Below, piece by piece: positions 1 through 64,000 of a DNA stretch of 64,000 bases. The DNA lies in assembly GCA_030706745.1 (NCBI GenBank), contig JAUZNX010000002.1, positions 372,001 through 436,000 of the forward strand. Reading direction: 5' to 3'. Within the stretch, counting starts at the first letter, position 1; every line of letters begins with the position of its first letter. Origin of the DNA: Bacteroidota bacterium (GTDB lineage: Bacteria; Bacteroidota; Ignavibacteria; Palsa-1295). The notes beneath the pieces were generated by a model. It saw nothing but the letters and a program-made list of their open reading frames with translations. It did not search any database and was not told the DNA's origin. Position numbers and translations under genes: made by a program.

Positions 1-1
1 T

Positions 2-547
2 CACTTCATCAATGAATTCAATGACTCTACGACAGCCTTCCGTTCATATTCGGATGCACATTGGAGCAAAGGACGGTATGCCAGCTCATTGGACACACAG
101 TTGGTACTGTACCAACTCAAACCAATTGCTGACTCGACCGATTGCGCGAGCATCAATCGCGCCGAGGCGCAACTCGATAGTCTTGGTAATCTTTCCGTGA
201 ATCCTGTTTCCAGCCTGAACGATATGGGACATCGCCTCGCGTGCAGCGACATTCAGCAATACTACGAAATGATTTCGAAATACAGGCAGTATCTTCCCGG
301 CTGGGATGCTGTATCGAGTTGGAATGAAGCTGCTGCCAAGAGTGGTCGCATGAACGATACGTATGGCTTGGCCCAGACCATGGTCTGGGGAGTTATCATC
401 AATCATGTCCTTTCAGCCGTGGATGCCGCATTGCTTGCGAGCGATCACAACTCGAAGCTTCGGCTCCATGGCGATCTACTACTCAAATCCAATCCTAATG
501 GCTCACTTGGTTATGTCCCAACAGCGAATGTATCTCTGACCTTCTGA
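2..547 (+). CDS. C-terminal part of a DUF5683-like envelope protein (5' end outside window)
   Basis: The frame is open from the first bases of the window, so only the last 181 residues are present. Two stretches stand out: a block with YYEMISKYRQY followed by GWD, and a hydrophobic segment near GVIINHVLSAVDAALLA. Both resemble DUF5683-type proteins of Bacteroidota and Chlorobi, where the INH-SAxDA segment is usually membrane-associated. The function of that family is not established. No catalytic motif is visible in this part. The next gene starts 142 bp downstream on the same strand. Naming is by resemblance only. Confidence 0.6.
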   Translation, partial: HFINEFNDSTTAFRSYSDAHWSKGRYASSLDTQLVLYQLKPIADSTDCASINRAEAQLDSLGNLSVNPVSSLNDMGHRLACSDIQQYYEMISKYRQYLPGWDAVSSWNEAAAKSGRMNDTYGLAQTMVWGVIINHVLSAVDAALLASDHNSKLRLHGDLLLKSNPNGSLGYVPTANVSLTF

Positions 548-689
548 TTCGCATCCTGATCCTACGGTCGAGCATAATACGGCAGAGCCTGTCTTTTTCG
601 GCGCGTCTATTGTGTCTGACTCTGTGTCGAGCAGAGCGCAGTGTTTCGCTTTGCCCTAAAATCTCACATTGAACAGGAGAATCCACACT

Positions 690-1754
690 ATGCTACCACA
701 ATCCTACAAACAATATCTACCAGCGTCCGTGGCGTTGCTCATGGCAGCGTTTTTTTTCTCATCGTGTAAGAGTGACACCACAAGCACAACCGATCCACTC
801 GCTTATCAGGCGACCGTTCTTGTCTCGGATACAGCCGGGTTTGGAGCGGCAAGGACAGACCCCAATCTCCTGAATGCCTGGGGCATTGCGGTTCTGGGCG
901 ATGGGTCCTTCGTGGTTGCTGCGAACCATGATAGCTCCGCGCTACGGTATGATCGAACAGGTCAATCAGTGGGCGATGCGATTGCAATTCCAGCGCCAGA
1001 TCATGCAACGGGTGGTTCTCCGAGCGGGGCGATCGTCAATACAACGAGTGACTTCAATGGCGCGAAGGTTATCTTTGCAACCGAAGATGGTATTCTCGCA
1101 ACCTGGAGTGGCGGCAGCAGCGCAACGAAGGTCACCACTCCTGGAGACTCGACGTCATTCAAGGGTCTTGCGATTGCAAGTGTGGGGACGGTCAATTACG
1201 TTTATGCCACAGATTTTATGGAAGACAAAGTTATTGTCTTCGATAAGAATTTCCAGCCGGTTGGGATTACGCTCTCCGATCCAGCGATTCCATCCGGTAT
1301 TTCCGGTTATGGACCCTTTGGCATTGCCAATATTGGCGGAATGCTCTATGTCACATATGCTCATCACAAACCGTTTCCAGATAATGGAGATGATTTGGCG
1401 GGTGCAGGCAATGGTTACGTAGATGTGTTCAATCCAAACGGCACGCTTGTTAAACGCTTCGCGACTCAAGGTACCCTTAATTCGCCTTGGGCGGTGACAA
1501 TGGCAGGCTCTGGATTTGGCTCGTTCAAGAATGCAATCCTGATTGGAAATTTCGGTGATGGTGCTATCAATGCGTTCGATCAAAATGGCAGTTTTCTGGG
1601 GCAGATTACGGACAAGAATGGGACTCCTATTCTCATCAAAGGACTCTGGGGCCTTTCGTTCAACTTGAATGCGGGCGATCCAAACTTTCTTTATTTTGCC
1701 AGCGGCCCGGACGAGGAGAGCCACGGAACATTTGGTTACATTCAGTTGAAGTGA
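690..1754 (+). CDS. TIGR03118-family lipoprotein (beta-propeller-like)
   Basis: This 354-residue exported protein begins with a lipoprotein signal: a hydrophobic run ends in SSCKSD, giving a probable acylated Cys around residue 26. The body matches the TIGR03118 pattern, with LLNAWGIAV near the start, YATDF in the middle, then NAILIGNFGDG and GLWGLSF near the end. In many bacteria this family carries a PEP-CTERM anchor; here it appears to be lipid-anchored instead. The role is unknown, but the repeated blades suggest a propeller fold. The ATG at 690 is preferred over an upstream TTG at 669 because AGGAG lies at suitable spacing before it. A strong hairpin with a T-run follows at 1789. Confidence 0.85.
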   Translation: MLPQSYKQYLPASVALLMAAFFFSSCKSDTTSTTDPLAYQATVLVSDTAGFGAARTDPNLLNAWGIAVLGDGSFVVAANHDSSALRYDRTGQSVGDAIAIPAPDHATGGSPSGAIVNTTSDFNGAKVIFATEDGILATWSGGSSATKVTTPGDSTSFKGLAIASVGTVNYVYATDFMEDKVIVFDKNFQPVGITLSDPAIPSGISGYGPFGIANIGGMLYVTYAHHKPFPDNGDDLAGAGNGYVDVFNPNGTLVKRFATQGTLNSPWAVTMAGSGFGSFKNAILIGNFGDGAINAFDQNGSFLGQITDKNGTPILIKGLWGLSFNLNAGDPNFLYFASGPDEESHGTFGYIQLK

Positions 1755-1788
1755 GTCGTGTAACATAACTCCTTGACATGGCATTAAT

Positions 1789-1817
1789 ACGGCGAGGGAT
1801 TTCCTTGCCGTATTTTT
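1789..1817 (+). terminator. Intrinsic terminator after the TIGR03118 lipoprotein gene
   Basis: ACGGCGAGG pairs with CCTTGCCGT (nine pairs including one G-T) around a GATTT loop, followed directly by ATTTTT. The structure ends only six bases before the dapB start codon, so its T-run overlaps a TATTTTTG box. Confidence 0.75.
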
Positions 1818-1818
1818 G
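1811..1818 (+). promoter_or_regulatory. Candidate -7 box TATTTTTG for dapB
   Basis: TATTTTTG matches the Bacteroidota -7 consensus TAnnTTTG exactly. It is separated from the dapB ATG by only five bases (CATCT), and no Shine-Dalgarno sequence is present. If used, the mRNA would be leaderless or nearly so. No TTTG -33 element is seen at the usual 19-21 base spacing, so support is partial. Confidence 0.4.
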
Positions 1819-1823
1819 CATCT

Positions 1824-2564
1824 ATGAGAATCGCACTCCTCGGGTTTGGTAAAATGGGCCACGAAGTGGAAGCCGCCGCCACTGCGGCCGGCCACGAAAT
1901 CGTTGCACGGTTCGATATCGATCGTCCGATCTCTGTGGACGCAATGCGCAAATCAGGGGCTCAAGTCGCGATCGACTTCAGTCAGCCAGATGCCGTGGAA
2001 CATAATGCCAAGCTCGTCGGAGAGGCCCATGTATCCCTGGTCATCGGAACCACGGGTTGGGAAGGCTCCCGCGAAGTGGTTCAGGGCTATATTGAGAATG
2101 CGGGGATCGGGTGTATCACAGGATCCAATTTCTCAATCGGCGTGAATCTGTTCTTGGAAATCGTAAGGAATGCATCAACGCTTCTCGATGAAGCTGGCTA
2201 TGACGCATATATCTTCGAGGCCCATCATCGTGCCAAGAAGGATTTTCCGAGTGGGACAGCGCTTCGGCTCAGCGAAGCAGTGCTTGCTGGAATGAAATCG
2301 AAATCTCGGGCTGTCTCGGAGTTGCCCATTGGGAATGCAATTGCGAAAGACCTTTTGCAAATCAGCTCCCTACGTGCTGGAGCGATTCCGGGTACCCATA
2401 CCGTTGGCTTCGAGTCGACGGACGATTCGATCGAACTAACGCACCGAGCCAGAAGCCGTCGTGGTTTTGCCTCCGGGGCGATCAGGGCGGCGGAGTGGAT
2501 CGTCTCGAGAAAGGGATTCTATCGATTCGAAGAGCACGTCGCAGATATTCTTGAAGGTAAATAA
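1824..2564 (+). CDS. dapB: 4-hydroxy-tetrahydrodipicolinate reductase
   Basis: DapB reduces the product of DapA with NAD(P)H in the diaminopimelate/lysine pathway, feeding peptidoglycan and protein synthesis in the cytoplasm. At 246 residues it has normal family length. The N-terminus has a Rossmann start (ALLGFGKMG). The central EAHHRAKKDFPSGTAL segment is the family active-site signature with the catalytic His pair and Lys (usually DAPSGTA, here DFPSGTA). GTTGW is also conserved. dapA follows five bases after the stop, so the two are surely cotranscribed. The ATG sits immediately after a terminator hairpin and a TATTTTTG box, with no visible ribosome site. Confidence 0.96.
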   Translation: MRIALLGFGKMGHEVEAAATAAGHEIVARFDIDRPISVDAMRKSGAQVAIDFSQPDAVEHNAKLVGEAHVSLVIGTTGWEGSREVVQGYIENAGIGCITGSNFSIGVNLFLEIVRNASTLLDEAGYDAYIFEAHHRAKKDFPSGTALRLSEAVLAGMKSKSRAVSELPIGNAIAKDLLQISSLRAGAIPGTHTVGFESTDDSIELTHRARSRRGFASGAIRAAEWIVSRKGFYRFEEHVADILEGK

Positions 2565-2569
2565 TTGCT

Positions 2570-3469
2570 ATGCACAACTTACTACGCGGGACAGGTACAG
2601 CCGTTGTCACACCTTTCGCGGCGGATGGCTCCGTCGATTTTGCCGCATTTCGTCGGCTAATCGACCATCAATTAGAGGGCGGGGTGGAAATGCTCGTCCC
2701 GCTTGGTTCGACAGGGGAAAATCCAACGATTTCCCGTTCGGAACGGACTGAGATCTTTCGTTGGATGATCGAGTATGTCAATCATCGCGCCCTGATTATT
2801 GCCGGCACCGGCACAAACGACACTCGCACATCGATCGAATATACCGAAGAAGCTCTTTCGTTGGGTGCCGACGCCGTTCTCGTGGTTACTCCATATTATA
2901 ACAAGCCAACACCGAACGGTCTGTTCTCGCATTTCAATGCTGTTGCCGATGTCGGGTTGCCGGTCCTGATGTATAATGTTCCTGGTCGTACTGGGCTGAA
3001 CATGAATGCAGAAACGACGCTTCGCTGTGCTGAGATCGAGAACGTCGTAGGTATCAAAGAGGCGAGCGCCGATCTCGGGCAGTGTATGGAGATCATCCGC
3101 AATGCTCCGGCTGGGTTCAACCTGCTTTCTGGTGAAGATAATCTTACTGTGCCACTCATTGCACTTGGTGCAAAGGGTGTCGTCAGCGTGGCATCGAACG
3201 AGGTCCCAGCGGAATTTTCCCGCATGGTCCGTTTTGCTCTCGATGGCAAGTTCAGTGAGGCCCGCGCAATCCATTACGAGTTGCTCGAACTGATGAAGAT
3301 CAACTTCATCGAATCGAATCCTGGCCCTGTCAAAGCCGCGTTGGCAATGATGGGTATTATTCAGGACCAACTCCGGCTCCCCCTCGTGCCTGTCAAGCCG
3401 GAGAGCCGGAAGAAGATCAAGGAAGTCCTCGAACAGATCGATGCCGTGCTCGTCGAACAAGAACTCTAA
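2570..3469 (+). CDS. dapA: 4-hydroxy-tetrahydrodipicolinate synthase
   Basis: DapA condenses pyruvate with aspartate semialdehyde, the first committed step of diaminopimelate and lysine synthesis. The 299-residue protein is a complete class I TIM-barrel aldolase. Visible marks are PLGSTGE near residue 46, VVTPYYNKP around 103-111, MYNVPGRTG with the catalytic Tyr around 132-141, and GIKEAS with the Schiff-base Lys around 161-166. It lies five bases after dapB in the same direction, giving a dapBA unit. The stop codon is only three bases from the end of a convergent lipoprotein gene, with no hairpin between them. Confidence 0.97.
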   Translation: MHNLLRGTGTAVVTPFAADGSVDFAAFRRLIDHQLEGGVEMLVPLGSTGENPTISRSERTEIFRWMIEYVNHRALIIAGTGTNDTRTSIEYTEEALSLGADAVLVVTPYYNKPTPNGLFSHFNAVADVGLPVLMYNVPGRTGLNMNAETTLRCAEIENVVGIKEASADLGQCMEIIRNAPAGFNLLSGEDNLTVPLIALGAKGVVSVASNEVPAEFSRMVRFALDGKFSEARAIHYELLELMKINFIESNPGPVKAALAMMGIIQDQLRLPLVPVKPESRKKIKEVLEQIDAVLVEQEL

Positions 3470-3472
3470 GAT

Positions 3473-4444
3473 CTATCTCCAGGAGATATTGCCTTGCGGA
3501 TTGAGCGTCCCGGTCGTGCTGTTCGTGTTGTCCTTAACGTAGACCGACGAATTATCCTGTGATACGATCACAGGCGTTGTTGGATTGGATGAAACGATTG
3601 CCAGCGAATTACCTCCTGTCAATCCGATGTCGCCATCTGTCACGCACGCGATGGAACTTCCATCCGGTGACCAGGTGGAATAAGTCTCCTGATTCGATCC
3701 GGTTGTGATCTGTTTCAGTCCGGTGCCGTCCATGTTGATCGTCCAAATATGACTGTTCATCGCGAAGGCGATCCGCTTGCCATCCGGGCTGACTGCGGGA
3801 TATTGGGGTGCGGTCAATCCTGTTCCGATCTGAGTGGCGGATGTAAAGGAGGAGTTCAGTTTAAAAAGACCTCCGCCATGATAGGTCGTGCTTTGCGTGC
3901 CGATTGGCGTAAGCGTAGCGGAGAGGATTAGGCTTCCATCTGGAGTCCAGGCTGCATCCCAGTAATCCTCCATAATCAAGGGCTGGCTGCCATCCGTCGG
4001 GAAAAGAATCGTCCCAAACTTTGTACCGAACTTCTGAGCGACATCGCTCCAATAATTAAACGTGATGTACTTCCCGTCGGGAGACATTTTCGGGTGAAGA
4101 TAAACGTAGGAATTCCATTCACCAAGATCAACCAAGGTTGTTGCGCCAGTTCCGTCAATGCTGGATGAAACGATTTGCTCGAATTGATCGGCGGTATAAG
4201 AGCCAAGGACGGAATAGAGTACCTTCCCATTGCCGATGAACGAAGGATCGTCACCATGGAACAGTACAGAGCTCCTATTGCTGCCAAGTGTGGTCGTTGC
4301 GACCTCATCGATGGCTTCGCCAAACACGAATGTACCAGATGCCCCGCCAGTGTTTGTGGCGGCAGGCCCAGTGCTGCTCTTGCAGCCAATCTGAAAGCAC
4401 AAAAGGAACGCGAACGCAGCGTAAGCAAGATTTTCTCGAATCAT
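3473..4444 (-). CDS. Lipoprotein with TolB/PD40-like propeller repeats
   Basis: This is a 323-residue exported protein. The N-terminal hydrophobic stretch ends in QIGCKSS, a lipobox with Cys near residue 20. The body has repeated propeller signatures of the PD40 type: KMSPDGKYITF, YPAVSPDGKRIAFAM and STWSPDGSSIACV. Such lipoproteins usually sit at the outer membrane and may bind partner proteins or peptidoglycan, but no specific role can be read. The ATG at 4444 is chosen over an in-frame TTG at 4456 because GGAGG precedes it by four bases. The gene converges on dapA. A TATATTTG box lies about 50 bases upstream. Confidence 0.8.
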   Translation of the reverse strand: MIRENLAYAAFAFLLCFQIGCKSSTGPAATNTGGASGTFVFGEAIDEVATTTLGSNRSSVLFHGDDPSFIGNGKVLYSVLGSYTADQFEQIVSSSIDGTGATTLVDLGEWNSYVYLHPKMSPDGKYITFNYWSDVAQKFGTKFGTILFPTDGSQPLIMEDYWDAAWTPDGSLILSATLTPIGTQSTTYHGGGLFKLNSSFTSATQIGTGLTAPQYPAVSPDGKRIAFAMNSHIWTINMDGTGLKQITTGSNQETYSTWSPDGSSIACVTDGDIGLTGGNSLAIVSSNPTTPVIVSQDNSSVYVKDNTNSTTGTLNPQGNISWR

Positions 4445-4495
4445 ATTGTCCTCCAAAGGTAAGTTAGAACAGATGACCCAAAAGGTCGACTAATG

Positions 4496-4503
4496 CAAAT
4501 ATA
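4496..4503 (-). promoter_or_regulatory. Candidate -7 box TATATTTG for the PD40 lipoprotein gene
   Basis: On the minus strand TATATTTG fits TAnnTTTG and lies 52 bases before the ATG at 4444, in an AT-rich stretch unlike the surrounding coding DNA. A -33 element is not clear. Confidence 0.35.
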
Positions 4504-4562
4504 ATACAAATCCAAATATGGAGGTGGTCTCTTTCCTTTTGGAGGCCACAATGCAGTCAAGC

Positions 4563-5753
4563 TCAAATGTCAATCTGCTGCCGACTAATAAAAATCTGGC
4601 GCAGCATCGCTTCATCCTCTGCAGTCATTATAATCTCCCTTCGTGCCATTACGGCCTTCGCTACTTCGATTGCCTTCTCATAGCGATACGACGTCACCTC
4701 ACTCGCGCCACCCCAGGAGAAACTCGGAATCCATTTGGGCGGAAATCCAGAGCCAAAGATATTGCAGCTTACACCGATCGCCGTGCCAGTATTGAACTGG
4801 GTGCCAATGGCACTCTTGGAATGATCTCCCATCAACAGTCCGACGAAGAGCGAACCGGTGTCGAAGGACTCGCCTTCAATCGTGACGCGAACAGGGGAAT
4901 AGTCGTTCTTCAGATCACTTGTGTTGGTCCCGGCACCGAGATTTACCCATTCGCCTAAGAAGCTGTGACCGAGATAGCCATCGTGTTGCTTGTTGGAGTA
5001 TCCTTGAATGATGGAGTTCTCTATCTCGCCGCCAACTTTCGAAACTGGCCCGATCGTCGTCCCGCCATAAATTTTTGACCCGATCTTGACGATGGAATTT
5101 CTGCCAATATACACTGGCCCGATGATCGTGGAGTGTGGCATGATGTGGGCGCCTTCTTCAATCATGATCGGCCCATCCGTGCAATCGAGCACGACGTCGG
5201 CGCCTATCGTTGCCCTCGGATGAAGATATAATTGATCGAAGTTCCGTGTTGCAACATCTTGAAGGGAGTTAGCATCAACACGCCGTCGCCATCCGGACTT
5301 CAAAAACTTCGAATCGCGGACAAGTGCGACGGAATTTTGGAGAACCAGCTCCCAGATTGAGCCAATCGTAAATGCATTGGGCGCACCCGTGTATGGGTCA
5401 AACGGTTCGCCCGCGAGTAATGCCTGGGTTAGTTCGGACGTTAAGTTCGCACGCAGGTAGGATTCCCCGACCGCATCAGCACAGACCGCCGCGCGAGCAT
5501 TGACAAGTAATGACTCGCCCTTCGGCACTTCATTGACGGGCAGGCCATAGCGCTTGCGGAGAACATCCGCAAGTTCTTTCCGGCAGTGGAGATAGATGGC
5601 GGCCTCGGGATAGAGCCTTCTCATTCGCTCGATGCCGGTCATTGCGCCAGACCGGAGTTCGGCGACCGAACGGGTATAGGTCAGCGGCAGGAACCGCTTG
5701 GAGCGGGCCAGCTCGTCCTCGTAAATGAGAATGTTCTGAAATGGTAGTGGCAC
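4563..5753 (-). CDS. GlmU-like sugar nucleotidyltransferase family protein (TIGR03991 type)
   Basis: This 396-residue protein has two halves. Residues 1-190 resemble the alternative GlmU-like family of Bacteroidota: it opens with ILIYEDELARSKRFLPLTYT and VAELRSGAMTG, and lacks the classic GxGTRM pyrophosphorylase loop. The C-terminal half shows left-handed beta-helix hexapeptide repeats (IGADVVL, IMIEEGAHI, IGRNSIVKIGSKI). The likely role is synthesis of UDP-N-acetylglucosamine from glucosamine-1-phosphate for cell wall precursors, but the reaction is inferred from family. It lies 58 bases downstream of rpmE in the same direction, with a hairpin in the gap. Confidence 0.85.
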   Translation of the reverse strand: MPLPFQNILIYEDELARSKRFLPLTYTRSVAELRSGAMTGIERMRRLYPEAAIYLHCRKELADVLRKRYGLPVNEVPKGESLLVNARAAVCADAVGESYLRANLTSELTQALLAGEPFDPYTGAPNAFTIGSIWELVLQNSVALVRDSKFLKSGWRRRVDANSLQDVATRNFDQLYLHPRATIGADVVLDCTDGPIMIEEGAHIMPHSTIIGPVYIGRNSIVKIGSKIYGGTTIGPVSKVGGEIENSIIQGYSNKQHDGYLGHSFLGEWVNLGAGTNTSDLKNDYSPVRVTIEGESFDTGSLFVGLLMGDHSKSAIGTQFNTGTAIGVSCNIFGSGFPPKWIPSFSWGGASEVTSYRYEKAIEVAKAVMARREIIMTAEDEAMLRQIFISRQQIDI

Positions 5754-5763
5754 GCCTCAATGG

Positions 5764-5795
5764 GGCGGGGTCATCGCGATCGGTGATACCCCGCC
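5764..5795 (-). other. Intercistronic hairpin between rpmE and the GlmU-like gene
   Basis: GGCGGGGT and ACCCCGCC form an eight-pair GC-rich stem across the gap between two same-direction genes. There is no T-run, so it may be an RNA-processing or attenuation structure rather than a full terminator. Confidence 0.5.
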
Positions 5796-5811
5796 ACTAC
5801 GCGAAATCGGA

Positions 5812-6063
5812 TCAGGCAGGAGTCGTCGCTGCCTGCTTTTCTTTGCGTTCTGCGATTTGCTTCGCGAACTTCTTTTGGAAGCGCTCGACTCGTCCGGCAG
5901 TATCGACTAACTTTTGCTTGCCGGTAAAGAACGGATGGCAATTCGCGCATATTTCAAGACGCAACGTGTCGGTTGCGGCAGTCGAGCGCGTTTCGAATTC
6001 GTTGCCGCAGCCTGCGCAGTGGACCGTGACAGTATGGTAGTTCGGGTGGATTTCTTTTTTCAT
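5812..6063 (-). CDS. rpmE: 50S ribosomal protein L31
   Basis: L31 is a small protein of the large ribosomal subunit. The 83-residue product starts [16 protein letters not shown] as in the family. It keeps the CAGC and CANC pairs, so it is the zinc-binding (C+) form with four cysteines. The [20 protein letters not shown] segment is also typical. The C-terminus has a short Lys/Glu/Ala-rich extension. AAGGA six bases before the ATG supports the start. The GlmU-like gene follows on the same strand. Confidence 0.97.
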
Positions 6064-6201
6064 ATCGTTTCCTTTGGCGCGGACGGATGTTGCCGTACGC
6101 CTGATTTTTGATGGCCGGGGTTAACAGACCCGCTTTTGGTTAACGTTCCGGGGTTCCCGGGGTGGTTAGCTTTGCTTCATTTTACAGCTTCAGATACAGC
6201 T

Positions 6202-6963
6202 TCAGACTCGTGGTTCCGGTGCGAAGTCCAGGAAAGCATCGTATATCTTCCGCAGCTTCAAATCACACCTCCGAAGCGCCGCTTGATGCTTTCGGATCGT
6301 CTCGAAATCACCGCGTCGCATTGGCCCGGTCAGGGCATCGGCGGCGGGCGTTGTCAGCACATTCGAGAGCGATTCTTCCATGAGCGGGCGAAGCGCAGCT
6401 TTCATCAAAGTCGGATCTTGTCCAAGCGAAGTGGCTATTCCTTCGATCGCACCGCCAATGAGCGTGATAAAATTCGCAGCGAAGACTGTCATCGCATGAT
6501 AGAGAGGCAGTGACTCTTCCGGCAACTCGATTACGCCTTTGCCCCCCAGAGCCGCAACAAACTTTCGTGCCCAGTGAATCGCCTGTTCGTCATCGGACGA
6601 TGCCATCCAGTAGATTCCCTCAAGCAGAGAATCGTCCGGTTTCGGAAAGGTCTGCATCGGATGCAGAACGAGGCGGAATACACCTTCTTGTTTGGGCAGC
6701 ACGGTGGCCGGAAGCGAACCTGCTACGTGAAGGATAATTTGGAGATTTGACTCTTCGGGTTTTCCGCTATGCACGGCCTTCTGGGCAACCTCCGCGATTT
6801 TGTCATCGCGGGAAGCAATGATGATCACCTCGGCATCCAATCGAGGATATTTCTCCGATCGCGCCGCGTGAATTCCCGTCAATGTATACTTATTGGATGC
6901 GCGAATCGCTTTCGCCAGCGATTGGCCCACTTTGCTTTTCCCTATGATCGCGATGCTTTTCAA
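6202..6963 (-). CDS. Rossmann-fold protein with DUF2520 C-terminal domain
   Basis: This 253-residue protein belongs to the family related to F420/NADP-dependent oxidoreductases and ketopantoate reductases. The N-terminal IAIIGKSKVGQSLAKA is a dinucleotide-binding loop of GxxxxG type, and VIIIASRDDKI marks the fourth strand of the Rossmann fold. The C-terminal half (VLHPMQTF, LYHAMTVFAANF, ALTGPMRRGD) carries the DUF2520 signature. The substrate is not known. Its upstream DNA contains a 30-bp block also found upstream of the binding-protein gene at 40296. Confidence 0.85.
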   Translation of the reverse strand: MKSIAIIGKSKVGQSLAKAIRASNKYTLTGIHAARSEKYPRLDAEVIIIASRDDKIAEVAQKAVHSGKPEESNLQIILHVAGSLPATVLPKQEGVFRLVLHPMQTFPKPDDSLLEGIYWMASSDDEQAIHWARKFVAALGGKGVIELPEESLPLYHAMTVFAANFITLIGGAIEGIATSLGQDPTLMKAALRPLMEESLSNVLTTPAADALTGPMRRGDFETIRKHQAALRRCDLKLRKIYDAFLDFAPEPRV

Positions 6964-7293
6964 ATTCTAATTGACAACTCCTTAGTGTTGCGCGTACGTT
7001 TGTGCTTCATGAACAATGGCGAATCCATTCCATACATGCCACTGATCAGTGAAGGGGCCATATGGTGGGAGATAATCGTTCTGATATATTGAACTGCAAT
7101 TTAATGAACGTCATGGTTTCTGCTCGAAATATTAATAGGCGGAACAGTGCCCCTCACTGTGGCAACAAAATAGAATGAAAAATAGTAACTGACCACCTTC
7201 CTGTCTTCCAAAGGGTGGGCTGGAACATTGAAATAGAAGCGGAAAGGCCCCTTGAGCACTGTAACCTTTTTGACATTCGTTGGTCTTCATGGT
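6964..7293. other. Intergenic region of 330 bp with shared upstream elements
   Basis: This divergent gap lies between the DUF2520 gene (minus) and the T9SS gene at 7294 (plus). It holds two blocks (6997-7026 and 7089-7109) repeated upstream of the gene at 40296. It also has a 12-base palindrome CACTGATCAGTG (7040-7051) and a small inverted repeat ACAGTG/CACTGT (7144-7160). No coding sequence is supported here. Confidence 0.7.
6997..7109 (-). repeat. Two-part dispersed element, copy A
   Basis: Positions 6997-7026 match 40340-40369 at 29 of 30 bases. Positions 7089-7109 match 40410-40430 at 18 of 21, with unrelated DNA between the two blocks. In both copies the minus strand leads into a gene start about 35-45 bases away. 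It could be a shared regulatory element or a decayed repeat. Confidence 0.7.
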
Positions 7294-9906
7294 ATGCAAA
7301 TTTATCTTCGATGGATTGAGCGGGCGACGAGTGCCATGCTTGTCGTTTTGTTGCTATCCTCCGGCAGCCAGTTGTGTGCCCAACCCCAGCCACTCGTGGC
7401 GCATCTGCTTTCACCGCCAAGAAACTTTGAGATCCGGCTTGGCGATTCGCTCCAAGCAATCGTCCGAATCACTAACACGGATAACGTCGCACACTCTGCG
7501 ATCAGAGTCGAGTACCGCATTCGCAATGTTGTGACACTCATTCCGGTATACGACGACACGGTCAGCATGCCGAGCCTTGCCGCCGGTGGCAGCATCGATC
7601 TGAAGTTCCCACCCTATCCGACCAACCCCAACATTCTCAGCGAACTTGGCACGTTCGATGGATGCGCAATCATCGCAGGCGACACAACTTGCGCTCGGCT
7701 CTTTGGTGTCCGCCGGACCGCGCAGCCGTTTCGCGATCCATCGGGTAATTACAGTCATACTTCGAACGGCGATATTCCGGACCAAACGCTGTGGGTATCG
7801 GTCGGCGCGACAGTCGTCGATGGCGAGGACTCGACTTGGGATCCACCGCCTCCACGCGATTTGAACGGTGGTGGATATGGGCCGGACAAAATGCACTCGC
7901 CAGTTATCCGGCTCGACCGAAAGGACCTCGCCGGTAATTCTTATGCTGGCGCAAATGTGGGCGATACACTGACCAGTTTCCCCATAAACTTGTATGGCCA
8001 AACTCGACTGAACCTGAGCTTCGATTATGCTCGCGGAAGCCGCACCCATTTTCCGTTCAATTGGGATCGGAATGTGCTTCAGGGACCGGAATCGACGATG
8101 CTGGATCAATCCGGCAGAGTCATTCGTGCCGGCGACTCATTGGTACTCGAGTTTAAGAAGCCGACCGAACCTGCTACAAACCCATCTCCGAACGGCTGGG
8201 ATCGCATAGCAGCGATTGATGGAGGGCATGATTTCGAGTTCAAGCCTTTTATTGCGCGCGGAACGTCGAATCAGTGGATTGTCACACTGAATGGAATAAC
8301 GGATACAATTTCAAACACTTCGAATTATCTCGATACAAACTTTCGATTCCGATTACGACTAAAAGCAAAGAATGACGGGTCGATTAGTCCGCCACCTGCC
8401 GATGATGCCGATCCGTGGTACATCGACAACCCTACGGTGATTGTCCCACGTATGCCTGAAGTAGAGGTGCTGTGGGTTCGTGTGGTGAATTCTTACTCGA
8501 AGGTGCCATCGTCGCAGGCAATGTTCCCGGTCTATATGAATGTCCTTTCTTATGGCGCTTCATATGATGTTCCGTATCGCGTTTCTATTCTTGATCCCTT
8601 GGGAGACACCGTCTATTCGCAACGCGTTATTCTTGCGGGATTGGAAGGCGGAGTCGACACAGTGCTGCGGTTTCCCGATTGGGATGCCACTGAAATGCAA
8701 GGAAACAAGATATATACGGTCTCGGCGGCTATCGATGAGGTGGGATATGATGACTATTCGCAAGATAACCAGACCTCCTCGAAGTTCTTCCTGAACGTCG
8801 ACACTGGCAGTCAGGCCATTCAGGAATTTGCATTCGATGATGCCGGCATTACGCCAGCGCGGGGAGCCGGAAACGACATACCCATACTCATGGGGTGGAC
8901 CAACGGTGGAATTGGCTTCAAAAACATTAGCGGCAGCCTGGCGATGAAGTTTCAACTCACACGGGAGGATATGCTCTACGGCGTTCGGCTGTATTTTAGC
9001 GATTGGAGTAATGATGCGATTGGAATTCGAATCTCAGTTCTTACGGATGATCCAAATGCCAGTATGCCGGGCGACACGGTGGTGCTTCCAGGAATTCGGA
9101 GCACGTTTACTGACGTGATCAAAGGGGGATACTTCGATGAATTCTGGCCCTACTATTTCCCTAAGCCGATGGTGCTTCCTCCGGGAACATACTGGCTCTC
9201 GGTGAGTCAACTCGGCGCAACCAACATGAATCTTGGCGGCGATTTTTCTCGTGGTGGCGGCGAGTTTGTGAGTACGAGCAACGTGCTGCCTCGCATTCGA
9301 TCGATGTACGCAGCATCATCCCAAGACTCTCAATCGTATGGGACGCAATGGGGAAGCGGGCCGTCGGACAACAACGGCGATGTCAGCCGATCGTTCGCAA
9401 TTGAAACTCCTGCCGGCAGCGGGCTCTGGATGCCTCTGATGCCTGACACGGGTGCGTGGCCTGCAATGACATCGAGCAGTGCTCTCCAACCGGAGTTAAC
9501 GTTGAATCTTGGCTCTGCGCCGCTCATCAGTGTGGGCACGTACTTGCCGATGATCCGGCCCATGTTTGGTAACTATGTGCCGCCGCCGCGCGGAGTTGCG
9601 TCTGGCACATCGCCATCTTCAACTTTTGGACTCACGGCCAATTATCCGAATCCCTTCGATCCATCTGCGAGTCCGATGACTATTGAGTTCATGGTGCCGC
9701 TGCATGCGCCAACATTTCTGATCATCCGCAATCTCATGGGGCAAACAATACGTACATTGCTAAGCTCGTCAGTATCGCCGGGTGTGCACTCGCTGTTGTG
9801 GGATGGCAGAGATGAGCATGGCACGCGCGTGCCAGCGGGCACGTATTTCATTTCTCTTGCCTCATCCGGAGAGCATTCGATTTCAAAAGTGATTGTGACG
9901 GAGTGA
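7294..9906 (+). CDS. Large T9SS-secreted protein with FlgD-like C-terminal sorting domain
   Basis: This 870-residue exported protein begins with a signal peptide ending near SQLCAQ. The N-terminal region (about residues 25-110) looks like an Ig-like CARDB module (VRITNTDNVAHSAIRVEYRI). The middle has no recognised catalytic motif. The last 90 residues form a T9SS type A/FlgD-like tail: LTANYPNPFDPSASPMTI, then LIIRNLMGQTIRTL, then GTRVPAGTYFISL. Proteins of this kind are moved across the outer membrane by type IX secretion. The ATG at 7294 gives a good signal peptide; TTG 7252 and ATG 7336 are alternatives. A TPR gene follows 35 bases later. Confidence 0.8.
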   Translation: MQIYLRWIERATSAMLVVLLLSSGSQLCAQPQPLVAHLLSPPRNFEIRLGDSLQAIVRITNTDNVAHSAIRVEYRIRNVVTLIPVYDDTVSMPSLAAGGSIDLKFPPYPTNPNILSELGTFDGCAIIAGDTTCARLFGVRRTAQPFRDPSGNYSHTSNGDIPDQTLWVSVGATVVDGEDSTWDPPPPRDLNGGGYGPDKMHSPVIRLDRKDLAGNSYAGANVGDTLTSFPINLYGQTRLNLSFDYARGSRTHFPFNWDRNVLQGPESTMLDQSGRVIRAGDSLVLEFKKPTEPATNPSPNGWDRIAAIDGGHDFEFKPFIARGTSNQWIVTLNGITDTISNTSNYLDTNFRFRLRLKAKNDGSISPPPADDADPWYIDNPTVIVPRMPEVEVLWVRVVNSYSKVPSSQAMFPVYMNVLSYGASYDVPYRVSILDPLGDTVYSQRVILAGLEGGVDTVLRFPDWDATEMQGNKIYTVSAAIDEVGYDDYSQDNQTSSKFFLNVDTGSQAIQEFAFDDAGITPARGAGNDIPILMGWTNGGIGFKNISGSLAMKFQLTREDMLYGVRLYFSDWSNDAIGIRISVLTDDPNASMPGDTVVLPGIRSTFTDVIKGGYFDEFWPYYFPKPMVLPPGTYWLSVSQLGATNMNLGGDFSRGGGEFVSTSNVLPRIRSMYAASSQDSQSYGTQWGSGPSDNNGDVSRSFAIETPAGSGLWMPLMPDTGAWPAMTSSSALQPELTLNLGSAPLISVGTYLPMIRPMFGNYVPPPRGVASGTSPSSTFGLTANYPNPFDPSASPMTIEFMVPLHAPTFLIIRNLMGQTIRTLLSSSVSPGVHSLLWDGRDEHGTRVPAGTYFISLASSGEHSISKVIVTE

Positions 9907-9941
9907 TGCAAGTGCATTGAGAATTCTTCCTCTATCAGCCC

Positions 9942-10751
9942 GTGTTGGCAACGGAGGGAAGATCACCGTCACGATTTGTTTGGGCATTGGTCGAAGAACT
10001 CATCCGTCGATCGCAGGAATTTCTGAAGAAGGACATCGAGCGATTTCGAGCGATGAACTACGAGGCGCTCGCTCAAGCGCGTCAGCTTTCAGAGCGCGAA
10101 TGCGAGGCCGATGCATTGCGCAACATCGCGATCGGTGAACGCTATGTCCGCAATTTCGATCTTGCTCGATACTACGCATTGATGGCGCTCAACATCGAAC
10201 GCGAGTTGGGACGCAGCGGCGCCGAAGCAGAAACACTGTGTGTTCTCGGTCGCATCTCGCGCGAGTCCGGAGATTCTGCACATGCAGAGAGCTACTTCCT
10301 TAAGGCCATGGAAATACTCGATCGCGCGGGCGAAAGCCGGGGCAGGACCATGGCGCTCACATCGCTCGGAGGTTTGGCGTTCGATTCCGGCAGAATCGAT
10401 GAGGCACTCGTCTTTCTCCAACATGCAAAGGCGCTCTATGAAGCGGAAGAGAACGAGGAGGGCATCGCGGGTCTCAGGATTAACTACTCGTTGATTTATC
10501 TTGAGCAGGGCGATCACGATCGGGCGATCACCGAGGCGATAGCGGCATATCGCACATTCCAAAGATTGGATCAGCCTCGGAATATCGTCTTTTCCGAGGC
10601 GAACCTTGGAAAGATCATGGCGCGTACTGGCAATGCAAAGGCAGCGCGCGAATATTATGAGGCAGCATTGCTCCGCGCCTCGGAAGTACACATGGATAGT
10701 CTCCAGTTGGAGATCGAGAATGAATTGGCTGCGCTCCCTCGGGTTCTTTGA
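9942..10751 (+). CDS. Tetratricopeptide-repeat protein
   Basis: The 269-residue protein consists of helical repeats with TPR spacing, for example ALMALNIERELG, SYFLKAMEILDRAGESRG, FLQHAKALYEAEENEEG and EYYEAALLRASEVHMD. No signal peptide or enzyme domain is seen, so it is probably a cytoplasmic scaffold. The pattern of Glu/Arg-rich repeats resembles TPR regions of SARP or AfsR-type regulators, but no DNA-binding part is present. The start is uncertain: GTG at 9942 is used, with ATG at 10053 as a shorter choice. It may be cotranscribed with the preceding T9SS gene. Confidence 0.7.
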   Translation: MLATEGRSPSRFVWALVEELIRRSQEFLKKDIERFRAMNYEALAQARQLSERECEADALRNIAIGERYVRNFDLARYYALMALNIERELGRSGAEAETLCVLGRISRESGDSAHAESYFLKAMEILDRAGESRGRTMALTSLGGLAFDSGRIDEALVFLQHAKALYEAEENEEGIAGLRINYSLIYLEQGDHDRAITEAIAAYRTFQRLDQPRNIVFSEANLGKIMARTGNAKAAREYYEAALLRASEVHMDSLQLEIENELAALPRVL

Positions 10752-10807
10752 GATCGACAGGGACCACTGCCAGCGCCCCTCCAGGTCTATGGGCAAATGT
10801 AAATGAA

Positions 10808-10837
10808 CCATTGGCGGAGTTTGATCTCCGCCAATGG
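10808..10837. terminator. Hairpin between convergent TPR and OmpA genes
   Basis: A perfect 12-base-pair stem, CCATTGGCGGAG against CTCCGCCAATGG with a six-base loop, lies between two converging genes. On the minus strand it is followed by the T-rich TTCATTTACATTT, which fits termination of the OmpA gene. Confidence 0.75.
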
Positions 10838-10878
10838 CTCTCGGTTAGACAGTCAGGCCTCGTGTTGGTCCCAGTGCC

Positions 10879-12066
10879 TTACCTACTGGGTTGCGCGCCT
10901 GCTGCTCCCGAACACGGTTCGATGACCTTCACGGCGATGCGCCGGTTGAGCGTTCGCGCGGCCTCGAGTTGTTCCGCCGTAAGATTTGGTTGTTCCGGCA
11001 CCGCGCTGTTCGTTTCGCCGAAGCCGACAGTGCGGACGATCTTGCTGGGATCGACTCCCTGTTCCACTAACCAGATCCGGAGGCGTTCAGCACGCTGTTC
11101 GGAAAGAGTCTGATTATGTTCAGCTGGGCCCTCCTGACTGGCAAAGCCCTGAATCTCAACTTTGAGTTCTGGGCACTGATTCACCAGTTGCTTGATCTGA
11201 TGGAGATTGCTGATGTTATTCGGCACCGCCATGTTGAAGTGATCGGTGTTCACGGTGAATAACGTACCCGGAAAGTTGAAGATTGTGCCGACCTTTGGGT
11301 TGATGCAATACACCGAATCCATTTGATCCCTGACATAGACGGTATCGCTGTGAAGCACGGTTCTCTCGATGACGTCATGCGTGACGACAGCCATTGGGGT
11401 CGGTGCTACTGCCGGAGTGAAGATGTAGTAGCTGAACCCAAGTCCCATTGTTACGAAGACATCCTGCCGACTGTTGTTCGGGTCGGAGTAATCATCGAGC
11501 CAATCGGTTCCGGTCAGATGCAAGAGTCCCTTTCCATTGAACGTAATGTTAGGGGCGAGGTACATTTCAAACCCCACACCGCCCGCGCCACCAATAACGT
11601 TCTTGCTATAAACGCCGGCAGCATTGTTCCGTAACGGAGCATCATTTGCGTCCTTGGGTTCGAAGTTCAACGCCTCGATTCCTGCAATGACGTACGGAAC
11701 GAACGTCTGTTCGGGGAATACATTGTATGAGCCCATCAGCTCCCAGCCACCAACGCGAGTGTGGTTCAGCGAACCGATCGCCCCACCGCCGCTATTGAGG
11801 ATGCTTGCTGCCGTCGCCTTGTAGCGCAGCAACCCGCCATTATAGGCAGCATGCAGGGAGAGCCAATCCATAATATTCCATCGAATAAAGGCTTCGCCCT
11901 GGAATGCGAACTGATTGTCGGTGTAATTGCCATAATACTTATTGCCTCCGCCATCGACGCCGAAGGCGATTTGGCCGGCTTTGCTTTGAGCTTGCGCGCT
12001 CGAGCCCATCAGCCCGAGAACACCCACGACGAGCAGAGCCATGCCCCATTTCACTAGGTGTTTCAT
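10879..12066 (-). CDS. OmpA-family outer membrane porin
   Basis: This 395-residue protein has a signal peptide (cleavage near SSAQAQ) and an eight-strand-like barrel region of about residues 28-225, rich in aromatic/glycine alternation. The C-terminal OmpA domain binds peptidoglycan; visible motifs are VEIQGFASQEGP around residue 305, LSEQRAERLRIWL, and LNRRIAVKVIEP at the end. In the usual TDxxG motif the position is ASQEG here, a common variation. It should link outer membrane to wall. The gene stands alone, with a long 467-bp upstream region. Confidence 0.88.
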   Translation of the reverse strand: MKHLVKWGMALLVVGVLGLMGSSAQAQSKAGQIAFGVDGGGNKYYGNYTDNQFAFQGEAFIRWNIMDWLSLHAAYNGGLLRYKATAASILNSGGGAIGSLNHTRVGGWELMGSYNVFPEQTFVPYVIAGIEALNFEPKDANDAPLRNNAAGVYSKNVIGGAGGVGFEMYLAPNITFNGKGLLHLTGTDWLDDYSDPNNSRQDVFVTMGLGFSYYIFTPAVAPTPMAVVTHDVIERTVLHSDTVYVRDQMDSVYCINPKVGTIFNFPGTLFTVNTDHFNMAVPNNISNLHQIKQLVNQCPELKVEIQGFASQEGPAEHNQTLSEQRAERLRIWLVEQGVDPSKIVRTVGFGETNSAVPEQPNLTAEQLEAARTLNRRIAVKVIEPCSGAAGAQPSR

Positions 12067-12533
12067 GATCGTAGTTTTTAATTGGTCCGCACCGCATGGA
12101 ATTACGCGGGCGAAGAACCATCCGCTGAGCCCGAACTCGCGATGAAGGCGTCTTGAAAGTGGAAGGGCCGGGGGTGAGAGTCCCCGTCGGTTCTGCTTGG
12201 AGAGCGTGAGCGTGAGAGTCAGCTCGGGTGGATGTCCTCAATGCGCAATCAGATCGAACCGTATGCCAAGCTCAATTCCATGAATTTTCGCGCACCAGCT
12301 CAGCACAAAGCGTCAAGATTGTTGGCGATTAGAGGAAATCATTTATGCTTTCCGATTCCGGGTTTTCGGAGTGCGAGACCCGATAAGAGAGGACCTTAAT
12401 AATGAACGAGAGACCGCGTGTGAACGCCATTCATGCGGGTTCTGACCTCCCGGACGCGATGTGCTCGGATTCTGTGACTTTCCTCGATGGTTTGGGGTTA
12501 CTTATCTATCCACACTAATCCCAAATACTGATT
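12067..12533. other. 467-bp divergent intergenic region with a GC-rich structured segment
   Basis: No gene is supported between the OmpA gene (minus) and the T9SS gene at 12534 (plus). Positions 12151-12240 hold a run of short stems, including GGGG-gtgagagt-CCCC, whose order loosely recalls a cobalamin riboswitch core; the conserved CCCGCNACTG and B12-box sequences are missing. The remainder (12241-12533) shows no motif that I recognise. Confidence 0.5.
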
Positions 12534-14387
12534 ATGAGACCGATGTTCGCTGTGCTCATTTTGTTTGCCATTGCCAATGTTTCTGGCGCCCAGACGCTTG
12601 GCACCTGTCACATCTTTCCATCGAATAATCCATGGAACGAGCGGATTGACACGTTGCCGGTTCATCCACGCTCGGCGCAGTTCATTGCAAGCGTTGGCGG
12701 GACGATCCACGTGCATCCTGATTTCGGAAGCAATGCTCTCTATGGCATTCCCTGGGTTGCTGTGAACAACTCACAGCCCCCCGTGAAAGTTACGATTACC
12801 TCAGGCTGGGGTCAAGAGGATCCCGGGCCGATGCCGATCCCCGCGAACGCTCCGGTCGAGAATCCGCCACCACCGAATGGGGACGCACACGTGCTCGTTG
12901 TTGATACCAGCGATCATCATCTGTATGAGTTGTATCAAGGGATCAAAGACAACTCTGGTACAGGCTGGACTGCCACGACCAGCGCAAAGTTCGCGCTTGA
13001 CTCGAACAATTTCCGTCCGGATGGCTGGACTTCCTGTGATGCGGCGGGACTCCCGATCTGGCCGGGACTTGTTCGTCAGTATGAATGCAAAGCGGGCGAG
13101 ATCAAGCACGCCTTGCGTTTTACAATCCCACATTCCTCACGTGGATATATTTTTCCAGCCCGGCACTTCGCGAGTTCCAATACCGACACCACAAGCGTCA
13201 TGCCCATGGGGCTTCGCTTGCGCTTGAAGGCCTCCTACGATGACTCTCGTGATACTGGAAATGCCAAAGTTATTGTTACCGCGCTCAAACGCTACGGTAT
13301 TATCCTCGCTGATAATGGATCGAGCTGGTACATCTCCGGCGAAACGAACACCGGATGGGACGATAACGACATCAGCCAGCTCCGCGCGATTACCGGCAAC
13401 GATTTTGAAGTTGTTTATACCGGACCCATTGCTGTTGATTCCGGTCAATTCCCGACGCCGGTCATACCGATACCAGGTAGTGTCACTGGTCTCACAGCGC
13501 CAGCTTTCGCGTATGACACGGTGCTGGCTGGGACATCGAACGCATTTCCGGTCGTGCTGCACAACTCTGGCGTGGCGACGGTCAACATGAATCTGATAAA
13601 AGTTAAGTCGGGCCTTGCATTTGCGATGACATCGACTCCGCCCACTTCGATTGCGCCGAATGCCAGCGCCATTGTGATGATCCGATTTAGTCCAACAATT
13701 TCGGGTCAAATCGTCGATACACTGACAATTAAGAGTGACGATGCGACCAATCCCGCTATCAAAGTACCGCTGATGGGTTTTGGATCATCTGGCGTGTTTC
13801 ATGTCAGCACGAGTCCGTTCAGATTTGGCCGGGTAGCACTTGGCCAGCCGGACACGATGCTGTTCAGTTTCGGCAACACCGGCACCGGCAGACTCAGCGT
13901 GGATGTCTCGAACACAAATGGCACCAACCCTGACTTTACGATCCTAACGGTCCAGCCGCCAGTTCCACCGCCGTTCTTATTGCAGCCGGGAGATTCGATT
14001 CAAGCTGTGGTTCAATTCATTCCGTCGAAGGCTGGCTTCGACACCACGTCGTTTATGCTTTCCATTTCGGATTACGTCGGCGAGAGCCATGACACGACAG
14101 TGTCTATTATAGGGGAGGGCATCGTAAGTACTTCAGTGGCCGCTCCATTGCCGCTGCTTGGCATTCGGATATATCCGAATCCGACACAAGGGATCCTCCG
14201 GATCACGAGTGATGCGGTTGGGACTGCGAGCGTCGATGTTACCGATGCGCTTGGCCGCAGCGTCTATCGCGGACGTCTCAGCGCGTCCGGCACGCTCGAT
14301 CTCAGCAGTCTGCCCAATGGCTCCTACTTCGTGCATTTGAAAACACCGGGCGGCCAGGCAAGCCAGCACATAGAACTGCTCCGCTGA
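12534..14387 (+). CDS. T9SS-secreted protein with a conserved globular N-domain and choice-of-anchor repeats
   Basis: This 617-residue protein has a signal peptide (cleavage near VSGAQ). Residues 20-310 match a widespread but uncharacterised exported family: IFPSNNPWNERIDTLPV, HPDFGS, DAHVLVVDTSDHHLYELY, PIWPGLVRQYECKAGEIKHA, then MGLRLRLKAS and LADNGSSWYISG. Two Ig-like choice-of-anchor D units follow (about 325-530), and the final 75 residues are a T9SS tail (IRIYPNPTQG, LPNGSYFVHL). The conserved Asp/His/Trp set of the N-domain hints at an enzyme, but no reaction is known to me. A hairpin lies 62 bases after the stop. Confidence 0.82.
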   Translation: MRPMFAVLILFAIANVSGAQTLGTCHIFPSNNPWNERIDTLPVHPRSAQFIASVGGTIHVHPDFGSNALYGIPWVAVNNSQPPVKVTITSGWGQEDPGPMPIPANAPVENPPPPNGDAHVLVVDTSDHHLYELYQGIKDNSGTGWTATTSAKFALDSNNFRPDGWTSCDAAGLPIWPGLVRQYECKAGEIKHALRFTIPHSSRGYIFPARHFASSNTDTTSVMPMGLRLRLKASYDDSRDTGNAKVIVTALKRYGIILADNGSSWYISGETNTGWDDNDISQLRAITGNDFEVVYTGPIAVDSGQFPTPVIPIPGSVTGLTAPAFAYDTVLAGTSNAFPVVLHNSGVATVNMNLIKVKSGLAFAMTSTPPTSIAPNASAIVMIRFSPTISGQIVDTLTIKSDDATNPAIKVPLMGFGSSGVFHVSTSPFRFGRVALGQPDTMLFSFGNTGTGRLSVDVSNTNGTNPDFTILTVQPPVPPPFLLQPGDSIQAVVQFIPSKAGFDTTSFMLSISDYVGESHDTTVSIIGEGIVSTSVAAPLPLLGIRIYPNPTQGILRITSDAVGTASVDVTDALGRSVYRGRLSASGTLDLSSLPNGSYFVHLKTPGGQASQHIELLR

Positions 14388-14428
14388 TCTAGAAGAGGCG
14401 AGCTGGGCGTGTCCCAAGGTTTCTGCCG

Positions 14429-14436
14429 TATTTTTG
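14429..14436 (+). promoter_or_regulatory. Candidate -7 box TATTTTTG upstream of gap
   Basis: TATTTTTG matches TAnnTTTG and lies 119 bases before the gap start codon, between the T9SS stop and two hairpins. If active, the gap mRNA would carry both hairpins in its leader. Confidence 0.3.
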
Positions 14437-14449
14437 TATGAATCCTGTG

Positions 14450-14476
14450 TGACACCGCTTCGTAGAAGCGGTGTCA
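14450..14476 (+). terminator. Strong hairpin after the T9SS gene
   Basis: TGACACCGCTTC pairs perfectly with GAAGCGGTGTCA around a three-base loop. The tail is only modestly T-rich (TTCGTCGTCATT), so termination may be incomplete. Confidence 0.5.
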
Positions 14477-14482
14477 TTCGTC

Positions 14483-15556
<1,074 letters not shown>

Positions 15557-15566
15557 AGGATTGTTT

Positions 15567-15593
15567 AGTCACCGGGAGTATACTCCGGTGACT
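15567..15593. terminator. Palindromic terminator shared by gap and the convergent gene
   Basis: Arms AGTCACCGG and CCGGTGACT enclose GAGTATACT, itself mostly palindromic. It lies in the 38-bp gap between the gap stop codon and the end of the convergent gene, with a short T/A-rich tail on either side, so it can act in both directions. Confidence 0.6.
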
Positions 15594-15594
15594 T

Positions 15595-16620
15595 TCAAAA
15601 ACGGTACGAGAGAGAGGCGGACAAACCTGCCTTAGTAAGCCACCCGCGACTCTGAGGCAACAGTTCGCTCACTTGTGCAACCGTCTCAAGATCGAGTTTA
15701 CCTGTAATCGCAATCGCCACTCCTGCAGACTGCCGTGTGAGCAGCCCATAGGTCGATGCCGCCGCCGTGATCTCAGCGATGGGCCGCACTTCTTCGCCAA
15801 AACTAAATTGCAGACTCCCGCCAAGCCAATAAACGCGTTGGCTGGAGGCGATTGGGCTCGTATTCACTTCGCCGATCACGTTGTGATACTGCAGACCTTC
15901 ATGCGCGAAGATCGTGTCGTGATAGGAAATCGTCTGGGCAATGGAAGAGAATGCGAATGTCTCTTCACCGCAAAGCAACTGCAACGATACGTGATCCGAA
16001 ATACTATACCCGACACCCGCAAATGCATCGGTAAATGAAAATTGGTGGAGAAGCACATTCGAACCGAATTGCTGTGACATTGCAGCGCCGAGAATAGCGG
16101 AGAAGCTGTGTAGTTGCTCTGGTCCACTATCGGGCAAAGTGATTGGTGCAGCGGGATGGGTATCCAGTCGAACTGTGATACCCTGGGGAGTCAGTTCATG
16201 TGTGCGGCATGTGTAAAGCGGTGGTACCAACTGCGCGCTATCCCGAATTTGCGCGCTATCCCGAATTGTAAACGGGTCATTGGAATCCTGAGTGTATCTA
16301 AGCGGCTGCTCCAATGGTGTTGTTAGCCGTGTGACATGCTTGTTGATAGGTTTAGGCATCGGTTGCGCGTTCGACGATGGAGCGGCAGTTATTGATGTGG
16401 AATTGATCGGGTTCTTCACCAATCGCGGCTCTGATGGTCTCATTGACAGCCCTGCCACAATCGCCCCGGCGAGGAAGGTGACGCCGATCCATGCGAATGG
16501 AACACGCCAGCGAGCACGTGGCGTGGCGTTCGACACAAGACCCGCCATGCGCGAGAAGGGCGGCTTCACCTCTCGTGAACCAAGCGCATCCAAGTAATCG
16601 GAATAAGTTCTTTTAGACAT
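15595..16620 (-). CDS. Membrane-anchored protein with barrel-like C-terminus, partner of the ECF sigma factor
   Basis: This 341-residue protein is not recognised as a known family. Residues 1-40 are polar and basic, and one hydrophobic helix spans about 41-60 (PFAWIGVTFLAGAIVAGL). A Pro/Ser/Thr-rich linker contains a duplicated IRDSAQ (119-130). From about residue 165 to the end there is amphipathic beta pattern, closing in SASLSYRF, like an outer membrane strand. Its start overlaps the sigma gene by eight bases, so translation is coupled. In that position an anti-sigma factor is expected; no zinc HxxxCxxC motif is seen. The start is set at ATG 16620, since the upstream extension only reads through the sigma gene. 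Confidence 0.75.
   Translation of the reverse strand: MSKRTYSDYLDALGSREVKPPFSRMAGLVSNATPRARWRVPFAWIGVTFLAGAIVAGLSMRPSEPRLVKNPINSTSITAAPSSNAQPMPKPINKHVTRLTTPLEQPLRYTQDSNDPFTIRDSAQIRDSAQLVPPLYTCRTHELTPQGITVRLDTHPAAPITLPDSGPEQLHSFSAILGAAMSQQFGSNVLLHQFSFTDAFAGVGYSISDHVSLQLLCGEETFAFSSIAQTISYHDTIFAHEGLQYHNVIGEVNTSPIASSQRVYWLGGSLQFSFGEEVRPIAEITAAASTYGLLTRQSAGVAIAITGKLDLETVAQVSELLPQSRGWLTKAGLSASLSYRF
16232..16267. repeat. Exact tandem 18-bp duplication inside a coding region
   Basis: Two consecutive identical 18-base units (starting TGCGCGCTATCC) encode IRDSAQ twice in the linker of the barrel-like protein. The unit length keeps the frame. Confidence 0.9.
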
Positions 16621-17206
16621 AGCTCTCCTGCGCAAGGAAAATATGATTGATCGGCGGCTCGATTGATTGGCCGGGTGCCGGTTCAGAGATCGACAGGCCC
16701 TTTGCCTCTGGCAGTGTGACGCCGAGCACGGTCGCAAGTCTCTCGCGGCCCCGTTTCAGGCGCGTCTTCACCCCGCTCAGTGTCCCTCCCTGAATGCGGC
16801 GAATCTCTTCGAGTGAAAGATCGCTGACTTCGAAGAGTACGACCGTTTCCCGCATCTTCCCGGGCAATGTTTGCAATGCGTCCATGACGATTCGGATTTC
16901 GGCGGTGGTATCGGGTGATGTTCCAGTCGAGTGTTGCATCCTGGCAAGCGCCTCGTCGTATGGCACGCGCCTACGCTCGCGGTATCGGCGGCGCTTGTGG
17001 AGTCGTGAAGCGATTCTGATAAGATAGTGGAGGAAATTCTCGTGCTGTGTTTCGTGATCGAATTTTTCGAATGCTGCCAGTACCGTGGCGCTCACAAGGT
17101 CCTCGCCGTCCATCTCATCTCGTGTGACGGCCAGCGCATAGCGCGAGAGCCGGTCGTAGACCGGCTCCAAAAGCTCCAGAAATCGGCGCTGGCGGTCGTC
17201 AGTCAT
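16613..17206 (-). CDS. RNA polymerase ECF-type sigma factor
   Basis: This 197-residue protein is a two-domain sigma-70 family regulator. Sigma region 2 covers about residues 10-80 (YDRLSRYALAVTRDEMDGEDLVSATVLAAFEKFD, read in two parts, with the DAEDLVQ-like motif). Sigma region 4 covers about 105-160 (LPGKMRETVVLFEVSDLSLEEI, again in two parts). It ends in a 35-residue tail beyond usual length. It lies 12 bases after a lipoprotein gene and overlaps the next gene by eight bases; the three form a unit. That next gene should encode its regulator or an envelope target. The trigger cannot be read. Confidence 0.9.
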   Translation of the reverse strand: MTDDRQRRFLELLEPVYDRLSRYALAVTRDEMDGEDLVSATVLAAFEKFDHETQHENFLHYLIRIASRLHKRRRYRERRRVPYDEALARMQHSTGTSPDTTAEIRIVMDALQTLPGKMRETVVLFEVSDLSLEEIRRIQGGTLSGVKTRLKRGRERLATVLGVTLPEAKGLSISEPAPGQSIEPPINHIFLAQESYV

Positions 17207-17218
17207 GCATCACTGAAG

Positions 17219-17932
17219 CTATGGCAAAACGATTGTCCGCGTGCTTCGATAGGGCGAGTACTGGCCACATGGGTTCGGAGGGATTCCGCCTTGTGCAATC
17301 GATGTGATGCGCACTGTGTCTCCGGAGTGTGGTCCCATACCCTCCCAAAAACTCTCTGATGAATCAACATACGTGTACGTACCATTCCTCAGGATTGAAA
17401 AGACGGGCCGTTGCACTATGCCATTGATAATAAGGGAGTCTTTGAGATTTTGAAGATGTGTCATTCCGCTGACAATCGAATCGCGGCCCATCATTGTCAA
17501 AGTGACCGTGATATAGAATTTGCCTCCAACACTATCGTACGTCCTTTTCACAGCGGATAAGGATACAATTGGGATCGAGTCCAATGGTATTGCCTGGATC
17601 ATTGCATGCTCAAGGAATTGTGTTCCGGCGCCAATGATCTGATATTCTGCCGTAAGATCCGTATCGAACGAGGGTTTGGTGACGATCACATTGTAAACGC
17701 CGGCCGGGACATGCTCGATGACCCATTGACCGGTCACATCCGTGGATGCGGAGAAGTTTGTACCCTCGATCAGCACGGTTACACCGGATCGATCAGAAAT
17801 AGAGTCACAGTTGACACCGAGCGCTACGACTTTGCCGCGCAGTGTGCCAAGCTCGTCGGTATTGACTGCGACGCTGCTTTTGCATCCGCCAATTCCGACG
17901 ACGAGAAGAAGTGCGATGATTGATGCTTTCAT
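17219..17932 (-). CDS. Lipoprotein with carboxypeptidase regulatory-like domain
   Basis: The 237-residue product has a lipoprotein signal (LLVVGIGGCKSS, Cys near residue 17). From about residue 29 to 100 it shows a prealbumin-like fold typical of CarboxypepD_reg modules: TLRGKVVALG, then STDVTGQWVIEHVPAGVYNVIV. The rest has no recognised family. It is the first gene of the unit that continues into the ECF sigma factor 12 bases downstream, so its expression is probably tied to the sigma system. The role in the envelope is unknown. Confidence 0.75.
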   Translation of the reverse strand: MKASIIALLLVVGIGGCKSSVAVNTDELGTLRGKVVALGVNCDSISDRSGVTVLIEGTNFSASTDVTGQWVIEHVPAGVYNVIVTKPSFDTDLTAEYQIIGAGTQFLEHAMIQAIPLDSIPIVSLSAVKRTYDSVGGKFYITVTLTMMGRDSIVSGMTHLQNLKDSLIINGIVQRPVFSILRNGTYTYVDSSESFWEGMGPHSGDTVRITSIAQGGIPPNPCGQYSPYRSTRTIVLP

Positions 17933-18055
17933 GGGTTTCGATTGATGTGGTACACCTCAATATGACTGGAGCAGCGACGGAAGTTTCAGGGAATCATCAA
18001 CTATCGCCCAATCCCCAAGCGCGGGCATTGAGATAACCCACGCGCAAAGCCAAAG

Positions 18056-18781
18056 TTACAACTCGTTCGCTAACAATTTTCGAACGGCCTCTTCCGATTC
18101 GCGCATCAGCCGCATTTCCTCGGCTCGCGTTTCAGTGGGTGGGACTTCGCGCGGGAAGATTGGCTTGCCGATTCGCACTTCCATCGGCTTCCCCCAGTTT
18201 GGCATGATTTGATTGCGTGGCAACGACTCATGTGTGCCAATCAGCGCAACGGGGATGATCGCTGTATGGGCTGCATAGGCGAGAGAGAATGCACCCCGCT
18301 TGAACGGATGCATCTTGCCATCATAGCTTCGGGTGCCTTCCGGGAAGAGTTGGATGGAAGCGCCGCTCTTGATCGTCTCCATTGCCTTCGTAAGCGTTCG
18401 CTGCGCCTGCGCGGCGTTCGAGCGGTCGATCATAAGGAACGGGCCCATTCTCAGTGCCCAACCCCAGATCGGCGTCCGTGTAAGCGTACTCCGATAGGTC
18501 AGTCGGATGTTGTTGTTAATTGCCGCTAACAAGGCCGGAATGTCCATGAAGCTCGTATGATTCGAGACATAAACATAATGATGTCCCGCCTCAATATTCT
18601 CCGCTCCACGCACTCGCAACCGCACACCAAATAGCAGGAGGATTCCTTTGGACCACAGCCGAGCGATGACCAAATATGTCCTGCCGCTTCGGTCGATCAA
18701 CGAGGCAAACACGGACACAGTGGAGCAGACCACCGTGAACAGCGTGACAAGAATGGAGGCAAGAATCGAAAGGACAATCAC
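18056..18781 (-). CDS. plsC: 1-acyl-sn-glycerol-3-phosphate acyltransferase family protein
   Basis: PlsC-type enzymes transfer an acyl chain to lysophosphatidate during phospholipid synthesis at the inner membrane. The 241-residue protein has an N-terminal membrane segment (about 1-25), then the NHTSFMD catalytic motif (NHX4D) near residue 75. RTPIWGWALRMGPFLMIDR is the second block and FPEGTRSYDG, near residue 150, the acceptor-phosphate site. It is the last gene of the long minus-strand operon headed by the biotin genes, starting two bases after the preceding stop. Its exact substrate (lysophosphatidate or another lysolipid) cannot be settled. Confidence 0.88.
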   Translation of the reverse strand: MIVLSILASILVTLFTVVCSTVSVFASLIDRSGRTYLVIARLWSKGILLLFGVRLRVRGAENIEAGHHYVYVSNHTSFMDIPALLAAINNNIRLTYRSTLTRTPIWGWALRMGPFLMIDRSNAAQAQRTLTKAMETIKSGASIQLFPEGTRSYDGKMHPFKRGAFSLAYAAHTAIIPVALIGTHESLPRNQIMPNWGKPMEVRIGKPIFPREVPPTETRAEEMRLMRESEEAVRKLLANEL

Positions 18782-18783
18782 AA

Positions 18784-19416
18784 TTACTGGAGTGACTCCA
18801 ATCCTTTCAAATCCATCGATTCGGCAATCCGACGCGCGTCATTGATATCCTCAGCGCCATCAACAGTGATCGATACTACGTATCGATTTCCGGGAAAGAG
18901 CGTAACTGATGCGCGCGGGTCGTGCTTCTCCATCGTTTGAACTGCCGGGAATCCGGCGATGGTGGTCGTCTCGGTCCTTGCGACATTATCGTCATCAAGG
19001 TAATTGCCTTTGAACTTCTGCCATGGCTCGTAGAGATAAGGGATATAGGCGAAATCGTTGATTTCCACCCGGACTTTCTTCGCACCGAGCGCATAGGTCT
19101 GCGCGACTCGGGAGCGATTGAAGTTATCTCGAATCTGAAGTTCATGCTCCAATTCACCTTGTAACGTCCAGCCGTTCATTTTCGGTAAATACTGACTCAG
19201 TCGGCCAGGCTCGATCGCTTTCGCCATAGGTGGCAATGCCGGCTTGGCCGTATCGCTTGCGGCCTTCATCGAGTCAGTTCGCCGGAGGCCAGTTGTGTCC
19301 GGGCCGATCTTGGCCGTATCAAAGGAAATCGGCAGCGGCTCGGGATTCCGCTGACATCCAGCGAGCGAAAGTGCGATGCATGCAACGCAATTAATAGTAG
19401 TGCTTCGACCGATCAT
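18784..19416 (-). CDS. Uncharacterised lipoprotein
   Basis: This 210-residue protein has a lipobox at SLAGCQRN (Cys near residue 21), followed by a disordered Pro/Thr/Asp-rich stretch up to about 75. The folded part runs from LSQYLPKMNGWTLQGELE to the end, with a predicted alpha/beta look and the conserved-appearing VRVEINDFAYIPYLY. I do not recognise the family. The ATG overlaps the stop of the ZIP gene as ATGA, so it is translationally coupled; this decides the start over a longer form beginning at 19455. It is probably involved in the envelope along with the flanking transporter and acyltransferase. Confidence 0.7.
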   Translation of the reverse strand: MIGRSTTINCVACIALSLAGCQRNPEPLPISFDTAKIGPDTTGLRRTDSMKAASDTAKPALPPMAKAIEPGRLSQYLPKMNGWTLQGELEHELQIRDNFNRSRVAQTYALGAKKVRVEINDFAYIPYLYEPWQKFKGNYLDDDNVARTETTTIAGFPAVQTMEKHDPRASVTLFPGNRYVVSITVDGAEDINDARRIAESMDLKGLESLQ

Positions 19417-20165
19417 AGTCCTGCCAGCGAATTGAGGAAATGCGCTCCGATCCAAAAGAGGAGCATTCCGAGAAACACAACCAGGGGCGCGCTCCGTCCC
19501 CGCGATTTATTGATTTCCGGAATGAGATCACATGCGCCGACATAGACTGAGGCACCTGCGCTAAATGCGAACAAGAATCCAATTAGGGATGCATTGATTG
19601 TGACAAAGAATAATACCAGCAACGCGCCAGCAAGGGTCGCGGAAGGCAAGACAATATTTGCCCGCCACATCGCGCGGTGGGTATGGTCGCCGGCCTTCAT
19701 CACGCTGGCTACCGTCAAGCCTTCTGGTACCTTGTGCAGGAGCACTGCAACGAAGACAAGAATCCCGATCGAAGACTTCGCCTGCGTGGCCGCACAAATC
19801 GCCATGCCATCGAAAAACGCATGGACCGCAAGCCCCCCAACCGCGCCCATAATTGAGGAGCGAGCAAGCACTTCTTCGTGGTGTGTCTCTTCTCCGAAGT
19901 GCATGTGTCCAGCCAGAATATGCTCGAAAAAATGCAGTGCGCTAAAGCCAACCAACATTGAGAGTAACGCGAACTCGCTGCCCTGCGTGAGCAAAATACT
20001 TTGGGGGATAAGCTCGAGGAAGACGAGTGCCAGCAGGAACCCGGCGCCGAGTGCGAGTAGAGTCCGCTCCCACGCGCGCGGCCAGTGGGAATTCCCGAGC
20101 ACGAGCAAACCACCGCTCACTTGCGCGAGCGCGGCGATCACCGAAAGACCGATTCCTAAAAGCAT
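19413..20165 (-). CDS. ZIP-family metal transporter
   Basis: ZIP transporters bring zinc or other divalent metals into the cytoplasm. This 250-residue inner membrane protein has about eight hydrophobic segments. The metal-site motifs of transmembrane helices 4 and 5 are intact: HAFFDGMAI near residue 115 and LHKVPEGLTVASV near 145. A His/Glu-rich loop (HILAGHMHFGEETHHEE) lies between helices 3 and 4, as in ZupT-like proteins. The start overlaps the bioA stop by ten bases, placing it firmly in the biotin operon. A link between metal uptake and biotin synthesis is not obvious. Confidence 0.9.
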   Translation of the reverse strand: MLLGIGLSVIAALAQVSGGLLVLGNSHWPRAWERTLLALGAGFLLALVFLELIPQSILLTQGSEFALLSMLVGFSALHFFEHILAGHMHFGEETHHEEVLARSSIMGAVGGLAVHAFFDGMAICAATQAKSSIGILVFVAVLLHKVPEGLTVASVMKAGDHTHRAMWRANIVLPSATLAGALLVLFFVTINASLIGFLFAFSAGASVYVGACDLIPEINKSRGRSAPLVVFLGMLLFWIGAHFLNSLAGL

Positions 20166-21481
20166 TCTGCTAAGATATCATAGGCCCGATGAAGATCCTC
20201 TTCCGTGGTTGAATACGGTGGCAACAGGTAGACCGTATCGCCCAGCGGACGAACCAGCAGCCCACGTTCCAGTGCGCGAGCGGCAAGCGTGCGGCTACGG
20301 TCGCTTAAATAACCTTCAGCGGACTCTGGTTCGAGCGCCGCCATTGTACCGAGTTGCCGATGAACATAGCCGAGTGAATCGGCGAGGGCTGGAAGTCGTT
20401 CGGCGTGAACTCGTGCGATTGTCGCGACGCGCTCCATGACAGACTCCGTGTCAAAGATTTCCAACGATGCGACCGCCACTGCGCACGCAATCGGATTACC
20501 GGTATAGCTGTGGCCATGAAAAAATGTCTTCGCGCGGTCATCGCTCAGGAAGGCATCATAGATTTGCTGCGTCGCGAGTGTCGCGCCGAGTGGCAAGAAA
20601 CCTCCAGTAATGCCTTTGGATACCGTCATGATGTCGGGCTTCTCGCTTGCCTGATCGGATGCCCAGAACGTCCCCGTTCGGCCAAAGCCCGTCAGAACTT
20701 CATCCGCAATTGTGAGGATGCCATGCTTGCGAGCAATCTCGATCGCCTGCTGCATAATCGCTGGGCGCCACGTCTTCATCCCACCGGCGCCGAGTAAGAG
20801 CGGCTCGTAAATAAAGCCAGCTATGTCGGACTTTGCGCATTCGGATTCGAGCGTGTCAAGAAAGTCATTTTCTTGGCCCGCACCCGGAAACGGTAGCCTG
20901 CGGACTTGAAAGAGCAGCGGATCGAACGCGGCGGTGAAGCTGCTGCGAGCACTGATCGACATCGCTCCGAATGTATCTCCGTGGTAGGCGTGCTCGAGTG
21001 CCAGAAACGTCCGGCGATCTTCCTTTTGGTGCTTCCAATATTGGATTGCCATCTTTAGCGCCACTTCAACGGCCGTTGAGCCATCATCGCTGAAAAATAT
21101 TCTCTTTAGGCCGTTCGGGGCTCGATCGACAAGTTTCTTCGCGAGTATTGCCGCCGGTTCATGGGTGAACCCTGCAAAGATCACCTGCTCAAGCCGTGCC
21201 GCTTGCTCAGCAATTGCCCGCGCGATTTTCGGATGCGCGTGACCATGTAGCGTCACCCACCAGGAGGAAATCCCGTCGAAGACCTTACGGCCATCCTCAA
21301 GGTAAATGTATGAGCCTTCCGCGTGTGCAACGCCGATAGCGCGCGGCAGGAGTTGCATCTGCGTGTATGGATGCCAGATGTACTCTGCGTCCCAGTCGAG
21401 CCAGTCTTTGGACAATGAGGAATTAGGAATGTTGAATGATGAACATATCGCGAAGCGATTCGCATTCGCGTTGATACACAT
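20156..21481 (-). CDS. bioA: Adenosylmethionine-8-amino-7-oxononanoate aminotransferase
   Basis: BioA uses S-adenosylmethionine as amino donor to make 7,8-diaminopelargonate, the third step of the biotin ring pathway. The body starts WHPYTQMQL and GISSWWVTLHGHAHP, both BioA hallmarks. GSTAVEVALKMA, HAYHGDTFGAM and ADEVLTGFGRTG follow, and SKGITGGFLPL carries the PLP Lys. Read from ATG 21481 (441 residues) it would overlap bioD by 59 bases with a non-family N-terminus. A TTG at 21415, just after bioD, starts at SKDWLDWDAEYIWHP and may be the real start. Confidence 0.95.
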   Translation of the reverse strand: MCINANANRFAICSSFNIPNSSLSKDWLDWDAEYIWHPYTQMQLLPRAIGVAHAEGSYIYLEDGRKVFDGISSWWVTLHGHAHPKIARAIAEQAARLEQVIFAGFTHEPAAILAKKLVDRAPNGLKRIFFSDDGSTAVEVALKMAIQYWKHQKEDRRTFLALEHAYHGDTFGAMSISARSSFTAAFDPLLFQVRRLPFPGAGQENDFLDTLESECAKSDIAGFIYEPLLLGAGGMKTWRPAIMQQAIEIARKHGILTIADEVLTGFGRTGTFWASDQASEKPDIMTVSKGITGGFLPLGATLATQQIYDAFLSDDRAKTFFHGHSYTGNPIACAVAVASLEIFDTESVMERVATIARVHAERLPALADSLGYVHRQLGTMAALEPESAEGYLSDRSRTLAARALERGLLVRPLGDTVYLLPPYSTTEEDLHRAYDILAECF

Positions 21482-22067
21482 CGAGCAAACTCAAGCGATT
21501 GATCACTGCGAGGTGGGGTATCCGCCCAAGAATGCATGCATTGCCAATTTGCTCGACAGCCAGCTCGTTTTCGACGTTTGGTGGCCCAATCATAACAACG
21601 CCGGCCACAGGGATGTCGCGGGCTCGAAGCGCATCCAGCGTTAAAAGACTATGATTGATCGTACCGAGTGTCGAGCGCGAAGCCAACAACACCGGAAGCT
21701 TCCAGTGTCGCATCAAGTCAATTTGAAGTAAATCCTTGCGAAGTGGCACAAGCACGCCCCCCGCCGTTTCAACAATGATAAATTGTTCCGTTTCGGGTAA
21801 TGCCAACCGAATTGATTCGATCTGGATGCCGTCGAGGCGTGCGGAGAGATGCGGCGAGAGTGGTTGCTTCAGACGATAGGCTTCCGGCAGGATCCGGCCA
21901 GGGGCAGACTCCGAGAGTCTTGCAATGACTTCGCTATCGGTTTCCTCGTCCAATCCAGACTGAACGGGCTTCCAATATACGGCATCAGGCATCGCACTCA
22001 TCAGCAAAGCGGAGAGTACCGTCTTGCCCACGTTCGTATCGGTCCCGGCGATGATTACTCCGCGCAT
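21423..22067 (-). CDS. bioD: ATP-dependent dethiobiotin synthetase
   Basis: BioD closes the ureido ring of dethiobiotin from diaminopelargonate, CO2 and ATP. The 214-residue protein starts with GTDTNVGKT, the family P-loop. The Lys in YWKPVQSGLDEETD and the acidic ETAGGVLVPL segment (around residue 110) are conserved. The C-terminus is somewhat degenerate compared with typical BioD, ending in RDMFIIQHS. Its start overlaps the bioF end by 13 bases. Confidence 0.95.
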   Translation of the reverse strand: MRGVIIAGTDTNVGKTVLSALLMSAMPDAVYWKPVQSGLDEETDSEVIARLSESAPGRILPEAYRLKQPLSPHLSARLDGIQIESIRLALPETEQFIIVETAGGVLVPLRKDLLQIDLMRHWKLPVLLASRSTLGTINHSLLTLDALRARDIPVAGVVMIGPPNVENELAVEQIGNACILGRIPHLAVINRLSLLDVYQRECESLRDMFIIQHS

Positions 22068-23194
22068 GTTGCCTCCGCTTCATAAAGTGTGTTCACCAGC
22101 CGGTCAAGTTCTGTCTGTGAATGATCGGCGTGAATGGCAATCCGTAACCGCGAGGAATTCTCCGGGACGGTCGGCGGACGAATTGCACGAATATCGAGAC
22201 CGGCGGATCGTATATGCTCCGCAGCGCGGAGCGCTTCGTGTTCGGCGCCGATCACCACAGCGATAATTGGTGATCGTCCCTCGACGACATACCACCGCCT
22301 AAGTGATGTTAGTCCGTCTCGCACGATGGAGATGTTTTGAAATAGCCGACGCCTCTCATGGTCCATATGGTCCATCAAGTCTACCGAAGTCATGGCTTGG
22401 AAGGCAACTGCGGGTGGCAGTGCAGTGGTGTAGATAAGTGGCCGTGCCTTGTTCACCAGATAATCCTTCACCGTTTGAGAGCAAGCCACGATCGCCCCTG
22501 CCGCTGCCAGCGCTTTTCCCATCGTGTGCATACTAATGGCAACACCCGATCGAATTCCGAGTTCGTCGATCAGCCCACGGCCATGGCGACCAAAGACTCC
22601 GGTTGCATGTGCTTCATCTACAATCAGAATGTATTCGCGCTCGCTGCAAAAGTCCGCAATTTCTCTGAGCGGGGCTTCGTCACCATCCATCGAGTAGATA
22701 CTTTCGATCACAACATACACATTACCAGCCGCTTCAATGCGAATACTGCGAAGCGAGTCGAGTGAGTTGTGGTCGAATACTCGCTTTGCGGCGAGGCTTG
22801 CATGCGCGCCTTCCTTGATGCTCGCATGCACAAGGCTATCGAGCATAATCGTATCATGCCGTGTCGGAAGTGTCGTGAGTAACGCAAGATTCGCGTCGTA
22901 TCCGGAGTTGAAATAGAGGGCCGCCTCTGTGCCGAAGAACGTTGCACACTGTGTTTCGAGTGCTTCATGTGCCGGATGATTGCCGCGCAACAGTCGCGAA
23001 CCGCTGGATGAAAGCGGGGCACCATCCTTCAGATACTCAATAACGAGCGCCCGAAGCTCGCCATTACGGGCGAGTCCAAGATAATCATTCGAAGTAAAAT
23101 CTATTCCACGAGGAGATGAGAGCGATCGAAGTCGCGACTGTTCCCGAAGTCGCTCCAACTCGCGCGCAAGACGGTCTTCGAGCGACACTGCCAC
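22055..23194 (-). CDS. bioF: 8-amino-7-oxononanoate synthase
   Basis: BioF condenses pimeloyl-ACP (or -CoA) with L-alanine using PLP. The 379-residue length is standard. Visible motifs are FTSNDYLGLA near residue 30, YFNSGYDANLA, SIYSMDGDEAPL, VDEAHATGVFGRHGRG and TMGKALAAAGA with the PLP Lys near 235. The start is a GTG whose G is shared with the last base of the bioB stop, so the two are coupled. bioD overlaps its 3' end. Confidence 0.96.
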   Translation of the reverse strand: MAVSLEDRLARELERLREQSRLRSLSSPRGIDFTSNDYLGLARNGELRALVIEYLKDGAPLSSSGSRLLRGNHPAHEALETQCATFFGTEAALYFNSGYDANLALLTTLPTRHDTIMLDSLVHASIKEGAHASLAAKRVFDHNSLDSLRSIRIEAAGNVYVVIESIYSMDGDEAPLREIADFCSEREYILIVDEAHATGVFGRHGRGLIDELGIRSGVAISMHTMGKALAAAGAIVACSQTVKDYLVNKARPLIYTTALPPAVAFQAMTSVDLMDHMDHERRRLFQNISIVRDGLTSLRRWYVVEGRSPIIAVVIGAEHEALRAAEHIRSAGLDIRAIRPPTVPENSSRLRIAIHADHSQTELDRLVNTLYEAEATCAE

Positions 23195-24159
23195 TATGCC
23201 GTGATCGAGAACTCGGAGGCGTAGGGCTTCCGAGCGCTCACACCAAGTTTTGCGAGCAGCGAGTGGTCCTGATCGAAGCCGGGATTACCAGTTGTGAGAA
23301 GCTTCTCACCAGTGAAAATAGAATTCGCTCCCGCGAGGAATGCAAGTGTCTGTGCTTCTTCGGAGAGTGAAAGTCGTCCGGCGCTGAGTCGCACGCGAGC
23401 CTTCGGCATCAGTATGCGCGCGCATGCAATCGTGCGGACGAATTCGAATGACGTGACCGGCGGCTGATCTGCCAGCGGTGTGCCTTCGACCGGTACGAGC
23501 GCATTGATCGGCACGCTTTCCGGATAGGGATCGAGATTCGCGAGGGTGTGAAGGAATGCAATGCGGTCATCATCGGTCTCGCCCATCCCGAGGATTCCAC
23601 CGCAGCAAACGGAGATGCCTGCATGCTGCACGTTCTGAAGTGTGTTCAAACGGTCGGCATACTCACGCGTATGGATGATCTGACCATAAAAACTATCTGA
23701 AGTGTCGAGATTATGATTGTAAGCGGTGAGTCCCGCTTCCTTAAGTCTCTCCGCTTGCGATGCCGTGACCATTCCGAGCGTGGTGCAGACCTCCATGCCC
23801 ATCTCGCGCACGCCACGGACCATATCGAGGACGCGATCGAAATCGCTGTTGTCGCGAACTTCGCGCCAGGCCGCACCCATGCAAAAGCGGGTCGAGCCGT
23901 TCTCCTTCGCTTCACGAGCCGCGCAAAGTACTCGTTCGACATCCATTAGCTTCTGCACTTCGACTCCGGTATGGTAGCGCGCCGCCTGCGGACAGTATGC
24001 GCAGTCCTCCGGGCAGCCGCCGGTCTTGATCGATAGCAGTGTGCATAGCTGAATGTCATCGTAATTATGATGCGCGCGATGCACGGCGCTCGCCTGGGCG
24101 ACGAGTTGCAGAAATGGAAGCTTGTAAAGTTCGCGGACGTATTCGAGGCTAACGGACAT
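23194..24159 (-). CDS. bioB: Biotin synthase (radical SAM)
   Basis: BioB inserts sulfur into dethiobiotin to give biotin. The 321-residue protein carries the radical SAM cluster motif in [16 protein letters not shown] (CxxxCxxC, near residues 50-57). It also has [29 protein letters not shown] and the C-terminal [20 protein letters not shown], all BioB hallmarks. It is the first biotin gene of the operon, 12 bases after a small exported protein gene. The pathway here runs BioF-BioA-BioD-BioB; no gene for pimeloyl-ACP synthesis (bioC, bioH, bioZ, bioW) is in the window. Confidence 0.97.
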
Positions 24160-24171
24160 ATCGTGTTTTAA

Positions 24172-24678
24172 TCAATTAAAATCGCCAAATACCAATTTGT
24201 CGCCGATTCCGTAGAAATTCCAGCTCACCATCCGGGTGTGCTTGCCATCGGACTGCTCGATCTGATAAAGATATTTTCTTCCGCCCGGACTCGACTTTTC
24301 TTTAAAGATGGCGAAGTACTTCCGGTGTGATTCGGGCGTAGCGTGAAAAAGCTTGTTGACCTTATCGAGTATCATATCGACGCGGGCCTTCTCTTCCAGA
24401 TTCTGCAAATTGATCGTCCGTGTCCAATGCATGGTGTCGGTCTTCTGACCGAAGTAGCCGATGATGAGCGCGGCGCTATCGCTCTTACCGGATTCGGCGT
24501 AGCGTTTCAAATCCATGATTCGGGCGAAGACCTCGTCCGTAATGGAATCGCGCTCCGCTGCTGGCAGCATGACAAGATCGGTTCGGGGCTTAACACCAAT
24601 ACCGCCGTGCTGTGCCATAGCTAGCGCTGGAGCGAGCAGGATAATGAAAAGGGTGATGGACCTTGCGAGTGCTTTCAT
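24172..24678 (-). CDS. Small exported protein of unknown function
   Basis: This 168-residue protein has a signal peptide with cleavage near LAMAQ. The mature part is polar, with an alpha-helical stretch (AERDSITDEVFARIMDL) and a C-terminal beta-like region (KYLYQIEQ, KHTRMVSWNFYGIGDKLVFG). No family is recognised. It is the first gene of the minus-strand operon and ends 12 bases before bioB. The divergent aldehyde dehydrogenase gene starts about 50 bases away, so regulatory DNA is short and shared. Confidence 0.7.
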   Translation of the reverse strand: MKALARSITLFIILLAPALAMAQHGGIGVKPRTDLVMLPAAERDSITDEVFARIMDLKRYAESGKSDSAALIIGYFGQKTDTMHWTRTINLQNLEEKARVDMILDKVNKLFHATPESHRKYFAIFKEKSSPGGRKYLYQIEQSDGKHTRMVSWNFYGIGDKLVFGDFN

Positions 24679-24727
24679 GTTGGTTGAGCTAACAACAGCT
24701 TCAATGAATTATCTCCCTTAGTTGTTC

Positions 24728-26224
24728 ATGCTGCCTATGACACAGAAATTTCAAAACCACATCGCCGGCCGCTGGTCCGATTCCTCCGATGGCCGTACAT
24801 TCGAAAATCGCAATCCCGCTAAGTGGGATGAGATATTGGGCTCATTTCCGCTTTCGACAAAGGAGGACGTCGATCGGGCTGCGACAGCCGCGGAAGCTGC
24901 ATTTCGTGTCTGGCGCTTGGTACCTGCGCCGGAACGAGGCAATATCATGCGTCGCGTTGGTGATATCATGGTCGCTCGTAAGGAAGAGATTGCTACAATC
25001 ATGACCCGCGAAATGGGTAAACCGCTTCTCGAAACACGCGGCGATGTGCAGGAGGGAATCGATACCGCATATTACTGTGCCACCGAAGGACGCCGTCTGT
25101 TCGGCATTAATACTCCCAGCGAGCTGCGAAACAAGCTGAATCTCTCGTTTCGGGTACCAATCGGTGTTTGTGGACTCATCACGCCTTGGAATTTCCCGAT
25201 GGCGATCCCAACTTGGAATCTGTTTCCGGGCCTGGTTGCTGGTAATTCATTCGTCTTCAAACCGGCCGAAGATACACCATGGACTGCCACGGTGCTCGTC
25301 GAGATCCTTCTTGAAGCTGGAGTGCCCGAAGGGTGTATCAATCTCGTTCATGGTGCTGGCGAAGTTGTTGGTGCGGCGATCGTGGCGCACCCGCTTATCC
25401 GCGCCGTGAGTTTTACGGGTTCGACATCGACGGGAAGAATTGTCGCTCAGGAGTGTGGTAAGCAGACGAAGCATTTGTGCCTCGAAATGGGAGGTAAGAA
25501 TGCCGAGATTGTGATGGATGATGCCGACCTTGATCTTGCGCTCGAGGGCGCACTGTGGGGCGCATTCGGCACCACTGGCCAGCGGTGCACCGCGACCTCG
25601 CGGCTTATTCTTCATGAGAAGATCCACGATGAGTTTGTGCAGAAGCTCGTCGCTCAGGCTGCCAGGCTTCAACTTGGCGATGGTCTTGTACCCACAACTG
25701 ATGTCGGTCCCGTCATCAATGAGAATCAGCGAAAGAATATCGAGCGATATGTGAAAATCGGTAAAGATGAAGGCGCCACGTGTGTGCTTGGCGGCGAAAG
25801 TGCATCGGCCGGCTCGCTCGCAAAGGGCTGGTTTTTTCAGCCGACGATATTTACTGGAGTTTCGCCGGAGATGCGTATCGCAACCGAAGAAATTTTTGGA
25901 CCCGTCCTGTCTGTCCTGAGATGCTCGTCGATGGAAGAAGCCATTGAGATCAACAACTCGGTGATCTACGGTCTCTCCTCGAGCATATACACACGCGATG
26001 TCAATAAAGCGATGGTCGCTGCACGCGATCTGGAAGCAGGCATCACCTATATCAATTCTGCCACGATCGGTGCCGAAGCTCACATGCCCTTCGGCGGTGT
26101 AAAGGCCACGGGCAACGGTCATCGCGAAGGCGGCTGGGCGGTCTTTGATTTTTATACGGAGTGGAAGTCGGTATACATCGACTACAGCGGGAAGCTTCAG
26201 CGCGCACAAATCGACAACGCTTGA
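24728..26224 (+). CDS. NAD(P)-dependent aldehyde dehydrogenase
   Basis: This enzyme oxidises an aldehyde to its acid. Family motifs are complete: [14 protein letters not shown] with the catalytic Asn, [20 protein letters not shown] with the general base Glu, and [11 protein letters not shown] with the nucleophile Cys near residue 290. [18 protein letters not shown] segment near the end resembles ALDH7 or semialdehyde dehydrogenases. The substrate (for example piperideine-carboxylate or pyrroline-type semialdehydes) is not known. ATG 24728 is used, and ATG 24737 is as likely; the window also allows a TTG six bases upstream. It is divergent from the biotin operon. Confidence 0.92.
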
Positions 26225-26247
26225 ACCTCAATTAGCTGGATGATGCG

Positions 26248-26310
26248 GATAAATTTGGTGCATGGGGCCGAAATTTATCTCAGCGCGTGAAACCTGCACG
26301 GTTCTGAGAT
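26248..26310 (+). promoter_or_regulatory. Leader with two mutually exclusive stems before the acyl-CoA dehydrogenase
   Basis: GATAAATTT (26248-26256) pairs perfectly with AAATTTATC (26271-26279). ATCTCAG (26277-26283) pairs with CTGAGAT (26304-26310). The two stems share bases 26277-26279, so they cannot both be complete. The first could also serve as the terminator of the aldehyde dehydrogenase gene. Confidence 0.45.
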
Positions 26311-26367
26311 AGTTAGGCGCCAGACTCCAATGCGGTTATGAACCATGTTCTCGACAGCACAAAGAAG

Positions 26368-26419
26368 AAATCTGATAATTCATCCGCGCAATCCCCTTCA
26401 TTTCGCGTAATCCCGGTTC
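26368..26419 (-). repeat. Dispersed 52-bp repeat, copy B
   Basis: Read on the minus strand (GAACCGGGATTACGC at the start, TCAGATTT at the end), this block resembles 36107-36160 on the plus strand over its full length. It lies directly before the start codon of the acyl-CoA dehydrogenase. Confidence 0.65.
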
Positions 26420-26423
26420 TGAC

Positions 26424-27587
26424 ATGAATTTCCAACTTTCCGAAGACCACCTCGCCATCCAGCAAGCCGCTCGCGATTTTGCAGAACAAGAGATCGCGCC
26501 GACCGCAATCGAGCGGGACAAGACCGGTGAATTCCCTGAGGAGATCGTTCAGAAACTTGGCGAACTCGGGTTCATGGGCATGATGACTCCTGCCGAGTGG
26601 GGCGGAGCCGGACTCGATTGCGTTAGCTACGTTATCGCAATGGAAGAAATCGCGAAAGTCGATGCGTCAGTAGCTGTGATTATGTCGGTGAACAATTCGC
26701 TGGTATGCTGGGTCATCGAAACGTTTGGGACCGACGAGCAGAAAGAGCGATTTCTTCGTCCGCTCGCGACGGGTCAAAAGCTTGGCGCCTATTGCCTCAG
26801 CGAGCCCGGTGTTGGCTCAGACGCGACACAGCAGGCCACGACGGGCACACTCCAACCCGATGGCAGCTATCTCATCAACGGTGCGAAAAACTGGATCACG
26901 AATGGCACGCGGGCCTTCCATTATATCGTCTTCGCGCAGACTGACCCATCGAAGGGACATCGTGGCATTACGGGTTTTATCCTGGACCAGGATATGCCAG
27001 GATTCGAAGTTGGCCACAAAGAGGACAAACTTGGTATTCGTTCGAGCGACACCTGTTCGCTCGGTTTCACGGATGTTCGTGTAACACCGGATCGTATCAT
27101 CGGCGAGCCGGGACAAGGTTTCAAGATTGCAATGGAAACGCTGAACGGCGGTCGCATCGGAATTGCTTCGCAGGCGCTCGGAATCGCGAGTGGGGCATTC
27201 GAGCGCGCCGTGAAGTATAGCTTCGAGCGTCATGCTTTTGGTAAGCCAATCAATCAGTTGCAGGCCATCCAGTTCAAACTGGCCGATATGCAACTCAAGG
27301 TTGAGGCTGCTCGCTTGCTTGCGTTACGTGCTGCCCGAATAAAGGATATGGGCGAGAACTACATCAAAGAGGCGGCAATGGCGAAGCTCTACGCTTCTTC
27401 CATCGCGATGGAAGTTGCGTCACAGGCTATTCAGGTCCACGGTGGCTACGGCTACGTGCGTGAGTATGTTGTTGAGCGCTCTCTGCGTGATGCAAAAATC
27501 ACTGAGATTTATGAGGGTACTAGCGAGATTCAGCATATCGTAATTGCGCGGCAACTGCTGAAGGAATATGCGCTTCAAGAGAGCTGA
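26424..27587 (+). CDS. Acyl-CoA dehydrogenase, short/medium-chain type
   Basis: This FAD enzyme removes two hydrogens from acyl-CoA in the first step of beta-oxidation, passing electrons to ETF. The 387-residue length is standard. N-terminal FQLSEDHLAIQQAARDFAEQE opens the alpha domain. YCLSEPGVGSDA near residue 125 and KNWITNGTRA near 157 are FAD and acyl-CoA contacts. The catalytic Glu lies in EIYEGTSEIQ near the C-terminus. QVHGGYGYVREYVVER is also conserved. Chain length preference is not certain. No other beta-oxidation gene is nearby. Confidence 0.95.
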   Translation: MNFQLSEDHLAIQQAARDFAEQEIAPTAIERDKTGEFPEEIVQKLGELGFMGMMTPAEWGGAGLDCVSYVIAMEEIAKVDASVAVIMSVNNSLVCWVIETFGTDEQKERFLRPLATGQKLGAYCLSEPGVGSDATQQATTGTLQPDGSYLINGAKNWITNGTRAFHYIVFAQTDPSKGHRGITGFILDQDMPGFEVGHKEDKLGIRSSDTCSLGFTDVRVTPDRIIGEPGQGFKIAMETLNGGRIGIASQALGIASGAFERAVKYSFERHAFGKPINQLQAIQFKLADMQLKVEAARLLALRAARIKDMGENYIKEAAMAKLYASSIAMEVASQAIQVHGGYGYVREYVVERSLRDAKITEIYEGTSEIQHIVIARQLLKEYALQES

Positions 27588-27672
27588 TCTCGCCGTATTC
27601 GCTTCTCCCAGAGTTCCGCTTCGCTTAACCCTGGGCCATTCACCGGAATACAGCCATAGGTGCCGCGCAGCG

Positions 27673-28221
27673 GTGCCTTGGGACCGCTCGAAATATGTTG
27701 TCCTCGTTTCTATAGTCACTCTTTTGCTGTCCTCCATTTCAGTTCATGCCCAGACCGCCGGCAAGTATGATTTTTACCGGTATTTACAGAGGAGTGCGAT
27801 TGAGATCGATCCGCTTGGTGTAATTCTCGGGCGCCTCGGCGCGCATTACGAGCAGCGCCTTGATCCCAATTTCACCCGCACATACGAATTCGTCTATCAG
27901 ACGAAGCTCGAGGACAAGAAAGTCGAAGGATGGTATCCGGAGTCTGGAGTTTCTATCGGAGCGGTCGAGCGCATCTATCTGATCGATAACGCCGCAATGC
28001 TGGGGCAGTATGCCGGTGTCGGCGCGGGGCTAGGACTGATCAACAAAACGATCTCTGTCCGGCTGACGGCTGAGATCGGTTATAAGTACATTTTCGGCGG
28101 TGGTAAAGGTCACTATTTTATCGAACCCAAATTCCTGATGGATGCTTACCTCATTACCAATCGTGTCGGCAAACGGATTATGCCGATCGTAGCATTGCCG
28201 TTCGGGTACTCGTGGTGGTAA
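27673..28221 (+). CDS. Small exported envelope protein, barrel-like (first of three)
   Basis: This protein has a signal peptide ending near SISVHAQ. The mature part reads as alternating strands: IDPLGVILGRLGAHYEQR, then FVYQTKLE, GVSIGAVERIYLI and VRLTAEIGYKYIFGG. It ends in a Trp-Trp (SYSWW), like an outer membrane barrel closing strand. The start is uncertain: a GTG at 27673 gives a plausible signal peptide, while an ATG at 27568 would overlap the preceding gene by 20 bases. It shares the SVDPLG/EIDPLG mature start with the next gene, suggesting duplication. Confidence 0.65.
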   Translation: MPWDRSKYVVLVSIVTLLLSSISVHAQTAGKYDFYRYLQRSAIEIDPLGVILGRLGAHYEQRLDPNFTRTYEFVYQTKLEDKKVEGWYPESGVSIGAVERIYLIDNAAMLGQYAGVGAGLGLINKTISVRLTAEIGYKYIFGGGKGHYFIEPKFLMDAYLITNRVGKRIMPIVALPFGYSWW

Positions 28222-28421
28222 ATGAGAAGCCCGGCTCTGGATTGAGAGAGATGGTTGAGCAATTTTCTGGATTTACCCTTATCGCAGAATTTTGCTGATG
28301 TTCCAAGTTTCTGAGGCAATCGCATCGTTTGTTCGTATATTTGAAGTTCGAGGAAGGTGTGAGTCGTCATACCGTCCCGTGTTATTATCGCATAATACAT
28401 CTCAATCGTCCGGTTTTAAGC

Positions 28422-28988
28422 ATGAGAATTTTCAAGGGAATTGTCTGTTTTGTTGTCCTGTCCGTTTCCGCGTTTGGTTTCGGTTCGCTTGCGCACTCGC
28501 AAGCGCGCCCGAGTCCGAAGACGCAGGTAATCTCCGTCGATCCGCTCGGAATGGCGATTAACCAGCCGCTGATGTTCCAGTACGAATGGAAGGTCGGACC
28601 GATTTATAGTTGGGCCGTGCGCGCCTACTACTGGCCAAGCCGGGCAGCGAGTTCTGGCCCGGTCAGTGACGAATGGAGTGCATTTGGTGTCGGAGGTGCC
28701 TATCGCATTTACATTGCTGATAGCCGCGCTCTGACGGGTCTTTCAGTCGCCCCTGCAGCGAATGTTTTCTTTTTCCACGGCAGTGAGCTCGGTCGTTCAG
28801 GCATCTCGGTCTGGATTGGCGGCGACATTGCCTACAAGTGGATCTTTGATGAGTTTTCGATCGAGCCGCTGATTGAGCTCGCGATTGGCTTTGGACCGCA
28901 AGGTGGCCAGTCCTCAGGTCCTGCAGTGCCGGCCTATACCACCGGCACGCAGGCTGTGATCGGACTCAGCGGTGGCTACGCCTGGTAG
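28422..28988 (+). CDS. Small exported envelope protein, barrel-like (second of three)
   Basis: This 188-residue protein has a signal peptide (cleavage near LAHSQA). The mature sequence starts VISVDPLGMAINQPLMFQYEWK and continues as amphipathic strands, including WAVRAYYW, YRIYIADSRAL and GDIAYKWIF. It ends in GGYAW, consistent with an outer membrane barrel of about eight strands. It is similar in plan and opening motif to the preceding protein. ATG 28422 is chosen because the longer reading frame has no signal peptide. Function is unknown; a pore or structural role is possible. Confidence 0.72.
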   Translation: MRIFKGIVCFVVLSVSAFGFGSLAHSQARPSPKTQVISVDPLGMAINQPLMFQYEWKVGPIYSWAVRAYYWPSRAASSGPVSDEWSAFGVGGAYRIYIADSRALTGLSVAPAANVFFFHGSELGRSGISVWIGGDIAYKWIFDEFSIEPLIELAIGFGPQGGQSSGPAVPAYTTGTQAVIGLSGGYAW

Positions 28989-29022
28989 CATTAAGGGGAT
29001 CATTCGTCAAGGAGTGCTCGGA

Positions 29023-29790
29023 TTGAAATACTTTCTGTTTGGTCTGGCACTCCTATGTTCGAGCCTTGGCTCGGTGCAGATTCTTTCCGCGCAGCCGGAA
29101 GGAAGTGTCCGTAAGCCCTTGCCGGAAGTGTCCACGTTAGTGGATACAATGATCGTTATGCCGTATGTCACCGGCAGTCTCAATCTCATGAGTGGCAAAG
29201 CATTTCCCGCCAATGCCACTGGGCCCGGATTTGGGCTTGGTATGAGCTTCGATTTGACGAAAGAGGGACAGCCCGCTGGATTTTTGTTCGACTTTGCGTT
29301 CCAGGATATGTACGCCGTCGGGCAAAACGGAAGCTGTGTCAACCCAGCGCTCGCGACACTAATTAGCGGGGTACTACCCGATACGATTCAGGGAGACCTG
29401 CTCGAATCGGCGACAGCCTACCATTATTTCACCTATCTGCTATTCGAGCCGTTTCTAAAATTGCAGGGCAAATCCGATCGTCGTGGCTATTTTTTACTCG
29501 GCGCGAGCATCGGAATGCCGCTCCTGATGGAGACGTATAGCAAGAGCGATCACTACGAACTGCAGACGCTCTGGAACAACAGCCCATTTGCTCACCGGCT
29601 TCGCGTTGATCTCCGCCTCGGCGTGGGAGTGAAACTCGGAAAGATTGGCAAGCATGACCTTGTACTCGAAGCACGAGCAGGGTATCCACTCACACCGGTA
29701 ATCACAAATTACATTAACCAGTGCTCCGGTGGCGATGTCGGCGATTGGCGAATTATCACCCTCCAGGCGAACGTGGGTCTGAGGTTATAG
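29023..29790 (+). CDS. Exported envelope protein, barrel-like (third of three)
   Basis: This 255-residue protein opens with a signal peptide (KYFLFGLALLCSSLGSVQILSAQ, in two parts). Strand-like segments follow, including PYVTGSLNLMSG, GFGLGMSFDL, GFLFDFAFQDMYAVG and LRVDLRLGVGVKLG. It ends in LQANVGLRL, fitting an outer membrane barrel. The start is set at TTG 29023 because AAGGAG lies ten bases before it; the longer GTG start at 28972 would overlap the previous gene. It may be coregulated with the two upstream proteins. Confidence 0.68.
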   Translation: MKYFLFGLALLCSSLGSVQILSAQPEGSVRKPLPEVSTLVDTMIVMPYVTGSLNLMSGKAFPANATGPGFGLGMSFDLTKEGQPAGFLFDFAFQDMYAVGQNGSCVNPALATLISGVLPDTIQGDLLESATAYHYFTYLLFEPFLKLQGKSDRRGYFLLGASIGMPLLMETYSKSDHYELQTLWNNSPFAHRLRVDLRLGVGVKLGKIGKHDLVLEARAGYPLTPVITNYINQCSGGDVGDWRIITLQANVGLRL

Positions 29791-29925
29791 CGGTCTGGAC
29801 CATGATTTTACGGGATTTTGACCATAAAATCAGGAGTCAGATTTGTTCGGCACTCTTTTCTGTTTCATTTTGCGGATGAGGTTCTAGCTATCTTTAAAGA
29901 ATCTCATAAAATCAAGTTTCTCACA

Positions 29926-30633
29926 ATGAAAAAAGGAACGCTCATTATTGGTGGCATCATCTTCTTGGTGCTCATCGGTTATCTCTGGTGGAAATCGACT
30001 TACAACGGTCTCGTCAATATGGATGAGGGCGTGAAGGCGCAGTTGGGACAGTTGAATAATGTCTATCAGCAGCGTGCCGATCTCGTGCCGAATCTTGTTG
30101 AAACCGTCAAAGGCTCCGCAATTCAGGAGCGGCAGACACTCACGGATGTGATCAGCGCTCGCAGCCGCGCAACTGGTGTGCAGTTGACACCAGAGGCGCT
30201 TAAGGACCCGCAAGCATTCCAGAACTTTCAGAGAGTTCAGGGCGATCTTTCGAGTGCACTCTCGCGCCTCATGGTCGTCATGGAGCAGTATCCACAACTT
30301 CGGAGTCAGGAAAATTTCTCGGTGCTCATGTCCCAGTTGGAGGGACAGGAGAACCGGATTCGAATCGAGCGGAATCGCTACAATGATGTGGTCCGCGAGT
30401 ACAACGCGCGCGTCCGGTCATTTCCGACGAGCCTGATCGCGGGCATGGGAAGCTTCACACAATATCCATATTTTGAAGCAGCCGCCGGTGCTGAGAATGC
30501 GCCGCACGTCAACTTTGGAGGTAATCCTGAAGCGGCGCCGGGTGTAGCGCCAAGTGGAGCGGCCGGTGAGAATGTACCGAATCCCGCTACCGCGCCTCAC
30601 GGCCCAACGCGCCCAGCGCCGGTTGGGAAATGA
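29926..30633 (+). CDS. lemA: LemA family protein
   Basis: LemA proteins have a single N-terminal membrane helix and a helical cytoplasmic or periplasmic bundle; their role is unclear. This 235-residue form has the helix at about 5-22 and the signature YNGLVNMDEGVKAQLGQLNN, then QQRADLVPNLVETVKG. LERQ-type pairs follow, and the YNDVVREYNARVRSFPTSLIAG block is conserved near residue 150. The tail beyond residue 200 is Pro/Ala-rich. The TPM-domain gene overlaps its stop as ATGA, a widespread pairing. Confidence 0.95.
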   Translation: MKKGTLIIGGIIFLVLIGYLWWKSTYNGLVNMDEGVKAQLGQLNNVYQQRADLVPNLVETVKGSAIQERQTLTDVISARSRATGVQLTPEALKDPQAFQNFQRVQGDLSSALSRLMVVMEQYPQLRSQENFSVLMSQLEGQENRIRIERNRYNDVVREYNARVRSFPTSLIAGMGSFTQYPYFEAAAGAENAPHVNFGGNPEAAPGVAPSGAAGENVPNPATAPHGPTRPAPVGK

Positions 30634-31538
30634 GTAAGCAACCATGGTCTGGGGCATGCGTTAGCTTGTCCCATATGTGGAGCAAGCTGAAGCGTGCCCC
30701 ATATTACCTATTGTTTCTTTGGTTTGCAGGCACCTCCTTTGCGCAAACTTCGACGAGCGGTCGCCCTCCGATCCCACGTTTTTCGCAAGGGTATGTTATC
30801 GATCAAAGCGGTACGCTGAACGCCGAGCAGATTGCGTCGCTCAATGCGAAGCTGCATCGATACGAGGACTCCACTTCGACACAGATTGTGATTCTCGTCA
30901 TGAGCACGCTCAACGGGTATCCCGCTGAGGATTTTGCCGTCGAGGTCGCGCAGGAAAACAAGATCGGGCAATCCAAAAAGAACAACGGGGCGCTGATCCT
31001 GCTCGCGATGAACGACCATAAAGGCTTCATCGCAACCGGTTACGGACTCGAGCCAACGCTCACCGATGCTGCGACCGGCATGATCTACCGCGAAATTCTT
31101 GTGCCTGCGTTACGCAAAGGTGATCTCTATGGCGGACTAGATCAGGCAACGACGGCGATGATTCAGGTCGTTGGCGGTGAGTTTCACAATGAGCAGCCAA
31201 AGAGTCCGGTTAGTTCGCGCCGAAATGCACCTTCGATGTTCGGCGTATTCCTCGTGATCATTGGTTTCTTCGTGATTCTCTTCTTCCTGCGTGCCGCGGC
31301 AGGCACAGGAACGAAGCGAACGGTCGTTGGCTCCGGTGGCGCCGGATCGGGATGCTTTGGTGGCCTGATGCAAGGACTTTTTTGGTCGTCCATCTTCAAC
31401 TCCGGCCGTGGTGGCTGGGGTGGTGGCGGCAGCATCGGAGGCATGGGCGGAGGTGGGTTCGGTGGTTTCGGCGGTGGTGGTGGATTCTCCGGTGGTGGGG
31501 GGTCCTTCGGCGGCGGCGGAGCTGGTGGAAGCTGGTAA
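30630..31538 (+). CDS. TPM-domain membrane protein (YgcG family) with glycine-rich tail
   Basis: This 302-residue protein has a signal peptide (cleavage near TSFAQ). The TPM domain covers about residues 45-170: YVIDQSGTLNAEQIASLN, QIVILVMSTLNGY, FAVEVAQENKIG, GALILLAMNDHKGFI and TGYGLEPTLTD. A membrane helix lies at about 203-225. The C-terminus is a low-complexity run of Gly with Phe and Ser. TPM proteins are often linked to LemA and have been tied to photosystem or envelope repair in other groups; no enzymatic role is certain. Translation is coupled to lemA through the ATGA overlap. Confidence 0.92.
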   Translation: MSKQPWSGACVSLSHMWSKLKRAPYYLLFLWFAGTSFAQTSTSGRPPIPRFSQGYVIDQSGTLNAEQIASLNAKLHRYEDSTSTQIVILVMSTLNGYPAEDFAVEVAQENKIGQSKKNNGALILLAMNDHKGFIATGYGLEPTLTDAATGMIYREILVPALRKGDLYGGLDQATTAMIQVVGGEFHNEQPKSPVSSRRNAPSMFGVFLVIIGFFVILFFLRAAAGTGTKRTVVGSGGAGSGCFGGLMQGLFWSSIFNSGRGGWGGGGSIGGMGGGGFGGFGGGGGFSGGGGSFGGGGAGGSW

Positions 31539-31618
31539 GGGAATCCTGGATTCTATTCAAGTCGCAGAATCTATTCAGGCTTGAACAATACTCTCCCTTT
31601 GGTGTTTTCTGCTGTCGC

Positions 31619-34186
<2,568 letters not shown>

Positions 34187-34202
34187 CCGAAAGAAGTCGT
34201 TT

Positions 34203-34227
34203 GGATTTCCGCGTTTGCAGGAATGAC
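34203..34227 (+). repeat. Degenerate intergenic palindromic element
   Basis: GGATTTCCGCG followed after four bases by CAGGAATGAC has the pattern of widespread genomic palindromes that read GGATTCCCGC...GCGGGAATGAC. It lies between alaS and the carboxypeptidase gene. Confidence 0.35.
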
Positions 34228-34265
34228 TCTGCACGGATGTCGTCGCATATCCAGAATGCGCTTCC

Positions 34266-36107
34266 GTGAAAGGGAGAATCGAGTACAGAAGTTTATTAGC
34301 GTTTACGGTTTTGCTGAGAATTCTTAAAAACCCAGGATTTCGCAATTTATGTGCAGCGGCATCGCCATTAATGGTCTTGCTTGTCTTCGTCGTACTTTCC
34401 TGTGGAGCCCGGAAGACTGCGGGGACAGGAGAGAAGCCTTCGGAAGTCGCGACGCCGTTTGTGGATACATCTGCTTATCCGATGCATGTGGCGTTTAAAG
34501 GCACGTCGGCGGATACTGCAAAGGCGCTGAACAATTTACGAGCTCAACTCTCAGACATCATCGGCGGACGTGAATTCCGCGGTGCCACGACGGGTCTCAA
34601 GATTGTCTTCTTCGAGCCGAACGATGCCGTGCATGCCGTCTTTGCCGTCAATCCTGCTGTGAGCATATTGCCCGCTTCAGTCGAGAAATTGTTTACCTCA
34701 TCGAGCACAATTTGGGCGCTGGGTTCGAAATATGTTTTTACCACAAAGCTTGATCTTGCCCCTGGCGCATCTGTGCAAGGATCGCGGATTGCGGGAAATA
34801 TTTATCTGCGTCCGAGTGGCGACCCCACATTGCGTTCGAGCGATCTCGACGAGCTTGCCTCGCAACTCCGCGAGAAGGGAATCACGACTATTCAGGGGGA
34901 CATCATCAGCGATCTCGACGGTGAGAATCCGCTTAGCCAACAGGCGAAGGAATACATGGCATTACATGGTGGAAGTCAAATCTCGGTCCACGATTCCATT
35001 GTTGGCGATAATGGCCTTATCGCAAGCGTCGACTCGTCCGGTGCAGATTCGACCACGGACGAAGATGAAGATGAAGGCGAAGCTGGAGCACTCTCACTGT
35101 TTCCCAATTTCTCGCTGGACCGCAACATTGTAAATGTTACTGTGCTCGGAGGCGCTTCGAAAGGCGATCGCGCAAACGTTCGAGTGTACCCCCCGATCTC
35201 GACGGTTGTGGTCAACAACCACAGCACGTCGAGTGCACCGGCTTCTTCGCATGTCCGTAAAGTTGGTCGTGGCCGTCATCGTCGAACCATCCGGACGTTT
35301 GCCCGCGGCGCGATGACGCTTCGGGTCTCATCGTCCGGTGAGGCGTTCGATCCTTTGCAGACAATTTCAATTTCCGGTCAAATCCCGGCGCGCTCGCAGC
35401 GAACGTATACCTTTGCGGTGCGGAATGTGCCACTTGCCATGGCAGCCGTTATGAAGTGGCGCCTCGCGCAGAACGGCATCACGGTCACCGGCAAACCACG
35501 CGTCGAGCGTGCCGCATCGGAGGAGGGACAGACGCTCGTAATGAAGCAGAAAAATCTCATCGACCTGCTGACACAGATGAATAAGCGGAGCGATAATTAT
35601 CTGGCCGAGAGTATGTTTCGAAAGCTCTCGACAATCGCCTCTGTCGCCGCCTCCGCACCGGATCAGCGCGCACGCAAGCTCATGCGATCATGGCTGCAGG
35701 TCTGCAACGTCGATGGCACCCAGTGTACATTCATCGATGGATCCGGACTATCCAAAGCCAATCGGACGACACCGAATACGGTGATCAGTTTGCTTGCCGC
35801 AATCAAGCAGCAAGGCATGTTCGAATTATTCACTCATACACTCTCCGTCGCAGGATACGATGGCACGCTTCGTCACCGGATGATCGGTACTCCCGCACAA
35901 TATAATGCGCATGGCAAGACCGGCACACTGAATGGTGTCACCGCGCTTGCCGGATATGTCACGACTGGCGATGGGCAGCTTGCAGCATACTTCATCACCA
36001 TGCAGCATTATCGCGGTGGTCCATGGGCCTACAAGCGCGATCAAGATAAAATCGTCGAAGCGCTCGCCGGATTCAAGTATTCGGATTACCAGACGGCGCA
36101 GGAATAG
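34266..36107 (+). CDS. dacB: D-alanyl-D-alanine carboxypeptidase/endopeptidase (S13, PBP4-like)
   Basis: These penicillin-binding proteins trim or cut peptide cross-links in peptidoglycan. The catalytic Ser-Lys pair is in PASVEKLFTSS (SxxK, about residue 139). SDNYLAE (SxN, about 442) and HGKTGTLNG (KTG, about 553) complete the active site. A long domain between the first two motifs carries an acidic patch (DEDEDEGE) and a basic patch (RKVGRGRHRR). The N-terminus ends in VVLSCGARK, a lipobox, so it is probably outer membrane-anchored. The start is uncertain (GTG 34266, or ATG 34371 closer to the lipobox). It is likely in the periplasm. Confidence 0.9.
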   Translation: MKGRIEYRSLLAFTVLLRILKNPGFRNLCAAASPLMVLLVFVVLSCGARKTAGTGEKPSEVATPFVDTSAYPMHVAFKGTSADTAKALNNLRAQLSDIIGGREFRGATTGLKIVFFEPNDAVHAVFAVNPAVSILPASVEKLFTSSSTIWALGSKYVFTTKLDLAPGASVQGSRIAGNIYLRPSGDPTLRSSDLDELASQLREKGITTIQGDIISDLDGENPLSQQAKEYMALHGGSQISVHDSIVGDNGLIASVDSSGADSTTDEDEDEGEAGALSLFPNFSLDRNIVNVTVLGGASKGDRANVRVYPPISTVVVNNHSTSSAPASSHVRKVGRGRHRRTIRTFARGAMTLRVSSSGEAFDPLQTISISGQIPARSQRTYTFAVRNVPLAMAAVMKWRLAQNGITVTGKPRVERAASEEGQTLVMKQKNLIDLLTQMNKRSDNYLAESMFRKLSTIASVAASAPDQRARKLMRSWLQVCNVDGTQCTFIDGSGLSKANRTTPNTVISLLAAIKQQGMFELFTHTLSVAGYDGTLRHRMIGTPAQYNAHGKTGTLNGVTALAGYVTTGDGQLAAYFITMQHYRGGPWAYKRDQDKIVEALAGFKYSDYQTAQE

Positions 36108-36160
36108 AACCGGGATTACGCTGATTAAGGGGGATTCCGCAGATTGGATTTTTCAGATTT
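36107..36160 (+). repeat. Dispersed 54-bp repeat, copy A
   Basis: The block starts at the last base of the carboxypeptidase stop codon (GAACCGGGATTACGC) and ends TTTCAGATTT. It resembles 26368-26419 on the opposite strand, with the same first 15 bases and the same TCAGATTT end. Confidence 0.65.
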
Positions 36161-36164
36161 ATTC

Positions 36165-37130
36165 CTAATCCGCAATATAGACCTTCTCGATCGCACTTCC
36201 CAACCGGACGAAATAGAACCCCGCAGCAATGTTCCGGATCGTTGCCTCCATTTGTCCCGGCGCGACAGAGCAGCTTGCGGTCTTGATGCCAAGCGGTGAA
36301 AATATTTCGAGAATTCGGTTATTGTCCGCAGCGCCGAACGAACAGCGAAGCGAGCCATTTGAAGCGGTGACGGTGAGGCCCTTCACTGGCGGCAGCGCAT
36401 TGGCAACAGCCGCTTGATCGGAGAAGTGTGTCGGACGAAAGATGCCGGAAAGATCGAGCGAATCTGCCGAAAAATCGTTGTAGTTCCAAGTGCCATATTG
36501 ATAGGAGGATGGTTCTGAGTAATGTATTTGTGTCTCAAAATAATTCATAAGAAACTTATGTTTCGCTAGTCCTGAACCACCTGTAAAGATAGAAGTGTCA
36601 TCGAAGTCTAAAGAAAAGACTTGAAACACATATCGCCGATGATACCCATCATGGCCAGGATCGATCCCGCTTGAACTGTATGACCATGGTATGCCAGCTA
36701 CTATGTCGTCTTCTGTGTAGATGAACGAAATAATCGAATCTCGGCCAGGCATGAAGGCAATGAGAAGCGAAATCGTTTTTGCAGGAAGGCCCCCAGTGCT
36801 ATCCTCGTAGCTGCAATATAAGCGAAGTGTATCGGCGCTCAGATTATACCTCTGCTGTCCGTTGTATCCAGTGTTGTAGCTCAAATACGGAACATAATTC
36901 GTTGAGGTATCAATGAAAAAGCCGAACGCATGAGTGGCAACGCTAAATCCACTATCGCAGTGTTGTACGGGGCCATGAGTCGGGTAGTTGTCTCCATATT
37001 GATGTGCTGATCCTCGCGAATAAATGCTGATTGTAAACGGCAGCTTCCACGGGCACCGCCCGCTATCGGCGGATGATGCGAACGCATTCGCCGCAATGCA
37101 GAGGAGAAGAAGCGAAAGCCATTTACTCAT
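36165..37130 (-). CDS. Secreted protein with T9SS-type C-terminal domain
   Basis: The 321-residue protein has a signal peptide (cleavage near ANAFAS). The mature part, about residues 20-245, is beta-rich with many Tyr and Asp and no recognised domain. The last 75 residues show a sorting-domain pattern: LTVTASNGSLRCSFG, ILEIFSPLGIKTASCS and NIAAGFYFVRLGSA. The PNP motif usual at the start of such tails is absent, so the T9SS assignment is moderate. It is the last gene of a minus-strand set that begins with the binding protein at 40296. Confidence 0.65.
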   Translation of the reverse strand: MSKWLSLLLLCIAANAFASSADSGRCPWKLPFTISIYSRGSAHQYGDNYPTHGPVQHCDSGFSVATHAFGFFIDTSTNYVPYLSYNTGYNGQQRYNLSADTLRLYCSYEDSTGGLPAKTISLLIAFMPGRDSIISFIYTEDDIVAGIPWSYSSSGIDPGHDGYHRRYVFQVFSLDFDDTSIFTGGSGLAKHKFLMNYFETQIHYSEPSSYQYGTWNYNDFSADSLDLSGIFRPTHFSDQAAVANALPPVKGLTVTASNGSLRCSFGAADNNRILEIFSPLGIKTASCSVAPGQMEATIRNIAAGFYFVRLGSAIEKVYIAD

Positions 37131-37201
37131 GCTGTTTCAAACGGATCACAATTATGGGTCGTTCGGCGGGGCTTGAAAAGTGACCTACCCGTCAGACTTC
37201 A

Positions 37202-37876
37202 TCAGTGTTTCGCAAGATCAGCCACATCTTCCCTCAAGGTCTCCCCAATGTCCCGGCCAATTTCCTGAGCCGCACCATAGAAGATTGAGGCAATTTCTTC
37301 CTCGCTCATATCGGCTAGCATCGCTGCATTGACGGCGCTTATCATGGCTCTTTCGTTTGCGTGGCGGGCGGATGTCGTCGATAGTGCAATATCTTTGCTC
37401 GACGTGTATTGCCACACAAGGGTGCCGCTTGCGCGTTCGATAATGCGGGAAAGTGCGGAGATATGAGCACGTGTGCCAGTGCTATCGGAGGATAGACTGT
37501 ACTCCTGAAGGATGGTCTCCGACCGAAATGGTGCGTTGGGAGCATATCCGTATACGGGCGCGACACTGAGGTATGCAATAAGTGCTCCTTCGAATCCCTT
37601 CGCGACCTGCGAAGCCAGTGAGTCGGCATTCGCCGCATGACGGAGTTTCCGCGCCGTCTCGGTGGAAATCTGACCACCGCTGATGCCGGCAATGACATCC
37701 TGCACCGCATTGTGGGAGCCGCTCGCAATCGAGCTCGTCGCTGCGCCCGAGGTGTTCGTGCCGGAGAGCATCTCGACCTGCTTCGATCGCAGATTATACT
37801 GGGCGAGCTTATTCGTGTGCCCGCAACTAACAATCACAATCGAAAGACAAAGCGCAACCAATCTGTATTTTATCAT
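37202..37876 (-). CDS. Uncharacterised lipoprotein
   Basis: This 224-residue protein starts with a hydrophobic run ending in IVIVSCGHTNK, so Cys near residue 18 is probably lipidated. The mature part includes a Ser/Thr/Gly-rich stretch and a helical C-terminus (NERAMISAVNAAMLADMSEEE). No family is recognised. It is 60 bases downstream of another lipoprotein gene and 71 bases upstream of the T9SS-type gene on the same strand. The closing region looks like a coiled helix pair, so it could help assemble an envelope complex. Confidence 0.65.
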   Translation of the reverse strand: MIKYRLVALCLSIVIVSCGHTNKLAQYNLRSKQVEMLSGTNTSGAATSSIASGSHNAVQDVIAGISGGQISTETARKLRHAANADSLASQVAKGFEGALIAYLSVAPVYGYAPNAPFRSETILQEYSLSSDSTGTRAHISALSRIIERASGTLVWQYTSSKDIALSTTSARHANERAMISAVNAAMLADMSEEEIASIFYGAAQEIGRDIGETLREDVADLAKH

Positions 37877-37936
37877 TTTCAGCGTCTAATGTTATGCTCA
37901 GATTAGGAAAGAACGTAGCTTATGCAACAGAATGAC

Positions 37937-38596
37937 TTAGCGCTTCGTCGCATGTTGTTTCGAGATGGATGCCAAAGAATCCGCGAGGACCATTCCCGCT
38001 TCGTACGCCGCGCATTGCAGCGCACTCAGCTGCTCGGACTCCCGAAGGCGCTTGTATTGCCATTCCGTTACGGGATACGATGGCATCGAAATACTATCCT
38101 CGATGCTGCCGCAATAGTGAAGTGGCACAACGAGGTCCATTTTGTCAGAGTACACTGGCTGGTTCGTTCGAGCGACCAAGATCGTAAGATCCTCTGAGAA
38201 CCGTACGCTACAGGAGTTCATGGTCGATTCGAGTTTGCAGTCTCGAATGCGAACAATCATCTTTACATCCGGCGAGCCACTCGTGTCGTCCGTATTGATA
38301 TTGAGCACGCTGTCGAGTTCTGATTCGAATCCATCTTGGAAAGAAGTCGCAAGCGATTCGTCATGCATCAGCGGTTCTGGTCGATGCGTGAGCAGCGCGG
38401 AGAGCACAGCAACCGTCACGTTCATACACACGCTGCCATAGTCTTCCGGCTCTGATTCGTGTAGCGGCTCGATCGATACATTCAGCGAGGCTGACGTGCC
38501 GTGGATCGGATACCGATCGAGTTTAGTCGTTGCGCTGCAGGAGGCGAGCGTCGCCAGGATAACCGCCAGAGAAGCAAGCGGAAGACGTGTCATCAC
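37937..38596 (-). CDS. Uncharacterised lipoprotein coupled to the binding-protein gene
   Basis: The 219-residue protein has a lipobox at TLASCSATT. The mature part contains beta-strand patterns (ASLNVSIEPL, CMNVTVAVL, VKMIVRIRDCKLE, DLTILVARTN) and a C-terminal helix (LSALQCAAYEAGMVLADSLASIS). Such an arrangement resembles lipoproteins that assist transport or assembly, but no family can be named. Its ATG overlaps the stop of the upstream binding-protein gene as ATGA, so both are made together. Confidence 0.7.
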   Translation of the reverse strand: MMTRLPLASLAVILATLASCSATTKLDRYPIHGTSASLNVSIEPLHESEPEDYGSVCMNVTVAVLSALLTHRPEPLMHDESLATSFQDGFESELDSVLNINTDDTSGSPDVKMIVRIRDCKLESTMNSCSVRFSEDLTILVARTNQPVYSDKMDLVVPLHYCGSIEDSISMPSYPVTEWQYKRLRESEQLSALQCAAYEAGMVLADSLASISKQHATKR

Positions 38597-40296
38597 TCGC
38601 TAAACCAACAGTACTTCATGTCTAATTGATACATCGCGTTCGCTGGAAAATCCCGGACGTTTGGTTGCAGCAGATGGTAATCCTCATCGTAATAGAGGAC
38701 GAGATACGGCGCATCCTGGATTGCGAGGTTCTCAGCCTGTGCAAATAGTGTGTTCGTCTTCGAACGATCCGTCTCGTTGATCGCCGCTTCGAACAGCCGG
38801 TCGAATTCCGGATTGCGGAAGCGCGTCGAGTTGATCGTACTTGGTCCCGACGGCGGGATGTTCTTGCCGTAAAGCAGATTCAGGAAATTTTCGGGACTTG
38901 GATAGTCCGCAATCCACCCCAACCGGAAGAAGGGTGCTTTGCCATCATCGATGCGTGGCGTGAGTTGCGAGAACTCGAGCATTTGCAGGTTGATCGTCAG
39001 ACCAAGATTCTCTTTCAGTTGGGATTGAATCGCTTCAGCAACTTCAGTATTGCGCCCGCCACCAGCATTGAGATAGAGTGTGAGATCGGGGATTGTGCCG
39101 CCCAGTTCCTGTTTGGCCAGCGCAAGCTCGGCCATCGCACTATCGGCATTGAAAGAGAAGCCATGTACCAAATCGACCGGATAGCCGGGCATGCAGGGTG
39201 GCACGATGCCATGCACACCGGGTCCAGCCGCTTGTCCCTTCAGGATATACTTGATGATCTTGTCGCGATCGACGGCGAAGGCAATGGCACGACGCAAGTG
39301 CCGATTGTTCATTGGAGGAGTTGTCACGTTAAATCCATAGAATTGCACCGCCATTGCCGGCACATGAATGAGCTGGTACTTCTTGTACTTGCCCTTGGGC
39401 TCTTTGTGTTCGTCCACGACATCCTGAAAAAACTCGCTCGGAATGCGATAGACATGATCGAGCTGGTTTGCGACGAATTGCTGCAACTCCACCTTGTTAT
39501 CGAGAATGAACGTGAAGTTGACGGTGTCGAGATAGGGGAGTTGATTGCCAACGGAATCGTGCTTCCAATACCGCGGATTACGAACGAGCAGGCAATGCTG
39601 CGCTTGCTTGTAATCGATAAAGCGAAACGCGCCGGTGCCGACCGGATGAAAGACGAAATCGCGACCGTAATGCTCGACGGCCTCATGTGGATAGATAAAC
39701 CCGAATCCAACCGCTGGATAATTCAGGAATGGCGAGAACGGATGTTCGAGCGTGATGACGACTGTCGAATCGTTTGGCGCTTGCAGGCCGGGCAGACCGC
39801 CGGGTGGAAGCTTGCCCGATTCGTAGTATGCAGCGCCGCCCTTGATGTATTTGAAGTATGGCTCCGCGCCGGTGTTTGTCGTCTTATCGAGCGCGCGCGT
39901 GTAGCAATAGATTACATCCGACGCGACAAACTTGCGGCCCTTCCCGCCTGAGAAGCATGGGTCATCGTGGAAGTATGCATCGGTGCGGAGATGGAACGTG
40001 TAGGTCGTACCATCTGGCGAGATTTCCGGGAGAGTGGAAAGGCCGGGAATCAGGTTGAGATTAAGATCGAATTCGAGCAGCCGGTCATAGACGTTCTCGC
40101 CGATTTGGACCGAGGTCTGATCGTTCATCTGCACCGGATCGAGCGATCGAAGATCGGCGGTCTCGTTGATGCGGAATGTCCCGCCCAACTTCTTGCCGCC
40201 TTTGCCATCGCGCAGCGTGTGCTGGATGCCCACCTTGCGGGCACAAGAGGAGAGAAGGATCGAACCGATGAGGAGAATGATAAACTTGAATTTCAT
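38593..40296 (-). CDS. ABC transporter solute-binding lipoprotein (family 5, peptide type)
   Basis: This 567-residue protein binds peptides or similar solutes outside the inner membrane for ABC uptake. The signal peptide ends in ILLSSCARK, a lipobox. The signature of family 5 is present: GGTFRINETADLRSLDPVQ, then VASDVIYCYTRAL, VGTGAFRFIDYK, LRRAIAFAVDRDKII near residue 340, and LGWIADYPSPENFL near 470. No permease or ATPase gene is nearby, so the partner is elsewhere. A longer frame to 40398 lacks any leader quality; ATG 40296 follows a TATTTTTG box four bases upstream. Confidence 0.92.
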   Translation of the reverse strand: MKFKFIILLIGSILLSSCARKVGIQHTLRDGKGGKKLGGTFRINETADLRSLDPVQMNDQTSVQIGENVYDRLLEFDLNLNLIPGLSTLPEISPDGTTYTFHLRTDAYFHDDPCFSGGKGRKFVASDVIYCYTRALDKTTNTGAEPYFKYIKGGAAYYESGKLPPGGLPGLQAPNDSTVVITLEHPFSPFLNYPAVGFGFIYPHEAVEHYGRDFVFHPVGTGAFRFIDYKQAQHCLLVRNPRYWKHDSVGNQLPYLDTVNFTFILDNKVELQQFVANQLDHVYRIPSEFFQDVVDEHKEPKGKYKKYQLIHVPAMAVQFYGFNVTTPPMNNRHLRRAIAFAVDRDKIIKYILKGQAAGPGVHGIVPPCMPGYPVDLVHGFSFNADSAMAELALAKQELGGTIPDLTLYLNAGGGRNTEVAEAIQSQLKENLGLTINLQMLEFSQLTPRIDDGKAPFFRLGWIADYPSPENFLNLLYGKNIPPSGPSTINSTRFRNPEFDRLFEAAINETDRSKTNTLFAQAENLAIQDAPYLVLYYDEDYHLLQPNVRDFPANAMYQLDMKYCWFSE

Positions 40297-40300
40297 AGAG

Positions 40301-40308
40301 CAAAAATA
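40301..40308 (-). promoter_or_regulatory. Candidate -7 box TATTTTTG for the binding-protein gene
   Basis: On the minus strand TATTTTTG is followed by CTCT and then the ATG. This is nearly the same layout as before dapB and again suggests a leaderless transcript. No ribosome site is visible. Confidence 0.4.
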
Positions 40309-40339
40309 CGAATTGAAATCGAGTCCACCGTCGCGCGAG

Positions 40340-40430
40340 CGTTTGTGCTTCATGAATAATGGCGAATCCGTATCGATTTCAAGGATTCTATAATTCATCG
40401 TTTCACCAATTGAGTTGTAATTTAATGAAC
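40340..40430 (-). repeat. Two-part dispersed element, copy B
   Basis: The 30-base block at 40340-40369 and the 21-base block at 40410-40430 match those at 6997-7026 and 7089-7109, with one and three mismatches. The distance between blocks differs by 22 bases. Confidence 0.7.
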
Positions 40431-40550
40431 ACCCTCTCCGCCTTCATCCATCATCCCTCCGTCTTCATCCTTTTCCCCGAGCTTGGTGCCCATTATCACT
40501 GGTTCAATATACAACGACAATTCTCCCTCCGCGCGAAATCCGTTCGCGGC

Positions 40551-40624
40551 GTGTAGTGTGGAGTTTTACTCCACACACACTCTCTCGATTGGGGGGAGGG
40601 CTGTGGAGTACAACTCGACAGTAC
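40551..40624 (+). repeat. Double-hairpin repeat, left copy
   Basis: The first half is a perfect stem TGTGGAGT/ACTCCACA with a three-base loop. The second half begins CTGTGGAGTACAACTC and ends CGACAGTAC. A similar 70-bp copy lies at 43374-43443; the first 27 bases agree at 26 positions. Confidence 0.8.
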
Positions 40625-40680
40625 ACACACGCGGGGTGGGCACGTTTCCCGCCGCACACCACTTTCAAGCATAAGGATCC

Positions 40681-40698
40681 TCATGCTTTCGAAGCAAC
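40681..40698 (+). repeat. 18-bp direct repeat, left copy
   Basis: TCATGCTTTCGAAGCAAC is identical to 41252-41269. The right copy spans the true start codon of the T9SS gene, and the left copy begins a 16-codon remnant frame (MLSKQPITVFR). The toxin-antitoxin-like pair lies precisely between the copies. Confidence 0.9.
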
Positions 40699-40716
40699 CA
40701 ATCACTGTCTTCCGTT

Positions 40717-41043
40717 ATGATTACGAAGGATGACATCCTTTTCGAGGTTGAAACCCCAATTGGGTTCAAGGTCCGGGTGACCAAAGATTATTGGCATACG
40801 ATTACGACGCAAAAGCATCCAGTAATGGCGGGGCAGGATGAGTTTGTCCGAGTCACCATCCAAGATCCCGATGAAATTCGAAGGAGCAGGAGCGAGCCCA
40901 CCGTGTATCTTTTTTATCGCACCCAGCGTTCGAAACGATGGGTCTGCGCTGTGACGAAGGAGATTGCCGGAAACCAAGGATTTCTGATCACGGCATATAT
41001 CACCGATGCGATCAAGGAAGGAGAACGAATATGGACCAGATAA
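40717..41043 (+). CDS. Putative toxin, DUF4258/PBECR-like (BECR fold)
   Basis: The 108-residue protein resembles a compact nuclease-like family that is typically paired with DUF2283 proteins. It contains YWHTITTQKHP, then VTIQDPDEIRRSRS, YLFYRTQRSKRWVCAVTKE and GFLITAYITDAIKEGERIW. These blocks recall the phage Barnase-EndoU-ColicinE5/D-RelE-like group, whose members cut RNA; catalytic His/Arg/Tyr candidates are present. Activity is inferred from family resemblance, not shown. Its end overlaps the DUF2283 gene by 13 bases. Confidence 0.65.
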   Translation: MITKDDILFEVETPIGFKVRVTKDYWHTITTQKHPVMAGQDEFVRVTIQDPDEIRRSRSEPTVYLFYRTQRSKRWVCAVTKEIAGNQGFLITAYITDAIKEGERIWTR

Positions 41044-41240
41044 AAGTGTATTACGATGAGACCGGTAGGACGCTGACCGTCTGGTTTGGCGATCCTGCCG
41101 AAGAGTCCGTCGCTGAAGAAATAGGCGATGAGATCATCGTGATGAAGTCCGGCAGTGGCAAGGTCCTCGGCTTCGAGAAGTTGAACGTCCACTATCCGCA
41201 CCCGAGCCAGCTGAGTGTTGCTTTCGAGCACGCACGATAA
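41031..41240 (+). CDS. DUF2283 protein, putative antitoxin
   Basis: The 69-residue protein has the DUF2283 signature: IKVYYDETGRTLTVWFGDP near the start, then EEIGDEIIVMKSGSGKVLGFEKLN. These small beta-rich proteins often lie next to compact nuclease-like genes, as here. The start ATG 41031 follows AAGGAGA at good spacing inside the end of the upstream gene, so the two are coupled. An antitoxin role is inference from position. An 18-bp direct repeat begins 12 bases after its stop. Confidence 0.75.
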   Translation: MDQIKVYYDETGRTLTVWFGDPAEESVAEEIGDEIIVMKSGSGKVLGFEKLNVHYPHPSQLSVAFEHAR

Positions 41241-41251
41241 TCGATTGCTTA

Positions 41252-41269
41252 TCATGCTTTCGAAGCAAC
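41252..41269 (+). repeat. 18-bp direct repeat, right copy
   Basis: It is identical to 40681-40698 and includes the start codon of the T9SS gene at 41254 (MLSKQ). The copies are 571 bp apart and bracket the DUF4258/DUF2283 pair. Confidence 0.9.
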
Positions 41270-43374
41270 TCGTCACACTCTCAGTCTTCGCCGCGCTCGT
41301 CTGCGCGCCTGCCAGCGTACTCCATGCGCAATGGAAGCAATGCACTGGGCCAGAAGGCGGGTCGATCTTGACGCTCGCATCGATGGGACCGTACACATTT
41401 GCCGGAGCAAGCGGTGGAACGGTGTACCGCTCAAGCGATAACGGAGCGAGTTGGAGTCAAGTCCTTGGTACGACGAATACCGATGTCAAGGGAATTGCCA
41501 TCAGCGGTTCGACTATTTTTGTCGCGAGCGACAGCCTGTATATTTCATACGATAGCGGATTAACCTGGACAGCACGCGCTTACTTTGCGGACTATTCTCG
41601 TAAGGCGGGTTTCCTGGCAGTCCTTGGTCGCTACCTTTTTTATGCATCTCCCGATGGGGTGTTTCGAACATCGGATCAGGGTACGTCATGGGAATCCATG
41701 CTCCACGTGCTGTCACAGTGTCTGATGATAAAGGACGGAGATCTTTATGTTGGTAGCGGGATCTCACCCGGTCTTTCCCGATCGGGCGATAGTGGTACGA
41801 CGTGGTCCGATATTGCAATCGTCGATTCCTTTAATGACCGCGTCCAATCGCTTGCATTCGAGGGCAACAATATTTTTGCGGGAAGTTCTTGGGACGACAA
41901 GATTTATCGCTCGACCGATAATGGAATGACGTGGGACACCATATCGATCGGATTGCCGCAGATTGGAAACGACGGTTCTTACAACGTGATCACCTCACTT
42001 TATCAGGATAGCGCCACGCTGCTTGCCGGTACAGTGTTCGGGCTATACCGCTCTCTGGACACAGGTACAAGTTGGACGAAGATTTCTTCCATGAGGGTCC
42101 AATCGTTCATTATGGCAGGCGGCTATCTACTTGCCGGAACCGCGACCGATGGAGTCGTTCGATCAACGGATCATGGTCTGCATTGGGCAAGCAGCATCAC
42201 AGGATTGCGCGCTCTTCAGATTACATCATTTGCATCGATCGGCAAGCATCTCTTTGTCGGGGTCGACCGAAAGGGAATTTATCGGTCGGATGACAACGGG
42301 GCAACGTTCATTCCAGCCAACAAGGGGATCGATTCGCTCCACGTTGATCAGATCGTTACTATTGACACGATGCTTTTTGCTTTCACGAACAAACTATTCA
42401 TGTCGTCAAATTTTGGCGACTCTTGGGACTCAACATCTGTCAGCGCATATGCTCCGGCAGCAGCGATCGGATCAAGTCTAATCGCGACCAACAATGGAAC
42501 TTTCGTGCTTTCGTCTGACAGGGGAGCCAGTTGGACAAAACGAAGTGTTACGGGTCCTATTGATTGTCTCGTGTCAAATGGGGCCGATCTACTTGCCTGT
42601 TTTGGGAACAGCGATTGCGACCATTATGTCTCCTCGTCGAGCGATAGCGGATTAACTTGGACCGTCGTTTTTTACACTAATTGCATTTATGCTTACAGTG
42701 TAGCAAGCGATGGAGATTATCTTTTTGCGGGGACCGGGCCAGGTTACGGAAGCGGCGGCCAAGGAATATTTCGAAAGAAAAGAGCAGACAAGAATTGGAT
42801 GTATCCTTCCAGTTTTCCGGAAGTGCTGTTAGGCTCTTATGCCATCAATTCAATTACATCGAGTAATAGTGACATATTCATTTCGACAGATGAAGGAATT
42901 AATCACCTTGAACAGAAGGGCATTGGTGTGTTCCATTCATCGGACTTTGGCGACACATGGTCCGCGTTCAACGAGGGATTAACGGCCCTGGTTGTTCCGC
43001 AACTCTTCTTATTTCCGCCATACATTTTTGCCGGCACGCAATCTTCGGGTGTGTGGCGCCGCCCGCTTTCCGATTTCGGCATCAATGCGGCTGTCCACAG
43101 GTCATCGGGTGTGGCTTCGCAGGAAGTCAGTGCCTACCCCAACCCATTCTCCCAATCAACCACGATCTCCTTCACGCCGGAGGCCGGTGGCCATGCGGAT
43201 GTCTCGATCGTGAACCTGCTCGGCGTGGAGGTAGCGCGGATATTTTCTGGCGAGCTGGCGGCAGGGGAGCATACTTTCACATGGGACGCTATCGGTTTAC
43301 CCGCTGGCACGTATGAGTGTCTCATTCGCATGAACGGGCGAGTAGAGATGGTACCCGTGATCCGTTTGCGATAG
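41254..43374 (+). CDS. T9SS-secreted sortilin/BNR-repeat protein
   Basis: This 706-residue protein has a signal peptide (cleavage near VLHAQ). The mature part is a propeller of repeated BNR/Ycf48-like units, for example VYRSSDNGASWSQV, IYRSTDNGMTWDTI and LYRSLDTGTSWTKI. The last 85 residues form the T9SS tail: SAYPNPFSQSTTISF, then SIVNLLGVEVARI and LPAGTYECLIRM. Such proteins are displayed on or released from the surface and may bind glycans or proteins. The start is fixed by the signal peptide and lies 14 bases after the antitoxin stop. Confidence 0.9.
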   Translation: MLSKQLVTLSVFAALVCAPASVLHAQWKQCTGPEGGSILTLASMGPYTFAGASGGTVYRSSDNGASWSQVLGTTNTDVKGIAISGSTIFVASDSLYISYDSGLTWTARAYFADYSRKAGFLAVLGRYLFYASPDGVFRTSDQGTSWESMLHVLSQCLMIKDGDLYVGSGISPGLSRSGDSGTTWSDIAIVDSFNDRVQSLAFEGNNIFAGSSWDDKIYRSTDNGMTWDTISIGLPQIGNDGSYNVITSLYQDSATLLAGTVFGLYRSLDTGTSWTKISSMRVQSFIMAGGYLLAGTATDGVVRSTDHGLHWASSITGLRALQITSFASIGKHLFVGVDRKGIYRSDDNGATFIPANKGIDSLHVDQIVTIDTMLFAFTNKLFMSSNFGDSWDSTSVSAYAPAAAIGSSLIATNNGTFVLSSDRGASWTKRSVTGPIDCLVSNGADLLACFGNSDCDHYVSSSSDSGLTWTVVFYTNCIYAYSVASDGDYLFAGTGPGYGSGGQGIFRKKRADKNWMYPSSFPEVLLGSYAINSITSSNSDIFISTDEGINHLEQKGIGVFHSSDFGDTWSAFNEGLTALVVPQLFLFPPYIFAGTQSSGVWRRPLSDFGINAAVHRSSGVASQEVSAYPNPFSQSTTISFTPEAGGHADVSIVNLLGVEVARIFSGELAAGEHTFTWDAIGLPAGTYECLIRMNGRVEMVPVIRLR

Positions 43375-43443
43375 TGTAGTGTGGAGTTGTACTCCACACA
43401 TTATTCCATTGGCGAGGGACTGCGGAGTACAATTCCGCAGTAC
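43374..43443 (+). repeat. Double-hairpin repeat, right copy
   Basis: The first 27 bases match the left copy (40551-40577) at 26 positions, with stem TGTGGAGT/ACTCCACA. The second hairpin is CTGCGGA with TCCGCAG around GTACAAT. It begins at the last base of the T9SS stop codon, so it may also serve as the terminator. Confidence 0.8.
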
Positions 43444-43567
43444 GAGTCGGAAGAGGAATGCATACTGCCAACCGAGTTGGTTGCTGGAAAACGATATTTT
43501 TCTTTTCTTTGTGACTTTTCGATGTGTGCTGTGTTTTATTAGATATCTCCCATTACGGAATAATTGT

Positions 43568-44644
43568 ATGAAGACACTTCGATTCTCTCTTGCCGCATTC
43601 GTTGCGGCGATAGTATTGATTTTTGCTGCTTCGTCCTGTCGGCGATCGAATCCGGTTGGGCCGTCGCCCACTCCCGATACCTGCTGTCATGGCTCGATCA
43701 CCATGCACGTCATGGATTCCGCATCGAATTCCGTCGGAGCCCAGTTGGGTTCGCCAGTCGGTGGTGCGTCCGTAACGCTATCCGGCCCGGACGGCGTTAG
43801 TCATACAGGGCAAACGGACAAGAACGGCAACGTCACTTTCGATAATCTCTGTCCGGGTAAGTACGTTATTCAGACGAAAGTACAGACCCCAACTGGCGTT
43901 GTGACGAAAGAGACGACGATCACAATTGGCTGTAATCAGGTGGTGAACGAATCGCTTATGCTGCCGACGCCACCACCACCACCACCTCCTCCTCCTCCTC
44001 CTCCTCCGCCGCCGCCACCAAATCCAGACTCATGCTGTCACGCGTCGATCACGCTTCACGTATATGACACATCGGCTACTTCTGCAAATACGCGCGGAAC
44101 ACCCGTCGCCGGAGCGACGGTGACGCTCTATGGTGCTAACGGGATAACTCACATGGGGCAGACAGATGCCTTTGGAAATGTTACGTTTACCAACCTCTGC
44201 CCGGGCCAGTATGGGATTGCCATCATGGGCAATAGTGCCGCAGGGACTGCGATCACGACCAAACTTATGGTCACGGTGGACTGCAACCAGGTCGTCAACC
44301 AGACGGTGCTCGTTTCCCCAGGCTCCGTCACTCACACTGCAATGATTAGTGGACTCGTCCTCAAAGGCCCGATTTCACCAGTGCAGAAAGCTGGTCAAAC
44401 GAACGAAGCACCATTAGCTGGCGCTCAGGTTGACATTGCCGGTGCGAATGGCGTAACAGTTGCCACAGTAACCAGCGATGCAAACGGGACCTTTACGGTC
44501 CCGGTAGCTGCTGGGACATACACGCTCACGCCGCAGCCGCTTACGAATTCGATGCTGCCGCGCCCGCAAGGTTCGGTTACCGTACAGGTCGTGTCCGGTG
44601 CAACGGTGTCGGTCACATTGCACTACGATACCGGAATTCGCTAA
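43568..44644 (+). CDS. Lipoprotein with two SpaA/CarboxypepD-like repeats, polyproline linker and a third domain
   Basis: This 358-residue protein has a lipobox at FAASSCRRS. Two similar prealbumin-type units lie at about residues 38-125 and 155-255. Each starts CCH(G/A)SIT(M/L)HV and ends in CPG(K/Q)Y followed by a CNQVVN motif. Between them lies a run of 17 prolines (43970-44020). A third Ig-like module (about 260-355; GAQVDIAGANGVTVATV) closes the protein. Cys pairs in the repeats suggest disulphides. Adhesion or structural display is plausible, and enzyme motifs are absent. A strong terminator follows. Confidence 0.8.
   Translation: MKTLRFSLAAFVAAIVLIFAASSCRRSNPVGPSPTPDTCCHGSITMHVMDSASNSVGAQLGSPVGGASVTLSGPDGVSHTGQTDKNGNVTFDNLCPGKYVIQTKVQTPTGVVTKETTITIGCNQVVNESLMLPTPPPPPPPPPPPPPPPPPNPDSCCHASITLHVYDTSATSANTRGTPVAGATVTLYGANGITHMGQTDAFGNVTFTNLCPGQYGIAIMGNSAAGTAITTKLMVTVDCNQVVNQTVLVSPGSVTHTAMISGLVLKGPISPVQKAGQTNEAPLAGAQVDIAGANGVTVATVTSDANGTFTVPVAAGTYTLTPQPLTNSMLPRPQGSVTVQVVSGATVSVTLHYDTGIR
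43970..44020 (+). repeat. Triplet repeat encoding 17 prolines
   Basis: CCA, CCT, CCG and CCA codons come in homogeneous runs, a pattern typical of slippage growth. It forms a rigid linker between two domains of the lipoprotein. Confidence 0.9.
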
Positions 44645-44687
44645 CGGGTAGCAATGCTTGACGTGCTAAGCGTGGTGTTAATTTTGA

Positions 44688-44719
44688 GGGACGTGCCTGG
44701 CACGTCCCTTTCTATTTTT
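44688..44719 (+). terminator. Intrinsic terminator after the repeat lipoprotein gene
   Basis: GGGACGTG pairs with CACGTCCC around CCTGG, followed by TTTCTATTTTT. It lies 44 bases after the stop and before a convergent gene. Confidence 0.85.
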
Positions 44720-44757
44720 GGGGTGAGCGTCGTAATGCTTGGATCCAGAGTCTGATC

Positions 44758-45978
44758 CTATTCTCTCACAATCATTCTCGTCACGTTCTCTAACGGCGAG
44801 TATATCCGGACGCAGTACACGCCTGGCGCGAGAGGGGAGAGATCGAGCGTGAAAGCCGTCGCCTGCTCGCTCGATTCGAGCACGCTCTGGCCGAGCAGAT
44901 TCAGTACAGTGACATGAGCTCTGGATGGCGCACCTTCAATCGTAATGAGGCCTGTTGTTGGATTGGGAGACAATTCAATTGTTGCAGATGATGAATTCGC
45001 AACACCGGCATTCGCGATATCGGAGATCTTCATACGCCATACGCCTTCATCGGAAGGGTATGTACCAGAGCCCTGGTTCGTTCCGGCAAAGAGATAGCCA
45101 CTGGATGTTGTTAGAGCCGAAATCAATGCACGCGATAGTCCCCTGTGAGCCGGTGACCAATGTTGTGCACCATCCTTCGCGACATATACGCCGCTGTCGG
45201 TCGAGCCATCAAAAATATATGGATCATTCGCGATGAGCACATTTCCATAGTGAGTGCCATAGAGTTGGGTCCACGTTGCACCGCGGTCGCTGGAGGTAAT
45301 GAGCCAACCATTTGGGCCACCCACACCTCCGACAAGTATTGTATCCAGTGCTGTAATAACATAGGTTGGTTTGCCTTGCGATGTGGCGTTCCAACTTGTT
45401 CCGCTGTCGGTGGATCGGAAGACGCCACTATTTGTGCACGCAAAAACATCGGACCACACGAAAGCCAATCCGGAGGCCATGGTACCATTGGGCAGACCAT
45501 TGTTGATCATCTCCCATGGCAATCCATCGCCCATGGATCGAAAAATTCCAGTGTTGCCAGCGAGGAATCGCATAGATCCCCACCCCACAATCGAACCGAT
45601 TGCATCGTACTTGTTTCTCAGGCCAGCGGTGTCCAAAGCCCAGCTCGTTCCCAGATCGGAGCTCACGACCAAATGCCGGAAGGACGAAGCGTAGAACTTG
45701 GGGCCAGCAGCGAAGACTCCAATAGTAGCGGTCGGGCTTATTCCCGAGTTCGCGGGAAAATTGGAGCAGAGCGTCCACGACTCTCCAAGATCGTTCGATC
45801 GATAGCACCCCTGGTCGGTCCCGGCCATGAGGGTCGTGTCAATCGCGGCGAGAGAGTAAACGGTCATACCCTGTTGTGGCAGGCCATTACTCACGCGCAC
45901 CCACTGCGCCTGGGCGCCCGAGACGACACTGAACAGCATGGTGGCGATCGATGCGAGGAGAGTCGGTTTGAGATGCAT
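44758..45978 (-). CDS. T9SS-secreted sortilin/BNR-repeat protein
   Basis: This 406-residue protein has a signal peptide (cleavage near GAQAQ). Repeated BNR-type units run through the mature part: CYRSNDLGESWTLC, LVVSSDLGTSWAL, IFRSMGDGLPWEM and VFRSTDSGTSWNAT. The T9SS tail is ELSPNPTTGLITIEG, followed by TVLNLLGQSV and APGVYCVRIYSP. It is a shorter relative of the proteins at 41254 and 56289, with which it shares the G-xW repeat pattern. The role at the cell surface is unknown. Confidence 0.88.
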   Translation of the reverse strand: MHLKPTLLASIATMLFSVVSGAQAQWVRVSNGLPQQGMTVYSLAAIDTTLMAGTDQGCYRSNDLGESWTLCSNFPANSGISPTATIGVFAAGPKFYASSFRHLVVSSDLGTSWALDTAGLRNKYDAIGSIVGWGSMRFLAGNTGIFRSMGDGLPWEMINNGLPNGTMASGLAFVWSDVFACTNSGVFRSTDSGTSWNATSQGKPTYVITALDTILVGGVGGPNGWLITSSDRGATWTQLYGTHYGNVLIANDPYIFDGSTDSGVYVAKDGAQHWSPAHRGLSRALISALTTSSGYLFAGTNQGSGTYPSDEGVWRMKISDIANAGVANSSSATIELSPNPTTGLITIEGAPSRAHVTVLNLLGQSVLESSEQATAFTLDLSPLAPGVYCVRIYSPLENVTRMIVRE

Positions 45979-46242
45979 GGTCGTAAGCGGTTGATGTCAA
46001 AAATGCTATGGATTCATACTATAGAAGACCACTCAAGGAGAGAAAGGTAACAGCAGCAACCGAAGAATTCATGACGTGTCCCTCCATCCTCGATGAATCT
46101 CACTCTTGGGACAGCTTCAATCAAAGCCCTCCCTATTTAAAACGCTTGAGGTGGCCTCCGGTTACAAATAAATCTTTAGTCAGAATGTAGATTTTTGCCG
46201 AATGAACAATTCTAAGCGTGAAACCGCATGTTCTCATAGCCG

Positions 46243-46250
46243 TATCTTTG
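46243..46250 (+). promoter_or_regulatory. Candidate -7 box TATCTTTG for the pirin gene
   Basis: TATCTTTG matches TAnnTTTG and lies 17 bases before the ATG at 46268. A -33 element is not clear. The transcript leader would be about ten bases. Confidence 0.4.
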
Positions 46251-46267
46251 TTGCAACATAAATTATT

Positions 46268-46972
46268 ATGCTCACCAAACGACCTTCGAACGAGCGCGGA
46301 CATGCCGATCACGGCTGGCTGAAGACGTACCATACTTTTAGCTTCGCGGACTACTATGACCCAAAACATACGCACTTCCGGACGTTGCGCGTAATTAACG
46401 AGGATACGGTGGCCCCGGAAGGCGGCTTCGGCATGCACCCGCACCGCGACATGGAGATCATCACGTATATTCTCTCCGGCGCGATCGAGCATGAGGACTC
46501 GATGGGCAACAAAGGCATCATTCGTCCGGGAGACGTGCAACGGATGACGGCTGGTACTGGGGTCGTGCATAGCGAGTTCAATCCTTCAAAGTCTGAGCCG
46601 GTACACCTTCTGCAAATCTGGTTGTATCCGGAGAAGCATGGTCTTACGCCAAGCTATGAGCAGAGGACTTTTCACGATCAGGATAAGCGAAATACGTTTT
46701 GTCGCATCGCGTCGCACGATGGACACAACGACAGCGTCCAGATCAATCAGGATGCAACGGTCTACGCCAGTATTGTCTCCGATGGTGCTGAACTCAAGCA
46801 TCACTTTATTTCGGGGCGCGCAGGCTTTCTCCAGGTTGCTCGCGGGACAGTGCACATTGATGATATAGTTCTTCATCATGGGGATGCCGTTGCGATTGAG
46901 GACGAGGATTCGATTCTGATCAGAGCTTCGCAGAACGGTGAAGCCGAATTCTTACTCTTTGACTTAGCGTAA
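46268..46972 (+). CDS. Pirin family protein
   Basis: Pirins are bicupin proteins; bacterial relatives such as YhhW are quercetin dioxygenase-like. The 234-residue product has HGWLKTYHTFSFADYYDP at the start. The metal site uses HPHRDME (two His near residues 58-60), a third His in GVVHSEFN and a Glu. IYILSG-like strands follow in the N-terminal cupin, and the C-terminal cupin is present but lacks metal ligands. The FMN reductase gene overlaps its stop as TAATG. The likely function is redox or detoxification linked. Confidence 0.93.
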   Translation: MLTKRPSNERGHADHGWLKTYHTFSFADYYDPKHTHFRTLRVINEDTVAPEGGFGMHPHRDMEIITYILSGAIEHEDSMGNKGIIRPGDVQRMTAGTGVVHSEFNPSKSEPVHLLQIWLYPEKHGLTPSYEQRTFHDQDKRNTFCRIASHDGHNDSVQINQDATVYASIVSDGAELKHHFISGRAGFLQVARGTVHIDDIVLHHGDAVAIEDEDSILIRASQNGEAEFLLFDLA

Positions 46973-47526
46973 TGAAGATACTCGCATTTCTCGGCAGTCT
47001 TCGCAAGGGCTCATACAATGGGATGGCGCTCCGCGCCGCGATTGAACTCGCGCCGGCAGATATGCACATCGAGGTCGCTGAGATTGGCGACTTGCCGTTG
47101 TATAATCAGGATGTGGAAGATGCCGGCATTCCGCAATCGGTCCAGCGACTCAAGCAGCAGGTTAAAGATGCCGATGGACTCCTGTTTGCCACACCGGAGT
47201 ATAATTACTCAGTGCCGGGCGTGCTCAAGAATGCCATTGACTGGATCTCGCGTCCTCCGAAGGAGAATCCGTTCAATGGCAAGCCATGTGCGATCATGAG
47301 TGCCTCTACCGGATTGCTGGGCGGCTCGCGAGCGCAATATCACTTGCGGCAGACCTGCGTGTTTGTGAATCTATTGCCAATGAACAAACCGGAAGTCATG
47401 ATCTCCAAGGCCCAGGAAAAATTTAACGCCGATGGGACCCTTGCCGATGAAGCGACGCGGAAAATTCTTACGGTCTTCATGCAGTCCTTAATGACATGGG
47501 CCGAGCAGATCGGACGAGCTGAGTAA
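46972..47526 (+). CDS. NADPH-dependent FMN reductase
   Basis: This 184-residue flavodoxin-like enzyme reduces FMN or quinones with NADPH. FLGSLRKGSYNGMALRAA is the phosphate-binding loop. DGLLFATPEYNYSVPGVLKNAIDW is the central family signature, read in two pieces. GLLGGSRAQYHLRQ lies near residue 108. It is like chromate/azoreductase-type ChrR. It is coupled to the pirin gene by a one-base overlap, so both probably act in one detoxification or redox task. Confidence 0.94.
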   Translation: MKILAFLGSLRKGSYNGMALRAAIELAPADMHIEVAEIGDLPLYNQDVEDAGIPQSVQRLKQQVKDADGLLFATPEYNYSVPGVLKNAIDWISRPPKENPFNGKPCAIMSASTGLLGGSRAQYHLRQTCVFVNLLPMNKPEVMISKAQEKFNADGTLADEATRKILTVFMQSLMTWAEQIGRAE

Positions 47527-47937
47527 TCTATCAACATCGCTAGAAGCGTCAAACTACTTGTCGGGTTGCGTTAGTTGTTTATGTCTGTTGTGTTGCTGAG
47601 CGGGAATTTAGTTTGCGCTCTCCCTAGCCGCTGAGCGCGGAATCACCAATAATGGAGCTGTATTCCTCGGTTCTTCAATCTTTTCTTTGAAGGCCTTTCG
47701 CTTGGCATATTCCTTCCAAGTCTCACTCGCAGCTCGAAGCCCATATTGCAGGCACGTCGCGAATTGGCGTGTCTCGCACGCGAAGAATCCGTCGGGAAGC
47801 TACGGGGAGCAGCTTCTCGGTGGAGCCGCCTTTCGGTGAGTCGTAACGACGATATCCCGAGGCACTGTCGCGCCTGCAATTGCTCTCGGAACAGGGCTAC
47901 GGATTCAAAAACATAACTCACCATTACACTCAATTAT
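47527..47937. other. 411-bp region without a supported gene
   Basis: One minus-strand frame (about 47643-47933) is open but Arg-rich, has no family resemblance and no ribosome site. A second minus-strand frame reads as FFACETRQFATCLQYGLRAA and onwards but has no start codon. It may be a remnant of a gene or a repeat. No promoter or terminator is clear. Confidence 0.6.
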
Positions 47938-49626
47938 ATGGCTACTATTTTCAAAGGAGTTAACTGGGGCAAAGGACTCATTTTCAACTCCATCACTCTG
48001 GTCGCTCTTGCCAGTGTGCTCACCTTCGGTTTCGAAACGGCGTCTATGGCACAACCGGCCCAGACAGTATCCTATCAGGGACTCCTGATGAACACATCCG
48101 GTCCATTGACCGGCTTAGTCGACCTCGGGATTACATACTACGATGTCGGGACCGGCGCAGTACTTCTCACGGAGACATTTTCCGGAGTCTCTGTCACAAA
48201 GGGCGTCTTTGAACTCCAACTCGGTTCGACCGTCGGCGGACTCCCGGCGATGATCGATATTACCCGACCGATCGAATTGGGTATTCGCATCAATCAAGGC
48301 GAGGAACTCTCACCACGTGCCCGCCTGACTGCCGTGCCGTATGCGTTCACTGCGCATTCGCTCGATGGGATTCTTGCGAGCGCCACACCGACGAATGGAA
48401 AAATCTTTCCAATGCCACTTGACAACAATGGACACATCAGCTCGAACTTGCTTCCACCGATTAGCATCAATGGGATGGAGTCGACAGGAGGGAATTTCGA
48501 GATCGCTGCCGGACCGAACATCTCAGTGCAGCGTGATATTCCGAACGGTCGACTGCTCATCTCCGGAACTGCAAGCCAAATTACTGGCGTGGTTCTCGGG
48601 CAAGGTCTCATTGGTGGCGGAAGCACTGGCCTGATCACAGTTGCGCTCGATGCCGGACGGCTACCGGGTACCTGGATTACTCCGGCTTCGATCACGGGCC
48701 GGCAGTTAAGCGCAGACATCGCCGGAACCGCGCTCTATCAGGACCTCAATGGCAACCTGAATGTGGCGTACGATCCAGCACATTTCACAATGCTGGGCGA
48801 TGAGTTCACGCTCCGGATGGATGTTCCGGTTCGCGGGACAACCGCGACGTTCACGGGTGATGTCACCCTTGGCTCCGGCGACGCGAATATGACGACCGTT
48901 CTGAGTCCGCTCTCATTGCTGCATGGCGCAGATGCCGGGCTCCAGCGAATCACCTCACTGGGTGAGCCAATTGACGTAACCGACGCTGCAACCAAGGGAT
49001 ATGTCGATGGAGTGGCGTCTACACTTGCTGAAACGCTCGACGCAAAATTGGACGAACAATTACCAGCCTCCAATCTTTGGGTCGGTAACGAGAGTGGGAT
49101 TGCCCAGGCTGTCACTGTGACCGGGGACGCATCAATGGATGCAGCCGGACATCTAACCGTTACAGGAATCCAGAATATTCCGGTCGCTTCGGCTCAACCA
49201 TTGGGTGCGCAGTTACTCCGATATGATGCCGAGATGAACCGATGGGCGCCGGCTACGGTCGCCATGGGACAAATCGATGGCATTGTTGCTGGCACAGGTA
49301 TCACGGTAGACGGGTTGGATCCAAGGCAACCTCAGATCGCAGTGACTCCGCTGACTCAGACAGGAGCTGCAGGCTCTGTCGACTTTCTCAATGGTGGGCC
49401 GGCCAAGGCGAAAGAGCTCATTGCGACAATCAGCAATCCGCTCGTCACACCTGCGAGCATCATTATTGTGACGGTCAAGCTGAATGGTACCAGCATGGCT
49501 AACGATCATTATGTGGCGAACACAGCCAATGTGACAAATGGGTCGTTCGACATTCACTTCCTGCAGACCGGTGGTGACCTTAACAACGGCGAAGGTGCCA
49601 CGGTGCATTATGTCATCTTTAACTAA
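47938..49626 (+). CDS. Secreted phage tail fibre-like protein
   Basis: The 562-residue protein has a signal peptide with cleavage near ASMAQ. It opens with VSYQGLLMNTSGPLTGLVDL and RLTAVPYAFTAHSLDG, typical of secreted fibre-like proteins. The central region has repeated turns of beta-strand type and the phage-fibre phrase SLGEPIDVTDAATKGYVD (about residues 345-362). A coiled stretch follows, and the C-terminus (VKLNGTSMANDHYVANTAN) looks like a knob. It carries no T9SS tail. Trimeric display on the cell surface is the likely form. Confidence 0.8.
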   Translation: MATIFKGVNWGKGLIFNSITLVALASVLTFGFETASMAQPAQTVSYQGLLMNTSGPLTGLVDLGITYYDVGTGAVLLTETFSGVSVTKGVFELQLGSTVGGLPAMIDITRPIELGIRINQGEELSPRARLTAVPYAFTAHSLDGILASATPTNGKIFPMPLDNNGHISSNLLPPISINGMESTGGNFEIAAGPNISVQRDIPNGRLLISGTASQITGVVLGQGLIGGGSTGLITVALDAGRLPGTWITPASITGRQLSADIAGTALYQDLNGNLNVAYDPAHFTMLGDEFTLRMDVPVRGTTATFTGDVTLGSGDANMTTVLSPLSLLHGADAGLQRITSLGEPIDVTDAATKGYVDGVASTLAETLDAKLDEQLPASNLWVGNESGIAQAVTVTGDASMDAAGHLTVTGIQNIPVASAQPLGAQLLRYDAEMNRWAPATVAMGQIDGIVAGTGITVDGLDPRQPQIAVTPLTQTGAAGSVDFLNGGPAKAKELIATISNPLVTPASIIIVTVKLNGTSMANDHYVANTANVTNGSFDIHFLQTGGDLNNGEGATVHYVIFN

Positions 49627-49692
49627 AACAGAAGCGTTCATTTGAGAGCATTCTGAACACAATTTACTCACACACGCGAAAGAGAGTTCACT

Positions 49693-49723
49693 GCTGGCCA
49701 GGCGCACTGCCTGGCCAGCATGT
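49693..49723 (+). terminator. Intrinsic terminator after the fibre-like gene
   Basis: GCTGGCCAGGC pairs perfectly with GCCTGGCCAGC around GCACT. The tail ATGTTTCTC is only weakly T-rich. Confidence 0.65.
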
Positions 49724-49773
49724 TTCTCTGACAGTGCAGAACAGTGACTTGAACATTCAAAACACAAACGCAT

Positions 49774-50418
49774 ATGTCTACCACCAAAACCAACGACGAA
49801 CTAAAGGAGCTATTCTCTGCCAGCTCGAAGACACCAAAAGTAGTGACCGTCCCTAAAATGCAGTACCTCATGATCGATGGCAAGGGCGATCCGAATAAGT
49901 CGAAAGAATTCCAGGATGCCGTACAAGCACTCTATGGGCTTGCGTATACCATGAAGTTCGATCGAAAGAAGCAGGGCAAGGAAAGTGATTACAAAATTGC
50001 GCCGCTTGAAGGACTCTGGTGGAGCGAGAACATGTCGGACTTCTCCAATAATAACCGGACCAAGTGGCAATGGACGCTAATGCTCGAGCAGCCGGATTCT
50101 ATTACCAAGACGGAAGTTGCCAAAGCCGCAAAAGAAGTGGAAGAAAAAAAACATCTCGATACAGTATCGAACGTACGACTGGAGAAATGGAGTGAAGGAG
50201 AGTGTGCGCAGATTATGCACATCGGCCCATACTCCTCAGAAGCACCCACGATCGAGAAACTTCACGACTTTATCCGCGATCAAGGAGCGGATATCAGCGG
50301 CAAACACCATGAGATCTACTTGGGTGATCCGCGTCGCTCGGCACCGGAAAAACTGAAGACGATCCTCCGTCAGCCGCTCAAACGTCAGTCTCGAAATACG
50401 CTGCATCGACCCGCTTGA
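49774..50418 (+). CDS. GyrI-like domain protein
   Basis: This 214-residue cytoplasmic protein belongs to the GyrI-like small-molecule-binding group: PKMQYLMIDGKGDP near the start, YKIAPLEGLWW, then QIMHIGPYSSEAPTIEKLH and EIYLGDPRRSAPEKLKTILRQP at the end. After that last family motif, 11 extra residues (RQSRNTLHRPA, mostly) read into the antisense of the Mrr gene. The two convergent genes overlap by 41 bases. The ligand is unknown. Confidence 0.9.
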   Translation: MSTTKTNDELKELFSASSKTPKVVTVPKMQYLMIDGKGDPNKSKEFQDAVQALYGLAYTMKFDRKKQGKESDYKIAPLEGLWWSENMSDFSNNNRTKWQWTLMLEQPDSITKTEVAKAAKEVEEKKHLDTVSNVRLEKWSEGECAQIMHIGPYSSEAPTIEKLHDFIRDQGADISGKHHEIYLGDPRRSAPEKLKTILRQPLKRQSRNTLHRPA

Positions 50419-51241
50419 CGATGTATCGCTGTTGCTCGACCACTCCAATACCATGATGGACCATGAGTCGAGCGAGTTCGGCGCCATCGATGAGCAAGAT
50501 ACGCTTCTCCGAAGCTTCGGCGGCTTGCCGTGCGGCCGGAGAGAATTCTGATGTCGTAATCAACGCGCCCTTGCGAGTCGCAACGGTCGCGAGAGTGCGG
50601 ATAAAGTTTTTCACTTGCGACTTCTCCACGATAGCTCGCTCCCGAAGCGCATTGAGATAAATGGCATCATGACCGAGCTTGTGAGCTTTGACGAGTCCTT
50701 CAAGGACTCCGTGTTCCTGGCGGGTGAGAAGACCTTCCGCATGAGCGCGCGGGCTACTGTATCCCAGTGCAATGAGGACATCGAGTATGATTTGCTCGAA
50801 GTTGGCGGGCGAAGAGGCCCTAATATATTCCAAGACTTCAGCTCGAAGTGCAAGCGATTGCGCCTCGTATGCATGGCCGAGCGCTTTGTTTGGTGGCTGC
50901 CCGCAGCTCTTCGTGGCGTTCGTAGTGGGTGACGCGTACGAAGAGAGTGATCGAAGATCGCTGAAATCCAGCTTGGCTGGCGCAGTTTGAAGGATGCCAA
51001 GTCCACGCGCAGTAATACGGAAGACGCCTCGCGAGACTGGTTCTAGCAAGTTCGCGTTCTTGAAGCGCGTAGTCACGCCGGATACACACGTCCGAAGTTG
51101 TACAGGCTTCTCGGCATTAGTGCAGGGCAAACGAAAATAGTCGGCGAGATACGTTTCGGCATCGCCGGCGCTGTGAGGCTTTCCATCACCCATGAACTGT
51201 AGGAGCGGTAACATCACGCTCTCGGGATCGGGGATCTCCAT
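50378..51241 (-). CDS. Mrr-type restriction protein with degenerate catalytic site
   Basis: The 287-residue protein has an N-terminal winged-helix Mrr_N domain (about residues 1-90; MEIPDPESVMLPLLQFM, then RGVFRITARG). The C-terminal Mrr endonuclease fold (about 145-287) keeps NFEQIILDVLIALGY, TRKGALITTSEFSPAA and LLIDGAELARLM. But the active-site strand reads HGVLEG (179-182 VLEG) where Mrr has GIDG, and YLNALRE (195-201) where Mrr has YxQAKRW. Thus Asp, Gln and Lys are Glu, Asn and Leu. It is probably not an active nuclease. The start MEIPD matches the family; a longer frame to 51331 exists. Confidence 0.82.
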   Translation of the reverse strand: MEIPDPESVMLPLLQFMGDGKPHSAGDAETYLADYFRLPCTNAEKPVQLRTCVSGVTTRFKNANLLEPVSRGVFRITARGLGILQTAPAKLDFSDLRSLSSYASPTTNATKSCGQPPNKALGHAYEAQSLALRAEVLEYIRASSPANFEQIILDVLIALGYSSPRAHAEGLLTRQEHGVLEGLVKAHKLGHDAIYLNALRERAIVEKSQVKNFIRTLATVATRKGALITTSEFSPAARQAAEASEKRILLIDGAELARLMVHHGIGVVEQQRYIVKRVDAAYFETDV

Positions 51242-51302
51242 GTCTCGGAATCGGATAATGATCCGTGGGGGGATGGTATTCAATACGGAATCGAGCACAC
51301 CA

Positions 51303-51325
51303 GTTCCGTTCATCATGAACGGAAC
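51303..51325. promoter_or_regulatory. 23-bp perfect palindrome in the divergent promoter region
   Basis: GTTCCGTTCAT and ATGAACGGAAC are exact inverted arms around one base. It lies 61 bases before the Mrr start and 39 before the OmpA/PD40 start, suiting an operator for a dimeric regulator. Confidence 0.55.
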
Positions 51326-51364
51326 AGGCAAAACCCAACTGAACTCATCTGCGTTATTCTGGAC

Positions 51365-52810
51365 ATGCGTTTGCCATATAGCCTTGCAGCACCTCTGAAT
51401 GTGCCTGCTCTAATTTGTCATGCCTTGTTGATGCTCGTGCCGTTGCTAATCCCTTACACCAGCTGGGGACAGAATCCTCAGCTCCCGGGGATTAACATTG
51501 AAATTCCGCCGCCAAAGAAGTCTGCGCCCGCCGCGCCCCCAGCAGTCTTCGATCGCATCAATATGGGGCCGAATATCAATTCTGAGTATAGTGACCTGTT
51601 CCCTGTCTTGACCCCTGACGAAACGTTAATGTTTTTCGTGCGCAAGGGCGATCCTTCGAACACTGGTTACGCAAATAATCCGAACGACGAAGACATTTGG
51701 TACTCTCTTCGGCAATCGGATGGCTCCTGGTCCAAAGCAGAAAAGTTGCCAGGCCCATTGAACACCACGAATTACGATGGCGTCCGCGCGATCAATACTA
51801 CTGCCACACATCTCTATCTTCAGAACACCTATCGGGCGGATGGGACCGGTGGTAAAGGGTTTTCAATGAGTTCGAAGCAGCCCGATGGTTCGTGGTCCTT
51901 TCCCGAGCCCCTGCTTATCGACGACTATTATAACGACACGTCCATCGCGATGATGACGATCTCGGGTGACGAGAAGTATATGATCCTCTCGCTGAAACGG
52001 AAAGATGGGCTCGGTCAGCACGATCTCTATTTATCGCGAAATATTGATGGACATTTGCATTGGTCACGGCCGGAATTGATCGCAGAACTATCGACACCGG
52101 GTGATGATATCTCGCCATTTATCGCATACGACGACCGGACCATTTATTTCTCGACGAATGGTCGAGGAGGTATCGGTGACTATGACATTTTCGTCGCGCG
52201 CCGACAGGACGAAAGTTGGATGCACTGGTCGAATCCCCGGGATCTTGGCGAACCAGTCAACACTATTTCGTTCGATGCATACTTTACAATTGGCGCCCGC
52301 GGTGATACCGCCTACTTTTCGAGCGCGCATGAAACGTCAACGCGTGGATTCGGCAAGAGCGATATTTGGAAGCTCTATCTGAGAGAAGATCTCCGGCCTG
52401 GCTTCCATCTGCCGAAGGGAAGCGAGTGGGATCCGAATCTCTCCGCGAAGGACCTGCAAGGGTCCCAGATTCGGCTCGATGAGGTTCGGTTCGATGTCGG
52501 AAGCAGTTCGCTGAAAGGCGAATCCATGGCTGCGCTCGGCAAAGTTGTCGAATTGATGAAACGCTTGCCGGGACTTGCTATTGAGATTCAGGGCCACACG
52601 GACTCCCAAGGAGACCGCGAACGCAACATGGTGCTGTCTCAGAAACGGGCGGAGGCGGTCGTTACCTTTCTTGCCTCGCGAGGTGTTCGCCGCGACCGAT
52701 TAGGTGCCAAAGGCTTTGGCCCCGACCGCCCCATTGCTCCGAACGAAACGGCCTCAGGTCGGGCACTCAATCGTAGGGTGGTGATCGAGGTGACGCGCGC
52801 TGCCGATTGA
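51365..52810 (+). CDS. OmpA-family protein with PD40 propeller (PorE-like)
   Basis: This 481-residue protein has a signal peptide (cleavage near TSWGQ), a Pro-rich spacer, then PD40 propeller repeats from about residue 60 to 340 (FPVLTPDETLMFFVRKG, MTISGDEKYMILSLKRKDG, FIAYDDRTIYFSTNGRGG). The C-terminal OmpA domain (about 360-480) has EIQGHTDSQGDRERN, the peptidoglycan-binding TDxxG type, and ALNRRVVIEV. The order resembles PorE of T9SS but without the TPR domain. It is coupled to the methyltransferase by a TGATG overlap. Confidence 0.88.
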   Translation: MRLPYSLAAPLNVPALICHALLMLVPLLIPYTSWGQNPQLPGINIEIPPPKKSAPAAPPAVFDRINMGPNINSEYSDLFPVLTPDETLMFFVRKGDPSNTGYANNPNDEDIWYSLRQSDGSWSKAEKLPGPLNTTNYDGVRAINTTATHLYLQNTYRADGTGGKGFSMSSKQPDGSWSFPEPLLIDDYYNDTSIAMMTISGDEKYMILSLKRKDGLGQHDLYLSRNIDGHLHWSRPELIAELSTPGDDISPFIAYDDRTIYFSTNGRGGIGDYDIFVARRQDESWMHWSNPRDLGEPVNTISFDAYFTIGARGDTAYFSSAHETSTRGFGKSDIWKLYLREDLRPGFHLPKGSEWDPNLSAKDLQGSQIRLDEVRFDVGSSSLKGESMAALGKVVELMKRLPGLAIEIQGHTDSQGDRERNMVLSQKRAEAVVTFLASRGVRRDRLGAKGFGPDRPIAPNETASGRALNRRVVIEVTRAAD

Positions 52811-53631
52811 TGTCGTATCAAGTGCTCGAAGCCTACGATCCGGAAGCCGTCGAAGACTTCCGGTCGCTTAAAGGTAAGGGTGGACATTTCGATCGCGGGC
52901 TCTTCATCGCGGAGTCGGAAAAGATCGTCCGAAAGATTCTCGAAAGTACCGCAATGATTCCGAAGGCTCTGATGACGCCAGAGCACTTCGAATCTTTTCG
53001 TAACTTATTAGACTCTCGTACGGATTCGACAGAAGTCTATTTAGCTCCGAAACAGGAAATGGAGCAAATCGTCGGGTACCTCCTGCATCAGGGCGTCATG
53101 CTCGCCGTACAAATTCCAGAGACTCAATCGATCGAAGAAGCAGCGTTGCATTGGCGCGATCCCTTCGTTGTCGTCGCCCTCGATGGAATCTCGGATGCGG
53201 AGAATATGGGAGCGATTATTCGCACGGCGGCGGCATTTGGTGCAAGCGCGCTGATCGTGGATGATCGCTGCTGTAATCCATACTTGCGCCGCTCTGTCCG
53301 AGTCTCGATGGGGACAATTGTCGATATCGAGATCGTCCGAGTGCCCGATCTTGCGGTGTCGCTAAGAGCGTTGCGTGACGCACATCATTGCCGCATCATC
53401 GGAACGGGATTGACTGCTAGCAGCATTCCACTTAGCGAGCTTGAATCAGCTGCAAACAATGTCCTCGTGTTTGGCTCTGAGGGCTGGGGCCTTCGGCCGG
53501 AAGTCATCAAAGCATGCGACCAACTGGTGCGGATTCCCATGAACGCCAACATTGATTCGCTCAACGTTGTTGTCGCAAGTGGGATCGTACTATATGAGAT
53601 GTCGCAGTGCTTAAACCGCGAGATTCTCTAA
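52810..53631 (+). CDS. TrmH/SpoU-family RNA 2'-O-methyltransferase
   Basis: The 273-residue enzyme methylates ribose in tRNA or rRNA using SAM. The N-terminal L30-like substrate domain (about 1-105) is followed by the knotted SPOUT domain. Motif 1 is NMGAIIRTAAAFGASALIV, motif 2 LVFGSEGWGL and motif 3 IPMNANIDSLNVVVASGIVLYE, read in two pieces. The second motif has Trp where many have His. The ATG overlaps the stop of the OmpA gene. Its exact target nucleotide is unknown. It overlaps the convergent ABC-F gene by 21 bases. Confidence 0.94.
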   Translation: MSYQVLEAYDPEAVEDFRSLKGKGGHFDRGLFIAESEKIVRKILESTAMIPKALMTPEHFESFRNLLDSRTDSTEVYLAPKQEMEQIVGYLLHQGVMLAVQIPETQSIEEAALHWRDPFVVVALDGISDAENMGAIIRTAAAFGASALIVDDRCCNPYLRRSVRVSMGTIVDIEIVRVPDLAVSLRALRDAHHCRIIGTGLTASSIPLSELESAANNVLVFGSEGWGLRPEVIKACDQLVRIPMNANIDSLNVVVASGIVLYEMSQCLNREIL

Positions 53632-55680
53632 CTTCTCGCTTAACTCCGACCACTGGAAGACCAGCCGCTCGAGTTCTCCTCGCAGAAGGCCTAGCCGCTC
53701 GGAATCAGACTTGACCCGGTCAACGCTGCTGTAATACTCGGCATCCAACATTGCGTCCTCAATTGCGAGCTTTTCTTTTTCGAGAGATTCGATCTTCTTC
53801 TCGACTTCAGAGATCTTCGTTCGAAGTGGTCGTTCTAGCTTGAACCTCGCGTTTCGGTCGTCCGCTTCCCGGCGCTTCTGCTCGCGCGTAGCAGCTTCAC
53901 GCTGGGCAGGACTGCTCTCCGGTTTCGAGGCTCCATTCTTTGGAGCCGTAGCAGGAGCGACCGGCTTGGCTGCATTAGCCTGACGCGCGGCAGCTTTCTT
54001 ACTTTGGATCAGCGCGATTTCCGATGCACGCAATTCGTCAAGATACGTCTCGAGAGGTTTGGTATATTCCTTTACATAACCATCCTGGAACGTGATCAGT
54101 CGATCGGTCAAATCTTCGAGGAAATCCCGGTCGTGGGATACGACGACGACGGTCCCATCGAACTGCAGCAGCGCTTCCTTGACGACCTCTTTGGATGCCA
54201 TGTCCAAATGGTTTGTCGGCTCATCGAGTACGAGTGTGTTCGTGGGCTCCAGCAACATCTTGGCGATAGCCAGCCGGGCTTTCTCTCCACCGGAAAGGAC
54301 GCGTACTGGTTTGTAGACATCATCACCGCGGAAGAGGAATGCACCGAGCAATGAGCGAAGCTGCGACTGAGTGCGCGGCATCGTGTTGGAGGCCGTTTCG
54401 TGAAAGAGTTGCGCGCGCGTTACATTCTCGACGGTTTCGAGAACTGTAAGCTTTGGATCCAGGGCTTCAGCCTGATGCTGGGCATAGTAGCCGAGCAGGA
54501 CGTTGTGCCCGACTTCGAACGTACCGCCAGTCAACTGTTCCTGGCCGGCGAAGATTTTTCCCATCGTAGTCTTGCCTTCGCCGTTCTTCCCGAGCAGCGC
54601 TACTCGATCTCCACGCTCGATGCGGAGATCAACTCCGGAAAAAATATCTCGGACGCCATCATAGGACTTTGCACCATGTTGGACTTCGAAGACCATCCGA
54701 CCGGATGCAGGTGCCGGTGGAAAGTTGAAATGAACGGAGGGCCCGTGCGATGCCAACTCAATCCGCTCCATGCGCTCGAGCATCTTTAAGCGCGATTGCG
54801 CCTGTCGGGCCTTCGTTGCCTTGTACCGGAATCGCTCGACGAAACTTTCGAGCTCTCGTCTTCGCGCATCGATGTTTTGCGCGCGCGATGCAAGCTGCGC
54901 TTCACGCTCCGCCTTCGTTCGCTCGTAATATTCGTAATTGCCGGCATAGACTTCGATCTTCGATCGGTCAATTTCTGCCGTGCGGTTCGTGATCGCATTT
55001 AGAAATGCGCGATCATGGGAGACGATCACGATGGTGCCATCGTATCCGCGGAGATACTCTTCGAGCCAAAATAAGCTTTCGAGATCAAGATGGTTTGTCG
55101 GTTCGTCGAGCAGGAGCGCGTCGGGCCGGGCGATGAGTAGCTTTGCGAGCAAAAGACGCATTTGCCATCCGCCCGAGAACTCGGCAAGTGGGCGCTCGAA
55201 ATCTTTCTCCGTAAATCCGAGGCCCTTTAATACTTTCTTGGCCGCGGCTTCAAGTTCGAAGCCACCCAAATCTTCGAACTTATGGTGAAGAGTACCGAAT
55301 TTCTCGAGTATTCGTGTGTACTCGGGGCTGGTATGGTCCTGATTCGGATCCTCCATTTGGATCTGGATCGCGGCGAGCTGTTCCTCGACTTCAATCAAAT
55401 CTTCTTTTGCCCTCAATGCTTCGGCGATGAGCGTTCGCTCTTGAGCCGCCGCATCGAGCGTCGGCTCCTGCGGCAAATAACCGGTCTTGTAGGCCGTGGG
55501 CAGATTGACGGTCCCGCTTTCCGGTTCGTACACGCCGGCGATGATTCTGAGGAGTGTTGTTTTGCCAGCTCCGTTCGGACCCACGAGTCCCATCCGGTCG
55601 CCGGGGCGAACGGTAAATGTGACATCACGGAAGAGATAATCTCCCGTGAACTGCATGGAGATATGTTCGAGTGCGATCAT
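53611..55680 (-). CDS. ABC-F family ATPase (Uup/YheS-like)
   Basis: ABC-F proteins bind ribosomes and help resolve stalled translation; they have no membrane part. The 689-residue protein has two ATPase domains: Walker A GPNGAGKTT (about residue 36) with signature FSGGWQMRL, and GKNGEGKTT (about 365) with LSGGEKARL. A P-site-type linker lies between them (about 255-310). The C-terminus after residue 550 is a coiled coil rich in Lys/Glu/Ala, like Uup. Which subtype it is cannot be settled. The DUF421 gene is just upstream. Confidence 0.94.
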   Translation of the reverse strand: MIALEHISMQFTGDYLFRDVTFTVRPGDRMGLVGPNGAGKTTLLRIIAGVYEPESGTVNLPTAYKTGYLPQEPTLDAAAQERTLIAEALRAKEDLIEVEEQLAAIQIQMEDPNQDHTSPEYTRILEKFGTLHHKFEDLGGFELEAAAKKVLKGLGFTEKDFERPLAEFSGGWQMRLLLAKLLIARPDALLLDEPTNHLDLESLFWLEEYLRGYDGTIVIVSHDRAFLNAITNRTAEIDRSKIEVYAGNYEYYERTKAEREAQLASRAQNIDARRRELESFVERFRYKATKARQAQSRLKMLERMERIELASHGPSVHFNFPPAPASGRMVFEVQHGAKSYDGVRDIFSGVDLRIERGDRVALLGKNGEGKTTMGKIFAGQEQLTGGTFEVGHNVLLGYYAQHQAEALDPKLTVLETVENVTRAQLFHETASNTMPRTQSQLRSLLGAFLFRGDDVYKPVRVLSGGEKARLAIAKMLLEPTNTLVLDEPTNHLDMASKEVVKEALLQFDGTVVVVSHDRDFLEDLTDRLITFQDGYVKEYTKPLETYLDELRASEIALIQSKKAAARQANAAKPVAPATAPKNGASKPESSPAQREAATREQKRREADDRNARFKLERPLRTKISEVEKKIESLEKEKLAIEDAMLDAEYYSSVDRVKSDSERLGLLRGELERLVFQWSELSEKLENLAV

Positions 55681-55687
55681 GTCGTAA

Positions 55688-56221
55688 TTATGGTCTCAGG
55701 CCGCGGCGGCCGCGATGGCGATGACGGACGAATGGGAGGTGATGCTCGATGTGCTTGCCCTCCTTGTCATACGGGATAACGCTGATCGAGCCATCAATTT
55801 CGAGGATCGCGGTGCGAACATCCGTAATATCTTTAAATCCATGCTCGCGGATTTGCTCTTCGATCTCCTCAGGCCGAATGGATTCATGTTGGAGATTCGA
55901 CATCACATATTGTCCGTTGCGGATCAGCAAGCGAGGTTCTCCCCCCAGCAAATGCGCTACGCCCTCTCTGCGAAAAATGAGTTTTGTCAGCAGCACGTTA
56001 ATGCCGATTAGCGTAGAGGCTGCGACAATCCCCCCCAGGAGCGAGGTATCGCTCCCGACCATCGCATTCTGTACTGCGTTGGAAACGAGGAGAATGAGGG
56101 CAAAATCGAGCAGTGAAAGCTGCGAAATATGGCGCTTTCCGGCCAGGCGAAAGCCAAGCAGGATGACCAAATAGACGACCGTGCTTCGAAGTACGATCTC
56201 GACGAGCGGGTTTAATTGCAT
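55688..56221 (-). CDS. DUF421 (YetF-like) membrane protein
   Basis: This 177-residue protein has three N-terminal membrane segments (about 9-27, 36-54, 60-78) and a cytoplasmic domain. Family marks are GFRLAGKRHISQLSLLDFALILLV (in parts), GSDTSLLGGI and LLGGEPRLLIRNGQ. The last part ends HHLPFVRHRHRGRRGLRP. The ATG at 56221 lies one base after a ten-pair hairpin. The ABC-F gene starts seven bases after its stop on the same strand, so they may share a transcript. Function is unknown. Confidence 0.9.
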   Translation of the reverse strand: MQLNPLVEIVLRSTVVYLVILLGFRLAGKRHISQLSLLDFALILLVSNAVQNAMVGSDTSLLGGIVAASTLIGINVLLTKLIFRREGVAHLLGGEPRLLIRNGQYVMSNLQHESIRPEEIEEQIREHGFKDITDVRTAILEIDGSISVIPYDKEGKHIEHHLPFVRHRHRGRRGLRP

Positions 56222-56222
56222 G

Positions 56223-56250
56223 ACCGGCCATGAACAGCATCATGGCCGGT
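56223..56250 (-). terminator. Hairpin between the BNR gene and DUF421 gene
   Basis: ACCGGCCATG pairs with CATGGCCGGT around an eight-base loop. It lies directly before the DUF421 start codon, and after the BNR protein gene on the minus strand. There is no T-run. It may terminate, or hold the DUF421 start. Confidence 0.55.
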
Positions 56251-56288
56251 TAGGAGCCTCAGGGCACGAAGAGGTTAATAATCTACCC

Positions 56289-58427
56289 TCAATGAGTCAC
56301 ATTAATCCACAGATTGTCATTCGCATCTCCGTGGCGAACCGAACAAAGATACGCGCCACTCGGGAAATCCTGTAGATTCAGATCCATCGTGTGCTCGCCA
56401 CCCGAGAACGACTGATCCTGCGTAGACCATACGACTCGCCCAAGAACATCCGTCAGTTGAACATGGACGAATCCGGACGACTCCAGCGCAAAATGGAGCT
56501 TCGTGATGCTGATGACAGGGTTCGGGTAACACTCGAGTGTATTTGTCTTGGAAAGCGACGACCATGTGACCGCGCTCGAGGTGGCGGGACTAAGAAATAC
56601 CCCTTGACCGTTCGATGCCGCGTAGTAATTGCCGAACTTATCCTGGCAGACATCGTGTGCGCCAATGATTCGCGAGGTGCTTGGTCCGTGCAATCCATCA
56701 TAGGACGTCAGCCATGTATCGCCGAGGTCCTTCGAAATGTAAATCCCCGAATCGGTGCTCAGGAAGAGTTGATTCTTCTTGTCGATAAACAGCCCGAAGA
56801 CCTTATGGTAATTTACGGGGTCAACCGGTGGCAGAGACGTCCAATTCAGTCCACCATCGCTCGAACGCTCAGCCGCATTATTATTAATGTCGAACATCGT
56901 CCTCCCATCTTTCATGACGAGGGTTAAATTGCTACTCTTGCCCAACTGAGTCCAGGTCGTGGCATTAATATTTGTTGCCTTAAACAAATCACCGTTACCC
57001 ATTTCCGCGTAGACGGCACCGTCCATTCCGACCACAACAGTATTGACCATCGTGCTATCACCGGTGGGCGTAACGTTCGTCCAGGTCATGCCATGATCCT
57101 GCGTTGCGAACAATCCACGATAGGAGGAAGCGAACGTCCGATCTTTTGTGGAAACGAGCGTAAACGTTTGGAGCAGCGTATCGCCGGCGAGCGTTTGATG
57201 CCAGGTAGTACCGGAATCCGTGGAGACGTGCACCCGTGCAAGATCGATCGCGTACAGTACTCCTGCGCTATCGATCGAAAAAGAGGGTGCGCTCAGGAGG
57301 TCGTGAATCTCCAGCGAGAGGAGATTCCAGTTCTGGCCTTGATCGTAGGAGCGGTAGATTCGCTCGCTGGAATTAGCATACAAGGTCGTACCGTCGGGGC
57401 CAACCTGGACGCTGAAGATATACGTGCCAATCAGATTATTATTAATTGCCTCAAATTCCTCGCCGTCATCAAATGAGCGCAGCATCCCATCGTAATCGAC
57501 GCCGGCGAAGATAACCCCTTCCTTATTGACGGCGGCCGGGAAATACTCTCCACCTTCAATTTCCTTGATGATTTTGGTCCACGTGAGACCCATATCGCTC
57601 GATCGAAAGAGCAGCCCGTTCACGGCGCGACAGAAGACGTGACCAGAGACTCGACTAAAGAAGAGATTGTACGTGCCATTATTCAGGGAGGTGGCGCTGT
57701 CGATCACGCGTTGCCAACTCGTTCCGTTCGTATCAAGATATACGTTGCCCGTCTTATCGCCCACGAGAACGGAACCGCTCGGCAGGGCCAGCAGAGCTGT
57801 TACTTCATGCATCGAGGGATGCTTTCCGATTGAGGTCCAGTTCTGCCCATTGTCCGATGAGAAGTACACCGTGCCATTCCACGCTGCGGCATACAACCGC
57901 GCAGAGTCGGGAGCGCTGAGGAATTTGATGGGCAAGTCCTTCCGGTCGATCCCCGAGGCTGCGGCGCTAAAGTGGTCCCCATTGTCATGGCTGACGAGAA
58001 TCCCAGAGGAGCTGGCTGAGATAAACAAGTCTCCATTCGGTGTGATGGCCAAAGTGGCAATGGATGACGCAAATGTTGCGGTCGTGTCCAACAGGACCCA
58101 CGCCGGACTTTCCTGACGCTTCATTCGAAAAATGCCTTCTTGATTTGAGACAGCAAACACATAGTCGGGCGCCGATGCCTGAATGTCGCGAAAGTACAAC
58201 GTGCTCAGCCCAGCGTTGCGGGGGATCCAATGGGTGCCGCTGTCCTGGCTTTCATAAATGCCTCCGGCTTTGGTGGCAATGAAAACGTGATTGATCGAAT
58301 CGACGCAGACTGCGCTAATCGCGCCGCCTTCCGGGCCCTTTGTTTGCGTCCAGGATTGTTGTGCGCGGGAGGATGGTCCACTAACGATGCATACAGTGAT
58401 AAGAAGCAGGGAGATGAGATTTCGCAT
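56289..58427 (-). CDS. Large T9SS-secreted sortilin/BNR-repeat protein
   Basis: The 712-residue protein has a signal peptide (cleavage near SSRAQ). Repeat units follow through the mature part: IYESQDSGTHWIP, VYFSSDNGQNWTSIG, IYRSYDQGQNWNLL, VHVSTDSGTTWHQTL and IYISKDLGDTWLTS. The T9SS tail is LECYPNPVISITKLHFA, then VQLTDVLGRVVWS and PSGAYLCSV. It starts QQSWTQTKGPEGGAISAV, like the protein at 41254 (WKQCTGPEGGSILTL), so the two are paralogues. It is divergent from the IgGFc-like giant. Confidence 0.9.
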   Translation of the reverse strand: MRNLISLLLITVCIVSGPSSRAQQSWTQTKGPEGGAISAVCVDSINHVFIATKAGGIYESQDSGTHWIPRNAGLSTLYFRDIQASAPDYVFAVSNQEGIFRMKRQESPAWVLLDTTATFASSIATLAITPNGDLFISASSSGILVSHDNGDHFSAAASGIDRKDLPIKFLSAPDSARLYAAAWNGTVYFSSDNGQNWTSIGKHPSMHEVTALLALPSGSVLVGDKTGNVYLDTNGTSWQRVIDSATSLNNGTYNLFFSRVSGHVFCRAVNGLLFRSSDMGLTWTKIIKEIEGGEYFPAAVNKEGVIFAGVDYDGMLRSFDDGEEFEAINNNLIGTYIFSVQVGPDGTTLYANSSERIYRSYDQGQNWNLLSLEIHDLLSAPSFSIDSAGVLYAIDLARVHVSTDSGTTWHQTLAGDTLLQTFTLVSTKDRTFASSYRGLFATQDHGMTWTNVTPTGDSTMVNTVVVGMDGAVYAEMGNGDLFKATNINATTWTQLGKSSNLTLVMKDGRTMFDINNNAAERSSDGGLNWTSLPPVDPVNYHKVFGLFIDKKNQLFLSTDSGIYISKDLGDTWLTSYDGLHGPSTSRIIGAHDVCQDKFGNYYAASNGQGVFLSPATSSAVTWSSLSKTNTLECYPNPVISITKLHFALESSGFVHVQLTDVLGRVVWSTQDQSFSGGEHTMDLNLQDFPSGAYLCSVRHGDANDNLWINVTH

Positions 58428-58497
58428 CTTAACTTCATGAATATAGTGAGATTATTGAACGTTTGCCGTGTTAGATTAAAGCCCAGGAAAGATTTCT

Positions 58498-58505
58498 TAT
58501 TTTTG
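58498..58505 (+). promoter_or_regulatory. Candidate -7 box TATTTTTG upstream of the giant secreted gene
   Basis: TATTTTTG lies 115 bases before the start at 58621, in an AT-rich divergent gap of 193 bp. A -33 element is not seen. Confidence 0.3.
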
Positions 58506-58620
58506 GGGTAAATCTTTGTAACGTTTGGTGCGTTGCTTTTGGGGTTGCCGGTTACTTACTACAGATGATTGGTAGAAGTCTCCGGGATTCTTCGCTGCTT
58601 ATACAATTGAGGACCTAACT

Positions 58621-61600
58621 ATGAAGCTTGCTGCAAGATACATGTACCTGGCCGTGGCCGGGCTACTGCTCGTTCACCTCTCCGTGTCCAGTGTTGCGTT
58701 GGCGCAGTCCCAAAAGGGCATACCATCCGACGGACGTGATTATTACTTGGGGTTCATGCGAACGAGCTTCGATTGTACGACGGTCATACCGTATCAATCC
58801 TACTGGATACTCATCAGCTCGTATTACGACTGCAACGTCACGGTCGGCTACTTCGATCACCAAACCGGTGCGGAAGTGATCGGGAGTCAGGTACACATTG
58901 TGGCTAAAAATTACGCCCAAGTTCCGATAAATCTCTCGTATGTCATTGTCTCCGATGGTAACAGCGGCAATCTCAACGTTGATGGTGAAGTGCCCGAATT
59001 CACGGGCATCCATGTTCATGCCGACCACCCGATCAATGTTCAATACTTTTCAGCAGGCCCTGACGATGCCGAGATGTATTTGGCCTTGCCGACCAGCGCG
59101 CTTGGAAAGGAATATGTCGTCGCGGCCGCGCCAAACGACGATGGGACCGGTGCTCCATCGCCTGCACGGTTTTGTAACAATGGCGGTGAGCCTTCGAGCT
59201 CGTTCTTCGGGGTGATTGCCGTTCAGGACGGAACGCACGTAAAGATATTCCCAGCGGGGACGACGCGTAAGGGTTTCCCCGGCGCGACCTCTGGTCCGAA
59301 TAACGGACAGGGTACGCCTTCGGAGCTTGACGTCACGCTCCAGCGTGGTCAGGTCTATTGGGTTAAATCTAATATTTCATCCAAGCCAGGTCTTTGGGAT
59401 ATTGACGAGACGGGATCTCAGGTTGTTGCGGACCAGGCGGTTGGCGTGCTTGCCGGATGCGAGAATGCATTCAATGGCAACACGAATAACAACTTTGCCG
59501 ACAACAGAAATATGAATCTTGAAATGATGGTCCCGACCCAATATTGGACCGACTCAGGTTATCTTGTGATGCCTATGTTCGATTCGCCCGGCATCGATCC
59601 GAGCGATAACAGTGCCGGGGACCAGGTCAAGATGATCGTAGCCGATAAGGGTGTAAACGGCTGTCAGGTCAAGGGGCACCTTGCGACTGGTCTTCGCTCG
59701 TATGACGTACCGCTCTATGACTTCTCCGTAGAGAACAATGTCGAGGATGGAGCGCATTTCTATTCGGACTGTGGCCATAAATTCGCTGTCGAGCAGTACG
59801 ATTACCGCGGAGCTGGCGGATCCGCCAGCCGGCAAGGGCCATTTACCGCGCCAGCACAGATGAATGTTGTCTCTGCCTCACGCTATCGCACCAGTTTCAT
59901 GTGGACCGTCCCGGACGATGTGAGGCAGGTGGCCAAACATCGTTACATAAACGTGATCGCGCGCAGCGATCAGTTTTCCAAGATCAAGGTTTGGAAAAAT
60001 GGACTTCCGATTGGCACGATCGGTAATATAGGGGTTCCATGGGGAACGACAAGGTTTCCAGATTATCCCCAATTGAGTGGCCGACGCTACGAACTGGGTG
60101 TTGGGTGTTACTATGCGACCGCCGATAGCGCGTTCGCGGTCTATCAGTATGGGATGTCCGGATTCGATTTCGATGGCGATCTCGGAGATTGGGACGCTGA
60201 TGACTTCTTCAATGAATATGCCGCGCCCTGCGGACAATCGTTTGGCATCGACGGTGCCGGGGCTCCAAAGATCTCAGTCGATACGCTCTGTAGCTCCTGG
60301 AACCTTCACGTTCTCGATACCCTGATTCTCGACCATTTTATCTCAGCAGTCGATATCTTGGACGACCCGCTTGGCGTTATCAAGAAGCGTCCAGGTTCTG
60401 ATGGTGGTTATGTATCCACCAATGTTGCGTTTGACCCGGTCAACTATACTATTGTACCGGGAGATAGCACAAAAGTCAATCCGACGATTGTGGTTGTCAA
60501 CCCTCTGAAGGATGCCGAGGCATGGGTTTGGGCGGTCAATGGTGCCGGTGAAGACACATTGGTCCATTTGCTCTATACCGCTCCGGCCTTAGCATTTGGG
60601 GCGATTACCCACACCGGCCCTGATAGTCTGGCCTTCCTAAATGCACAGGAGGGGGTGGACACCTGCTCCTATTTTGTATTTAAGAATAATGGTGCTCCTG
60701 GCTCGGGGAATTATAGTCTCAAGAATATAAGCTTCCGGATGGGCAATCAAGGCTTTTCGGCCACGACGGATCCGAAGTTGCCAGCCAGTTTGAATCCCGG
60801 GGATTCAGTGATTATTCACGTATGCTTCAATGCTACTGAAGCTGGACGAGTATTTTTAGATACACTCGTTGCCCAGACGGACTGCCCAACTGTGCTTGGC
60901 GCGCTCATTGGTTCAACGACGCTCCCAGAGATCAATGCTACCGATTGGAACTTCGGGTCGCAGAATCTGATCGGCAAGACGGTGTGCCATACGGTTCGTG
61001 TTTGGAATTCGGGCAAGGCTCCATTTACACTCAACAAGAATTGGGTAATGGAGAACTATGGTACTGCCGATTTCACATTCCCGGATTCCACCAAGTTGCC
61101 AGTGGTGCTCAAGCCAGGCGATGGAATCGACCTGCAATTCTGCTTTACACCATCCGCCGAGGTGACTGATTCTTCAATTCAACGCTGGGGTTCTAACATA
61201 CCCGAGCCCTTTACGCATACGAAGAAGGATTTCAGCATTTTGACCGGTGCAGGGATTAAGCCGGACTTGACCTGGGATCGATCGAAAGAGATCATAACTA
61301 CCGAGTGCGACACGGTGCGAATCGATACGCTGTACCTGCGAAACCATGGATCGGCAATGATCACGATTGATAGCTTGGGAATCGTAGGATTGACGGCTAC
61401 CGAATGGTCCATAGTCGAAGTTCAGCATGGCTTCCAAAAGAACTTCATAATTGGGCAGGAGTCATTACCTGATAGCGATTATGTGATAATCAAGTACACT
61501 CCGGACCTTTCTCGCGGGGGGGATGTAGTAGATACGCTTATAGAGTATGATGAAGACGGTTTCCGTCAGGTTGTCCTTCTCTTCGCGAATACTACGTATG

Positions 61601-63066
61601 CCGGGCTCAAAGTATCCACGAATTCAATCGATTTTGGCACCGTGCCGCCGAACACGCCGAGTGGCCAGCAGACCATAACGATTACCGATACGGGCAGTGC
61701 GCCACTCATCATCAACGAACTCTCAATCGATCCGCCGTTCACGATCGTGCGGCCAGGATCGACGTTGAATCTCTGGGATACAATCCTGCCTGGCAAGAGC
61801 AAGACGATTATCGTCCAGGGCAAAACCACTGATCCTTCAGCAAAGGGCAATCTCACGATTAATGGCATGACGAATTGCGTCGTGCAACGAGTTGTGGCAC
61901 TGCAAATTGGCACCTCTTCAATTGGCGCAACGGGTAGTCAGCTTTCGTTCGTGCCCACATACGTCTGCAAGAACAGCATCGATAGTGTGGCTGTAATTTC
62001 GTCTGGTACACGTAATGCCTTGCTGGAAAAGGTAGAGATTCTACCCGATCCGGCTTATCCGACTGAAGTGAGTGCATTCCAATTCTCCGCATCGGTTGGA
62101 GGTGGACAGACATTAAACCTGATCCCACCTGTGGTGCTCATTCCTGGTGAGCGGAAGACACTCCCGGTTGAATATCAGCCGAGCGATGTCCTGCCGAAGC
62201 ATGCATTCGTTCGCTATACGTTCGATACGGCCGATAACCCAACGCCGGCTGGTATCTGGACCGATATGGAGCCATTACTTGGAACGGGCTTGCAGGAGCA
62301 TACCGTAATAAGCGTGGCAGCGGATCCGACCAATCCGGTGGTGAAGTTTACCGGTCATGCGAACGACATCATTCAGGTGCCTCTGCACATCTTGAAGCCG
62401 ATTCGCAGTGAGGCCGCCGTCGCAAAGATTGCTTTCGACGTGAGCTTTGAGCAGGATTTATTCGATCCGACCGGGGCTGGCGCCGCCATCGCAACCAACG
62501 GATATCAGATCGTGAGTCAGACGGAGTCGGACGCGGGTGGCATCGCAACATGGCACATCGTTGTCCACCCTACTGCCAAGACTGCATTCGATAGTGCGGA
62601 TGTGATTGGCAATTTATCGCTCAAGATCATGGTCGCGCGGGAAACGTCGAGCAACTTTGTGGCCTCGAACGTTGATTTCCAGGATGTCAACGGCACGAGC
62701 CTCTGCTATGTGCTGCATCAAGAGATTCCCGGAGTGTTCACGCCGATTGATCTGTGCGGCAATCCAACAGAACGCACATTCCTGACGGTGGGCGCAGTCC
62801 GGTTCTCGATTGGAGAGGCGCATCCGAATCCAGCGACGCATTCGGCGCAAGTCACATTGGATGTGCACCAGGACGGTACACCCATGACGGTCGAACTCTT
62901 CAACGTCCTCGGCCAGAGTGTGCGGACCTTCACGACCGACCAACTCATGTCGGCCGGTACACGCGATCTCGATCTCGACCTGACTGGCCTTGCCGGCGGG
63001 AGTTACACCTTGCGTGTGACCGCACCTGAGCAAGTCCACTCGCAGATGATCCTGATCCAAAAGTAG
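58621..63066 (+). CDS. Giant T9SS-secreted protein with IgGFc-binding-like N-domain
   Basis: The 1481-residue protein has a signal peptide (cleavage near VALAQ). Residues 35-510 match the IgGFc-binding N-domain pattern: DYYLGFMRTS, IHVHADHPINVQYFSAG, ALGKEYVVAAAPND, GTHVKIFPAG and FAVYQYGMSGFD. Several choice-of-anchor D Ig-like units follow (about 640-1130), each with DFGTVPPN-type openings and GDSVxxxxCF. A cohesin-like beta domain lies at about 1225-1370. The T9SS tail is AHPNPATHSAQVTLDV, then ELFNVLGQSVRTF and GGSYTLRV. Adhesion to host or mucin-like proteins is possible. Confidence 0.9.
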   Translation: MKLAARYMYLAVAGLLLVHLSVSSVALAQSQKGIPSDGRDYYLGFMRTSFDCTTVIPYQSYWILISSYYDCNVTVGYFDHQTGAEVIGSQVHIVAKNYAQVPINLSYVIVSDGNSGNLNVDGEVPEFTGIHVHADHPINVQYFSAGPDDAEMYLALPTSALGKEYVVAAAPNDDGTGAPSPARFCNNGGEPSSSFFGVIAVQDGTHVKIFPAGTTRKGFPGATSGPNNGQGTPSELDVTLQRGQVYWVKSNISSKPGLWDIDETGSQVVADQAVGVLAGCENAFNGNTNNNFADNRNMNLEMMVPTQYWTDSGYLVMPMFDSPGIDPSDNSAGDQVKMIVADKGVNGCQVKGHLATGLRSYDVPLYDFSVENNVEDGAHFYSDCGHKFAVEQYDYRGAGGSASRQGPFTAPAQMNVVSASRYRTSFMWTVPDDVRQVAKHRYINVIARSDQFSKIKVWKNGLPIGTIGNIGVPWGTTRFPDYPQLSGRRYELGVGCYYATADSAFAVYQYGMSGFDFDGDLGDWDADDFFNEYAAPCGQSFGIDGAGAPKISVDTLCSSWNLHVLDTLILDHFISAVDILDDPLGVIKKRPGSDGGYVSTNVAFDPVNYTIVPGDSTKVNPTIVVVNPLKDAEAWVWAVNGAGEDTLVHLLYTAPALAFGAITHTGPDSLAFLNAQEGVDTCSYFVFKNNGAPGSGNYSLKNISFRMGNQGFSATTDPKLPASLNPGDSVIIHVCFNATEAGRVFLDTLVAQTDCPTVLGALIGSTTLPEINATDWNFGSQNLIGKTVCHTVRVWNSGKAPFTLNKNWVMENYGTADFTFPDSTKLPVVLKPGDGIDLQFCFTPSAEVTDSSIQRWGSNIPEPFTHTKKDFSILTGAGIKPDLTWDRSKEIITTECDTVRIDTLYLRNHGSAMITIDSLGIVGLTATEWSIVEVQHGFQKNFIIGQESLPDSDYVIIKYTPDLSRGGDVVDTLIEYDEDGFRQVVLLFANTTYAGLKVSTNSIDFGTVPPNTPSGQQTITITDTGSAPLIINELSIDPPFTIVRPGSTLNLWDTILPGKSKTIIVQGKTTDPSAKGNLTINGMTNCVVQRVVALQIGTSSIGATGSQLSFVPTYVCKNSIDSVAVISSGTRNALLEKVEILPDPAYPTEVSAFQFSASVGGGQTLNLIPPVVLIPGERKTLPVEYQPSDVLPKHAFVRYTFDTADNPTPAGIWTDMEPLLGTGLQEHTVISVAADPTNPVVKFTGHANDIIQVPLHILKPIRSEAAVAKIAFDVSFEQDLFDPTGAGAAIATNGYQIVSQTESDAGGIATWHIVVHPTAKTAFDSADVIGNLSLKIMVARETSSNFVASNVDFQDVNGTSLCYVLHQEIPGVFTPIDLCGNPTERTFLTVGAVRFSIGEAHPNPATHSAQVTLDVHQDGTPMTVELFNVLGQSVRTFTTDQLMSAGTRDLDLDLTGLAGGSYTLRVTAPEQVHSQMILIQK

Positions 63067-63090
63067 ACTGATTGATCCTCGCTTGCTTCC

Positions 63091-63124
63091 AAAGCCCCGG
63101 GTACCTCCGGGGCTTTTGGTTTTA
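63091..63124 (+). terminator. Intrinsic terminator after the giant secreted gene
   Basis: AAAGCCCCGG pairs with CCGGGGCTTT around GTACCT, followed by TGGTTTTATT. It separates the secreted gene from the ClpB-like gene. Confidence 0.88.
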
Positions 63125-63205
63125 TTGAATCAAACACATCTCATCGGTCATCTTCATCTCATTTGATGAACGACCCGCGGCTTCGTACTTGTTTACGGAG
63201 TTGCT

Positions 63206-64000
63206 ATGGCCTCACCAAATCACGCAACTGAATCCCGCCTGCGGGAAATTGACAAAGAACTCGCTGAATTGCAGGAGCAGCGGACGCAGCTCCGCTCGCA
63301 TTGGGAGCACGAAAAGAATCTGATCAAGGGGATCCGCTCGCAACGCGAGGAGATCGAGCAGCTCCGTCTGCAAGCCGAACAACTCGAGCGACAAGGCGAA
63401 CTTGCGCGAGTTGCGGAATTGCGATATGGCAGCATTCCAGCCACGGAAGCCGATCTTAAGAAAAAGCAGGACGAGCTTGAGCGGTTGCAGCGCGAAAAGC
63501 AGATGCTTAAGGAAGTCGTCGGTCCGGAAGACATCGCTGAGGTCGTTGCAAAATGGACCGGCATTCCTGTCTCCAAAATGCTCGAGAGCGAACGCGAGAA
63601 ATTACTGCGAATGGAAGACCGCCTGCACGACCGAATCGTCGGGCAGGACGAGGCAGTCACTGCCGTTTCCAATGCGATTCGGCGCTCGCGGGCGGGACTT
63701 CAGGATCGCAACAGGCCGATAGGCAGCTTCATCTTTTTGGGTTCGACTGGTGTCGGCAAGACGGAGTTGGCGCGCGCCCTTGCCGAATTTCTGTTCGATG
63801 ATGAGCACGCGATGGTCCGCATCGACATGTCGGAATATATGGAGAAGTTCTCGGTCTCCCGTCTGATCGGAGCGCCGCCGGGCTATGTCGGCTATGAAGA
63901 GGGTGGCCAGCTCACGGAGGCAGTGCGCCGCCGACCATACAGTGTGTTGCTCCTGGACGAGATCGAGAAGGCGCATCCTGATGTATTCAATATCCTGCTG
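63206..64000 (+). CDS. ClpB-like disaggregase lacking N-domain and NBD1 (3' end outside window)
   Basis: The visible 265 residues begin with ClpB middle-domain coiled coil (about 8-105: [29 protein letters not shown]). Then [13 protein letters not shown] links to the second AAA module with Walker A GSTGVGKT (179-186), pore loop GYVGYEEGG (226-234) and Walker [10 protein letters not shown] normal ClpB has an N-domain and a complete first AAA module before this. Here a stop lies in frame at 63167, and GGAG six bases before the ATG supports a true start. It could be a natural short disaggregase, or a 5' deletion. Confidence 0.9.

Follow-up and report, generated by a model that had tools for sequence, protein, structure and literature searches.

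The gene under study is an ORF at 50378..51241 on the reverse strand of the window (the whole 64,000-nucleotide stretch of DNA analysed), which encodes a 287-aa protein with an ATG start and with matches in both Pfam and PADLOC. This protein, called dead Mrr here for its replaced catalytic residues, begins with a winged-helix domain (Mrr_N, residues 1-88, 50978..51241), as seen in the predicted model and in a PF14338 match over residues 8-85 (E 1.4e-9, 38.3 bits against a cut-off of 29.5). A poorly conserved linker of low pLDDT and low identity (residues 89-116, 50894..50977) leads to a PD-(D/E)XK fold domain (Mrr_cat, residues 117-263, 50453..50893), which appears to be catalytically dead and was recognized from structure matches and from a PF04471 match over residues 141-260 (E 1.2e-17, 64.5 bits against a cut-off of 21). 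All these features lie on the reverse strand. The ORF product also matched mREase_IV in PADLOC (2.5e-37). From the two Pfam domains, the full-length alignment, and the tree, the ORF is assigned to the Mrr family by descent. An NCBIfam search of dead Mrr gave no match, nor did a PDB sequence search with the single protein, and a PDB profile search gave weak matches only (LlaBIII).

Both adjacent genes lie on the forward strand. The gene of a GyrI-like domain protein (49774..50418, Pfam) is convergent with dead mrr, and the two overlap tail to tail by 41 bp (50378-50418), as they also do at the orthologous locus. On the other side, beyond an intergenic region at 51242..51364, lies the divergent gene of a 481-aa protein (51365..52810) with Pfam PD40 and OmpA domains. 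The original prediction had described this neighbour as a divergently oriented, PorE-like envelope protein; the orientation was correct, whereas "PorE-like" was a loose description of the PD40 and OmpA domains. This protein belongs to a large family here; a search with it matched 27 places in this genome and 24-31 per genome in the rest of the genus. The GC content (0.553) and GC3 (0.58) of dead mrr were similar to those of its neighbours, and a recent foreign origin was therefore rejected on composition.

The active site of dead Mrr reads EHGVLEGLVKAHKLGHDAIYLNALRE, whereas its relatives read GDEGIDGIIKEDRLGLDxIYIQAKRW. The catalytic Asp, Gln, and Lys of intact relatives correspond to E181 (codon 50699..50701), N197 (50651..50653), and L199 (50645..50647, all on the reverse strand), and the helix glutamate E149 is retained. 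In the orthologue, the active site reads GKEGSLEAVIKAHKLGHEAVYVLAHRW, and all three catalytic residues are likewise gone (E/L/H). The set compared, drawn from class, phylum, plasmid, and viral loci, comprised 67 distinct long sequences; a 68th row duplicated the query and was extended upstream. Only the query and its orthologue were without all three residues, and Asp, Gln, and Lys were intact in 64 of the 65 other relatives, which bears out the prediction that the three nuclease positions had changed together. The one exception (L102:1495-2451, genome G619) carries a single change of Lys to Asn (QAN) in an otherwise intact background. Neither dead protein thus has the D-QxK residues that define the Mrr type IV restriction endonuclease, and dead Mrr is predicted from these residues to have lost cleavage. 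The pair differs in what replaced Gln and Lys (N/L here and L/H in the orthologue), which would be expected if the two positions had drifted freely after the loss.

Changes were also found beyond the triad. Of 62 columns with at least 95% invariance across 31 intact relatives, 23 were altered in this copy, including GG162-163, which reads SS, and N51, R52, and W55. The active-site hairpin (residues 168-207, 50621..50740, reverse strand) is the region with the most invariant residues lost, D177 and G179 being lost in both dead proteins. It had been claimed that all Mrr fold markers were present; the predicted fold is indeed kept, but with 23 of 62 invariant columns changed the claim was overstated. 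Within the hairpin, residues 185-191 form a derived stretch common to the dead pair, KAHKLGH (50669..50689, reverse strand), where intact relatives have KEDRLGL. In the winged helix, a loop is shorter, R52 is altered in this copy, and N51 and W55, the most conserved winged-helix residues of the intact family, are altered in both dead proteins. Because of the latter two changes, the recognition specificity is expected to be unlike that of a methyl-directed Mrr, and methyl-DNA recognition may be altered or lost.

Among 61 related genomes searched, 14 in addition to this one contained relatives, and in 13 cases the alignment covered most of the length. The closest relative, 51% identical, is the orthologue referred to above; it belongs to a different species within the genus, publicly recorded as a Candidatus Kapaibacterium MAG (contig JADGPZ010000067.1). 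The next closest were 38-39% identical, one of them in the same genus, and all were intact; over the full length, dead Mrr aligned to intact relatives at 28-39% identity. The same-genus intact Mrr (38% identical) sits elsewhere in its genome, and no clear orthologues of the window's neighbour genes were found beside the 38-39% intact relatives. Thus, on the question of whether close relatives keep Asp/Gln/Lys, the triad is missing from the closest homologue as well; those that keep it are more distant and at other loci. The gene is carried by two species only, and four of the seven genomes of the genus are without any relative. No further members of the dead clade were found in genome contigs beyond the same second species or in viral contigs, none appeared in the class and phylum genomes covered (overlapping sets, with weak-match loci partly kept), and scans with the KAHKLGH stretch brought up no additional relatives. 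This genome encodes one other Mrr_cat protein (L079:9324-10494, contig C10), which has an IDG and VKG pattern and apparently active-type residues and whose start overlaps the end of a small transposase-like ORF; it was rejected as a partner of dead Mrr, being distant and no obvious partner.

In a tree with E. coli, other plasmid-record, and viral Mrr sequences, the two dead proteins formed one clade (support 100/100), which grouped with intact Mrr of the same bacterial family (support 99/93); the dead branches are long (stem 2.28, tip 1.74), and the placement is less certain than the support suggests. Because of this grouping with intact Mrr of the same family, the loss of the triad is most likely derived and would have preceded the separation of the two species.

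Synteny with the orthologue extended over ~10 kb, with seven neighbouring genes in common. The second species has the same order: pirin-like, NADPH-dependent reductase-like, 562-aa repeat-rich, GyrI-like, dead Mrr, OmpA/PD40, RNA methyltransferase-like, and ABC-F (two neighbours were identified by a domain check and the others named by reading their sequences). The same position in two species indicates an orthologous gene retained in part of the genus, and not an isolated accident. The orthologue of the OmpA/PD40 gene was present in the other five genomes of the genus at 67-69% identity, and dead mrr was absent from the stretches examined around it. The 562-aa protein (47938-49626) has a tail-fibre-like repetitive sequence and is 53% identical in the second species, evolving almost as fast as dead mrr.

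The two species differ at 62% of four-fold sites, so that synonymous sites are saturated, and the dN/dS of the dead pair, ~0.165 at 51% amino-acid identity, is a rough value for this reason. The dN/dS of the neighbours was 0.04-0.19 where computable. In a neutral simulation at 55-60% divergence, at least 4 stops appeared and identity was at most 24%. In contrast, the reading frames of both dead genes are intact, without a frameshift, and this together with the 51% identity argues clearly against a pseudogene. Frameshift decay, which would have undermined the original prediction, was therefore rejected.

The distribution of conserved residues within the pair was the reverse of that in intact Mrr. 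The two dead proteins were 60% identical in the winged helix and 40% in the active-site hairpin, whereas intact pairs of similar overall identity averaged 45% and 72%, respectively; none of the 414 intact pairs, which share sequences and are not independent, differed to the same degree in the direction of the dead pair, and the contrast is a large one. In the hairpin, 6 of 20 invariants survive in both dead proteins, compared with 27 of 42 elsewhere (Fisher p 0.015). Constraint has thus shifted away from the active site and towards the winged helix. Identity in the pair was 31% over linker residues 89-115 and 71% over the C-tail (residues 264-287), where part of it possibly comes from the overlap with the GyrI-like gene. 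The net charge of the nuclease domain was +1 and -1 in the dead pair, compared with -4.9 +/- 1.8 (range -8 to -2) in intact relatives.

AlphaFold2 models of both dead proteins, each computed from an 11-row alignment, had a mean pLDDT of 81 and contained a winged helix and a PD-(D/E)XK core, with pLDDT below 50 at residues 101-113; the pTM was 0.53, so that the relative placement of the two domains is not trustworthy. The best solved matches to residues about 125-272 were AF1548 (1y88, Z 12.6, 108 residues, 2.7 A), MspJI (4f0p, Z 10.3), and AspBHI (4oc8, Z 9.8), and the N-terminal domain of RPB5 matched with Z 10.6 over 114 residues at 12% identity. The winged helix matched the retron-Eco1 effector (Z 10.8) and PadR, MarR, and RosR regulators (Z about 9). 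In the model, E181 lies in strand 180-185 and N197 and L199 in strand 193-199, at the places expected for the fold, which suggests that the loss occurred on an otherwise normal scaffold. The winged-helix and PD-(D/E)XK folds thus appear to be retained in both proteins, and the models agree with the claim that nuclease residues were lost inside an intact fold.

Since the catalytic residues are lost while the fold is kept, purifying selection is evident, and constraint has shifted to the winged helix, we favour, at a probability of about 0.6, a stand-alone Mrr-family protein that has lost cleavage and has been retained to bind or sense DNA without cutting it. E. coli Mrr is reportedly a tetramer that becomes an active dimer and combines a winged helix with a PD-QxK site (PMC12707154), and PD-(D/E)XK proteins without an active site, presumably still binding nucleic acid, have been described (PMC1189080). 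Like E. coli Mrr, dead Mrr might form a dimer or tetramer, in which the winged helix would bind DNA and the pseudo-nuclease domain, with fewer acidic residues and a more basic character, would grip the DNA backbone or a partner subunit without metal-dependent cutting. Such binding could alter nearby transcription or report the state of the DNA. Counted against this reading are the changed N51 and W55 (and R52 in this copy), a palindrome upstream that is not conserved (see below), and the restriction to two species. The conservation of the winged helix could alternatively come from oligomerisation or fold stability.

An unlikely alternative is that the dead nuclease domain acts in immunity as a decoy or sensor, binding phage anti-restriction proteins or foreign nucleic acid and signalling or titrating without cutting. 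For inactive restriction endonuclease (iREase) domains, a role as nucleotide sensors or decoys has been suggested in BREX-related systems (PMC12839542), such domains also occur in other counter-invader systems (PMC10853773), and dead Mrr matched PF22722 (NACHT-associated inactive restriction endonuclease 1) over residues 176-256 at 31.9 bits against a cut-off of 27. However, this match was weaker than that of Mrr_cat, the best-scoring model. The NACHT NTPase association of the PF22722 class is missing, dead Mrr being a single free-standing gene whose 287-aa product has no effector domain, and a Pfam search detected no NTPase domain, either here or in its two neighbours. The flanks are ordinary (pirin-like, OmpA/PD40, RNA methyltransferase-like, and ABC-F) and form no defence island, and no near Mrr is left in the genome to be protected, the other Mrr_cat protein being distant. 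Slow decay, with the nuclease lost first, perhaps as harmful in a self-methylating host, and the remainder reflecting residual constraint, would fit the long branches, the number of altered invariants, and the DNA methyltransferases present in all members of the genus. We consider it quite improbable, given frames intact in two species at saturated synonymous divergence with a dN/dS of about 0.17, a conserved position, and winged-helix conservation above the intact-pair average. Methyltransferase incompatibility as the cause of the loss was rejected, since methyltransferases occur genus-wide, including the member with intact Mrr, and no pattern was seen.

It is very unlikely that dead Mrr is a structural or protein-interaction module working off DNA, like the N-terminal domain of RPB5 in RNA polymerase. 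The RPB5 match was among the best fold matches, and the C-tail is highly conserved in the pair; however, the latter is perhaps partly attributable to the GyrI-like overlap, the winged helix is retained and resembles PadR/MarR DNA-binding domains, and the nuclease domain has turned more basic, not less. Equally hard to credit, and at least as improbable, is continued nuclease activity at a moved or modified active site composed of E149, E181, H187, and H191, the two histidines being new. All four residues are present in both dead proteins, KAHKLGH is common to them within an otherwise divergent hairpin, and PD-(D/E)XK enzymes with a migrated Lys or Glu exist (PMC1189080). Against this, the differing Gln and Lys positions and the loss of D177 and G179 in both proteins imply that no site is maintained there, and there is no evident substitute for the Lys, K185 being conserved in intact relatives as well.

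A non-cutting, DNA-binding dead Mrr would differ from each of the known systems that it resembles. It shares the two-domain layout, length, and predicted fold of the Mrr type IV restriction endonuclease of E. coli, but the Asp, Gln, and Lys of the PD-QxK site are replaced, N51 and W55 are changed, residues 168-207 are degenerate, and the locus is not one of restriction. With iREase domains (NA-iREase1, PF22722, and those of BREX-related helicases) it has in common a PD-(D/E)XK fold with a degenerate site under selection; those described belong to bigger conflict-system proteins, either NTPases or helicases, whereas dead Mrr is a free-standing winged-helix-pseudonuclease at an ordinary locus. 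RPB5, similar by structure and without apparent sequence relation, is a polymerase subunit, whereas dead Mrr is a free winged-helix protein. Both MspJI and AspBHI are active enzymes that depend on DNA modification, and their recognition domains are SRA-like, where dead Mrr has Mrr_N. Inactive REase domains as such are already known; a free-standing, full-length, vertically kept dead Mrr at a fixed chromosomal position seems to be new, and no such case was found in searchable papers.

If the DNA-binding reading is true, dead Mrr represents a natural separation of DNA binding from cleavage within the Mrr family and a case of a defence enzyme co-opted for a different function. Active E. coli Mrr damages its host and, to our knowledge, no in vitro activity of it has been described, so that Mrr recognition is poorly defined. 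A non-cutting member could be expressed safely to learn which DNA is bound by an Mrr-type winged helix.

The original prediction of a DNA-binding or sensing role agrees with the shift of constraint to the winged helix. A more specific version, in which dead Mrr is a chromosomal regulator in a stable envelope-gene neighbourhood, reads DNA (perhaps a modification or a new sequence), and controls the divergent OmpA/PD40 gene or itself, is doubtful. The winged-helix fold of the transcription regulator class is present in the model, and the intergenic region contains a perfect 11-bp palindrome, GTTCCGTTCATcATGAACGGAAC (51303..51325), which is the only copy in the genome and exceeds chance in that region (0 of 2000 shuffles). 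The corresponding region of the second species lacks it, and similar repeats also occur elsewhere in the window, so that it is weak evidence for a conserved operator. Inverted repeats that are perfect over arms of 11 bp or more were located at five other places in the window, at 10808-10837, 14450-14476, 44687-44709, 49692-49720, and 56223-56250. Some of these adjoin gene ends or starts and are possible terminators.
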